Source of the DNA: Albula goreensis
Taxonomy: Eukaryota > Chordata > Actinopteri > Albuliformes > Albulidae
NCBI GenBank assembly: GCA_022829145.1
Contig: CM040746.1
Location: 11,220,184 to 11,284,183, forward strand
Direction of reading: 5' to 3'
Length of the DNA stretch: 64,000 bases
The notes beneath the pieces were generated by a model. The model saw only the letters and a program-made list of their open reading frames with translations, ran no database searches and was not told where the DNA came from. This document shows positions 1-64,000 of the stretch, piece after piece. Within the stretch, counting starts at the first letter, position 1. Every line of letters starts with the position of its first letter. A program made the translations under genes and the position numbers.

Positions 1-559
1 AAAATGGTCTCCACTGACCCCCCTCAGTTGTAAATCAGGTACACCTGAAACAGGCATTTTTACATTGAACAGAGCAGGTAAGCCAGCATGTGGGCTTCTG
101 AAAGGCCTAATTAGCCTGGCCTTGAGCCCAGGTGGATCAATTTGCAGAGATAAACTGCACAAAGGATATATGAATAAATACTATAATCATATCTTCATCC
201 CAGAATCTGGAATTCCGCCATCCCTTGGGTTCATGGGTAAACAAGACTCCCAGCTTATGGTTTACAGAGGCTTTCTGTACGGTTCAAACACTCCACCCAT
301 ACAGGAAATAAGCCATAAGTAGCTGCATTGTGTTGCCCTGAATGCTGGTCTAACCTGCCTGACTGTAAACAAGCGCTTTCACACGGCGTGTTGACATTAA
401 CCTTGAGCAAATCTCCATTCCTCACTTCTCCGCCCGTGCTGAGGAAGTCCCCACAGCACATGGTCGCACGCGATGACATCACTAACCTCAGTCTCTACAC
501 AGTGAGGCTGTCCACAGGCCCGCAGGCCACCAGAGAAAGGTAGAGCTGGGGACAATTTC
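1..559. other. n4bp3 intron, no exon seen
   Basis: This is intron downstream of the exon ending at 861. No coding exon with family similarity is present, so the C-terminal coiled-coil exon must lie further left. Confidence 0.5.
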
Positions 560-870
560 TAATGTGCGTGATGATGGCTCACCTGTGTGATTGTTCACTT
601 GGGTGATGGTTCTATGTGGCAGTTCACCTGCGGAAGGACTACTATGTGGATCACCTGCTTGGCTATGTGAAGAGCTTACCTGGTTATAACTCACCTGTGC
701 TATGTCATAAGTTCATTGATATGGAAGCTCACTTGTGTAATGGCTCACCTATGCAATAGTTTAACTATATGAGCTCACCTTAGGATCAGATTAATGGCTG
801 ACCTGTATCATAGCTTTGTAGGGTACATCACCTGTGAGATGGCTCTGTGCTATAGCTCACCTGTGCAATG
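560..870 (-). repeat. Degenerate array of the n4bp3 exon 3 donor junction
   Basis: On the minus strand CCATTGCACAG|GTGAGC, the end of the exon and start of the intron, recurs in decayed form about 12 times over 300 bp, at spacings of roughly 15-30 bp. Sites lie near 856 (real), 828, 798, 774, 744, 729, 691, 676, 649, 623, 595 and 578. Most keep CAGGTGA or AGGTGAGC. Confidence 0.7.
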
Positions 871-1466
871 GCCCCCTCGCTCTCGTCCAGGTTCCTTCTC
901 ATCTGCTTGAGCTCGTGCTCCTTCTCCAGCAGCCTGTCCTCCAGGTCACGCACCACGTCCTCCAGCGACTGTGACAGCTCATATGGAGGTGGAGCATCAC
1001 TGCCGTAGGCCTGGCGTCGGCCCCGCGCCGGCCCGCCACCTCCAGGGCCGGGGCAGGGGCAGGAGGCATCGGTGGAGCTGGAGGCTCGGTCCAGGGACCC
1101 GATGTGGTTTATGTGCCCCATGGAGGCGCTTATCTGCCCCAGGTGGGGGCGGAAAGGCGGCCGGTACGGGGGCAGGCTGTTCATGGAGTTGTGCCCGGAA
1201 TCTGACATGTTCTCCTCCTCCTGGCTCAGCCCCCGGCCTGGCGGCGGTTTGGCCACACCCCCTCCCGCGTGGCCATTACCATGGCGACAGGGCGAGGAAG
1301 AGGAGGAGGAAGTGGAGACAGCCGTGGACGCCACTTTGGCAAAGGACACCTGGAGGCCGTTGGAGAGCCCTGCCTCCAGGTCCTCGTTTTTGGATGGGTA
1401 GAGGTTCTGCATGGAGCTGAAGCCCTTCGGGGTGACCGGCTTGAAAGCAGAGGGCCTAAATCGAGA
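861..1466 (-). CDS. n4bp3: n4bp3 second coding exon (PPxY and start of coiled coil)
   Basis: The acceptor is TATCCAAAG ending at 1467, and the donor is CACAG|GTGAGC at 860. The 606 nt encode 202 residues in frame with the previous exon (K then SRFRPSAFKP). A Ser-rich and Gly/Pro-rich middle section is typical of the disordered part of this family. PPPYELSQS precedes a heptad-rich helix that ends ..ESEGAIAQ, where mammalian family members continue VLEERQ in the next exon. No such continuation is found in bases 1-860. The donor of this exon is the right-hand member of a degenerate tandem array (see 560-870). Confidence 0.85.
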
Positions 1467-4400
1467 CTTTGGATAGGGAACAAGAAAGAGGATTAATTTA
1501 TACATCACAAAGTAGTCTTAACCCACGCATTCAAATTCTGATTGACAATTAATTTTTCTGACATAGGCTGTTCGTAAGTGAATTGGTATCCCCCAGATTT
1601 CTGAGTGTTGATTTGATTATGTCTTGATGTTGATATTCTTTGCTGATAAGCCAACAGATACTTCTTCTGATGAATCATGATCTGTTGCAGGCAGGAGTCC
1701 AACTGGCCACTCACACCAAACCAATTACTCATCTAAGACATAATTCTGGCTAAAACTTACTGAAATAAATCAGATTGCTGGAGATTCATCGAACAAACTA
1801 ATTTCACTATCCAGACTATCCAGTTATCATGTATAAGTTACAGATAAATATATAAACTATAAATAAATAAATATATACATAAAAACTGTTCCAAGTCAAA
1901 TAGCGCATGGCCTTAGTAGAGGCTGTTGTGACTGTAGTACCCCCACTTTGCTTTGTAAAATCACACTGATAACTCTCCTTGCTCTATCTGTTATCTAATG
2001 GAATAACACGTCTTCACTGCATGCTGATTTCATGTTTCCTCTGTGCCAGTGTTTCACCTGCCTGGTGTCTACTGGCTCGTTATTTGTCTTTTTTTTTTTT
2101 TGTTTTAGTCAGGTGAAAGGAGCCTGGGGAGTGTGTAATTTGAATCGTGATATAGATGTGCAACAGCTGGGCTATTAAAAATATCATTGAGGCTTCACAT
2201 AAACATAATTAATAATCATAACTGCAATGGGAGGCCCATCATCAGCTCGTCCTGTGGGGAGATTTACTCACAGCTAGCCGATGAAGTGAATCAGGCATTA
2301 TAATGAAACACACTGCCAATTATGCTATCAAACGTGTTTTCATGTTTTGCCCGGTGTTTCAACCCAATGCGGTCTTCATCAGGTATGCTTTAGCCTTGTT
2401 ACTGGCAGTGTGCAGCTACCTTGTTTTATTGTTAAAGCTTCTTACTCAGCCCTAAGTTCAGTCTAAGGTAGCACTCCAGCAAACATGGGTGGGGCTACTG
2501 ACTGACAGGTCACTTTAGCCTCACACATGATGGGGTTCATGAAACCTCATTCTATCATTGTTATACAGAACAATACTTAGTTCTCTCCTACCGTTGCTCT
2601 CTGTGTACAAAGCCAGTCTCTATCCATGTCACAGGAATGTTAAAGGGGTACTCCGGTCAAAAAACACGATTTCATGATTTAATATGTTGGTCCTCAATGA
2701 TGTCATCGGATGTCATGTCACCTTCCCCCATTGTAGAGAAAAGATTTGGAAAATTTAGTGGAGACTGCAGTTCAGATAACAGACTCTTAAATATTGCAGC
2801 TTTTACTTGTGAAATACATAATTCCATAATTTCGGATTATTCTCCAATTCAAAAATCAACTCCATTCCATCTACCAGGGAGATCAGCTATTGAGCAATTG
2901 TCTTTTGCAAATATAGGTGTTTAATTTGGCTTTGACACATAAAATGTAGACCACCCATGTCATTCTGACTTTAAAAGAGAGCATCAAATTATGGCTTTTG
3001 GTTGGGAGTTCCCCTTTAATTAGACAGAACGAGTCCCATAGATCCTGCCCCGCGACAGGGAGTATGCCGTTCTACTCGAGCTGGGAACGGGACTACATCA
3101 GAGCGCTCGAGCAGTGTGAGGAATATTAATTTTTCTGCATATTTAATGCACAGGCCCTTGTGAGGAATGACACACTGCTCCGCTGAGATTGACGCTCCTT
3201 CTCTGTTCTGAGTTTACTCCATCCATTTCATCAGTGCATTAAGCCATAAAAAAACATGAAAAACAATTATGCGGCAACCATAAATCAGAGAAGGGGAATG
3301 AAAGCAGCCTCTTCCTGCATTTCCATAAAACAGCCGAGAGGAGGCCAGGAAAAACACTCATTTTTATAGATGCATCTGTTTATATAAAACAACTAGCAGA
3401 GCTCAACATTTTGAATAAACACATATAAATACAATATATATAAGTATTTCCTGTTTTTTCTCTTTATAACTACAGAAACCACCACCACTACTACTACAGC
3501 TACTAATACTAATAAAAATACTAATAATTTTTATGGTTGTTATTAATATTCAAGTTGTTAACACTCAATTCTGCATGTGAGTCAGGTCTGAGAAAGGATT
3601 CTCTTAATCAGCCAACAATTCCACACTAAAAACTACTCTTACTCTGTCTGATACACCCTGACTCTGAGATAATCTTAAAATGAGAGGATAAGAAACAGAC
3701 ACTGTTATTACAACCTGCCGTACTGTACTCTATGTCTACAATCCAGGTGTGACGTGTAGATCATGAACACGTATGGCCCAGCTGAGATAACTCAGTAAAA
3801 CAGTATGAATACGTTACCCTTGTTAACGGTATACCCTTGTTGATGCACATGGTTTAATGTAAAAATAGCCCCAATTAAAAGATGAAAAGATTTCCATCCC
3901 TTGTTTTATTAAGCTCAGTGTTTCTGTGTGTAAATAGGCCGTATGTAAATTCTCTGGTCGTGGCCCACATAATCTTTAGTGGGCCAGAGCGCTGACCCAT
4001 TTGGGTTTTCTGCAAGTGTTCCATGCTGTCATCGTGCACAGCTGTATCACAGTGTACGCTGTCATTGGCTACAATCATACTTTGAGATTGTCTTTAAACA
4101 GGCATGCCCAATCTGACAGCAGAAGGGTAGCTATGGGTGCAGACCCCTGTTTTAAAATGGGGTGAATGAGACAGACAAACACAGACCAGCTTCTCTTGAA
4201 CTTCTCCTAGTTTACATATGTATTTTGAGATAATCTTGAGACAGGCGTGTTGCGTCTGATAGATGTTCCAGTATGGGTTCAGGCTTTTGTTCCAGCCCAG
4301 CGCTGGAAACAACCAATGTGCGTAATAAACTAATCCTGGTCTTCAATCAAAGCCTTGATAAGGTAAGTTGAACAGCTCTGCGTTGGAACAAAAACCGACA

Positions 4401-5118
4401 CTCATAGCATCCCCTCTGGTACTAGATTGGGCATGCCTGTTTAAAAACAATCTCAAAGTATGATTGCAGACAATCACGGTGTACGTTGTGGGTCAGTGCT
4501 TTGGCCGTCAGCGCTTTGGCCGACTAAAGATTATGTGGGCTACGACCACAGGATGTAACTACAGTGTAATCACAGAGTGACACAGAGCTTTGAATAAAAT
4601 CCTTTAATGTAAAGTAAGTGATGGAAATGATGGACAAACACACAGGTGCTTCTCTGTACCTTCTCGTACTTGCCAGACATGGGCAAGGAGTTCTTTCCCA
4701 GTTCGAGGTCGTGTCCGTCCTTGTGGTAGACTTTGCTGTAGATGTTCTCCTCCTCACGGCCGTGCTCACGTTTGATGGAGGAGATGGAGGAGATGATGTG
4801 TTTCCCAGAGCCCTTGGGCTCCTTCCTGCTGATGTTCAGGTAGTTGAGGAGCTCGCGCTGCGTGAAGCCCTTTCTGAGCAGGCCGTCCTGCTGCCGGACA
4901 CTCTTCAGCCGCTCTGGAGTCACATCCGGCTTCTCCACCAAACTGCCTACACTTCCCATGGTACAGCGGGACGTGGGTGGGGCCTGGGGCTCGGCTCGGG
5001 CCGGGGCCCGGGGGAGGGCAGGGTAGGGGTCTCCGAAACGCTGGCTGGGGGTGCAGGTCACTGGCAGAGTCTGGGCTGTGGCCATGTGTCACACCGATCT
5101 GTGGCCCCACAGGGAATT
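861..5118 (-). CDS. n4bp3: N4BP3-like gene, 5' coding part (two coding exons; C-terminus off the left edge)
   Basis: Coding exons are 5118-4660 (ATG at 5085) and 1466-861, together 344 codons. N4BP3 is a NEDD4-binding coiled-coil protein of the LZTS/Fez1 family, found in vesicles and neurites. The product begins MATAQTLPV and has the family block MGSVGSLVEKPD, then DGLLRKGFTQRELLNYL, which fits N4BP3 better than LZTS1, 2 or 3. The second exon has RPSAFKPVTPKGFSSMQNL, then GHINHIGSLDRAS, a PPPY motif near residue 302 (the NEDD4 WW-domain ligand form) and the start of a coiled coil (LEDRLLEKEHELKQMRRNL). A second PPY lies near residue 241. The reading frame is continuous across the intron in phase 0. 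The remaining coiled coil must lie left of base 1. An LZTS paralogue is the main alternative. Confidence 0.85.
1467..2639. other. n4bp3 intron between coding exons, left part
   Basis: AT-rich sequence with no supported gene. Around 2335-2400 the minus strand contains CCTGATGAAGACCGCATTGG followed by GTTGAAACACCGGGC. This resembles the TGAAGAAG...GAAAC motif of some dispersed vertebrate repeats, but I cannot assign a family. Confidence 0.4.
2640..3019. mobile_element. Short non-autonomous DNA transposon (MITE) with TTAA target site
   Basis: The element is flanked by TTAA at 2640-2643 and 3016-3019. The left end AGGGGTACTCCGGTCAAAA and the right end (reverse complement AGGGGAACTCCCAACCAAAA) are inverted repeats of about 20 bp. 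A 380-bp element without a transposase frame on a TTAA target fits a Kolobok- or piggyBac-type MITE. Confidence 0.7.
3020..3890. other. n4bp3 intron, AT-rich, nothing recognised
   Basis: Includes a short CAC/CTA/AAT simple-sequence patch at 3478-3550. No gene or repeat boundary was found. Confidence 0.4.
3895..4605. repeat. Large palindromic (foldback) repeat beside the n4bp3 first coding exon
   Basis: The arms at about 3895-4112 and 4415-4605 are inverted copies. GGTCGTGGCCCACATAATCT on the left pairs with AGATTATGTGGGCTACGACC on the right. CAATCATACTTTGAGATTGT followed by CTTTAAACAGGCATGCCCAA pairs with the right arm at 4424-4465. The loop contains TTTTGTTCCAGCCCAGCGCT, recalling a common fish dispersed repeat. 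Arms are about 80% alike by eye. The right arm ends some 55 bases from the exon donor at 4660. Confidence 0.75.
4660..5118 (-). CDS. n4bp3: n4bp3 first coding exon
   Basis: The acceptor is a pyrimidine tract ending CTTCCCAG just before 5118. It is followed by 33 bases of 5' UTR and the ATG at 5085. Starting at MATA matches the N-terminus of mammalian N4BP3; the internal MGSVGSL methionine at codon 43 is the conserved block and could be a second start. The exon encodes 142 residues and ends in KYEK before the donor GTACAG at 4659, phase 0. The first ~42 residues are Pro/Ala-rich and poorly conserved. Confidence 0.85.
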
Positions 5119-5329
5119 CTGGGAAGGAGAAGAAATGACATCATTGTTACTCACAGGAAGTCTGCCGGACCAACTATAACGTCTCTTAGGAGGGATGTGT
5201 ATGAATCAGCTGACAGTCATATGAAGTGGTTATTTTTAGCCCAAAGAAAGACACAAAAACAGAAACAAAAGTGTAAAACTGAGTGATTACATTTCACACC
5301 CATTAAAAGAAAAATGTTGCACACAACAA

Positions 5330-5620
5330 ATGGCAGCATTTAGGGCAGTAACCTTCTCTATGAGATGGTGTCTCACAGAGGGTGGTAATGGTCTCTGGGT
5401 CAGTGTAAAAGGTGGAAACAGTCTCTAGGTAACGGTGTTCAGACTGGTAACTATCTCCCGGTAATGGTGCTCAGGTCAGTAATGGTATCGTAGGCAACAG
5501 TCTCTTGGTAACAGTCACCAGGTAGTGATGTTCTGGGTGTTAACTGTCCCTAGATGATGGCGCTCAGGGCGGTGAAAGTCTCTTGGCAACAGTCTCTATC
5601 GCTGCAGCCATCATTCCCTC
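5330..5620. repeat. Degenerate minisatellite upstream of n4bp3 first coding exon
   Basis: Units of about 30 bp around GGTAACAGTCTCTAGGTAACG are repeated roughly nine times with strong decay. Confidence 0.55.
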
Positions 5621-6620
5621 AGTCCATCTGCCTAATTTCAGCTCCAGAGTCCGTGTCGGTCATTTATTTATACTCTTTAATTCCTCCTCTCTATTTTTGC
5701 TTTCATTTTCCACACAGGCGACCTGATTAGTGGCCGGTCACAAGAGCTTCATTTTCACACTGTGACGAGGCTTTCCCTGTGGCAGCCTGCTCTTGCCCCA
5801 AGAACAACAAGCCAGTACATAGGAGCAGGATTTGACAACCGTCTGTCCGCACAGGACAGGCTACAACCGCAGTGTGAAAGCCTTCAACGCTCGCAGAAAG
5901 CAGCTCAGTCACAGAAATTTCATATGCACCACAGCACAATGGAAAACAGCAACTGTGTAATGGAGTCATTAAGATTTATGGGCCGTCAGCCCATTACATG
6001 TCAAATAAAAACCACATCTCAGTTTTTATGGTTTGGAGAAAATTCTTAAAATCACACAATGCTGAAGATGAGGTTTTTTCCAACACCATAGAGCAATGTA
6101 ACCAAATGTCATCCATCTTAATTCAGAAACAGGATGAGGCACCGTAGAATGCAACTCTCTACAAGACAAAAGTATCTGTAAAAGTAGAAAATACATCTTA
6201 AAAGCCAGTGAGGGCACTTACTGTAAACAAAATGAATTAATTTGTGTAATGCAGTTTTCATACCACACACAAGAGCAAAAATGATGGCAAAGGTTGGCAT
6301 GGCAGCTTTCCTGGCTGTTTGCCAAATTTAATTGAAGAAAAGGGTGAGGCAAAAAAAATTGTCTATAAGTCTAAAAACTGTCTTCAAAATCTTTAGAAGT
6401 CTAGAGGACATCATGTGAGCCAATGAAGGTCTTGTACAAACAAAATAATGAATTTCATTATTATCCTGGACATACGTGAGATGCTTGGGGGGGGGGTTGT
6501 CAGGGTGATGAGCAGAGATTGGCTGTTTGTAAGCACGTTATGTAACCCTCACTGTCGCACTCCTGATACAAATCCTAGTTCCCTGCTAACATGTCCTGCC
6601 TTGGAGGATTATGGGACAGA
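5621..6620. other. Gene-free stretch in the putative large n4bp3 intron
   Basis: No gene, RNA or clear repeat seen. Short open frames on both strands show no family resemblance. Confidence 0.4.
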
Positions 6621-6624
6621 AAGT

Positions 6625-6770
6625 GTGCAGCTACATAATGCTATGGCTAGGGAAGTTGGACTGCAGGATTGATCCCCAGGTTGGTCAGTACCATTATACT
6701 CTTAAATAAGGTAATTAACTTGAATTACGTTACCAAAAATCCTAATGTATAAATTTAGAGATAGTTTTTT
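6625..6770 (+). mobile_element. tRNA-derived SINE fragment
   Basis: GCAGGATTGATCCCCAGGTT (B-box-like) is followed by a body reading CAGTACCATTATACTCTTAA then ATAAGGTAATTAACTTGAAT. This is the usual fish SINE order of B box, GCACTGCC..TTGTACCC, and TACTTAACCTGAAT. Confidence 0.6.
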
Positions 6771-6978
6771 ATTTATTATTGTAATTTGCGTACTGAGTTG
6801 TGAAGGGAGGGGTAAATGTAGGGTAAATGTAATTTAAGGTACAGCTGAACTGTCCAAACAACCTGTGATGACATCATCAATCTGGGACACCTCCTCTTCA
6901 TTTAGATCTGTGGAGTGTCAGGGGGAGGCAGGCCAAGGCATCAGTGCAGACACTGTTACGATTCTGGCAGCCCCAAAG

Positions 6979-6979
6979 T

Positions 6980-7035
<56 letters not shown>
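6979..7035. repeat. (TG)n microsatellite
   Basis: About 27 TG units, broken only at the right end. Confidence 0.95.
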
Positions 7036-7037
<2 letters not shown>

Positions 7038-7099
7038 GGGGAAGTATGTGTGTCAAACTAGGGGGGTTCGGAGGAGCCAACCGTACCCTCTTTGCACTT

Positions 7100-7515
7100 T
7101 CCTCTCTGGGCGTTTCTCTCACTCCCTCTCTCCTTCTCTCCTTGGCGTCTGTACCCTTCACACTCCTCACACACTTCAACCCAGATAAAGCTCCTTCTCC
7201 TTCTTCCCTTCCCTCCCTCCCTCCCTCCCTTTCTCACTCTCTCTTGCCTGCAGCAGGGCCATCTGCCAGAACGGAGACCTTAATCCCGCTCAAATTCACA
7301 CACTCTGAGCCACGGGCGATAACACCACCTTCTCTCATCCTCTCTCTCTCTTTCACCTTCCTCCCTCCCTCTCTCTCACTTTCAATTGGAGTGATTTACT
7401 GGCATGACATATTCTACAATACATACTGCCAAACCACAGTCGTCATAACAATAATATTTCTGTGACAGTTCAAAGAAAATAATAACAACCCCCTTCCTCT
7501 TCACCTCCCTTTCAC

Positions 7516-7555
<40 letters not shown>

Positions 7556-7620
7556 TGTCTTTCTTTTACCTCTCCCCCCTTTCCCTCCCCTTTTCTCACT
7601 CTGTCTCTTCCCCCAGATCA
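7100..7620. repeat. Pyrimidine-rich microsatellite block
   Basis: CCCT runs at 7206-7230, CT/CCCT tracts at 7340-7380, and (CT)n at 7518-7551. The intervening 7379-7440 segment and 7665-7830 share a CAATT..TTTATTGGCATGACA-like theme seen in dispersed fish repeats. Confidence 0.7.
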
Positions 7621-7664
7621 AACCCAACTGCCAAGTCAAGCCTCCAGAGAGGTTAGTCAATCCT

Positions 7665-8397
7665 TGTCAATTCAATCAAGGTTTATTGGGAGGGCATCCA
7701 TACAAGTACTGCAAAATGCATACACAAGAAATGACAAGCATGACACAAAATAGATAACTTCCACCGTACTGACACACAAAAGTAGAGTGAAAATCGAAGC
7801 TTCAATAGTCAGGTCAATAATCAGAAAATGATTCAAAAAAGTTTTTGTTTTACAATAGTATGACTATAAAGTATTGGGGGACAGCAAGTACTCCTGTCAA
7901 TCCAGAGCCTAAAAAACTTGACTGCACAGCTCCGTCTGCACAGCTCAATCTGCGCAGCGTCAGATGCACAATTCACAGGAAAAGCGTTCAGTCAACATGG
8001 CTGTCAACAGGTCAGAGATTTCAACAAGGTTTAACTTGTGGGTGAAAAACATTCTGTCTGGCGCCGATGGTCTGGTCACATCATTGTTAGCTGATTTTTT
8101 TCTCTTTTTGGTGACCTGTGCTCCATGTTTGTGTTGTGTTAGGGAATTTGTCAGATGAACACAAATGCACATACTCCAGGGAATACAGACATTTATACAG
8201 AGTGTGGGCGAAAACAGCCAGTTGGGTCAGGATAAGAAAATAAATACTAAAATGTAATTAGCCGACGCCCGTGGTGATGTCAAGCAGTTATCCCGGTCCC
8301 TGGGGTTATTACTGTCACTGTAGTTACCAGGTAGGTGCAGACTGGCTTTGCACACACAATGTACGATGCCAGACTGATTCATTATAGCTTTTCCGTA
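7665..8397. other. Gene-free stretch
   Basis: Possible dispersed-repeat remnant at 7665-7830; nothing else recognised. Confidence 0.35.
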
Positions 8398-8945
8398 GAG
8401 CTGGAACCATGCTGGCTCAGTATACCCCATTTCCCATTTTAGAGCTGGAACCATGCTGGCTCAGTATACCCCATTTCCCATTTTAGAGCTGGAACCATGC
8501 TGGCTCAGTATACCCCATTTCCCATTTTAGAGCTGGAACCATGCTGGCTCAGTATACCCCATTTCCCATTTTAGAGCTGGAACCATGCTGGCTCAGTATA
8601 CCCCATTTTTTTCCCAGAGCTGGAACCATGCTGGCTCAGTATACCCCATTTCCCATTTTAGAGCTGGAACCATGCTGGCTCAGTATACCCCATTTCCCAT
8701 TTTAGAGCTGGAACCATGCTGGCTCAGTATACCCTATTTCCTAATTTAGAGCTGGAACCATGCTGGCTCAGTATACTCCATTCCTTATTTTACAGTTGGA
8801 ACCAGGCTGGCTCATTATACCCTTTTCCACTGTATAACTGGAACCAGGCTGGCTCATTAGAGCTGGACCATGCTATTCCATTCTCTATTTTACTGGAACC
8901 AGGCTGGCTCATTATACCCTTTTCCACTGTAGAGGTAGAAAGCTG
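8398..8945. repeat. 44-bp minisatellite
   Basis: The unit GAGCTGGAACCATGCTGGCT + CAGTATACCCCATTTCCCATTTTA is near-perfect for about eight copies to ~8800, then degrades over ~150 bp. The sharp contrast suggests recent expansion at the left end. Confidence 0.95.
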
Positions 8946-11159
8946 GAGAACTGTAGAGCTCAGAGTTCTTTTTCTTTTAAGTTCACAAGGCCAGTTCCCT
9001 AACTGTGATACTACACTACTGCCCACATACAATTCTGAAATCCCATACAATAAGAATTTTCATTGTCAAAAAAGGACAAGACAAGGGCCAGCATCCATTA
9101 TGACATCATAAGTATACAGCAACAGCCAGCATTTGCTCTGCCCCATGCAAGCCTACCTCCAGTACAACAGCATGAGAATCAACACTTTTGCTGTTTCTAT
9201 GGGAAATCTGTCATTTCTGTGGGGGAAAATAACAACACGAAGACAAGAAAGTGAGCAGGCAGACAGGAGATACTTTGTTTTGAGACGAGACTTGGCCTTC
9301 CTGGCAGAGAGGGGAAAGCCAAAACCCTAAAGTCTATGAATGAGGGCTTGTTGATGCTTTGTTGCTTTAAGGCATTGTGCGGGATGGGAATAAGCACTAT
9401 CCCATAACAGCTGTACAAAACAATAAAACAAAACACAAACCCTCTCCTCCTCTAGCTGCACAAGATGACTCTAGATACTACACAGTCAGCTCCTACACAC
9501 AGTTAGATCCTGTCGTGAAATTAGACCATGTGTTTGGATTTACCTTGAAATAGTGTAATTTCTTTCTTGTTTTTAAATAATTCAGCAAGAGAGTGAAGTT
9601 GGAGTTGACACAAAACTCAAGTGAGAACTGCATGTGGAAATTACCCAGCATGCACCACAGCCAGAGCTAACCCTGGAGGAGAAATGTGGGCATGGGGGAC
9701 AGCAATGAGGCTAAGTACTCCCACTAAGGGACTCTAGAGGCAATTACAGACACGAGCAGCGGGGAGAGACATTAACGCTAAATGGCGCACTTCAGTCTCA
9801 ACATCAAACACTCAACAACGCCTCTAATCACCAGGCTAAAAAACTGCATTTCCCATGGGGCCCTTGGACACGCGCAAAGTTGAGACAGAAAGAGGTGATG
9901 TGTCTGTCAGTCTTCTAGCTCAAATTGTGTTATTGTATCCCCCTCCCTTAAGCTCCACTCTCTATCCTCCCTGCGTTTTGATAGACTACTAATATTGCCA
10001 TTCCTTTGATATTTCTCCCTCCACCTACTTTCCACAAGCTCGGCCCTCTAACTTCCTGGCCCTCTGATTGGCTCTTGAAAAACCTGGTGACTCAGGACAA
10101 ACCAAGACTGGGCAATTTTCTTCATGCTAAACATGCTTTCTGGACAAGGCCTAAAGAAGCAGTGGTCTAAACACAGCGGAAGCCAGGAAACCATGGTTCC
10201 TTGTGCTTCAAATCCAACTTAGATCCAGACGCTGAGACAGCCTGCATTAGCTCTCCTCCTTTGTTTTTCTATCAAGGTTGGTAACCTTTCTGCTCAACCA
10301 ATGCTGTCACCTCACAAGATTAAAATTCTCCGCCCACATGGAAAACAAGATATAGCCTGGCATAGACCCACATCAGGCCCACAACATAACACAGTCTTCT
10401 GGCCCTTAAGTACTGAACTCCAGGACAGGTGTGTCTGAATCCTTGAGTATTCAATCAGTGTTTGGGTGTATTAGTATGAAACTTGAAGAAGTGACAAGCA
10501 TTCAGCATGTGTATACATGATATGCTGGCAGAGTCGTCAAGCAAGCAGAACTGAGTATTTATTCAGTCCTTGGTTTAAACATAAATAAACACACACACAT
10601 AGAAATGCTCGACAAGAAAACATAATATGAGAAATTTCATTTCAAATAAATGTTCTTTCTGGTGCCCACCGCTGTCCTACTAAGAGGAAGTAACAAAAAA
10701 ACAAAAAACAAAACAAGCATAAAGTCCTAGAAAACATAGCAGCCAATGGGCTTTGAAAACTTAGAACAGGTGTGTCAAAACACACCTAACCTCACACACT
10801 ATGAAACAATGTGTCCCTCTGTTTTTAGCACAGTTCTTTTCTGGGTTTCTAAGAGTCCTATTTTACCAGAATAATTTCCCATTTGGCCCCGTGTGCTGAA
10901 TGCAGGTCCATCCTTTCCAGAAAGTTACTTGGGAACCGAGCTTTGACACAAAACAGATGCCATTTTTCTTCTGACCACGTTTTTAATTTCCTAAAAACAA
11001 ATTCCTCTCAAACATTTCATCCAGTCTGAAGGGCTGGCAGGACAGACGCTATCGATCTGGTTTTCACTCTGAATTACAGCACGGCGAGCCGCAGCCTGTA
11101 GGATATAAAAGTGATAAATTTACGGCTGGAAATTGTGCAGCCTCTGCCAGGGCTGAAGA
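8946..11159. other. Gene-free stretch, 2.2 kb
   Basis: No exon, RNA or repeat could be supported. It lies within the putative first intron of n4bp3. Confidence 0.4.
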
Positions 11160-11705
11160 GGTTGCCCTGTCTGTAGCCTGTGTCTGTAGTTCTGCAGAGC
11201 ATTTTACTTTTTTCCATAGTTGTATTAAGCAGAGAACCCTGTCTGTAGTTTTATTGAGCAGTGCACCCCCGTCTGAAGCTGTGTCGGTATATTTCTGTAG
11301 TTGTGGAGAACAGTATATCCCTGTCTGAAGTTCTGTCTGTACTTCTGTAGAGCAATCTACCCCTGTTGCTTGTCTGTAACTGTACCTGTAACCCCTGTCT
11401 GTAGCTCTGTCTGTACCTGTCTACAGCTCTGCACTGCAGTATACCTCAGTCTCTGTAGTTCTGTCTGTACCTGACTGTAGTTCTGCAGTGGACTACACCC
11501 CTGTCTGTAGCTCTGCCTGCACCTGACTGTAGTTCTGCAGTCCTATACGTCCCTGTCTGTGGCTCTGTCTGTACCGGTCTATAGCTCTGCAGTGCAGTAC
11601 ACCTTTCTGTAGTTCTGTCTGTTCCTGTCTGTAGTTCTGCTGCGCAGTATACCCCTGTCTGTAGCTCTGTCTGTACTTCTGCACAGTGATGTACCCGTTG
11701 GTAGC
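11160..11705. repeat. Degenerate minisatellite, CTGTCTGTAG theme
   Basis: Repeated CTGTCTGTAGTTCTG / CTGTACCTGTCTGTAG / GCAGTGCAGTATACCCCTGT in units of about 55-60 bp, ten or so copies. Confidence 0.8.
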
Positions 11706-11879
11706 AAAGCTGCTCTATGTATCCAAGGTCAGGCTCAATGACAGCTGGAATGGGGCGAATCAGAGGGAGTTGTGGGTAAAAAGCTCTCTCGCGCGCTGAC
11801 TCAGCCTCTCAGCGTTTGAGGTGAACATGCCCGTCTCCCTGATGACTCCTCCATCATTCCTAACACCAGCTGGCAAATA

Positions 11880-12260
11880 ACATTCCCGCAGAGCTGTCAA
11901 CCACAGCCGAAACATTGCAACAACACTCTCAACCGCTGCTGTAGCGTTCTCAAAATGCTGCCCCACCACAAATGCAAACCCTCTGACATCACCGTTAACC
12001 ATAGTGGCAACATTCCTTCACCACAGCTGCAATTTCTTATATCATCAATCACAGTCATAACGTCCTTGTGACAGTTTCATCTCCAGCTGTGACAGTCTCA
12101 TAGCACATAGTTTCTTGTTGTGGAAACATTTTCCCTGCATACCCCTGACCACAGTTGTTACATTTTTACAACACTGTTGAAAACAGCTGTAGACAGTGGC
12201 CATAACATTCTCACAACATAACAGCACCATTTTCCTATGATATTGCCAACCATGGCAACA
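11880..12260. repeat. Degenerate minisatellite, CCACAGCTGTAACATTCTCA theme
   Basis: Around twelve decayed copies of a ~30-bp unit with CACAGCTG and AACATTCTCACAAC. Confidence 0.5.
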
Positions 12261-12269
12261 TCCAGTGCT

Positions 12270-14150
12270 GCTCTTCCACACCATTTTGTATAAATCCGAT
12301 GCCTGTTTTTTATGCAAAGTCACAGACACATATATCCTACATCCACATGCACAGGTCAAAGGTCAATAGTTCAGAGGTGATGGAGAACAGGTATTGGCTT
12401 GTGGCTACTCTTTCCCTCTTAGAGTCACACTTCCCCTCTGCAGGTTTTCCACACTCACGCCCTTCCACAGCACAGACCACTTCAGATCCAGTGAACAGCC
12501 ACTTACATTACCCACAATGCACCACTCCTGGAGATGAGGTCATCGCTGTACACACACACACACACACCTTACCAGTGTATGTGATGGAAAGAGCGAGAGA
12601 GGGGGAGACAGGAGGAGATGAAGAGGTAGAGGGATAAAGATAAAGAGAGGGAGAGGGAGGTATCATCTGCATTCCTGCCATGTTTTCATAAACACGTTCC
12701 AACTCGTCCTCATGAGGCCTTCGTGACAATAAAATTACAGACCCCTGTGTTCACCCCGAAATAAGCACGTTCGGCCGCACGCTCGGGTAACTGGACACCT
12801 AAATACAGAAAAGCCACAACCAACTTCCCTTCCCCCTCCTCCTCTTCCCCACTCTACCCTCCTGAGCCTTCCTGTCAGTATCATCTCAAGCACCGCCCCC
12901 CTCTGACCACCCCAGCCCACGCCTGCAGGATGCACTCAGAGTCACACAGCTCTTCGGTTTGGAGAGAGGAGGGAGGAGAATGTGAGCAACCTTACTCGTG
13001 TCTTTAAAGGAAGTATGTTAGTATGGTCCACTTACATGCATGTACGCACACACATGCACACAAACTCATGAATATGCATGCACACACTGCTCCTCCCTCT
13101 GAACTCCCTGGTTCTGAATGATGCTTAACAAAATACCCACAATGCACCAGCAAGCATCTGTAATCTGCAAGGAGGGCATCAGAAGTTCTACCAGCCCTGC
13201 TGTCCCTGGGTCTGGGGGGGTCTTGGTCTAGTCTGCTCCCCCAGCTGTGAAGCAGCAGGAAGTGCAGTGCACTGGCTACAGGATGGGGTTCACAGGTGCA
13301 GGTTTGTAGTTTCAGTAAATACACAGCAGTATGGACAGATGTGTACATTTAACCTTAAAGCTCCCCTGGGGTTAACTGAAAGTCTATGGGGGAGGGTGGT
13401 CACAGTGAGACTGTGAGATGAGTGACAGGTGAGTTCTGTTCTCTCTGATCTTGGATGCTGTAAAAGGGACTGTCCCTCATCCACCCTAAGATATAATGAC
13501 CCACCCATGTGAATTCACACTGAAAACATACATTCTGATATTGATACTAGCTAAACATTCAGCTCATTTTCACTTATGCCCTATTTTCAGGGGGAAAAGG
13601 GGAACAAAGGCAAAAAGCTGTACAGTGGGAATGGGGTATAATGGGTCAGTCCGGTTCCAGCTACAACTCAAAAAGCAGCAGTTGTAACAGGTCACTTTTG
13701 GCCTTCCCCCTGCTGTGCATGACTTTGAAGATTACAACAGATTAAAAAATGGGAGAGGGTAAATGTGGAGGCATAGAGAGGGGCTGAGACCACACACAGT
13801 CCAGAACTGGGCGGTGAACAGTGGGACCCCAATGGACTGGAGAACACAGATATAACACTATGTTAACCCTTCTCACCATGACATCACGCACTGAGCGCAG
13901 ACACCCCTTTACACAAGCTTCAGACACACACTACACTTCCCGAGAAGCTAGGGCCATCAGACAGAAAGCCCAGCCACGTCTCTGGCTGTGGTTCTGACAG
14001 TAATTTTCCCAGGGATAATCCTGGTCAGACGGCCTGTCAGAGGGACAGGAGTGGGCCTGTGCAAGCCTCTCAGTATTGAGGCCACTGATCCGGGGAGACC
14101 AGCTGCAATGGCACACAACCTGCAGGGCACAGAGGGGAGCCACCATAGAA
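12270..14150. other. Gene-free stretch
   Basis: Contains a short (CA)n at 12548-12568 and purine-rich patches. No supported gene. Confidence 0.35.
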
Positions 14151-14154
14151 GAGC

Positions 14155-14400
14155 CAGCACATTTACTATACATTTACTGTGCAAATACTCCAGCTTTACA
14201 ACAGTAAATGTAGTACACTGTATACATTTATAATACATTTACTGTCCATTAAATCTACATTTACTGTACATTTACAGTGCAGGTACTCCATTATTTTTAG
14301 TATTTACTGCACATTTACTTGACATTTATTATACTTTATTATTTATATTTTACATTTATATGTCATTTACTGAATTTACTGAAGTTTTAGGTGCATTTAC
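14155..14400. repeat. Degenerate ACATTTACTGT array
   Basis: ACATTTACTGTACATTTACA-like units are repeated with decay over 240 bp. Confidence 0.65.
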
Positions 14401-14847
14401 CGCATACTTTCATTATTTTTGTGCATTTGTAGCAGAATTTTCCGCATTATCAGAACATGTTGAGGATGAAGTCAGCTGTGAAATTCAAATGGCTGAACAG
14501 AAGGAAACAGGAAGACCCCGAGGCAACAGGAGCGCCGAGTCACGCTCTCTGCCACATCATCGTCAAACCCCGCCGATACCACACTACCAAACACCAAACC
14601 ATGCCACACCCTCCATGCCCAGGCCAAGAACAATGGCAGGCAGAAAACACACACACAGTGTTTCACCAAACAGGACTGCAGATTTCCCCCTTGCAAACAG
14701 AATTTGTTTGAGCAGCTAGCAGTAAAATCAAATAGCCTGCCGATAATTTAATATTGTACGTGGCAAATGGCATATATGAGGTAAGCCAGATGTGATGATC
14801 AACCAGTTTAACTAATTAAAAAAGACAGGATGTGTGTGTGTATGTGT

Positions 14848-15230
14848 GTGTACCCCAGGCAGGGCCTACTGTTAAACTACACACCCTAAAGTCTGTGTAC
14901 CCCAGGCAGGGCCTACTGTTAAACTACACACCCTAAAGTCTGCCTAGGCTGTTAAACTACACACCCTAAAGTCTGTGTACCCCAGGCAGGGCCTACTGTT
15001 AAACTACACACCCTAAAGTCTGTGTACCCCAGGCAGGGCCTACTGTTAAACTAAACACCCTAAAGTCTGTGTACCCTAGGCAGGGCCTACTGTTAAACTA
15101 CACACCCTAAAGTCTGTGTACCCCAGGCAGGGCCTACTGTTAAACTACACACCCTAAAGTCTGTGTACCCCAGGCAGGGCCTACTGTTAAACTACACACC
15201 CTAAAGTCTGTGTAACCCAGGCAGGGCCTA
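14848..15230. repeat. 47-bp minisatellite
   Basis: The unit GTGTACCCCAGGCAGGGCCT + ACTGTTAAACTACACACCCTAAAGTCT occurs about eight times, nearly identical, with one shortened copy near 14940. Confidence 0.95.
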
Positions 15231-16794
15231 TTAGACGCTTAGTAGTCATTACCGTCTATTCAACATTAAGCAGAATGTAATTACAATTAAGAATGATTAC
15301 CATTTACCCGTTTACCACTGCATTTACTACAAACCATCTCAGCGGAAGACAGAAGCAACAGTTTTGTACTGTTTACTTAGAGTAACATGTTGGACTGGAC
15401 GAAACAAGATTAATTATTTGCTAAGCAAATACCCTGATTTGCAGCAACCCTCATTCCAAAGTGTGCATTTTTAAAATATCAACCATCTACACAGGTCTGC
15501 ATTATTGACTGAAGCAGATCGGGTTAAGTCCCTGTGTTGAAGAGCTATTCACTCAGAACACCAGCAGGTTAGTCACCAATGCAACATGCACTGTGCCAAA
15601 AGCAAAGGAGAATTAAAACTTCAGTGAGGAATATAAATGTGTCCTTTTACTTTGTACTCATTTAACAATTATTTGATATGGATGGATACACATTGGCACA
15701 GAGGGTTGTAAAACAACAATCCAATGCAATGTATTACAACATTTACAGCATATGCCAATTCCCAATGCTAGTCCATTGATGGGCTTATTTAAAATAGTAA
15801 AAAGACGTCCCTCCAACACATTCATTTTAAGATGCCACAGGACAGGAACAGCAGCAGAGAGCAGCCAACTCAAAAGCTACAAAAGCGTGGTAATTAGGCA
15901 GCGAGGCCTAATGAATGAAAGTGAATACTGCCCCAGGGCACCGGAGCGGTGTGCTAAAGAGCCCCTCATTATGGACACAGACCCTTCTGTAAGGCCTGGC
16001 CAGCCTGCCAAAACCCAGCCCGAGGCTAGCAGGACCTGCTGATCAGGCTGTAATGGTTTTATAGGAGGTGAACAAAGGCTTCCGAGCCACCATATGTACG
16101 TCTGTTGTGGAATAAACCTGTGCTAGTCAGCTTTCAGTTTCGTAAACCGGCTCCACTTGGGCTGTAGAGATGGGACATGTGACTGGGGGAGAGACATACA
16201 GGCATGAGCACACAAGACACACACACACACACTCAGAACCACATGTGCTTATACCTAAATAAACGCATGCATATGCCCACACACACATACAAACATATGC
16301 ATAGATACAAACACACACAGCTGCATACATAACTTCAAAAAAAAAAAACCCAAACTACACCACACACTGCAGTTTGTAAAATACCATTCTGATTTAGAAA
16401 AAAGCTGCTGTGCTATGTTGTTGTTTTGAGTATTAATTTCAGGGCTACAGGCAGTAGTCTAAGCAGTATAGCTGGCTTGATTCTCACAGTTACGTGTTTA
16501 TGAGAAATCCTACAAAAGGCACATACCTGTTCTAATGCAACGGAATAATTACAGAGGTCCTTTTCTTCCCTTGTTAACTTTCTGCTCCAAAGAGCGAATT
16601 ACAGTGCAGCTCACTGAGGAGAAGAGCTTTCATCTGTGAGTCTGCTACAGGGGACAATGAGCACTGTCACACCTGCGTATCTACCTGAGCATGCAGCAGG
16701 ACACAACACCTGAGATCCTGCTGAGATTTCAAATACATCCCACACTCAGCCCCAAACTGAGACTGCAAAGAAGGTGCATGCATGTCATGACAGG
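15231..16794. other. Gene-free stretch
   Basis: A CA-rich patch at 16210-16320 and otherwise unremarkable sequence. Confidence 0.35.
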
Positions 16795-17190
16795 GTGTGT
16801 GTGTGTGTGTGTGTGAAAGTGTATGCGTGAAAGTGTATGTGTTTGTGTGTGTGTAACAGTGTGTGAGTGTATGTGTGTGTGTATGTGTGACAGTGTGTGA
16901 GTGTAGTGTGTGTGTGTGTGTGTTTGTATGTGTGTGTATGTGTGACAGTGTGTGAGTGTATGTGTGTGTGTATGTGTGACAGTGTGTGAGTGTATGTGTG
17001 TGTGTATGTGTGACAGTGTGTGAGTGTATGTGTGTGTGTATGTGTGAAAGTGTGTGAGTGTATGTGTGTGTATGTGTGACAGTGTGTGAGTGTATGTGTG
17101 TGTGTATGTGTGACAGTGTGTGAGTGTATGTGTGTGTGTATGTGTGACAGTGTGTGAGTGTATGTGTGTGTGTATGTGTGAAAGTGTGTA
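16795..17190. repeat. Complex (GT)n / GTGTATGTGTGACAGTGTGT higher-order array
   Basis: A GT-rich unit of about 36 bp with GTGACAGTGTGTGAGTGTAT is repeated some nine times. The His/Thr-rich minus-strand frame across it is a repeat artefact. Confidence 0.9.
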
Positions 17191-17199
17191 TGAGTCCAG

Positions 17200-18930
17200 C
17201 AGGATGCAGGTGTGATCCTACTGACCGTATCCTACTCCTCTCATCTAAGTGTAAGCAGTTTCTGTCGGCACACAGACCATTGCAGAGGCAAACATTTCGC
17301 CACACACAACCAAACTTAGCTGAGTGAGAAAGACTGTGTTTGCCTTTGGACACACCTGGGAAGGGCAAACTGGGAAGGAACGGGCAGTCCAGAGCACGCA
17401 CTGACCTGTTTTACTCTTGCCTTTCCCTATATACTTTCCCCATCCCCAAAACACTGCAGGCACTAGAATAAAGCAAAATATTACAGGCAAAAGTGCACAA
17501 AATCTCAGATAGAGCCTACAACTGATCTTAACAAAACTATATTCAGCATAGATGCAAGCACAAGAAGACAGAGAAGATGAAGGAGAAACATTTTGTCATG
17601 TCTTAAATTTTAAAATGTAGTTTGTAAAATGAAACACAACCAGAAATCAGTTTCCCACCAATGTCAAGGATGTCACTGTGTTCCAGCTGATGAGTAAATA
17701 TGAGCTGAGCTGCTTGTCCTTATCATCCAGTACTCATATGTGCTTGTGACAGCAATGAAAATAGGCTTAATGAACCCTAAAATTGACAGAAATGTATAAT
17801 CATTTGTTTAAACAACTATAGTCTTTTTATTGGTTCATTCTGTTCGAGTCACTGCCCACTCTTGACTTTGAGCCATTCAGGGTCCTGGACTGGCCAGTGG
17901 CCCCTCTCTCAGTTACCGTATCTGGGCCACCAAACCAAGGAACCCTCTGACCACACTTATATCCATGGTAACACTGGAGTACCCCACCAGTGACACAATT
18001 CTTTGACCAGGATACAAGGAAAATTATAGCCCCATCTCCCTGTTAAAGGTAGGGGTTATGTAATCTGAGAAACCTTAATCCCAACCATTGCATACTACAC
18101 AAAAAGGCAGAAACCTGTTTTTTTCTCTAAAATCCCCCAAAGACACACCACACACCACCCCTCTTATGTAAAAGGCTGCTATTCCACACAAGGGTCTGGA
18201 AGTCTGAGTATAATTAATAAAATGGAGAGACCATAAAAGCATTCATTTTCATTTTGGCAGTAATACAGAAAACCTGCCGGTGTCAGTTTAAGGGCCTTGT
18301 GTGGCCGTGCAAAAACTAATATACTAAGTGGCTCAAGCAGCAGTAACTCTCAGGAATCAATGGCGGGAAGTGTGCTGCTGCAATCTTTACCCACGCGTGA
18401 GGTGGCTGGAGATCACCACGGAGACAGGGATGTCAATCACAGCAGAGGCAGCCCAGCAGAGTGGCAATTCCAGTCCAGTGACGTCTGACAACTTATCCCT
18501 CTGGGGGAAAATAATATATGGTTCTTTTTGATCGGCAGACAAAAAAAAGGCTTTAGAAAATTTCTACTGTGGTAAAAGCCCGTCTCAAAAAAAGGAGTAC
18601 GGCAAAGGAATCAGTTCCTCCACCCGACGATGCCTAAACAAAGGCGGTTACAACATACGCCCTTCGAATGGGTTCTACCCTGCTCTGGTTCTGTTTGCTC
18701 AGCTTTTTGGGCGACAGAATCAGGAATCTCCCTGGATTTGTGCCGTTGCTGTGTTGACGGGCTACTTTCTGTGCAGACCTTGACTTCAAAAGAAAAAAAA
18801 AAGCTTTTTGGGAAGGGGAGGGGAGGGGAGGGGAGGGGGTTTGATGGCGATATGTAAACAATCACATTCCTGACATTTCTGGCTAGGGAATAATTAATAT
18901 GACCTTTGTAGCGGTGGGAAAATGGGCTGG
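17200..18930. other. Gene-free stretch
   Basis: Holds a GGGGA repeat at 18811-18840; no gene supported. Confidence 0.35.
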
Positions 18931-19260
18931 GTGGCACAGAGCGGTGTGCAAACTCCACAAGTGCAACACAACCAGGGAAATAGTGCACAGCGCTTTCTGT
19001 AGGTGGAGACAGCATCAAATGTGCATTGCACAATCCACAGATACAGATCAGGTGGAGACAGTGTGTGTAACACTTTCTGCATGCACAACAGATACAGAGC
19101 ATGTGGAGACAGGGCAGCAAAGGCACTTTGCAGACTCAACAGATACAGGACAGGTGGAAACAGCGTTAAACGATTTATACACACTTCACAGACACAGAAC
19201 TGGTTGAGAAATGCGTGCCGTGTGTGTCAAACTGATTTTACACACTCCACAGACACCAAA
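18930..19260. repeat. Degenerate ~60-bp minisatellite
   Basis: CACAACAGATACAGA..GTGGAGACAG units are repeated about five times with decay. Confidence 0.65.
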
Positions 19261-20284
19261 ATGTATTTGATGTGCTCTGCAAAACACAAAACCCAAGTTG
19301 TGAAATATATAAATGGCCTACTGAGCGTCTGCTAGCAAAGTCTGATGATGACAAATATAGTAAGCCCTGACTGAGCTCTAACAAAAGTGAATTTTCAATA
19401 CAAAGCTGGGCTAGATTTTTATCTTTTTAAGGGCATATACTATTCTGTTTAACAATGAAAAAAAGATTACAAAGAATATGTTTGCTTGTCTCAGTCTCGA
19501 TAACACTCTCAAAGGACATTATCCTGCATTGTAAAGTCAGTTTTGATTGAATGGAACATTTCCTTAAAGATAACATGTGTTTGACTGAATCTAGCCCTTT
19601 TTTTGCTGTTCAGTTGAAAAGCAATGGCTCTTTGTAGACCATGAAAGCAGGCACTGACTAATTGTGTCTGAGCAGGCGGGCGAGCAAGCAATCATTCCAG
19701 TGCGGTGAGAGAGCGTCGACGCGCTGTCTTTGCGGCAGATCACAGATGAGCCACCGCTACAAGATTGCAGAGATTCAGATCTGTGCTGTGTTGGGATAAA
19801 CACACACCTACCTCACCGGTGGATGAAACCGCAATGGAAAAGAAAGATAGAGGGAGAGAGATATCAGCTCTCATGACACACCTACAATTTCCAAGTGGCC
19901 TGCAAGAGCCAGTGGGCGATTTATAGCCCATGCATTCCCCTTGTTAGTTATCATTTTAAAAACATCCCCTAGATTTTAGGGACACTTCCTTCCCCTCTTA
20001 ACCTTGTTAAATGTGAGCACTGCTGAGAATTTTGTTGTCCCCCTCATCTCTCTTGTTATCTCTCAACCAATCACACCCTGGTTTGATCTGATCAGCTGTT
20101 TTATTAGGGGGGAGTGCTGTTAACTGTACTTCCTGTTTCAGGTTGCAGAGGGAATGCTGATTTTCCACTTTTCCCCTGCCTCGTGAAACTGTGGCGGCCG
20201 GATCTAGCGATACCCGCACGGGAACGACAGCGGTAACAGAGGAACTGCCGAAACGAGACCAACGGTAAACAAGCTCGGTTGCTC
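19261..20284. other. Gene-free stretch
   Basis: Nothing recognised. Confidence 0.35.
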
Positions 20285-20560
20285 AATGCACTGCCCCTTT
20301 CCCATGTGCCTTGTCACACCTGTATGCGCTTTGTCAAACCCCCCCACTCACAGGTACACACTCACAAACACCCTTACATACTGCTACTCACTTTCACAAA
20401 CCTCCTTACACACAGCTATGTACTTTCACAAATCCCCATAAAAACAGACACACACGCACTAGCAAACCATTTCGAACTGCTACACACTTTCAAAAACCCT
20501 GTTACACACAGCTATGCACTTCCAAACATCCTATTACAAACTTCTATAAAGGAGAAAATG
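20285..20560. repeat. Degenerate ~36-bp minisatellite
   Basis: CTTTCACAAACCTCCTTACA..CAGCTATG units, six or seven decayed copies. Confidence 0.65.
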
Positions 20561-20814
20561 TCATGGGACACTGTCTGTGAAGGCATGGTGCACTCTCAGA
20601 AAACATTACATAATTTGAAGGCCTGGAGATCACAAACTTTACAGAAAACACCCCAGGCCCAACAAGGTTACCGATCCTACAGCTGTAATGTTCCATATTT
20701 GGAGTCTAATCTTCTGTACGATATCATGCAAAAATGCTACACACTTTCTGCCCCAACTGTACCACCCAAAGAACAACACAGCCATTTCATAAGGGAGCCA
20801 AGCAGCACCTTGTC

Positions 20815-21012
20815 TCTCATATTCTCTCCAAGGACTAATATATTCATATCCAGTGTAGCCAGCATAATTACATTTTTTTACATGCTATTTATTAATACAG
20901 CTGAATATCTACTTACTGGAACAGGTTAAGGGTACAACCGCAGTATCCAACCTGGGAACTGAACCTGCAACCTCTGAGTTCCCAGCCTAGTTAGCTACCC
21001 GATATTACAATG
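20815..21012 (-). mobile_element. tRNA-derived SINE, minus orientation
   Basis: The reverse complement reads GGTAGCTAACTAGGCTGGGA, then GGTTGCAGGTTCAGTTCCCA (B box), ACTGCGGTTGTACCCTTAAC and ATATTCAGCTGTATTAATAA. The whole order matches the common fish SINE. Confidence 0.75.
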
Positions 21013-23094
21013 CCGCCTGATAAACATCTCAACTCAGCGCATTCCTCACGCTGTACAAACAGCAGGTGTACAGCGAAATGCTGCTTCTTATTACATTTAA
21101 CTGAAATCAGTTTAACTATAAATTTAAACCACACATATGAGGATAACCAATTGCACATGTTTTTCTGTGAGAGCTTTCATCTATCTATAACTGTAGCTGA
21201 TGCAATTGGGTTTTATTATAACTCATGTTTGCTCCCTACTTGTTTTTTGGAGAGCAAACAGCAAAAAGCCTGTCTGTACCTTTTCTGCTGCCAGTTTTAC
21301 TTCATGCCAAGGCTCAAATGATCCTCACATTGCACCTTTCTGATTGGCTCATACTGTTCCCTCCTGCTCTCTGATTGACAAACAGTTTACATTGGCTGTC
21401 TGTGACTGACTGGCACACAGCAGCTCACCTGGAGGATTTTAAGAGCTAACAGCCTGATGATTAGGGCTTAACACACTCCCCTGAGTCACTCAACTCTCTC
21501 TTCCATCTCTTTCTCTCCCCCTCTCTCAACATTGCTTTTGTAAGTAGTCTAAATCCCTGATCTATGCACATGACTTGGTTCTCCTGCCATCCACTGTGCA
21601 GTGGTTATAGCAGAGCCTGGATCTGCTGGAGCAGTACTATCAGACCTTGGCCCTGGCATTAAATACTGAAAAGACACATCATGAGTGTTGTCAAATGGAA
21701 AAACACATGTAGACTCTGTATTTAGTCTATCCCATTGCCTTTTCTTTTCCTCTCTTTCTCTTTCCTCCCTTTGTCTTCATTTCTTCAGTTAGGCACCAAA
21801 AATCCTCTGAAGTTCCTGAAATCTGGAGCTTTCTGAGCTTCCTCTTACTGTGCTTCTTAGTCGACACACAGAAAAAGGTTACCAGAGTACCAGTGCGACA
21901 GTGTGGTATTTCACACAGGGGAAGAGGCAGAGTGAAAGAGGGAGAAAGTGGCTGAAAGAGAAATAGAGAGAAAGGGTGAGAAAGAGACATGGAAGGGAGG
22001 GAAAAGCAGACTGAGAAGGAGGGAGAGAGGGTGACAGCAACAGAAAATTTGCCCTTGGAGGGGAGTAGAGCAACTGACACACACTTACAAATGGGATGAA
22101 TCTTTTCTACAATGCTGAGAGCCCCAGCTCTGCTGCTCCACACACACAAACACACAAACGCAGTACACTGCAGCTTAATCCTCCCACAGCGCGTGGTTTC
22201 AGTCATCTGAAAAAAGAATCTCAGACTCGTCGCTATGTCGCTATGCCAGCCCTATCAGCTCCCATCAGTGCAGAATTCCAAACCGGAGTGAGAGAACGTG
22301 CCCACCTGTCTGCCAATACTGAACAATAGTACCCTGTTCAGGAGAGGGAGGAGAGCGAGACAGAGAGAGAGGGAGGGACGAGAGAGAGAGATAGAGGGAG
22401 GAGAAAGAGGGAAGAGAGAGCAAGTGGAGGACATCCACCTTTTCAAACTGTCCCTCCTGATCCCCTCTTCCCAGGCACTTATACCAGCAGTTCATGTTTG
22501 CTGGAGCACTTTATGTGTTATTTTACTCATGGATTTACTGCTGTTGCACTTCTGTAGTTGAACAAATACACTACCTGTAAATTTTATTGAACTAAAAGCC
22601 TCTGATACGTGACTGAAATGTCAATGTAGAGGATGAGAGGGATGAGAAAGAGGAAGGAGAAATGAGAAAGAGGGATGTGAAAGACGGTGAGAGCAGAGAT
22701 GAGAAAGAGAGAGGTAGAGTGAGAGAGGAAGAAAGGAGAAAGAAGAGATAACAGGCAATAGAACACCAACAGTGCTGTACATAAACAAAACTGCACACAG
22801 AGGCTCAAGTGCTTCCTGATGGTAGGGGATGGGGAGAGGTCACCCCCACTCTTTTAACTGCTCATCAAAGACGAACCTGATTTCAATTGCAAATGAACTG
22901 CCTTTTTGCCCGTACAACAGTCAGGAGTGGCGGGGGATCCCCTATCCAAATCCATAACTGCAGAGCTCACGCCATGCAGGTGCAGAGAGTACAGGTACAC
23001 ACCTGGGGGCCTGCTGATGTGATGGATAACCCCACTTGCGCACCTGTGTTTATTACCTGTCTATCGACTTGTGTGATGTCTGCCAGTGCATGTT
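21013..23094. other. Gene-free stretch with purine-rich tracts
   Basis: GA-rich patches at 21930-22040, 22340-22425 and 22620-22750 produce spurious Ser/Leu- or Glu/Arg-rich frames. No gene supported. Confidence 0.4.
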
Positions 23095-23155
23095 ACGTAA
23101 CAGTCAGACCTCAGACGCTCTCATCCAGAGTGATTTACAGTGTGGGACAACACAT
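23095..23155 (-). mobile_element. SINE tail fragment
   Basis: AGACGCTCTCATCCAGAGTG followed by ATTTACAG is the reverse complement of the usual CTGTAAGTCGCTCTGGATAAGAGCGTCT tail, so only the 3' end is present. Confidence 0.55.
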
Positions 23156-25649
23156 GTGACTGACAGGTGAGGTTCTGGCATGGACACCGCTGCGTTCTGA
23201 TCACCGTGGTTACAGAGAAATCCATGAGCTTATGGCACCTGCACTTCCTTAGTCAACCCCACTTCAATTTTTATACAGTGGCTATAACCAATTACTTCAC
23301 AGCAGATATTCTTTCAGCATGTGCAAAAGAGTTTAATCTCAGTGTGACTTACCTTTATTGAATAAAGGTTAATTAAAATAAACTCAGCAGACATTTTCCA
23401 GAGGGAATTAAAAAAGAATCAGTAAGAGCTCATTTGGGAGAAACTTGATTACATATTCTTCAATGTCTGGGGAGGCGAGTCAATCAAGCTGAACTCTTGC
23501 AAATGATGTGACAGAGAAAAGGGTAATCAATAAGCATCAAGCATACAGGAAAAAATATGCCAGCACTCTCATTCTTTACAGAGTGACTCAAGTCCTGAAC
23601 ATGTCATTAGTGAAGCACTTGACTTGACCCCAAAACCAGTGACCCATACATCCCTGCACCCCCACTGACCTACCAGTTCTGTAGCTGGATGGTCTCATCA
23701 GGGTTGGGGGGTGAATCTACCTCTAATCATTCCATTCAGGAAATGAACCAAAATTAAATTCATTCACTGAAAAATCTAAATAAATTTCCTGACTTGACTA
23801 TTGAAATGAAACTGGGATGGGGTGGGTTTGGGGGGGGAGCTAAGACGGTGTCTGGTTACTGTTCTCTACAGCGTCACTCTATTCAGCAGTCTGTAAAAAG
23901 CAGGACTTTTGACTCTCAGCCCAACCGGTTCTCCTGGTTCTGTAGACACGGTGAGGGTACACTGTGTGGAGCACTGCCAGAAGCAGGTTCCATTCTGTGG
24001 AAAGGGAAGATCAAAACCACCATAAACCTGGTGAAACTGGTGTGAATTGATAACCTCTGGGAGGCCACTATTCTCTAAGATATGAATGCATCAGGTATGC
24101 ATGTTATCTGGAATTCCTACCTTTTCTCTCTCTTTGTGAGGTCAACATGCTCTCAAGTTAAATAATTGGATGTTCTGACTGGAATTGTCACTTGCAAAAC
24201 TGTGGGGTTAAGATATAGACCTGTAGTTTACTATGGACCAACAGTTCATCATACCACTGGTAATTTCTTTTGAACATTATGATTTTATTTTATTGTCAAC
24301 TTTCCCAGTATGTCTCAATTTTAGAGACCTGGTCTCTTTTGCAAACCTTTTGAATTTGCTTTGGGCTATCATTCACATCAAACACTGTTTTTTGTTTAAA
24401 GATTTTCCTACAGTAGTCGTAACAGTGCCAAGACATTTGTGTAATTTTTTTTACGTTACTTCCGGTTTTTCTTTCAAAATCAATAAAAAGTGTCACCTCA
24501 GTTGAATGCTCACCGCTATTTCGGTGACATTAAAGGACTTGAACACAGTGTGGGAGTGGGAGTAATTTGCATATGTTCCACAGCTATACCAGTGTTAAAT
24601 AAACAGGAGGAATTTCTGTGTATCCAGAAGGGCTGCACAATTATCCACATATTAATATTAATGACTAATAAGGCTTGTCCAATGAACTAATTATGAGAGG
24701 CTGCAATTACTTGATGATTTCACTCTATTTAGCATAGATATCCCCTCTGTGTGATATTGCTGGGTTCACTGCTGCCACAATAATATATTTATTGAAACCT
24801 ATGAATTTGGTTCTTCATTCTGAATATCCCAACTGATAATCACATGATATTGAGCAACATGGTAACAAATAGCATTACGAATCATAATCATTCAGTGTCT
24901 ATCCTGCAGGACTGATGGGTGAGCAGCTCTCTGATCCAGACCGCCCAGTGATGTTACACATTACATAACAGACTTTAAAAACTGGAGCTAAATAAAACAC
25001 TATCTTAATTTCCCATAACCCCATCCCACCCCCATGTGACTGGGTAATAGATTTGGGTGCCAGGCAGGGATGTTCTAACCTAAGGAATCTGCTGCGTCAG
25101 CCGTGCGTCAACTCTGCGCCAGCCTGCCATCGGCAATCAATCTCACCCACACTGTAGTCCCCACTCTACATGCTCAGTCTCTAATACACCATCTAGATAG
25201 CTTAGTCAGGCTCATAATTATGATGTCACAATTAAGGGCCTGGCAAGTGAGGCTACATTGACAAGTGTAACAGCACCAAAGGAACTAACCATTAAATAAC
25301 ATGTGCCAATGAGAGCCATGACAGATTTACAGTCTGGCAGCCCATATACTGGATTTAATTTACTATACCTGCTCAGTCTTGTTTCACAGCCCAGATGCTC
25401 AGCTCTTAAGAGATCTAAGAACTCTCTCGCTCTACCATCTAGGCACAGCAGTTACTATAGCAGCGATCACCACAGCAAAGAGGTGGCAGCTCAGACATTG
25501 GTCAGATTGTCAGAGTTGGTCCAGACATAATGGTTATGTCCAAACACTTGTTTACATCCTGAAAAGTGGGCCAGCTTATCACACTGAACTACACTACTTT
25601 CACCTGGCTTATGCCAAAGGAGTGTTCACACAAGGACACAGCCACATAA
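23156..25649. other. Gene-free stretch
   Basis: AT-rich; no exon or repeat supported. Confidence 0.35.
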
Positions 25650-25835
25650 ATACAGTGGGTGACAGTGTAGTATAACGGTTATGGAGCTGAGCCTATAACT
25701 GGGGGAATGGAGCTGGTTCAATTGCCCTTGTATCACTAGGCTGGGTACTCCATCTGAATTGATTAAATATCCAGCTGTATAAATGGATAGTGTGTAATAA
25801 TGTAAGTTGTGTAAGGTGCTCTGGATAAGGTAAAG
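25650..25835 (+). mobile_element. tRNA-derived SINE, nearly full length
   Basis: A-box-like TAGTATAACGGTTATGG, B-box-like GGTTCAATTGCC, then TAAATATCCAGCTGTATAAA and TGTAAGGTGCTCTGGATAAG. This is the least damaged of the copies here. Confidence 0.8.
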
Positions 25836-26194
25836 TAAAGCTAACAACAGTTTTGCCATATAGCGACCTGGTGGGCTATGATTTCCAAGACCCATTCAGC
25901 CTGACCTGACGCCGTACCCTGAGGCATAACAGAATCCCAGATAGAATCTTAAGCACTCACCGCTGTTTACCTCTGACAGCATTCCGCTCTTCCTGAGGAC
26001 ATGCAGAGTCACGGAGAGGAGGCGAAACCCGCCAAGATTAAAGAGGGTCGCCGCCGTGCACCGCCAAGAAGGAATTTATGAGTCAGTGACCAGGAAGGTC
26101 ATCGATACACATGAAATTCTGACTAAAAGCTACCTAGAGGCACTCCCTGTCACCAATAAATTCCCTGAATTCTACTTCCACCCATCCCAGCTGG

Positions 26195-26240
26195 TAGGGA
26201 AAACATGTGTGTGTGTGTGGGGGGTGGGGGGGTGTCAGCG
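26195..26240. repeat. GT / poly-G patch
   Basis: Short (GT)5 run then G-rich sequence. Confidence 0.6.
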
Positions 26241-26514
26241 TGTCCAGACCCGACCCCCCAATCCCTGACTAACGTGCTCAATGCTTGTAAAAATACTGTA
26301 ACTTCCTCAACGAAACCGCCTGAGGGAAATAATGCAAGAGAAATAGGCCAAGCTGACAAGCCGATGATCAAATGAGACAACAGTTCAACACCTGAGAAAA
26401 AGCATGCATACTTTGGTGAAACAAAAACCCTCCAACGACAGAAAAGTAGTGTGGGAGAGTGCTGCATATTCGCTCAAGAGTGAATAAGGACCAAGAGTGT
26501 CCTTAGATAGTAAT

Positions 26515-26547
<33 letters not shown>

Positions 26548-26549
26548 GT
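26515..26549. repeat. (GT)n microsatellite
   Basis: About 16 GT units. Confidence 0.9.
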
Positions 26550-26854
26550 TGGATGCATGTCTGTTTGAGTGTGAGTATGAAAGTATGCATGGAATATGTA
26601 CACACATACACACTTATATATACTAAATGTGTATACTTAAAAACAAAACAAAACTGAAAGGAAGAAAACTGTCTTCAAGGCAAACTTTACAAGCAAGTGT
26701 GTGAAAAAATGTTCTAATCTCAGCCAACCAGTTTTTGTTTTGAGATATATGACATCTGTACAAACTCTGTTGAGTGTTTTTCCCCAAAAAAGAGCTACTG
26801 CAATTCAGACTTTCAAGATGGGCACCTTGTCCCTTAAAAATACCAGACAAACCA

Positions 26855-26950
26855 ATTTGAGTGGCTCAGTCAGTAAAGATGTCAGCTACAAGTGCAAGCT
26901 GAGCTTTACAGCCGAGATGTCACAGGTTTGAGCCTGGGGCTACATCAACA
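26855..26950 (+). mobile_element. Second type of tRNA-like SINE head
   Basis: GTGGCTCAGTCAGTAAAG (A box) and CACAGGTTTGAGCCTGGGG (B box) are spaced as in a tRNA promoter. The head differs from the other SINEs here. Confidence 0.55.
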
Positions 26951-27276
26951 GACACAAACAGCCTCGTCCAGACAGCTACTAGGGTGGGTTTTTCTTCACT
27001 ACACTTTTCCTCTCCCCGGGCGGGAATGGTGGACAGGGAGAACAGCTCTCAGCTCTCAGCCAGCATACCCTGTGAACAAAAAATACATCTAATACACAAA
27101 CAAAAGCCAGTGCTGGAGAGCTTTCCCACCATATCCCGTTACAAGAAGAAGAGCTGAACAGCTCTTTGTGATTAGATCCGATTGTTTTTTGCACCTGTTG
27201 CTATTCTACAACACCTGAGCCGATTGTGATATTGGTGATGACTGTAATGATTTCAATGCGATATTACAGTCTTAAT

Positions 27277-28126
27277 GTCTCAACCTTACAGCACTATGAG
27301 CCTGACCAGGTCTGTCTCAACCTTACAGCACTATGAGCCTGACCAGGTCTCTCACAACCTTACAGCACTATGAGCCTGACCAGGTCTCTCACAACCTTAA
27401 CCTTACAGCACTATGAGCCTGACCAGGTCTCTCACAACCTTACAGCACTCTCTCATAACCTTACAGCACTATGAGCCTGACCAGGTCTCTCATAACCTTA
27501 CAGAGCCTGACAAGGTCTCTCTCATAACCTAACCTTACAGCACTATGAGCCTGACCAGGTCTCTCACAACCTTACAGCACTACGAGCCTGACAAGGTCTC
27601 TCACAACCTTACAGCACTATGAGCCTGACCAGGTCTCTCATAACCTTACAGCACTATGAGCCTGACAAAGTCTCTCATAACCTTACAGCACTATAAGCCT
27701 GACCAGGTCTCTCATAACCTTACAGCACTATGAGCCTGACCAGGTCTCTCACAACCTTACAGCACTATGAGCCTGACCAGGTCTCTCATAACCTTACAGC
27801 ACTATGAGCCTGACCAGGTCTCTCACAACCTTACAGCACTATGAGCCTGACCAGGTCTCTCATAACCTTACAGCACTATGAGCCTGACCAGGTCTCTCAC
27901 AACCTTACAGCACTATGAGCCTGACCAGGTCTCTCACAACCTTACAGCACTATGAGCCTGACCAGGTCTCTCATAACCTTACAGCACTATGAGCCTGACC
28001 AGGTCTCTCATAACCTTACAGCACTATGAGCCTGACCAGGTCTCTCATAACCTTACAGCACTATGAGCCTGACCAGGTCTCTCATAACCTTACAGCACTA
28101 TGAGCCTGACCAGGTCTCTCATAACC
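27277..28126. repeat. 37-bp minisatellite, about 22 copies
   Basis: The unit GTCTCTCACAACCTTACAGC + ACTATGAGCCTGACCAG is repeated with few differences (CACAACC/CATAACC alternate). The left third has truncated units. Confidence 0.97.
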
Positions 28127-28129
28127 TAT

Positions 28130-28793
28130 ATCAAATAATCTTTGGTACTATGAGGTTTGGTGTTGTGTGTGACTGGAAAAGGTGGAAAAAAGTGACTAAC
28201 TCACTCTTGAGTCAATTTCAGGAGTGCATTGAGCTTCCGCTGTGAAGGGCCTCTGGGTCAGTGAGCTCTGTGGGATGGGAAGGGGGGGGTGGTGAGGGGG
28301 GCTCATGGTACCAGCGTCTCACGGACATGCAGATTGAGGGGCAGTTGGGGGTAAATCGCGCACAGCTAAGCTCCGTGTCTGCTGGATTTAACACTACAGC
28401 TGCCAGCTGAACCTGGGGAGCCATTGTCAATGCTAGGACAGGACACGTAGAAACACAGCTCTGCCTCTCTGTAGCTCCACCCCACATAGCCCGCCCCTCT
28501 ACCACCTCACCACAGCCACACCCATTCCCACTACATCCCACACCTTCTCTTATCTCATGGTACATGCTCCACAGACACATCCCCCATGAAGCCCCACCCC
28601 ACTGCCATATACTCCCGCCCTTTATTTCTGTAGCCCCTCCCCTCTCCCCCCTTCTGCTGAATCCAGTCAGCAACAGGTTCACGGTAGATGCCAATAAGGT
28701 GAATTATTTTTAAGGCGGTGTTGGATTAGGGCCACCTGGGGGTGATGGAGTGGAAAGGGTGAAATCACAGCAGGAGCCCAGTGACAAGGAGAC

Positions 28794-28795
<2 letters not shown>
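28130..28795. other. Gene-free stretch
   Basis: G- and C-rich patches at 28277-28300 and 28480-28660; no gene supported. Confidence 0.35.

Positions 28796-28866
<71 letters not shown>
28796..28866. repeat. (GA)n microsatellite
   Basis: About 34 GA units with two interruptions. Confidence 0.95.
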
Positions 28867-28871
<5 letters not shown>

Positions 28872-28956
28872 GGAAACTTGTTTCTCCATACAGTCCCTAA
28901 GGGAGGATCCATTTCAAAGCATGATGTCATTTTCAGTGGTCTAATCTCACACACAG

Positions 28957-28957
<1 letters not shown>

Positions 28958-28996
<39 letters not shown>

Positions 28997-29125
28997 ATGC
29001 ACACAAATGCACACACACACACATACACGAGCACACACAAATGCACACACACATATACACACACAAATGCACACACACATATACACACACAAATGCGCAT
29101 GCACATAAAATGCACACACCCACAC
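28958..29125. repeat. (CA)n tract and CACACAAATGCA repeat
   Basis: A pure CA run to ~28995, then a ~24-bp unit CACACACAAATGCACACACA repeated about five times. Confidence 0.9.
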
Positions 29126-30338
29126 AGTGACTCTGTAATCTGTCTCATCTGAGCAAACACACATATGTAAATCCATTACATACAATACAGCATTATATTT
29201 ACATTAGTGTTCCCCTTAACTGCAAGAATAAGAAGCTCTTTCACAGTTTACTTAACCAGCTCCAACGCTAATCCCTATGGACACACTGACAGGGTTTCTA
29301 AACACAGTTAGAGCACACAACTGTTCACAAATATCCTGTATTACTGTCCAAAGCTACAAGCCTTTATAGAACAGGGAGGGCTACCAACACAAACACGCAC
29401 ACGGGTGCACGCACACATGAACACACGCATACATACTCATTCACTCTTACTACACTTCAAGCACAGGTAAATCAAAAGCCAGTTAAAACAAAGTAAAACC
29501 ACATCACACACCCGAATGCTATGAACCTACCACAGAAAAATGTAAAACTGGAAAACGTCAAATCAGAATTTCCAAAACAATGAAAAACTCACAGGTCCCG
29601 CAGTGTGGTAATGGAAAAACATGTCAGTATATGAATACAGGTGCATAAACATACAGGTTATTACATCCTGGGGGGTCCGCAGACAGACAGACAGGCATTT
29701 CCTGTCTTCAGCTCCAAACACAGAGGAACACAGAGAAAATGCAATAGGCGCTGAAACAAGTCAAATTAAATAACATGATCCAATGTACTCCTGGAGTGGA
29801 ACGAAAAGCCCTGTGCCACAGGGACAGAGACCGCAGGCCCTGCGGCCACAGGCAGGTCAGAGTAAGAAAAAGTATGCATGATACTGAGTGAGTGAATGAG
29901 TGATAGTGAGAGAATGAGAGTGTGTGCTTGAGAGCGAGACAATAACTGAAGACAATAAAAGAAAGAGAGAAAACCATAAAGAATTTGTATGCTTGAGTGA
30001 GAGACACTGAGATAATATGAGAGGAAAGGAGAATGAGTGTGTGAGAAGCACAGCGAGGGAGAGACAGGGAAAGTCAAACCCACTCTATTTTGAGCTTATC
30101 AGGATTAAGCGCCATCAGTTATTGGTCTGATTGATTAGTGTCCCCTGCGGCTTCAACGCAGAGTGAAGCCAGGGCAACTTTCTGTGCCCTCACAGTAGTG
30201 TGAGAGAGAGCATAGGTTCTACATTATATGATCTCAGCATAGCATTGCTGTTCAACTGGCACATTCAATAACCCTCAGCATATTTCATCTGAGCCTGTAA
30301 TAACTGACACCATGCCAATCATAAAAAAAATTCTTTCC
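29126..30338. other. Gene-free stretch
   Basis: A GAGTGA-rich patch at 29880-30060. No gene supported. Confidence 0.35.
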
Positions 30339-30674
30339 TTAAAGGCCCACTGCAGCCAAACGTACTTCCTTCTTTAATCAGAGAAAGAGGTAGTGATACT
30401 GTAGGAGTTGTTATAGTAACACTGCTTCAGTTGCTCAGTGGGTTTATGAATAAGATAGCTACAGTACATCTTTAATGTATTAAAGAACTATATAATGAAT
30501 CCTAAACTATTTTAGGAGGAAATGAGAAAATTCACTTTTCAGGAATATATTCATGATTTCACTAGCATCATTTTTTCAGTTCAGTTCATCAGTTCATTGT
30601 CCAGCAGCATTTTTTACCTACAGGATGTGATAAAGCAGCTAAAACAGATCAGATTGAGTCAGCAGGGCCTTTAA
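30339..30674. mobile_element. Second TTAA-flanked MITE
   Basis: TTAA at 30339-30342 and 30671-30674. The ends AGGCCCACTGCAGCCAAA and (reverse complement) AGGCCCTGCTGACTCAAT share an inverted repeat of about 8-10 bases. AT-rich interior without coding frame. Confidence 0.55.
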
Positions 30675-31735
30675 ATTCAACCAATCAAAAGCTAGAGTCC
30701 TTAACCTGCAAACTGTGGCAGTTTTAAGACATCAAGACAGTCGAGTGACATTGTAGCATTGAGGTGCAGACCAATCACTGCTCTCTGCTCCACAAAAGTC
30801 CACACCCTGATTGGATCCAGGAGTTGGAGGGGCAAGGCATAGCCCCACCCTTTTTACAAAAGAGGAGCCAGATCAAGATTCCCCCCTCCCTCCCCAAAGA
30901 ACTGCAGCATTGATAATGTGATAAAGACACTGTGGAGTCTTGTTCCCAACAGCACTATTTTGGGAGTTTTGGAATGCAGCCACTCGGCTATATAAAGCAA
31001 CAATGACACACTATAGTGATATGGAGTGGGAGACTGAGAGACACGGGCCCTCAATCCGCAGTGCAACAGTCCTTCAAATTACAGTAAAGTCCCCGCAAAA
31101 CACACCCTGATCACCCACACACAGTACTGCAGCAGAATGTAACACATAAATGCACAATACTACTGCAGAGTGTAACACACACACACACACACACACTTCC
31201 ACAAACTTGCAAACTCAGTATTTGCGGTGCTTCAGAGTAGAAGGCATTGTGGGGCTGTGTTGTGACTGGGTGCAGACTTTCTCTGTCAGGTCTGAGACGG
31301 TTCCCACCCAAAACAATGTTCACCGCCGGTAAAAGCCTCTTCGGTGCTACACAGAAACAATGGCTGCCAGACTATTTCTGCCTGTTTCCAGGGCGTGCGT
31401 CATTCACTCAGACAAAGAACCCTGGAGTGACCTAACCTCCCCCAAGTACCCCAAATCCCCCTCCCACACAGAGAACCCCCCACCCCATTCCGACAGCACC
31501 AGCGCTCTGTTTGAAGCCCCCCACAACTCCCTATCCCCAATGATTCCCACAATCCCTTGCTTCAGGGCATAAGAAGTGTGATGTCACAAATGGGCCAGAC
31601 AGACAGACTGTGATCCAGACAGACTTCCTCCCTGCAGACAGAGGCAGAGGCAGTACTAATGAATGGTGACATAATAATCACCTCTAATTTTCACTTACAT
31701 CATTATAACTGTACTGTAACAAAAATATGGGGTGG
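30675..31735. other. Gene-free stretch
   Basis: Short (CA)n at 31174-31196; otherwise nothing recognised. Confidence 0.35.
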
Positions 31736-31895
31736 CAGTGTAGTCTAATAGTTAGGTAGCTGGGTTTGCAACTCCAAGGCTGCAGGGTGAAGAAGACACT
31801 TCATCCGCACTACTTTAAATAATACAAAGATGGTGTATAAAACGTTAGCTATGCAAGTTGCTCTAAATAAGGGTGCTTGTAAAAATCAAATTTAA
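31736..31895 (+). mobile_element. tRNA-derived SINE, decayed
   Basis: GTAGTCTAATAGTTAGGTAG then CTGGGTTTGCAACTCCAAGG followed by a body ending ATGCAAGTTGCTCTAAATAA. Same family as the 25.65-kb copy, more diverged. Confidence 0.65.
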
Positions 31896-32790
31896 AACCC
31901 TGGAAAAAATGGTATTTCCCAATTTAGGAATGGGTTTAAGAGGCATAGGAAGCCATGTGGGCCCCCATCCCCCCCTCACCAGGCGGGTGACCATGACCCC
32001 CGATGACCTTGTCTAAGAGGCTGCATTAGTGCCGGGTTCCAGAGCACTCAAAACCCCCCGTGTGTCCCGTTTCAGTAGGGTCCTCCATTAGAAATTAGTA
32101 TAATCCCCTGATTACAAACTTGTACCTGCACAAGGCAAAGGGTGCATAAAAAACCGCTTGTGTTACACCTGCTGCCGAGACAGAGAGAGCAGAGGGACTG
32201 AGTAAGCACAGCACTTTTACACCTCCTGTCTCACTGCTTTATGTCATGTTATTATCGATACGTCCAGATAAATGTTTATTTTATGTTCAATCATGTACAG
32301 CTGTACAGCTGTAATGTATGAAAGGTCATGGACAAATTAAACAAAAATGTATTATCATGCATTGTTATTCTGTGGCACCTGTGTTTCTATTAAATTTCCT
32401 CCACTGCAATTCACTGGATGGCCAAGTTTGTGTTCCTAATATTACACTTCAGCATTTGGGAATGATTCCACCTGAACCTCCACCCAAAAACCTGCTCATC
32501 TTCCAGTCCACATGACCACTATGGCCGTGTGACCCGGGGGTGCTGATCTCTGATTGGCAGAGGGAATTCTTCCAGCTCGGCATCACCCTGCCAAGCCGTT
32601 AATGGCACAACAGTCCTTTCCCTCTCTCTCTTGTTATCGTTTTCTGTGTATGTGTGTGTGCGTGTGTGTCTGTAAAAATAGGCAGAGAGAAGCGCGTAAT
32701 CTAGCGAGGGTGGGGGTGACCTGACAGGACACCTGATTAACACCAATTGACCCGGACACTTTCCCCTTTGGGCTCAGCAGGGATTGGGGC

Positions 32791-32826
<36 letters not shown>

Positions 32827-33044
32827 ATGGGGGGTTGAGCTGAGGGTGCAGAGGAGATTAGAGTGCTGCTTTAGCTGCTCCCTCAAGGGAAAGCCCCTTT
32901 ACTGATCACACTCTTAACAGGGTCTTCACCTGGAGGAAGGGAGAGCCCCATCTGCTGTATGTCTGCATGTGTGTGTGTGTGTGTGTGTGTGTACACATGT
33001 GTGTTTGTGTGTATGTGTATGTGTGTCTGAGTATGTTCAGGTGC
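31896..33044. other. Gene-free stretch with two (TG)n tracts
   Basis: Microsatellites at 32793-32822 and 32968-33030; no gene supported. Confidence 0.45.
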
Positions 33045-33145
33045 AAGCTGTGGCCTACCGGGTTGATTCCCAGGTAGGGCACTGCCATTGTATCCTTCAG
33101 CAAAGAACTTAACTACTCAACTTAAACTTTCCTGAATTTCTTCAG
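33045..33145 (+). mobile_element. SINE fragment (middle part)
   Basis: GGGTTGATTCCCAGGTAGGG then CACTGCCATTGTATCCTTCA and AGAACTTAAC are the B box and body of the common SINE. The tRNA head is missing. Confidence 0.6.
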
Positions 33146-36100
33146 CATTCAGATTGTAGCGCTGAATACTACAATCATTCCAAATGAGTTTGTAACATGC
33201 TGCAAAAATCCTTCAAGCATGGTTGCACTCATTTGGTGGAAATGGCGAGAACTGTAACAAAAACCAGTGTTCTCCAATAGGACAGCCAATGCAGCACTGC
33301 CACCTTTTATAAAAAAGCTTGCAAAGAGTTTCTTGTGTTGAATATAGCTGTCCTCTATGGTGTGACGTGCACTGACAAAAAAATCTGTCATCTTAACAAA
33401 AGGCATGAGGGTGGGAGTGAAACCATCATCCCCCCAAAAAAATGTGCCACGTACAGCAATGAGACAGACAGGCGGGCAAACAAGGAAAAGCTGGGAGACG
33501 CAGAACCTCCCCCAGTTTCAGCGCTGTAATGTCCAAAGAATGCGTTGCTGAGCTGGGGAGGGGGAGGGTCCTGTCCCTGTTTGGGAGGAGAGGAGCACTG
33601 TAATTGGGCCACTGACTGACAGACACACCGTCACTGCCACACCCATGTTAATCTTGCTCTCACCCTGCTTACGATGCGAATCTGGCCTGCAGCAACTCGT
33701 CTACAACCGCAGTGATCTGCAGACATCTGCCTCTGTCCTTCATCATGGGATTCTCCAGCTGTTGTCTTGGGTAAGCTGCTGGGCGTGCTTCTTATTCTCA
33801 CCTTCACAATCAGCAACCAGGTTAGACCCCTTAGGAATGTCTTCAGGTCTGACAAAGGACCTTAAAATGACCAACCAGTTTAAACTCAGGAAACCAGGCG
33901 AGGTGAGTTACATGTGTAAGAAAATACATTGGTTGATCAGTTAAGGGTGTAATAACAAAACCAGCGTGACCTACAGCTCTCCAGGATCAGGGCTGGGGTC
34001 CCATACAGACCATGTCACTTTCCTGGGCTGGGGCCCCTGCCTCGGTGTGACAATGTTAAAGGATCTCGGAGTGAAAATCTGCAAGCTTGACAAAATCAAA
34101 CTGAAGTGGCCAATCACATGCCGGTGACGAGGTTCCATGGTTAAAGTTGGGGTGGACTGAACGAGGGAGAGGGGGCACGAATGCCTGTTACGCTTCAGGC
34201 ACGGTCCTTGAAGCCCTCCTCCTGTGTAGACTGTTACAGATCTATGGTCACACTGACCACTAACAACAGAATGTGCGCTGGACCAATCAGTGCCTTCTAG
34301 GTGACCATTTCCCATGACAACATGACCATACAGAACATAAGGAACATAAATATGCGATTACCCTTTAAAATGGGTAAATGTCACCTCAAATGCAAGATAT
34401 ACAATAAAATTACACACATTACTCATTATTTTCTTTAGTTTACTTGATGCCATGCAGTTAACATGGACTAATACAAATTGTAATATTTGCATATTTTATA
34501 TGTCCTATGTCATCAAACCACTATATAAGTTCAAATATCCTATTTCATGTGCCTGTTTGTCATATTAAATTTGAGCCATACATTCCATTCACTTGCAAGT
34601 AAGCTTAACATGGGTTAAAACAAATTTTTACACATTTACATATTTCCTAATTTACAAGTTTTTTTTAATTTACATCTTCTGATCAGTCACACTGAATATT
34701 AAGCTGCTTTTTCATAAACTTCATATCAATACATTTTAAATGGGTCTATTTACACTGTAAAAATGACCATAACCATCATAATTAGTTATTATGCACAAAT
34801 GCATATACTTTATACAAGTGTATTTATGAATATGTTAAAGCAAGGATATCCAGACTTCCCATTCCTGTCATTCACACTGAAAACAGGGCGGGGCATGTGC
34901 TCTGAATTGTGAGCGATGTGTGTGGGATGGTCTGGTCTAGCGGTCTGGCGCGGTCGTTAGCCGTTCCGCCCTCTCGGTGCTGAAAGCCCTGCGGTCAGCC
35001 GGTCAGCACCACAATACACCCGGACACCACTCTCACAGGGGGGACCTCTGGTTTCCTGGGTTACAGCCGGAGCTGTGTGTGTGTGGGGGGCACTGCATCC
35101 CCCCTCACCCTCTTCTTAGCCCCCTACCCGCTCCTTTCTCTCTATTTACAAAGGAAAGCTGAACAGAATCCATCTGAAGTAGGAGCCCTCCACCCCCATC
35201 CCCAGAAAAAAACACCCCAACCCCCCCAACTTCTGTGCGTTTTACGGCAGCCTGCATGCATTTCAATGCAGAAGTGGTCAGAGCTCAGACCGGGCACTCT
35301 GGACCACCAGGAAGAGGTTTAAGAGAGGAGGAAGGGGATGGGGGGTAGGGTACAACAACAGAAAACACCACCCTCCAGCTGACCACACTGACAGCGCTTC
35401 TGTCTCAGAGGAGTGACCGACAGCAGGGTCGGCTGAGATGAAATACCAGTGCTGAGTAGACAGCAGGGCGAGCCGCACCTGAGGAGCGCTAATTATCTCC
35501 CCTCACACGGTAATCTACTGTGTTCACAAACACAACCTCCCTCAGGGCTCCAAGCACACTGCGCTTACAAGCATACACATACACATGCTTACAAACACAT
35601 GTACACACGATTAGGCGCATAAGCACACAAATACACACACACTTAGAAACTCATGCAAACAACCAGACTTACACACACTTAGAACCACATGATTGCAAAC
35701 ACATTTATACTCACAAACACTTACACATACACACCTACACACACATCAACTGTAATGTTCTTAAGAACACATGGTTACTCACAAGCCTCAAAACGTACAT
35801 TTATAAACAGGCACCTAAAAAACAAACAGGGTTTGAAATGAACTGAAGAGACGTGGCAGTGTACCTTCAAAAGGCCGAGCTCACCGAGTGTGATCTGCCT
35901 TCATCCTGCCCACGCCCCCCTGAGGGGGTCACCAACCTCACAGCATGTCACCCCCCCACCACCACCACCATCACCCCCAGGAGACTGCATCTCTGCAGGG
36001 GGGTAGACGTTGATGTGTGAGTGGGCGAGAGAACTGAGGGGTGACTCTCTCAACCATATCCAAGCTCAGTCCTACACAGGTGAAAAGGCAACTCCCGCCT

Positions 36101-36147
36101 GTTTATATACGATAATATACAGCAGGCATTATTGTTTCACTGGGGTA
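33146..36147. other. Gene-free stretch
   Basis: AT-rich at 34330-34850 and a degenerate CA-rich patch at 35560-35750. No gene supported. Confidence 0.35.
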
Positions 36148-36235
36148 ACTGTGTGGTATGACGGTTAGGCAGCGGGGCTTGTAACTCAGAGGTTACTTAG
36201 AATGCAAAAGTAGCATATGAAAAGTAAATCCATAA
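36148..36235 (+). mobile_element. SINE head fragment
   Basis: GTGTGGTATGACGGTTAGGC then AGCGGGGCTTGTAACTCAGA GGTT is the tRNA-like head of the common SINE; the body is lost. Confidence 0.5.
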
Positions 36236-38550
36236 ATAAAGTGGGCCTTTAAGTGAATCACTGATGCTACAAATATTGCCGCCTTGGATCGAATCTCCTG
36301 AACTCCTGAAGTAGAGGTGCACAGGGCTACCTGCCGTGTCATAGGGAAGCGGCCCATGCTCAGCCAATCACACGGCAGTGCTCAATCCCCACAGGATTAC
36401 AGAACTCATCCTCTGCAAGCAGGCCTTGCTAGTACTCGTCAAGCCGTACATCACCTCAGACTTGTCAATGTCTCCATGAACAGGGCGCGCCGCCTCACAC
36501 CATCTTGTCTGGACACGGGGATGGGCCGTGATGTAACTACATGCACTCAGTCTCGACCACGCCCCCCTTTCCCCCAACATCTGAGCCAGGAGGGGATTAC
36601 CCACCCCTCAAGGAAAATCTGTGCTGCAAAAAACCACCGGGGCAATGGAGTCTTTCTATGCTGAATCAATACCCCTCTGCTTCTCCGTCTAGCCCCCTTG
36701 TCAAGCCCCCTCCACCCGTAACTCAAGGGACGGACAGATTGATTTTGGCAGATGGAGAAAGGTTTTGTGAGGACAGTATGAGACTGATGGGGGGAGGGGG
36801 TGGGGGAGTCTGTAGACTGGGGCTGAATAAAAAAAGATATTATTGAATTTTATCAAATTTGTATCAGGAGTATCTTGAGATCTCTAAATATTGGACAGTC
36901 TAGGTTCCAAGACCTGAAAGAGGCAGTGAGGTGGTAATACGCTACCCCCACCCACCCAATTCACTCTGCCTGTCTGCTTTAGTCACCTCCCCAGCCCTCA
37001 GCTTGGGCAGACCACAAACCCCACCTGCCCATGCGCTCACCTGCTCACCACTCCCTCCCCCTAGACTCCGCCCTGAAGCCTGTCAGCAGCACCGCCCATA
37101 TCCTAAGCAGGAGGGAAGAGATGCCCATCGCCCCTCAAACAACCGAACACTGCTCATGACTGTTCCCTTAAACCAACAGTCAGACACAAACCCCTTCCTG
37201 AGAAAGTCACAGCTATCCTAATTCTTTAGCACTGCTAAAATGTTTGTGTTAATGTTTAAATGCACTACTGTATGTTTTTGATGCCTCCAGAAAGAGGAAG
37301 AAACATGTGGGATGAGATGGAAAGAGAGAGATTAAAAGAAAAATGGGGCACAGGGATGAAGAGATCAAGAAATACTATGCCATCACAGTTAGCGGAGAGC
37401 TCAGAGTCACAAGTCAATGAGACAGAACCATTGACTTGAGAAAACCATTGACAATGAGAAAAAATGTTCTAAAAAGTGAAGAGAAAGATGGTAATTCAAA
37501 GAAAAAGAGGGAAAGAAGGAAGAACCCAAGAGAGAAAAACAAAATAATGAACCAGGTGAAGATTAAGCATTCTTTGGTGAAAAATCTGTGGCCCAGGATG
37601 TGATATCATGCTTTTCAGGAAGTTTAATGTAGAAATCACTAAGACAACTATGTTAGCCTAATGTTAGCAGTGATTCCTACATGCTGATTTTTGTAAGTGA
37701 GGACGATCTATGAAATTGCTTCCCTGTCAGAATCAATTTTTTTATTCACGTTGTCATGAAGGGAAGTGAATTTTTCTTGTGCAAGGTGTGACCAGGGCAC
37801 GAGGAAAAAGGAGCGATGAAAAGACAGGCTGAAGGAGGATGTGAGGACACATTGCCCAGCTGTGATGGGTGGAAACAGGATTGATCTGCGTTCTTCCTGC
37901 CAGGCTCCACTGGGGAAAAGGGCCCGCTGTGTGGCAGAGAGAGGCAGCGCACTTCCATCCGCTAAAGTCATTTTCTCACCATCGTGGGCCTGACCTTTGA
38001 CCTTTCACCCCAACCCCAGGGAGGGCCCAACAAGGGTGCATCAAGAAGAAAACTGGCAGATATCCGGGCCCCATCCGGACACCCTAAGGTACCATCCACC
38101 CTCCCTCCCTTCCTTCCTGTGTTATTTCACTGACCTGAAGTAACTAATAAATGACTAGGTGAGGTTTTTTCTATATTGCTTTCATCTGACCATGTTCTAT
38201 AGGCTAGATTAGGTGGAGGAAGGGAGTGACACGTTACAGATCACAGATGCATCCCTCATATTAACCATATTCAGTAGGACTTGAGCTGACTGGCCCAAGT
38301 CCCACTTAATTTCATTACATTCATTCAGGAAATGACGTCATCGCCAGGAGGTTTCAGTTATCATGTTCTACCGAAATGACTGATAAAGGGGAAATTACGG
38401 CATAAGAAGCGGAGTTCAGATCGGGATGTACATAATCGCTTGTCTTTCACCTCACTTGAACACCGTCTGTGTTTTCTGACCACACCAGACCGTTAGTCTC
38501 TTAGAACGGAGAACCTAATGATAATCGACTTTTTAAAAACCGTTTTAAAA
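36236..38550. other. Gene-free stretch
   Basis: Purine-rich at 37280-37560; nothing else recognised. Confidence 0.35.
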
Positions 38551-38559
38551 TACACTGCC

Positions 38560-38980
38560 ATGTATTTAATATACAGGTGTTTTACTGTAACCCACAGCTG
38601 AAGGACCTTGAAAAGTTAGAGAAGATTTTTCCCCTCGTCTAGAAGAGAATGGGGGCGGGATGTATCTTTTTTCTGTAGAAGCCCCGGGGAGTTGCAAACC
38701 CGAGTTGAACAAAGGAATGAAAACAATGTGGAGCCCTGTTCCAGATATAGCATCAAAAAACAATACAACGACATTTGCATAATTACTTCCTTGTCTTGTG
38801 CGCGTTTTCCTTTGCGTTAGCCGGCGATAGCGCCAAGGCGCACGCTGAGCTTTTCTGGCATTGGAGTGATGATGGGGGTGGGGGGAGCTTATGGGACTGG
38901 AAGATGTAGCTGGTTCTCGGTGTCGAGTAACATAAGATTTCCTGGTGGTAACACGACAGTTGTGGTTGGACACGTTTGCA
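38560..38980. other. CpG-containing block, possible regulatory or alternative first-exon region
   Basis: A local rise in CpG (GCCGGCGATAGCGCCAAGGC and neighbours) in otherwise CpG-poor DNA, 1.2 kb left of the candidate n4bp3 first exon. No convincing coding frame. Confidence 0.3.
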
Positions 38981-40139
38981 AGAATCCCTTCAGAAGAACT
39001 TCCAAGGAAACCAAATTAAAAACAATGCTCCCTCTCTCTCGCTCTTTCTCTCTGATACAGATGCATTTCACAAATAAACAAATTCCTTGCGTTCCAATTG
39101 CTTGCAGAGTTAACAGAATAAAATCTCGAAAATAAAGTTTTATACATAACGCCACATAATTTACGTAGACGTTCTGGTGTATTTTGACAAGTGGCATAAA
39201 GACCCATCAAAGCTATTTATCACCTGTGACAGTAATTTACATAGCATAGCATACACAAATTAAAATACTGAACAGTGTCTGTAACGTTATACCTTATCAG
39301 GTGCGTCATCGCAAATGTTCAAACAATTCAGTCTGCATATACCATGGTGTATACAATGCAACCATCATAATATGCTGAGTAGAGATTTGTGACATCACAA
39401 AAACATAACCCTATACTATATATACGTGCACCAAGCATACGTGATTTCATAACTTATTGTACAGCTAGCTAGCTCAAACAACGCCACAAATAATAAAAGC
39501 GAGTTCTATAAGCATTTTTTATTTTTGCAATACTCGACTATTTTGCAATACTTCTCTACAGACACTATACTGACACTATACTGTCCAACCGGAGTCGTAA
39601 TCCAATAACTTGATGGCTGTGACAGGTGAGTATAGTCATAGTAACCAACCTCTTATTCTACATAGCTAAATCTTTCGTTTTATTTGTACCTTGGCAAAAA
39701 ATAACAACTGGAAGGCAATGCAAGCAGACATCAAAACTAATTGTCTGAACAAAACAACCAGCTACCAGTACCTAGAACATTAAATACGCATCGCATCACA
39801 GACCTACCAAAGTAATTAGCTAAGATACGTAGCTATACTTGACTATCTGCAGCTTAATGTTTGCCATCATAGATGTGATATGCTTAACTTCCCAAAATCA
39901 AAACAAGCTGACCGAACATTTTAGCTACCAAAATACCAAACCCGATACAGTTCACGAAAAATCTTTTTTAACAATTCAGACTCGGAGACTTGACAAATGC
40001 AGTCAAGCACTGCTAGTTGCTACTACACTTAACTCCGAACTTGGAGGAGAAAATTAGTATCTACCTAGCACTGTGGCTCAGTTTAAATCTTTTCGCGGCA
40101 GTTATTGTTCTCTTAGCAAGAAAGGTTGTCAACGCTTAC

Positions 40140-40430
40140 CATATCCCGAATATAGATTCACACACGACAGAGAACTGCAGTCCTGTGATTCTTGCGATCT
40201 GTACAAATGCTAGCGAATGTATTCCTGTCTCAAAGCTGTGGGACTTCGCCGATGCGATCAACAGATCTCGCTGCACTGCACTCCTTGTCCGGATGCTTCC
40301 TTTTCCCTCTCTGCGATTTGAACTGTGCACAATGCAATACAATAGCGCAATCCTCAGCCCAGCCTTCTCCTCTCATACGCAACAGATTCAAGAGTACTTT
40401 GCTGCATAACGACTGTAACTCAAGAGCGCC
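40140..40430 (-). other. Candidate non-coding first exon and promoter region of n4bp3
   Basis: Read on the minus strand, this CpG-containing stretch ends in GATATG|GTAAGCG at 40140/40139, a strong donor, and has no long open frame. An upstream exon is required because the first coding exon starts with an acceptor and 33 bases of 5' UTR. This is the best donor in a GC- and CpG-richer block (about 38.5-41.2 kb) on the correct strand. The exon start is a guess. If correct, the first intron is 35 kb. RNA evidence would be needed; another CpG block at 38.6-38.95 kb could hold an alternative first exon. Confidence 0.35.
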
Positions 40431-42940
40431 ACCAAACGGAGTAACCGCAAACGAATAAAATGGATCTGAGAAGTCACTCTAAGGTTCAGATGCTGTCTAA
40501 AATTTTAAGTCGTTTTTTTTTGTTTTTTTTTTTGATCATTTTCCAAAAGTAATCCAACACAATCAGCACCTAACTGGGGCTACGTGTTTTTTTTAAATTG
40601 ATTTGTGCGTTGTTCCAGGGCGTTTTCCGGTAACCATTAAGTTGCGGATTTGGGAAGTTAGGCAATGTAGGCTATAGGCTATATCACCGTTTTGCACACG
40701 AGATGGAAGACAGCAAATCATACCAAAACAATTATCTAATTGCTGGTCTGGAACCGGGAAAAAGATTAGGTATCTGTCTTCTAATACTTTAGGGACTGAC
40801 TTTCGCAGTAACAAAAATAGCAGTGAGTCATTAAACTAGCTAATGATCTGCTTCTCCACAAAATATCCCTGCCTTGCAGGTATAGGCTTGGCTAGGCTGT
40901 GGGTAAAAGATTTACATTTTTTTAATACTGTCTGCAATCTCAAGCAGCTTGTGAATTATTTAAGGAGAAAGGCCCCTGTGTGGTCTCTGGGGATCCTTCT
41001 CATCCTTATTCTCCTGCAATATTAACGGAAGCTGTGGGGGCGATTCGGACACCCACCCTGTTATCGCCTCATTGCGATGGCAGGTGCATTGTTGCAGGCT
41101 CGAGGTACTCCGCCACGTTAAAAGGCAAGAAATTCCGTGAGACTTTTCAAACCTACTGGATCTCTTCCACGGGGAAAGCATAGGCCATACACACAAGCTA
41201 AATTTATTGTCCGTACTTCTTGTGTAGGACTTGTGTGAGGGTGAAAGGGAGACAAGAGGTTGGCATACAATATAACTTGTATAAATATAAATAAACTGGC
41301 TACTTTAGCAATGTTTAATTGCCATGACAATATGTATGTAAGACTGTATCTGCCCGCAAACAACTCGTAAGTTCAAGCAAACCAATACCTATAGATCAAA
41401 AATCAGTTAAAACAAGTGTTGTGGTGTTTAAACCCCAATGCACACTTTCCATTTTCGCTCAGTCAGAGGCCCTCGTGGGGCAGGTTCTCGCCCTTTGGCG
41501 CACCTAGTGGGGAAAGGTCGTTACTCCAGTGGCCCAATCTATCAGGGCTCATGTGTTTCATGTCATGCAAGGCAGTGCTGCTGGCAAGCCTCCTGCTGAG
41601 TGATTGATGTTTACTGATGAATAGAACAGAATGTTTCTGTTGACGCGCACGCTCCAGAGCCTGTTATTTAGGTATGAACTGAAACACAATTCATCATTTT
41701 AACTGATGGAAGGGAACCTAGATTTCTAACTCTGTCATCTGTAGTACTATAGAGGCAGACAGCAAAGTTTCATAACAGATAAAACTTGTGGCAGTGACAG
41801 CCAAGTCAAGGGCTGGCTATGAAAAAAGTACCTGATTTTTACAATGTCCCTTTTTAATATGCCATATAATCCAAGGCACGCTTTGCCCTGAGCCCCATCA
41901 TTAAGATGTCATACAGTTGTTAGCGCCACTGACCCCGCCTGCTGTGACATCACACATGAAATGGCACAGTTGAAATCATGGCGTTTCCACAATTATTGCC
42001 AGACAACCTGATTTGGTTAAGTTAGAGAGGATGATTCAAAACAAAAGGGTAGATCATTTTTGATAAGTTTGGACTATAAATGCATTCATATGTATGTTTG
42101 TGCATGTGTGTGTGTGTTTATGGAGCTGGCATGTTGCTGTATAAATGAACACCTGTAAGCCTATCGTCCTTTGGTCTGGACGCCTTTGTGTGTATGGAAT
42201 TTTGATAAAAACATAATTAATCGATCAATCAGTATAAAACCAGTCCTCATGGCCTTGTAGCTGAATGTAATCCACCCTCTTAAATGTGATAAAGAATATT
42301 TTATATATATATATATATAAGCTAAATGTAGTGAATAATTCATAGCACGGCTAAGTGTAAGTGTAGTGTCCCCAACATGTGGCCCAGTTTTCTTCTCAAA
42401 GCAGGAATCTGGCAAATTCATTGCCTCTCCTCTCCAGATGTTCTTGAGTGAAATGCCAACACCACTAATCAGTTGGCACTCTGAGATCCCCTAAAAATAA
42501 GCTCTTATTAATTTTCATATTTAAATGTCACGTCGGGAGAGCAGTGTTTTTTTTAGCCAGACCTATTTCTGTCCTGCCTCACACCAGTTCAGTGTCAAAA
42601 TTACATCAGCACGAATTATTGATCAGATTTAGGTAAAGTAACTAAAAATAACAAAATAAGTTAAAAAATGGCACATTCACCCATTTTTATATCAAGGAAA
42701 ATGTCAATGTAAAATTCCCACCTCGTGATCTGTATACTTTAGTTATATTTACCCATAAAAGTATATTCGGATTTGTAAATGAATGATTATACTGATATAT
42801 CCCAAATATCCCATATATATCCCTGCTTATATTCCAATCTCTCAGTTACCCTTTCTCAATAGGTAGATTAGTTAAATTGCTCATGAAATGTGAGTAAAAT
42901 AAATTGGCTCAGACATTCATGCCACTTTCAAGAAACTATA
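40431..42940. other. Intergenic stretch between n4bp3 and pdgfrl
   Basis: A short (TA)n at 42301-42320. No gene supported. Confidence 0.4.
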
Positions 42941-42959
42941 TGTTTTCTGTTAGTGCAGT

Positions 42960-44650
42960 GCAGTATAAACTATATCCTAACATTGTGTGAAAGAAGATAC
43001 TGACCTACATCTGTAAGTAGGTAGTTGCTAAGGAAGTTTCCGCGCAGTGGTGAAAGTTTCTGTGCTTCTCAGCAACAGGAAGTGCTGAGTTGAATGTAGA
43101 ACAAGTGGCTTGGCTCTGAGCCAGTCAAAAGGCGGTGAGCATTGTTTATGGTGGTGAGTTAATCATGTCACAATATCGTACAGGTGATGAGTTGTTTTGC
43201 TGAGAGGTCCCAACTGTGGTCATAGATAAGTAATGACATAATTGTATGACCTGTAGTTGTAAATGATGTGTCCTTGTAAATTATGGTGTGCTGCCAATTC
43301 AACTTTTATATAATACTTCTAACTAAAGAAACAAACATTTTAAAAAGCCAAAGGAATATATGTTTTTATTTTGATGAGACACTTCAATTTTAAATCCATA
43401 TTGTTTTGTAATTGTACAATTATTGCTTAAAAGATCTTTAAAAAGCTGTTGATTATTGAGTAGCCTGACCCATTTCAAGGATTGACAATTGAGCTATTAA
43501 GGTTTATTTCCAGATGTCTGTTTCAATAGCTACTTCATCTGCATATATCAGTTAGTTGTCTTTCAACCTTACCTCTCAATCACATACATACAATTGTCTC
43601 TCCATAGCAATTTGTCTCTGAATTAATCGTGTCACAGAGGGTGTTTGCGCCAATCGAAAAAGAGCAGCCATTGTGACCAGACTGTGAGGTCATAAATTAT
43701 GTCACAATAACATTCAGGGGATATATATTCTTCTGCAACTTCAGCTTTAATCATTTAGCCAAATATTAACTATACCTATTAAATATAAATATAACTATTA
43801 AAAACCAAAGGACAGAAAACTCCAGACTTGCAGTGTGGTAAGAGGCATTAAAACAAATACTGATGATGGATCTATCCACATACCTGTTTTTTAACTGTAT
43901 GCTTCTATATTTTTCCAAAGGTATAGTAATTATCATCATTTATTAAAGAACTTTTAGTGTGATGTTGGTTAATGAGTAGGCCCAGCAATTTTGAGGATTG
44001 ACAGTGGACATATCAGTTTGGGTTTATTTACACAAATTTCAACATGTAATCTTTACCACTAATTAATATATGTGTTTTATCCAGTCTATATGAATTATTG
44101 TTTTTCAAACTCTCTACTTTAAATGATCTCTACAGCAGTGTTTATTTGATTTAAGTGTGAAACAGAAAATGTTTTCTCTAATCAAAAGCTCTTATGTAGA
44201 AACGTTGTAGAGACTGTGATGTCATAAATGTCGCAATATAATACAGTGGATATATATTCTGATACAAGCCTAACTTTAGTCATTTAACCAAATGGATTGT
44301 TATAAAAGGCTGTAATTGCTCTCAAAAACAAAAGAGCAGCAAACTTGCAGTGTGGTAAGGGGCATTAAAACGAATAGTGTTAGATCTGCATGCCTGTCTC
44401 TGAACTTTATTCTTCTACATCTTTTAATGGTACAGTAACTTTCTAATGGTGTATATATAATAAACTGTGCTGTCTTTAGCTTGAAGGCTCTGGGTTTCTA
44501 CTTTTCCTCATTCTGTTAACCTTTATTATCATGTATTAAAGGTTTTAATAGGATGTTGGTTATTGAGTAGCCTCAGCAATTTTGAGGATTGACAGTTAGC
44601 AATAAGGGGTTCTATTTACATAATTCAACAGGTAATCTCTATCTGTGTTA
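42960..44650. repeat. Three diverged tandem copies of a ~520-590-bp segment
   Basis: Landmarks recur in order. TTGAGTAGCC..GGATTGACA occurs near 43457, 43972 and 44563. GTCATAAAT..GTCGCAATA followed by GGATATATATTCT occurs near 43690 and 44218. GCAGTGTGGTAAGRGGCATT occurs near 43831 and 44346. A partial earlier copy has ATGTCACAATATCGTACAGG at 43165. Identity looks about 70-80%. The origin is unknown. Confidence 0.7.
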
Positions 44651-45078
44651 AGCATATGGCCATTTAATTCCAATGAGTTACAAACTTTGGTTCATCAAAT
44701 TGATAAAAAAATATTTTAACAAATATTTAATAATAATTGAAAGGAACATTTGTGGATTGTTTCTTGAGTTATTTTGTGACAAAAAATCATGTAATCAGGT
44801 CTCAGTAGCTGCCATGAAACATTTTACTGTGTCATTGAACAACATATTTCTTAATTGGAGGATACCTTAATAAAGCTTATCCACACCCCAAGGTATTGGT
44901 TAATTGGTTTTAATTGTTATTTGCTTGAATTTAATGAAGAAGTTTGCATCTCATAAAAATGACAGTTTTTGAAAAGATATGCCTCCAAAGTTGTTTGGCT
45001 TCAGTTTCCTTTCCCACAGCATATTGTCTCTGTCTTTAGAGCCCCTCCACTCTCCACTGGTGGTGGTACGGTCTGAGC
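44651..45078. other. pdgfrl 3' UTR / downstream region
   Basis: AT-rich with no coding signal. The first minus-strand AATAAA past the stop that I find is at 44522-44527. Confidence 0.4.
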
Positions 45079-45297
45079 TCAGGGCCTGCGGGGACGGGGG
45101 GTGGCGGCACCACGGGCTGCGAGCACTGTGACGGAGGTGGAGACAGAGCGTGACCCCTCCAAGTTCTGGGCAGTGCAGGTGTAGGTCCCTCCATCCACTT
45201 CTCGGACCTCATCCACCAAGAGAATCGTCTCAGACTGCTGGCGGCCACCTCCCCCTAAGGGATGCACACTGTCCTGGGTGTACAACGGCCTGCCAAT
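45079..45297 (-). CDS. pdgfrl: pdgfrl exon 6, second half of C-terminal Ig domain and stop
   Basis: The acceptor GGTTTAG precedes 45297 and the TGA stop is at 45081-45079. It encodes IGRPLYTQDSVHPLGGGGRQ, ETILLVDEVREVDGGTYTCT and AQNLEGSRSVSTSVTVLA. It then has a 12-residue Ala/Arg/Pro tail that extends beyond the human C-terminus (TTVATTVEFS). The DxGxYxC signature of an Ig fold is clear. Confidence 0.88.
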   Translation of the reverse strand: MGRPLYTQDSVHPLGGGGRQQSETILLVDEVREVDGGTYTCTAQNLEGSRSVSTSVTVLAARGAATPRPRRP

Positions 45298-48200
45298 CTA
45301 AACCAAACCAAGACAGAGCTTACTACAGCAGGAGGATCAAACCAACTTACTTTGGAAGGAGGAACAACCAACACAAGATTGCTGTAGGGGGAAGACCAAA
45401 CCAACATAAAGCTAACCAAGTCAATGTGGATTATTGGGGGGAAACAGAGGGGGACGACAAGACAAACTGAAACCTCACTGTGTGGATTGGGCTAGATTCA
45501 GGCATTACAGTGGGTTTTGAATGTGCTACTGGACAGAACACAAAGTTATGGGAGAAGGAATTTCATCACAGCATGGTCCTGTACAAAGACAAGTGATTGA
45601 AGTGTTTAGGCCTTTTATCTTCCTCATGGATATTGAGGTTAATAGCACAATAGTCAAATTTTTGGTTAATGCAAAACTCAGAGGTCTAACAAACAATTTA
45701 GAGTCGACTAAGGTTAATACAGAAACGTCAGTGAGTGGGCAGAAACCTGGCAAATGACAGTCAATAAAGCTAAGTATTACGTTCTGCATGTGGGACATAA
45801 TTTAGTACAGTATAACTTCATTACAGGAGTAAAAATTATACAATAAATATATTTAAAATTAAAATGTGTTCAGTGTGAAAAAGGTTTAGGTATGTTAGCT
45901 GACCAAACGTTTGTTGGGGTCTAGGTGTTGTTCTGTAATTGTTAAAAAAGCCAACAGGATAGCAAAAAGTATGGAACAGTGGATTTATTTACAGTATACA
46001 ATGCCTTAGTCAGACCACACTTAAAACAATCTGTGCTGTTGTAAACTTAAAAAGTACAAAGAAACGTAACTAAACTGGATCCTGGGATGCAACTAATACG
46101 CTGTACAGAAAGACAGCAAACTTAACTTGTTCAGGCTGTGCCAAATCACTAGGAGGGGTTTAATTGAAGTTTTTTTAATTTATAAAAGGGATTAACATGG
46201 TAAACCACAAAAGATTTTTTAATCTGACTTCAGTCAGCAGAACAAGATCGATGGAAATGAATTAAGTATAAAATCCATACTGGTGTCAGACAGAATTATT
46301 TTGCCATGTAATTGCCTATGCTTGGAACAAGCTTGCCAGGTCAAGTTTTAGAGGCAAAGACCCTTAGAGTTTTCAAGTCTAAAGTTGATGCAAAACTTGA
46401 TTCACTGCAGGTAGGATATGTATCTTATTGGTCGACGTTTTGCAACGTCACGGTTCGTTCTATCAAAGGTTCAAGGCGGGTGAATTCTGATGGACAGCCG
46501 AGCCTATTTTTGCTGACTATAGTACACCGTTGTCTTTCGTTTAGCTAACTGTCACTCGAACTGAAAATCACTGATCCACTTGGGAGTTTTCGGTATCAGC
46601 AGTTGCTTTGTGCCAAAATTTGTGGCAGCAAAATTCAACACACTTTCTCTACCCACTCCTCGCACTTATCAAGTTGGATTTCGTACACCTGAAGAACATT
46701 CTAAGACAAACCTGCAGAGCCTGGTCGGAGCGGTGATAATTTGGAGATATTAACAAACAGGTACGGACAAACCGTAATATGATAAGTGGACACAGCTTTC
46801 CTAATTTTGGGAGCTAAATTGTTTTGTGATCTTATGTGTTAACCTAAACTATACATGAACATTTCTGATCTGTAAGCAAATACATGACTGAGTTTAATGA
46901 ATGAGAATAAACGGTGTTTGATTATGGTAGCAATAGCCTAAATGGAAAAGCAGCATCTCGGTAATTTCGGTCCAAGGTCGTTTGTGTAGGCCAACCTTGT
47001 GCGCAGCGCCCTACACAGTCTGTATAATCTACAGTTCAGAAACTTTCGGCTTCGTCTACCTTAGGCTGTAGTTAATGTACTGCTAAAGGCTAATATATAT
47101 TAACGGTAACATGTATCTGCTAAAATGGGTAACCCATTAAAGGTTGTTTAAAGGAATAGGCTACAGATTACCAACAAATGGTGTAGTCTTACCTAACATC
47201 AATTTATTGTCGGGATACTAGATCCCATAGCATTTTAAGATGTAAATTGTATTAGCAGATAAATTATTTAAACGTATTTGGTGTAGCAATGTTTGCAGTG
47301 CTTTGTTTAACACTGCGCAGTCAAGTTAGCCTAACGTTTGATTTTCACCTTACATTTACCCTAAAAACATTGATATGTATAAATTAAAAACAGTAGAAAT
47401 ATTAAAGTAATTTTATTGAAACACTTGTGAAATCATGAAAGGGTCTTAAATGCATTTCATTATTTGTGTGAAAGATAATCGTGTCCATTCAAAGTGATAC
47501 TAGCCAGAATCAATTTACCACTATTTACAAAATTCATAAATAACTTTCCATATTAGCCATAAATAAAGATTTATTTATGTTTAAAGGTCAAAACGCATCA
47601 GCAAAGGGAGTATGGAGTATTTGGCCCAGCAAGTATAGCCTACATTACATCTGGCCTTGGAGAACAATCAAAGTAGCCTCCTTATGGGCATATGCAATTC
47701 AGTTCAAATAGATATTACATTAAAACATTATTTTCTTGTTGAAGTCAATCAAACATGTCTTTTCACATGTGTGGTCTTTCCATGTCAACATAGAATGGAA
47801 CATACCCTTAAAGACAATTAAGTCTGTTTCTTTGAGTTGCATATTATGCCTGTAAAGAAACTAAGTCCATTTTATTTAATCCAGTCTATTATATTTGTTT
47901 GCCACTGACACATACGTCATAATGCTGCTTAGACGCAGGTCAGGACTTGATGGTTTCCTTGGTGGAGGGATTCTGATTTTGAGAGACCAGAAAGGCACAG
48001 TGATCCACAGTTACATCTATATGTACTGCTGCATGTACTGATGCCTCAAACTACATTATCTCAATTGGCTATCAGCATTTGGGTCTTTAATAATTCATAT
48101 CTATGACAGATCCCTGGTCCTTTCCCTGTGTTTGTGAGGGTTACCTTTTGTCCTGGGTATTCCCAAGTGAAGTCAATGGCTACATCAGCCTCTCCCAGCA

Positions 48201-51200
48201 CTGAGCAGGTGACCTGTAGGTTCTGCCCAAGATTGACAGAGCTAGATGAGGCCTGGATCACCGGAGAGGGAGGGGACACTGGGTCTAAAGGACAAAAGAA
48301 AAAGGTTAAGTCCCCCACCATCCAAACTTAATTCCTGATTGCACTAGCATACTCATGCATTAAAACACATTTTCCATAATTTTTGCATGCAAATTGCAAT
48401 TAACAATGTTGTAATTTCATGGAAGATGCTTGGAGGGTATGTTTTGTTGCTCCAAAGGCATAGGCTGTATGTGATGGTGCATCTGCGCAGTTTGGAAAGG
48501 TGTGACATTTAGTTGGCATGCAAATCAGATGCCTTTGGCTTTGTCTGTGTCAGAGGTTCTTAAGTTCAGTCATTGGGCCACCCCTGTGTCTAGAGATGTT
48601 AGTTTCTTCAATTACTTGAGAAGTGAAGATGGTTGAGCATGTGTGTAAGATCCTCAGGCATAGCCTGAGCTACAAGACTGACAAAATTAGGGAATGATAT
48701 TGAGTGTCTAAGAGAGTAAAACAGCCTAAAACTTTCACACTATTGCAGCTGTGCATCACCATGGTCTGGGGTACTTTGCAGTGGGATTCTGCCTCACAAA
48801 TGTCCCATTGCATTGAAGAGAAAAGTAGCCAGCATAAATTATTTTGAGGCTTATTTTGCCCCCCCCACTGAGGTAGATGAGGACAACTTTGGAATGTATT
48901 TAAAGTTGACATATTTGGGGCTCTTGGTTCATTTGGGATGTATTTGGAACTTGACGTAGATGAGGATGTATTTGAGGACTCAGATGACGTAGTTGGGAAT
49001 GTATTTGGGACTCACAGGTGACATAGATGAGGACATATATGGGACTCACAGTTGACATAGATGAGGACGTATTTGGTAGAGCTCTGCCGCAGGCCACCAT
49101 GGCTTGCCACGCAGTAAACGGAACCAGCATGATGTGGGCGGGGCCTGTGGATGGTGAAGCCCCGCTTCACATCAAAGGAGATCTCGGTTCCATCCACTTT
49201 GAGCTCCTCCGGGGGGAACTCGCGGTGCAGGGTCACGCTGGCCTGTGGGTTGGTCACCTGACAGGGCAGCACTGTGGGCCGGTTGGTGCGCAGCTGGACC
49301 ATCTCGTAGTACTCAGATGAGGGCACAAACAGCTCCTGTGGATCTGCAGGTACACAGGCCATTACAAGCTGGGTTTATTACAGGGTTTACTAAATTCAGT
49401 TCATTTCAGTGTTCTTGTGCTGCTTACAGAAATATTGTCACAAAGCTTTACACAGATCCCAAGCTTAACCCCCACCCCACCCCACAGGGCTATGGGGGTT
49501 AGCACATGATGTATACCAGTGGCTCCTAAAAATATTCAAATCATATGTTTATTACTGTTAGTAGAACTATCCAAACATTTAGTACATTATTACACTCTAA
49601 TTGTACTCCTCTCTTTGCAGTATAAAAGGTTCATTATAATCCTCAGCCTTAAACAGTGTAAATATGTTATAGGTGTATGTGTTAGCATACTTTATGTTTT
49701 GTAGACCACAGGCACAACCAGCATACTCTCTAGACTACAAGAGAAACATGGATCATGCCTCAACATTCCTGAATGCCAAAGCTGGCCAACAGATGGCAGC
49801 CTGTGGCACCAAAACCAGAGCTCACTCCCTCTCTTGCAAGGATTTCATATCAACAGGTTTAGTTTGGTGGGGTTTTTAGGGGTGGCGACTCATGTTTTCT
49901 GTGATCAAGCCTTGTGCCTCATTCACATGTGAAGGCAGTACTAGTCACTGTTGTAGCACTGCTGGTAAAGGGATTATCAGACTTCTTCAGGTGGCATTCC
50001 CAAGACACGAAGAGAAGTTGTCACCAGATATAGCCATTAGAAATAGCCTACTCAGAAGCTTTGCTTTCTCTTCATCAGCACAATCATGTCGGTATACCGT
50101 TTTGTTCTTATTTTTGAGGTGAGTTGATGTTGTTTATGCACAACCTTATGCTTATAGACCACATATAGTAGATTAGGGGTGCCCAGCCCTGATCTTAGTG
50201 AACCAAAGCATCACCTTTATAACACAACTTTTTAGATCCAGATGAGTTGTGTGTAAATATTTGCCTTATTTGAGCAGTTTCTTTAACAGTAACAACAAAA
50301 ATCTGTCAACAGCAGGAAGTACACAGAGGCATTCTGTTTCTGCATTTCATATTGTTTTCTTCATCTTCCTAGGCAAAATGAGGGAGATCTTTCCCGAGGA
50401 AGAATATGAAGACACTGATTGCACTTTTGAACTTTCCAGGGAGGAAAGTGAAGATCTTGACAGAACTTTTGACTTTACAAGAGAAGAAAACAAATATTTT
50501 GACTGCACATATGAAATTCCCAGAGAGGAAAGTGAATTGCTTGACCACACTTTTGAATTTCCTAGGGAAGAAAACGACGATCTTGACCGCACTTTCGAAC
50601 TTACCAGGGAGGAAAGTAAGGAACTTTATCACACTTTTCAGCTAACACAAGAAGATGTTAAGGATTTTCACAATACTATAGAACTTACCAGGGAAGAAAG
50701 CAAAGAGCTTGACCAAACACTCAAACTTTGTAGGGAAGGAAATGAAGATTTTCACCGCTCTTATGAAATTATCAGGGAAGAATTTGAAGCGCTTGACCAC
50801 ACTCTTGAAATTTCTTGGGAAGAAAATGAAGACTTTGACCGGACTTATGAAATTGCCAGGAAGGAAGGTGAAATGCTTGACCACACTTTTGAAATTGCAA
50901 GAGAAGAAAATGAAGATTTTCACCATACTATTGAACTTACCAGGGAAGAAGTGAAGTTGCTTGACTCCACTTTCAAACTTGCAAGAGAAGCACATGAAGA
51001 ACATCTTGACTGCACATTTGAGCTGCCTGCGGAGGAAGGTGACCTTGACTACATGGTTAAACTCCCAGCTATCGTTCTCCTTGCTGTACATGGGAGTGTA
51101 CTCTCCTGTGTCTCACATATGGAGGAGAGAAATGAAGACGATGTCCATGCAGTCAAATGTACCTGGGAAGAAGGTGAGGAACTTGACCGCACATTTGACA

Positions 51201-54200
51201 TTACCAGTGAAGAAAATATAGACCTTGAATGCTCCTGCAGACTACCCAGTGAAGAAAATGAAGACCTTAACTATACCTTTAAATTCCCCATAGAAGAATG
51301 TGAAGACTATAACCACACAATGAAAACTTTCAGGAAAGAAAATGAAGATCTTTACATGTTTGAACTTACCAGGGAAGAAAAAGAATGCTTTTACTGCGCT
51401 TTCATACTCCTCCTGGCAGTCACTGTCCTTATTGTGCATGGAGTAGCATGCCTAATTCCTGGTGTCTTATTTACCAGGGAAGATGACCTTGACTGCATGG
51501 TTGTACTCCTAATGGCAGCAGCACTTCTTGCAGTGCATGGAGTAGAAGGTGTAGTTCCCCATGATCTGCTTACTGGGGAAGAAGGTGAAAACTTTTCCCA
51601 CGCATTCAGACTTACCAGTGAAGAAAACAAAGACCTTGCCCGAATGTTTGAACTCGCCAGAGAAACAAACAAAGACCTTAATCATACATTTGAACTCTCC
51701 ATGGAAGAGGGCAAAGACCTTGCCAACACCGTACAATTTGCAAGAGATGAATATGAAGGTCTTGACTGCACATTTGAATTTATCAAGGGAGAAACCAAGG
51801 ACCTTAACCACACTTTTGAACTTACTTGGGAAGAAAATAAAGACCTTGACCATATGCCTAGACTCAGCAGGAAAGAATGTGAAGTCTTTGATCGCAAGTT
51901 TAAACTCGCCACAGAAGGCGAAGAAGACCTTAATCATTCGTTCAAACTCACCATGGAGGAAAGCAAGGACCTTGATGACACAATACAACTTATAAGTGAA
52001 GAATATGAAGATCTTGACTGCACCTTTGAATTTATCAGGGAAGAAAATGAAGACCATAACCACACCTTCAAACTCACCTGGGAAGAAAAAGACCTTAATC
52101 TTACTTTCGAACTCACCATGGAAGAAAGCAAAGACCTTGACGGCCCAGTACAATTTGCAAGAGAGAAAAATGTTCAAGAAAATCTTGGCTGCACGTTTGA
52201 GCTTATCCGGGGAGAAAGTCAAGATCTAAAACATGCTTTTGAACTTACCTGGGAAGAAAATGAAGACCTTGACTGCACGGTCATATTCCTTCCGGCAGTC
52301 ACTATCCTCGCAGTACATAGGGTAGCAGGTGTACTCCCCTGTGTCAGCGCCTGTGGCATTACTCAGGATGAGAGCGCCATATCGCTCATGCTGGATTGTC
52401 CTGCAGAAAGAAAGAGGTGAGGAGTAAATGAGATACAACTGAGAAAGACATGAGAAATAAAATATTGTGTCTTAGAAACAAGTTAGAAAGAAGGGAACAA
52501 CAAGCAAGAAAACCATGGAACAACTGAGGAAGCAAATGGCACCTAAGTGAGGAACATGCAAGAAACTACCATGAAACAACCTTGTTAAACATTACAGCAA
52601 CAGCAAAACAAATGCAGACCTTAGACACATACTTTAGTCCTTTAGATGCCAGTTCAATCCTGCAAATTGTGATTAAAAAGGAAAATCTATTTGCATCACT
52701 ACTCAGGAAGAAATTCTAAATTTGACCAACTTCTAGAGTTAAGGTATTTCAGACATGTAATGACAGTAGTTCAGGCCAAGGCTGTGTGCTATATTGCAAT
52801 CCAGGCTGTTTGTTTCTTCTCACACAGCCTAACATACTATTTTATGATTATTGTTGTTCATTATTTTTTGAAAATCATGGTATGTTGATGCCGTAATGAA
52901 AGTCTCTAAACATATATGTTTCTCGTATGTATGTTTTTAATAATAAAGACCATGTTTTTTTTTACTTCTGTCCAAGAGTATCTTTAATTTAATCCTATTT
53001 GTACAGCTGAAAAGTGTCTAGAGGCACTCAGGGATGCCCACAGTTACAGCAGCAATGCACCAGCAGTGAATGAAACCTACAATGTCCCAGCTATATAGCC
53101 CAATCTGAGTTTTATTTGGTGAGAACTGTTGAGGGATAGGGTCACTTCCCTTTCATTCTAGTTCTGTTCAATAAATTACAAAATCTGAATAATACTACCA
53201 AATGTAACACTTTTCCTGTGTCTGCATGTCCATGCTACACCCTACACAGTAGGCCAAAATAACAGTAAGTGTAATAGTTTGTGCACTGTGTCCAAATTCT
53301 CTTAACAAATTGAGCAGTATGTGATCATTACCTGGATGGCCTAATGCTTCCAATAAAATTTTGCAGCGTGGAAGCACTGGGCAAAAAAAATCCTGCAAGT
53401 AATCTCTATGTTTGCGAGGAAAAACACCAACAACAGTTAAGAGGTTTAGGAAGATTTTTGCTTATAAGTAGACTAATGAATGAGAAAATTTCTTGTTTCG
53501 TGAGGATGGATGTAGGTCAGTTGGAGGCATCCGCCCATGAGACTTGGAAAAAATGACAGCCGCGGTGTGTCCGATTGGTAACGTACTGCTGATTTGTAGT
53601 TGGCACCACAGGCATGCAAGAGCAGCACGATTTCAACAGAACTCAGTACGCACTATATAGTAGCCCATTTTGGATTCACCTCAAGTTCCAGTAGATTCTA
53701 TCTCAGAGAGTTTTCAGGACATTTTTGTCTTTGGGATTTGATGCCATCTTCTCTTGTCCAGTTTTTGGCTGCATTCTTGTTTTTCTCTGTTCAAACCTTC
53801 ACATTTTCAACTTAGGTCTGGGCTAACAAGTAAATTCAATAGTTTAATCAGGTGCTGTAGTGCATCCTTGGAGCATATCCTTGCTGACAGAGTTTAATAA
53901 CCCTGTCCTTTTCTTTTAATTTCCTGAGCTCACTGAGTTGAAAGGGGATAGAGCTGTCCCTCTGTCTATAAAATGTGCCTCCATTGGAATGTTTGTCTTA
54001 TGGGATATTCTGAATCCTATAGAGGGATTACCTGAGCCGACCCTCATCATCTTCCTCCAGGTATGAGGGAACTGCCCACTGCACAGGTTTGCCCTTGCAC
54101 CTGAGCTCTAGCATGCCCCCGGCCGGCACACTGAGAGTGTCCCCCACTTTCTGGAACTTTCCTTTATCCAGCACCTGCGTAAGGGACACCTGGGCAGGAG

Positions 54201-55584
54201 TGGCTGGGGCCTGGGTAGGGGTGACTCTTGCCCTGGGTTTGGGTGTGGTTTTGGGAAGTTTTTTCACTGTGGGTTTCTCTGCGTTTGGTTTTGCTTTGGG
54301 CTTTTTCTCCCCAGCATCCTTCTTCTGACACAGACCTGCACAGGCACACAAACAGCCATTATATACACTCAGCGCACACATACACACTCACATTCACACA
54401 GTGCTCATTTGCACAAACACATTCATGGATACTCATTATATGGATATACAGACAGCACTCGCACAGATGGAGTGCATTATAACATAGTCTGCACACACAT
54501 TTGCACACAGCACAGACACAGCCCTCAACACACACCCAATGCATCCCTATTTGTTTCTCTACATTTGAGGTTTGCAGTCATATTTTGGACCTGGCCCAGC
54601 ACCTGATGATATCTGTTATTTGGTAGGGTGCAGAGCAGCATGTGTACCCTCAGATGTGTGCTTACAGGTTCTTTTCTCTCTACAATACACCAACTTAGCT
54701 GTGCAGTCACTGCTGGATGACTGGTACAGTCATTATTACGTGGTATGGCAAGACACCCCCAAGTGAAACCCTTTCTCCAGGTAGCTGAAGGGCCAGCACT
54801 GGTGATGGGACAATGATGCTTCAATGACACTAAAATATGTGGAGTCTTCATATGGGCAAAGACTGCAATTTGATTGGTAAAATGGAGTTGGTGATTGACA
54901 GCTCATTGTAGCCCCACCTGTCATGAGGTTCATGAAACTTCAATCAGCCATTGCTGGCCAGCTGTTTATCTGGACCTGCCTCCCAGAATGGCAACACTTC
55001 CCCCTTTTTTTTTTTTTTTTTTGAATGACCAACACTAAGAGTCAACAACAGCTGCCTCTGAAGAGGGCTTTTTCACATGTACACAAGATTTACTACTACA
55101 ACAAACATTTTTTAACATTCAATATATATAACCTCAAATTAATTGCATTTAGCCTTTTAATTAACTGGTTTGGTAGATCTTTTGACTGTGCTTGACACAG
55201 CACAGTCAAAATTGTGTTGAATGAATAACTTAAAGAATAATAAGAGCCTGTAGAGAAGCTAAAATAATTCCAACCCAATACAGCTGTGAGTTTGGTGACA
55301 TCTGTAAACATTTGGGCATGTTCCAGGGTAAGTACCGAGGAAACAGCAAATTTGGGCTTGTTCACCTTGCATCAAAGGCATAGAGAACCCAAGTGGAGGA
55401 GAAAAAGACCTTTCTGCTCGGTTACAGTAAATAGAAACAGAAATGGTACGTTGATATTTAAGCACTTTGACAATCTTATCCTTAGCAACTTACAGATTTA
55501 CACAAATGAAGTAGCAATGAACTCACCAGACTCCAAGAGTAAAACGGTGAGGAGGAAGATGTTTAACATAAGTCTCCACTTCAT
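45079..55584 (-). CDS. pdgfrl: Platelet-derived growth factor receptor-like protein, complete coding region in six exons
   Basis: Coding exons: 55584-55527, 54335-54032, 52400-52249, 49343-49050, 48284-48145, 45297-45079. They give 388 codons plus stop, against 375 residues in human. All borders are GT-AG and all phases agree (1, 2, 1, 1, 0). PDGFRL is a secreted protein resembling the ligand-binding Ig domains of PDGF receptors, without membrane or kinase parts. The order is signal peptide, Lys/Pro/Thr-rich linker, first Ig-like domain (ELRCKGK ... DTGEYTC), middle domain (RPTVLPCQVT ... GSVYCVA), and C-terminal Ig domain (LQVTCSVLGEAD ... GGTYTCTAQNLEG). Residues such as LDKGKFQK, ELFVPS, VTLHREFP and CTAQNL identify the family. 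The introns after exons 3 and 4 hold unusual donor-derived arrays. The 3' UTR end is uncertain; a minus-strand AATAAA lies at 44522-44527. Confidence 0.93.
45480..46430 (+). mobile_element. Decayed non-LTR retrotransposon (CR1/L2-like LINE), 3' part of the RT ORF
   Basis: The translated plus strand, with several stops and frame changes, follows the familiar C-terminal order of CR1-type reverse transcriptases: VNAKLRGLTNN, a CxMxxG-like segment, KKANRIAKSM-like, YNALVRPHLK, KVQRNVTKLDPG, RGLIEVFLIYKR, and LGTSLPGQVLEAKTLRVFKS + KVDAKLDSLQ. It lies in pdgfrl intron 5, opposite to the gene. Confidence 0.75.
46420..46760 (+). promoter_or_regulatory. Possible plus-strand promoter and first exon inside pdgfrl intron 5
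   Basis: Directly after the LINE end, CpG density rises. ATTGGTCGACGTTTTGCAAC + GTCACGG has a CCAAT-box complement and a CRE-like core, and the stretch ends AACAAACAG|GTACGG at 46760/46761, a usable donor. No open frame is conserved. It may instead be ordinary intron sequence. Confidence 0.25.
46761..48144. other. pdgfrl intron 5, remainder
   Basis: AT-rich, nothing recognised. Confidence 0.4.
48145..48284 (-). CDS. pdgfrl: pdgfrl exon 5, first half of C-terminal Ig domain
   Basis: The acceptor TCCTTTAG precedes 48284; the donor is AAAAG|GTAACC at 48145/48144, phase 0. It encodes PVSPPSPVIQASSSSVNLGQ then NLQVTCSVLGEADVAIDFTW and EYPGQK. This matches human VLCTVLGEPDVEVEFTWIFPGQK closely. 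Confidence 0.9.
48285..48899. other. pdgfrl intron 4, left part
   Basis: No repeat or exon seen apart from the donor array to its right. Confidence 0.4.
48900..49077 (-). repeat. 30-34-bp tandem array of the pdgfrl exon 4 donor junction
   Basis: Starting inside exon 4 and running into intron 4, the unit AAATACGTCCTCATCTATGT + CAACTGTGAGTCCC is repeated about five times with growing decay: exon copy 49041-49077, then units at about 49007, 48975, 48946 and 48915. The second copy keeps an intact CACCT|GTGAGT donor 34 bases downstream of the real one. Later copies have lost it. Confidence 0.8.
49050..49343 (-). CDS. pdgfrl: pdgfrl exon 4, middle Ig-like domain
   Basis: The acceptor ACCTGCAG precedes 49343; the donor is AACT|GTGAGT at 49050/49049. 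The 294 nt encode PQELFVPSSEYYEMVQL, RPTVLPCQVTNPQASVTLHR, EFPPEELKVDGTEI, KRGFTIHRPRPHHAGSVYCV and end KYVLIYVN. This aligns along its whole length with human PDGFRL. The two Cys of the Ig fold are present. Confidence 0.9.
49344..50370. other. pdgfrl intron 3, part outside the array
   Basis: GGGGTGCCCAGCCCTGATCT near 50176 resembles a widespread fish dispersed repeat. Nothing else recognised. Confidence 0.4.
50249..52420 (+). CDS. Long open frame, antisense to pdgfrl exon 3: acidic 14-residue-repeat polypeptide (coding status unproven)
   Basis: One uninterrupted frame of 723 codons; from the internal ATG at 50378 it is 680. The product is about forty diverged 14-residue units of the type D-x-T-F-E-L-x-R-E-E-x-E-D-L, with alternate units ending F and L (28-residue superperiod). 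It is interrupted by four hydrophobic stretches of ~20 residues that are antisense to pdgfrl exon 3 or its decayed copies. The sequence before 50378 reads TTCATCTTCCTAG|GCAAAATGA, a plausible acceptor and start. AATAAA lies at 52456-52461, just past the TGA. No known family is recognised. Because the 42-bp unit is a multiple of three, an open frame could persist by repetition. However, the codon-aligned frame on the other strand has accumulated several stops while this one has none. It could be an antisense gene or a by-product. Confidence 0.3.
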   Translation: MCKYLPYLSSFFNSNNKNLSTAGSTQRHSVSAFHIVFFIFLGKMREIFPEEEYEDTDCTFELSREESEDLDRTFDFTREENKYFDCTYEIPREESELLDHTFEFPREENDDLDRTFELTREESKELYHTFQLTQEDVKDFHNTIELTREESKELDQTLKLCREGNEDFHRSYEIIREEFEALDHTLEISWEENEDFDRTYEIARKEGEMLDHTFEIAREENEDFHHTIELTREEVKLLDSTFKLAREAHEEHLDCTFELPAEEGDLDYMVKLPAIVLLAVHGSVLSCVSHMEERNEDDVHAVKCTWEEGEELDRTFDITSEENIDLECSCRLPSEENEDLNYTFKFPIEECEDYNHTMKTFRKENEDLYMFELTREEKECFYCAFILLLAVTVLIVHGVACLIPGVLFTREDDLDCMVVLLMAAALLAVHGVEGVVPHDLLTGEEGENFSHAFRLTSEENKDLARMFELARETNKDLNHTFELSMEEGKDLANTVQFARDEYEGLDCTFEFIKGETKDLNHTFELTWEENKDLDHMPRLSRKECEVFDRKFKLATEGEEDLNHSFKLTMEESKDLDDTIQLISEEYEDLDCTFEFIREENEDHNHTFKLTWEEKDLNLTFELTMEESKDLDGPVQFAREKNVQENLGCTFELIRGESQDLKHAFELTWEENEDLDCTVIFLPAVTILAVHRVAGVLPCVSACGITQDESAISLMLDCPAERKR
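51040..51125 (-). pseudogene. Decayed partial copy of pdgfrl exon 3 (copy D)
   Basis: The minus strand reads DTGEY then PMYSKENDSWEFNHVVKV, aligning with DTGEYTCYPMYCEDSDCRKE and YDRAVKV of the real exon. It lies inside the 42-bp array, preceded by no recognisable acceptor. Confidence 0.7.
51385..51480 (-). pseudogene. Decayed partial copy of pdgfrl exon 3 (copy C)
   Basis: The minus strand reads SMHNKDSDCQEEYESAVKAF followed by FFFPGKFK. This matches YPMYCEDSDCRKEYDRAVKV and FIFFP of the real exon better than the other copies do. It is embedded in the 42-bp array. Confidence 0.75.
51484..51580 (-). pseudogene. Decayed partial copy of pdgfrl exon 3 (copy B)
   Basis: The minus strand reads GNYTFYSMHCKKCCCH, an in-frame TAG, then EYNHAVKVIFPGK. 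It aligns with GEYTCYPMYCEDSDCR and EYDRAVKVFIFFPGK. It lies back to back with copy C, implying duplication of exon half plus array together. Confidence 0.7.
52249..52400 (-). CDS. pdgfrl: pdgfrl exon 3, end of first Ig-like domain
   Basis: The acceptor TTCTGCAG precedes 52400; the donor is CCCAG|GTAAGT at 52249/52248, phase 1. It encodes TIQHERYGALILSNATGADT, then GEYTCYPMYCEDSDCRKEYDRAVKVFIFFP. This joins to D-PQELFVPS of exon 4, matching human IFFTEKGELFVPS in length. The last ~27 bases of this exon plus the first ~15 of the intron are the repeat unit of the 1.9-kb array that follows. Confidence 0.88.
52456..52461 (+). terminator. AATAAA downstream of the antisense open frame
   Basis: A canonical hexamer 36 bases past the TGA at 52418-52420, followed by a GT-containing stretch. 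It could serve as a poly(A) signal if the plus strand is transcribed, or be chance in AT-rich intron. Confidence 0.3.
52462..54031. other. pdgfrl intron 2
   Basis: No exon or repeat supported. Confidence 0.4.
54032..54335 (-). CDS. pdgfrl: pdgfrl exon 2, linker and start of first Ig-like domain
   Basis: The acceptor CTGTGCAG precedes 54335; the donor is CTCAG|GTAATC at 54032/54031. The exon starts with a Cys and a Lys/Pro/Thr-rich linker (KKPKAKP, KTTPKPRARVTPTQAPATPAQ). It then reads VLDKGKFQKVGDTLSVPAGG, matching human VLDKGRFQK, and ends ELRCKGK...VPSYLEEDDEGRLR. The linker is low-complexity and likely extended. Phase at the end is 2. Confidence 0.88.
54336..55526. other. pdgfrl intron 1
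   Basis: CA-rich patch at 54360-54540 and a poly-T run at 55003-55021; no exon. Confidence 0.45.
55527..55584 (-). CDS. pdgfrl: pdgfrl exon 1, signal peptide
   Basis: ATG at 55584 encodes MKWRLMLNIFLLTVLLLES, a short basic start followed by a hydrophobic core, as expected for a secreted protein. The donor is G|GTGAGT at 55526, phase 1. The start is the first ATG in this frame, preceded by a plausible leader, and mirrors the human MKVWLLLGLLL start. Confidence 0.85.
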
Positions 55585-56100
55585 TGCTGAAAAAAGTGGT
55601 AATGCTGGCTGTTCCTATGAGACTGTGCAATAACAGAAGGGTTTCAGAGTCCCGTGCACTGTCCGAACAGTCTGGAGGAGCACAGGAAAAGAGCTACTCA
55701 CAGACCAGTGAGACCCTGTAGAGGTGGGACAGTGGGAGGGTGAAGTTGGCGGGGGAGGTGCAAGCAGGTTGGACCCGTCAGCTGTTAACCCATTTCATGC
55801 AACTTACCTCTGTGGCGGGACAGTAGAATCAACACCCTGAATTCCTCCTGGGTCACTCAATGGTTCCATTCATGGGTAACCCCCTCCCTTCCCATGGTGG
55901 GAGAGGGCTCTTGGACCAGGGCCCCCGAGAGGCAGGGGAGTGTTTTTGTAGCTGGGCCTGACCCCGCCCTGCTGTCTGTTGGAGAGCCGAGTGTTTGTGT
56001 AGCTGGGGGCCGCCAGGCCACTGAGTGACAGATGCCAGAGCTCAGACCTGCGTGTAACGCCATGTTTTCCTCCTCAACACGGCCTTACACTAGGCCCCTG
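55585..56100 (-). promoter_or_regulatory. pdgfrl 5' UTR / promoter region
   Basis: Immediately upstream of the pdgfrl start, with a GC-richer block at 55850-56080 that contains a short duplication (GAGTGTTT..GTGTAGCTGGG). The transcription start cannot be placed. Confidence 0.4.
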
Positions 56101-56309
56101 CTCCTGAAAACCTCCGCAGAAATAGCAGTTTCACACTGCTGTGTACTCTGCCTTACAATGTAGTTCAGCCCTCTACATTGCAGACAAAAAACTCTCCCTT
56201 GGAAAATATTACTTTCTTAAAGACTAATGGAAGATCCCTCTATAAGCAAATCCACATACTAAACTCCTCTGTTTTGCAGGTTTTCTCTCCCTTTAGTGGC
56301 AAGACTCGT

Positions 56310-56600
56310 GCACAGTACCAAGTTGTTCAGATATTTGGCTCCTACTCCTGAAAAAGCAGCATTGCATTGTTTCAGAATGTTGCAGAGATCTCTAAAATAG
56401 TTCATCTTAACATTTTACTGATTTCTTTTAAAGCATTAAGTGGTCTTGCCCCTAAGTACTTTTCTGAGCTGCTGGCACATTCCCTATTAACATGAATGGG
56501 CTGTCCGATCTTTGTTGATCTGACAATTATAGTTTTGCTGATTTCTTGGTGTAATGATTTAGTTGCATTAGTACCGAAATATCTGCTAAATGTCATATTG
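56310..56600 (+). mobile_element. L2-like LINE fragment
   Basis: The plus strand reads LLISFKALSGLAPKYFSELL, the typical KALNGLAPxYLSELL segment near the end of L2/Rex1-type reverse transcriptases. It then runs through decayed sequence to a CTGCTAAATGTCATATTGTA tail shared with fish SINEs. Confidence 0.65.
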
Positions 56601-58142
56601 TAAGCACAGCCTTACAGTGAGACCTGGTGGGTGATTATTTGAAGCTGCAGTTTTCATCTGTATTCGGTATAAAATGAACAATTCATGATTTTGTGTCGGT
56701 TGAAAATTATGCAAACTCTCCAGTATCGTTTCCAAATTTCACCAGCACCTAAAGTATATAATTTGAAACATAAATTTCAACTACTACACAATTGCATTTG
56801 AGCCAGGTTTCCTTGCATAACTGGACTTCAAAAATACAGGTACATAAATTAAAATGCTGAGGACGGATTCCACCATTGCTCTTCATGGCTGCCTTGAGTA
56901 CAAAAAAAGTGTATTTAGTTATTTTTCCTACATAGTGTGGCCAACCAATCAACTTTACATTACAAATGGGGGGATTTCTGTGGAAAATATGAAATGGAAT
57001 AGGTTCATTTATAATCCTAAATATCTGGGGGAAAATGGCTTCTGCATTTTACTATTAAACTGCATTTAATTCTATTTACAATAGAGTTCAGTGGAATCTC
57101 TCTCTTTCTCTCCCCCTCTCTCCCTCTCCCTCTCTCTGTTTTTTTTACATTGTTTACTGAGCAGGTAGCTGGCAGACACTAGCAGACTGCAGCATTATTG
57201 TTGCATGCCAAGATTCCTGGAGATAAATTGGTGAAGTAGTGATTGATGTGACAGAGGTTCTGATCTGTGAAAGAGGGCATTGTTCCCCTATGTCTTCTGC
57301 AAAGTTGGGGGGGTCAGGTTCCAGACCCGTTTCTGTCTGGATTGTCTGTCTCTCAGCCTGAAATACCCCACACTTTGCCCATCACAGAATTGCAGCATTG
57401 ACATTTATGAAATGCTAAAAGTATAGATTTCTAGAATATTGACTTCTTTAAAATGTTTTATATTGCTGTCAATATTCTCCTTAAAATAACTCTAGATTTA
57501 ACTTTTATATCATCCTTTCATGCTTGTGGATATCATACATGATCATTTCAACATCACATGGTGATATGGAAGTTAGACTCTGCATGGAGAACACTTCCTA
57601 CTCCAAACTAAAGATTTTCTATGATATGAAATTCATGACAGATATATTTGGAACAAATCTCTGGATCTATTGGATCTTTCTGCCCCATGGCATGCTGTTT
57701 GGTACCCAAAAAGCAGTTTTACCTGTAAAGGAACACACTTCTCATTGATGGTTTATTTATTTGATTTTATTGACATAGTAATTTGTATTATACATAATGT
57801 GCATTATTATATTTGTAAAAAATACAAAAAAAAACAGAAATGTGATCCTATACAAGCCATGTCATCGGAAACAACAGAGATGATGAATGGTGTGTTTGTT
57901 TCACTGTAACAATAGAATAACCTTTTTATATCTAATCCCAATTTTTAGTTATACAGATTGCACACAATACATTTGTTTAACATTGGATGTTATTTTTGTA
58001 AAATTTTAACATTAGCAATAGCTGTATTACTGGGAATAGAATATTGCAAACATGAAAGTATATGAAACAGAATTCATCATGACCGACTCATTTTTTACAA
58101 TTTTACTTGTAATTTTGAAATGAAATGGTTAAGATCAGTGAA
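56601..58142. other. Intergenic stretch between slc7a2 and pdgfrl
   Basis: A CT-rich microsatellite at 57098-57138. The region is AT-rich with no gene supported; its right part may be slc7a2 3' UTR. Confidence 0.4.
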
Positions 58143-58148
58143 TTTATT
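58143..58148 (-). terminator. Candidate poly(A) signal of slc7a2
   Basis: AATAAA on the minus strand, 412 bases past the stop, is the first canonical hexamer downstream. Others follow near 57.75 kb. Not confirmed. Confidence 0.4.
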
Positions 58149-58559
58149 TTCAGTCCAAGCATACTGAAAATGTCTGCTTACCCAAAGGATTCAAATGTAA
58201 AATATGAATGCAGAATATCAAGTCAAAATGAGCTATTGTACTTGTAGGCATTAATGTCAAGATGAGCCAATGATGATGTAAATTTGTAGTGGTACAAAAT
58301 GCTAGCAGAGGCTCACAAATAATTGTGTTTTGTTGTGTAGAGAAAAATGTTTTGATTGGTTCAAACTGTATAGAAATCCACAGTTCATTTTTGGTGAAAT
58401 CCTTCCTCTGATCGCTGTAGATGAAACACCTAATGAAACAACTGAAGCTCTTGATTGGTACATTTGTTTTTTCAATACTTTTTGGGCTAAAACAAAGGCG
58501 TTAAACCAGTTCTGCCTGATAATATTGGTGAACTATGTTCTAAGAGTTTCACAAAACCT

Positions 58560-64000
<5,441 letters not shown>

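Follow-up and report, generated by a model that had tools for sequence, protein, structure and literature searches.

AFGP is the well-known example of a splice junction that gave rise to a repeat protein, and its repeats are read on the strand of the parent gene. In notothenioids, the AFGP gene came from trypsinogen by way of a 9-nt element, and the trypsinogen coding parts that were not used were shed. Overprinting and antisense de novo genes, as defined in PMC6542195, place a new frame over an older gene, in antisense. Intron gain by tandem duplication is described in PMC4974935, where duplication of an exon-intron boundary multiplies splice signals, and the ABCA7 VNTR is, according to PMC5954066, an intronic tandem array that alters splicing. 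Among the open-licence PMC articles that the searches listed, judged by titles and the starts of abstracts, we found no paper on a junction array read in antisense or on a pdgfrl array.

Here we describe, in a 64,000-nucleotide stretch of Albula goreensis DNA (the window), a 1.9-kb array in intron 3 of pdgfrl that consists of old copies of the exon 3/intron 3 junction. The best explanation overall, to which we assign a probability of roughly 0.6, is that this junction array carries a constrained antisense repeat-protein exon nested in pdgfrl. As in AFGP, the array unit lies across the boundary between an exon and an intron of an unrelated gene, and the amplified repeats form a maintained reading frame, here in a statistical sense only. 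Unlike the 9-nt element of AFGP, the unit is 42 nt long, lies at a donor junction and is read on the opposite strand, and the parent pdgfrl is retained and overlapped where trypsinogen parts were shed. The locus resembles overprinting in that the plus-strand (+) ORF is open opposite the older coding exon 3 and in that the new frame is constrained, by a codon model on the array units; unlike in usual overprinting, most of the + frame covers an intronic array that itself derives from an exon junction, and the frame would have grown through tandem duplication. As in intron gain, the array multiplies the splice signals of a boundary, but no new intron is evident in the coding sequence and the copies stay within the old intron, mostly without AG. 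It shares with the ABCA7 VNTR its place as a tandem array within an intron; the unit here is the splice junction itself.

The array, its source and its longer copies are as follows.

50390..52248, minus strand: tandem array in pdgfrl intron 3, about 40 diverged 42-bp units plus three longer copies of the exon 3 tail
52249..52400, minus strand: pdgfrl exon 3, from which the array unit derives, identified by its splice sites and its match to fish PDGFRL proteins
51467..51565, minus strand: exon 3 tail copy A (slice tested), with a + frame hydrophobic stretch at 51488-51544
51371..51469, minus strand: exon 3 tail copy B (slice tested), with a + frame hydrophobic stretch at 51401-51457
51032..51115, minus strand: exon 3 tail copy C (slice tested), with a + frame hydrophobic stretch at 51056-51112

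The 42-bp unit is made of the last 30 nt of exon 3 and the first 12 nt of intron 3. Wraparound alignment bore out the original prediction that the end of exon 3 is fused to the start of intron 3, and the predicted array of about 40 junction copies over about 1.9 kb was recovered by autocorrelation, TRF and wraparound alignment. Minus-strand autocorrelation peaked at 42, 84, 126, 168 and 252 nt; TRF reported an array of period 42/84/168 at 50416-51021 and one of period 42 at 51987-52089; and the wraparound alignment gave 46 rows between end fragments, of which 39 were taken as units, exon 3's own included. The seven rows left out (51561, 51524, 51462, 51431, 51150, 51089 and 50424) are pieces of exon copies or irregular units. 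Inserted bases were removed from units 52194 and 51015, unit 50970 was entered as its raw 42 nt, and each unit's final codon was completed with the first two bases of that unit; 39 units were modelled overall, and n = 38 where exon 3's own unit was excluded. Units are about 25% diverged from the consensus, and the longest exact repeat inside the array is 20 nt. Exon 3 has CAG/GT at its end, and the typical array copy CTG/GT. The three tail copies correspond to the last ~100 nt of exon 3, with 67-71% identity over aligned bases. The copies suggest that tandem duplications spanning the junction built up the array, some adding 42 nt at a time, some reaching further into exon 3 and some adding multi-unit blocks.

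On both sides of the array, exons 3 and 4 of pdgfrl are intact. The acceptor AG of exon 3 (ending at 52401) and its donor GT (from 52248) each rank in the top 0.1% of their type window-wide, the exon's translation resembles fish PDGFRL proteins in a protein database comparison, and exon 4, whose start was placed by reading at 49343, is joined to it in phase. Two PDGFRL proteins (P0005 and P0006) run on through the intron from exon 3 into exon 4 and imply an array-free intron 3 of about 105-120 nt, a kind of protein that reveals only introns that are short and open; thus, the array is not common to all. After exon 4 there is a second donor-junction array, with 34-bp units and frame-breaking indels. 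Other arrays in the window gave an initial impression of being splice-junction copies too, but only the exon 4 array could be tied to a gene.

Donor-like sites on the pdgfrl strand were scored in bits with a simple donor matrix rather than MaxEntScan. Ten sites exceed 5 bits, the true donor counted; the nine in the array (GGTAAG five times, GGTGAG three times and AAGTAAG once) agree with the prediction that at least nine donor cores are left. The true donor scores 8.63, the second best site, at 52077, 8.51, and the remaining array sites at most 6.63.

52072..52080, minus strand: best array donor-like site, CAG/GTGAGT, 8.51 against 8.63 for the true donor
52226..52228, minus strand: TAG in the exon 3 frame, the earliest of the 7 stops that the sense frame meets over 622 array codons

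The AG of the site at 52072..52080 is also acceptor-like (7.06), and occasional splicing at 52077 would not surprise, given the strength of the site. The nine best extra donors would add 132, 171, 297, 423, 633, 879, 1308, 1560 and 1644 nt. These additions are all in frame, as had been predicted, but the further claim that they are multiples of 42 failed for all nine, and the TAG foreseen as truncating the misspliced product does lie in frame at 52228-52226 and would be included whichever of the nine is used. GT was retained in 15 of 38 units (neutral mean 22.0, P(≤) = 0.175) and GTRAG in 10 of 38 (neutral mean 11.2, P(≤) = 0.46; 400 simulations on the unit tree in each case). The array donors have decayed at a neutral pace, neither preserved nor significantly depleted. 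An acceptor-like AG is retained in only 2 of 38 units, and therefore an array of ratchet points for recursive splicing, to which the resemblance of the exon end TTTTCTTCCCAG/GTAAGT to a fused acceptor and donor had pointed, was unsupported.

The original prediction, right about the donor junctions, overlooked an antisense frame that is open and apparently constrained.

50378..52420, plus strand: 680-codon ORF, ATG at 50378 and TGA at 52418-52420, antisense to the intron 3 array and exon 3
50353..50373, plus strand: acceptor-like site TGTTTTCTTCATCTTCCTAG/G, score 9.47, in the top 0.15% of 8613 AG sites
52414..52422, plus strand: donor-like site GAG/GTGAGG, overlapping the ORF stop, score 6.27, in the top 0.4% of 8020 GT sites

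The ORF traverses the whole array and the full length of exon 3 (52249-52400). Its predicted product has acidic 14-aa repeats (consensus TFELTREENEDLDR), a pI of 4.3 and four hydrophobic stretches; this composition suggests an acidic repeat protein whose hydrophobic stretches are possibly membrane-associated. The acceptor-like site, 5 nt from the ATG, and the donor-like site would bound a fully open 2044-nt exon (50373-52416), although both were looked for only after the ORF was known. An inverted unit copy at the low edge of the array was considered as the source of this acceptor and rejected, as its local alignment score of 23.5 fell below the 95% point of 300 random windows (26.0). No CpG-rich kilobase was found in 44-60 kb (highest observed/expected 0.64, at 46-47 kb). 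The whole ORF had no match at E ≤ 0.001 among the 7992 protein database candidates sharing most words with it, and its middle piece none at E ≤ 10 among 1272 candidates, in a database that does contain fish PDGFRL. Neither Pfam, with weak matches below cut-off (best bMG1, 22.6 vs. 26.4 bits), nor NCBIfam, with an SMC match alone (24.9 bits vs. a cut-off of 567), assigned it to a family. PDB sequences gave no match at E ≤ 0.1, and AlphaFold, run on the single sequence, no confident fold (mean pLDDT 35).

In the + frame, none of the 619 array codons is a stop. The 38 modelled units contain no + stops against a neutral mean of 9.4-10.2 (P = 0.0003-0.0017 across three batches of neutral simulations, 3000 in each, that followed the unit tree and allowed for rate variation and the array's composition; P = 0.0012 in 5000 column permutations), whereas their 6 sense-frame stops are about the neutral number (8.5-9.0). 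A first 61-state codon fit gave omega = 0.87 on the plus and 0.88 on the minus strand (LRT 3.7 and 2.4). With a 64-state model of the plus strand, stop avoidance plus omega of 0.54-0.58 yielded LRTs of 38.3, 37.6 and 40.2. With trees re-inferred, no neutral simulation came up to this level among 60 (maximum 20.9) or among 260 (maximum 19.6), nor did any of 60 sense-coding simulations (maximum 21.8); this codon-level constraint was measured over array units only. The sense codon model was not significant (LRT 6.3, a value that 60 of the 260 neutral runs attained). Placing constraint on the two strands together improves the fit further (lnL −1132.1 vs. −1138.9; sense omega 0.53), a result that is not fully explained.

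Changes were not concentrated at + third codon positions (152 vs. 157 at + first positions), codon-position periodicity alone was modest (P = 0.025 for any register), identity to the + consensus was not above neutral (0.577 vs. 0.547, P = 0.26), and the BLOSUM score to it was not clearly so (P = 0.10). The + units keep a net negative charge (−2.6 vs. −1.3 in 600 simulations, P = 0.027), and the tail copies keep their + hydrophobic stretches (P = 0.027, 0.001 and 0.14; combined 0.0003), a feature picked after it had been seen.

Relative to substitutions, indels occurred 6-8 times less often than in the control arrays. Three array pieces, from which the tail copies were excluded, had 10 indels per 392 substitutions, compared with 35 per 173 in five other window arrays (P = 6e-10); three of these control arrays extended past their TRF bounds in the first count, and at strict bounds the controls had 13 per 81 (P = 4e-5). 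Indel lengths were multiples of three in 7 of 10 array cases, compared with 9 of 35 (P = 0.015) or, at strict bounds, 3 of 13 (P = 0.03). A compensating +1/−1 pair at unit 50970 accounts for two of the three exceptions. Counting the four internal multiple-of-three gaps of the tail copies as well gives 11 of 14 (P = 0.001 vs. 9/35); with a further three gaps of 1 nt, situated at the outer margins of their local alignments, the count becomes 11 of 17 (P = 0.008 and 0.03). With the whole array forced onto the unit, tail copies too, 12 of 24 indels are multiples of three (only P = 0.05 vs. 9/35). TTC-rich sequence may itself slip in threes. The + array frame appears to have shunned stops and frameshifts and to have partly kept its amino-acid character, a statement about statistics, not RNA.

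It is possible, though we think it unlikely, that the array is an inert intronic minisatellite, in which neutral duplication of the donor junction was tolerated because the first donor is used and the + ORF stayed open by luck. Composition and block duplication would help keep that ORF open, long open frames are less unexpected in repeated than in unique sequence, and the neutral decay of the array donors, the lack of a homologue among the scored database candidates and the second donor-junction array behind exon 4 of the same gene, with its frame-breaking indels, all fit. However, neutral simulations seldom leave the + frame open and never attain its codon-model LRT, and indels are rarer than in the other window arrays. 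An assembly artefact, with a repeat collapsed or inserted, is the least credible reading: tandem arrays are prone to misassembly, but with units so diverged and exact repeats so short, reads should anchor, and a misassembly would not be expected to yield frame continuity.

Two readings place a function on the pdgfrl strand. The original prediction, that a ladder of decoy donors is sometimes used, includes the TAG and so has transcripts degraded and pdgfrl expression tuned, found no support, since the donors decayed at a neutral pace, and we regard it as very improbable. A decoy 5' splice site of comparable strength is present nearby (52077, 8.51 vs. 8.63 by the simple matrix), nine array sites exceed 5 bits, any of them would add a multiple of three and bring in the TAG, and intronic repeats can alter splicing, as the ABCA7 VNTR does (PMC5954066). 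Yet selective maintenance was not found, with GT and GTRAG retention no higher than neutral; the true donor comes first and scores highest, and the intron 3 implied by P0005 and P0006 lacks the array, which is thus not universal. Even less credence goes to sense coding, in which the array prolongs, or once prolonged, exon 3, or forms or formed a series of cassette exons, multiples of three in length, between array acceptors and donors. The exon 3 frame persists along the array and stays open over stretches of 238 and of 156 codons, an open cassette of 462 nt can be drawn at 52077-51616, the three AG/GT sites that rank with the best acceptors are in the same phase, and sense omega is 0.53 in the both-strand model. 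Against this, sense stops occur at their neutral number, few units keep AG, and the sense-only model is not significant; simulated sense coding gives a mean sense LRT of 34.6, compared with 6.3 in the data.

We therefore return to the antisense repeat-protein exon. The pyrimidine-rich exon end (TTC TTC) reads Glu-Glu on the opposite strand, the 42-nt unit supplies 14 codons and exon 3's own antisense frame is open, so that expansion lengthened the antisense ORF in frame. The ORF would be translated, or would have been until not long ago, as an exon of a + gene that sits inside pdgfrl and overlaps exon 3. Splicing would lead into it through the acceptor ending at 50372 and out through the donor at 52417, or alternatively it would be a single exon read to the TGA at 52418-52420. 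That it is an exon of ~2 kb in a new, lineage-specific protein gene, encoding acidic 14-residue repeats and hydrophobic stretches and under purifying selection while overlapping pdgfrl, seems to us slightly better than an even bet.

Arrays judged solely on the strand of their host gene may be misread, and the locus suggests a scan of both strands in other junction-derived arrays. If the + ORF is untranscribed, the locus still shows that growth of donor-junction arrays was tolerated, twice in one gene. If the antisense reading is true, there would be a second route, besides AFGP, from a splice junction to a repeat protein, with a repeat protein on the other strand made out of splice-site sequence: a pyrimidine-rich exon end and donor, reversed, would yield an acidic repeat, while a unit length that is a multiple of three would let tandem growth extend the frame. 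The origin of new coding repeats would then become testable at one locus.

A fish pdgfrl gene lies on the minus strand of the window; its translated exons match fish PDGFRL proteins and its exon 4 matches the Pfam VEGFR-1-like Ig-like model (E = 2.5e-16). The two exons that flank intron 3 are:

52249–52400, minus strand: pdgfrl exon 3
49050–49343, minus strand: pdgfrl exon 4 (limits by reading)

With exon 4 limits set by reading, intron 3 is 2905 nt long. Its part between the donor at 52248 and about 50390 is a tandem array of period 42, whose unit joins the final 30 nt of exon 3 to the opening 12 nt of intron 3. The exon-3 frame motif can be traced in one frame from exon 3 through the array end. 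Cyclic alignment gave 46 rows; 39 units were retained, the other seven rows being irregular or parts of longer exon-3 tail copies. The last ~100 nt of exon 3 recur as three such longer copies (67–71% identity), and autocorrelation also at 84, 126, 168 and 252 nt suggests that multi-unit blocks were duplicated too. We conclude that the array expanded through tandem duplication across the donor junction. It is not young, since 22–26% of aligned bases differ from the consensus, the unit tree is ~8 substitutions per site long, and the longest exact internal repeat is 20 nt. Two PDGFRL proteins, P0005 and P0006, continue from exon 3 through the intron into exon 4, implying an intron 3 of ~105–120 nt that lacks the array; the array is thus not universal, with no bearing on its frequency because read-through reveals short open introns only.

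The exon 4 donor junction (exon end, 49050) is tandemly repeated too: at 48925–49085 on the minus strand, a 34-bp unit made of the exon end and GTGAGTCCC occurs in ~3.7 diverged copies whose indels break the frame, so that pdgfrl has junction arrays at two consecutive exons. Elsewhere, a 37-bp array at 27278–28127 (~23 copies, 2% diverged) has the unit ACCTTACAG/CACTATGAGCCTGACCAG/GTCTCTC, resembling a very small exon with its acceptor and donor. Units of a 44-bp array at 8389–8950 have TTTTAG or TTTTCCGTAG ahead of AGCTGGAACC, and its right edge is more diverged.

The original prediction described the intron 3 array as a ladder of decoy donors that could tune pdgfrl expression. We scored 8020 GT sites on both window strands with a simple donor matrix of vertebrate frequencies, in which the true exon 3 donor scores 8.63. 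The nine best donor-like sites of the array are:

52077, minus strand: score 8.51
five CTG/GTAAGT sites, minus strand: score 6.63
two ATG/GTGAGT sites, minus strand: score 6.34
51825, minus strand: score 5.29

All nine lie beyond the in-frame TAG at 52228–52226, at multiples of 3 nt downstream of the true donor; the ladder therefore holds in substance, with offsets of 3n rather than 42n. Measured against 400 neutral simulations along the unit tree, selection on the donors was not visible, and tuning by decoys is not supported: GT survives in 15 of 38 units (22.0 expected; P(≤) = 0.175), GTRAG in 10 of 38 (11.2; P(≤) = 0.46) and AG in 2 of 38 (1.6). We conclude that for pdgfrl the array is intron, with donors decaying neutrally.

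No other open frame in the window comes close in length to the 724 codons at 50246–52420 on the plus strand (runner-up, 247). From the ATG at 50378 this frame comprises 680 codons and spans the array and all of exon 3 in antisense. Inside the array the plus frame has no stops in 619 codons, the exon-3 (sense) frame has 7 in 622, and the remaining four have 13 to 84. Because repeats may be open through inheritance, neutral decay was simulated along the inferred unit tree. Under uniform, gamma and column-specific rates (3000 runs each), a stop-free plus frame arose in 0.03%, 0.17% and 0.03% of runs, with a mean of 9.4–10.2 stops; the 6 sense stops observed were ordinary (P = 0.35–0.41). Permuting residues within columns left the plus frame stop-free in 0.12% of 5000 runs.

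We fitted a 64-state codon model to the 39 units, with separate factors on each strand for stop-creating and amino-acid-changing substitutions. For the plus frame, stop avoidance alone raised lnL from −1158.1 to −1145.0, and adding ω = 0.58 brought it to −1138.9; the sense frame reached only −1155.4, its stops not being avoided. With trees re-inferred by fast search, the plus LRT (37.6 and 40.2 in two runs) exceeded the maxima of neutral simulations (20.9, n = 60; 19.6, n = 260) and of sense-coding simulations (ω = 0.4; 21.8, n = 60). Sense LRTs of 5.3 and 6.3 were matched by 12/60 and 60/260 neutral runs. For the two remaining registers, the bigger gains in fit pointed in the opposite direction (plus ω = 1.90, LRT 14.7; sense ω = 1.48 with excess stops, LRT 12.2).

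Several results count against plus-strand coding. The best-fitting model constrains both strands (lnL −1132.1; sense ω = 0.53, plus ω = 0.44), and plus third positions are not enriched for changes (152, vs. 157 first and 94 second). An initial 61-state fit with stops masked also gave only weakly supported constraint (ω ~0.87 on both strands); its optimiser began one parameter at zero and took tiny steps there, and the 64-state fit superseded it. Second positions hold 23% of changes vs. 32–33% (P = 0.0025–0.005; weaker under column permutation, P = 0.025), a scarcity that would suit coding on either strand.

Indels were compared with five other arrays in the window (units of 34, 44, 52, 37 and 47 bp) under the same aligner. 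In the controls, 173 substitutions were accompanied by 35 indels, of which 9 were 3n (at strict TRF bounds, 13 per 81, 3 of them 3n). Three array pieces without exon copies had 10 per 392, a lower density (P = 6e-10; 4e-5 against strict bounds), and 7 were 3n (P = 0.015, or 0.03). The other three were one ambiguous insertion in the last unit and a +1/−1 pair in unit 50970 (50929–50970, minus strand), ~7 nt apart, which restores the frame. With exon copies forced onto the unit, the whole array had 24 per 485, 12 of them 3n; indels were still sparse (P = 6e-7) and the 3n excess marginal (P = 0.05). Part of this excess may be mutational, since TTC-rich sequence may slip in threes; such slippage does not account for the low density.

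The predicted plus-strand product has pI 4.3 and 18% Glu, with the consensus repeat TFELTREENEDLDR. Against 600 neutral simulations, mean net charge per unit was −2.6 vs. −1.3 (P = 0.027). The P values for acidic residues, BLOSUM score and identity to the plus consensus were 0.06, 0.10 and 0.26, and sense-frame features were all ordinary. Four 19-residue stretches resemble membrane helices (hydropathy 1.9–2.8):

51056–51112, plus frame: hydrophobic stretch
51401–51457, plus frame: hydrophobic stretch
51488–51544, plus frame: hydrophobic stretch
52280–52336, plus frame: hydrophobic stretch

They are antisense to exon 3 and its three array copies, and in two of the three copies exceed neutral expectation (P = 0.027, 0.001 and 0.14), for a feature picked post hoc; the sense frame has 2, 2 and 1 stops over these slices. 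No family reached its cut-off and no solved relative was found. Protein searches gave no homologue either, at E ≤ 0.001 for the whole ORF among the 7992 candidates with most words in common and at E ≤ 10 for a middle piece among 1272 candidates. The AlphaFold model had no confidence. An acceptor-like site, TGTTTTCTTCATCTTCCTAG/G, ends 5 nt before the ATG; its score of 9.47 puts it in the top 0.15% of 8613 AG sites. The end of the frame falls within a donor-like GAG/GTGAGG (6.27, top 0.4%). Together they would delimit an exon, 50373–52416, open throughout; their weight is modest because they were spotted after the ORF. No CpG-rich kilobase lies between 44 and 60 kb of the window.

We conclude that predicted protein coding on the opposite strand is the best account of the array's internal evolution. 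Compared with the notothenioid antifreeze glycoprotein gene, a known birth of a repeat protein at a splice junction, the strand, the unit and the fate of the parent gene are different here.
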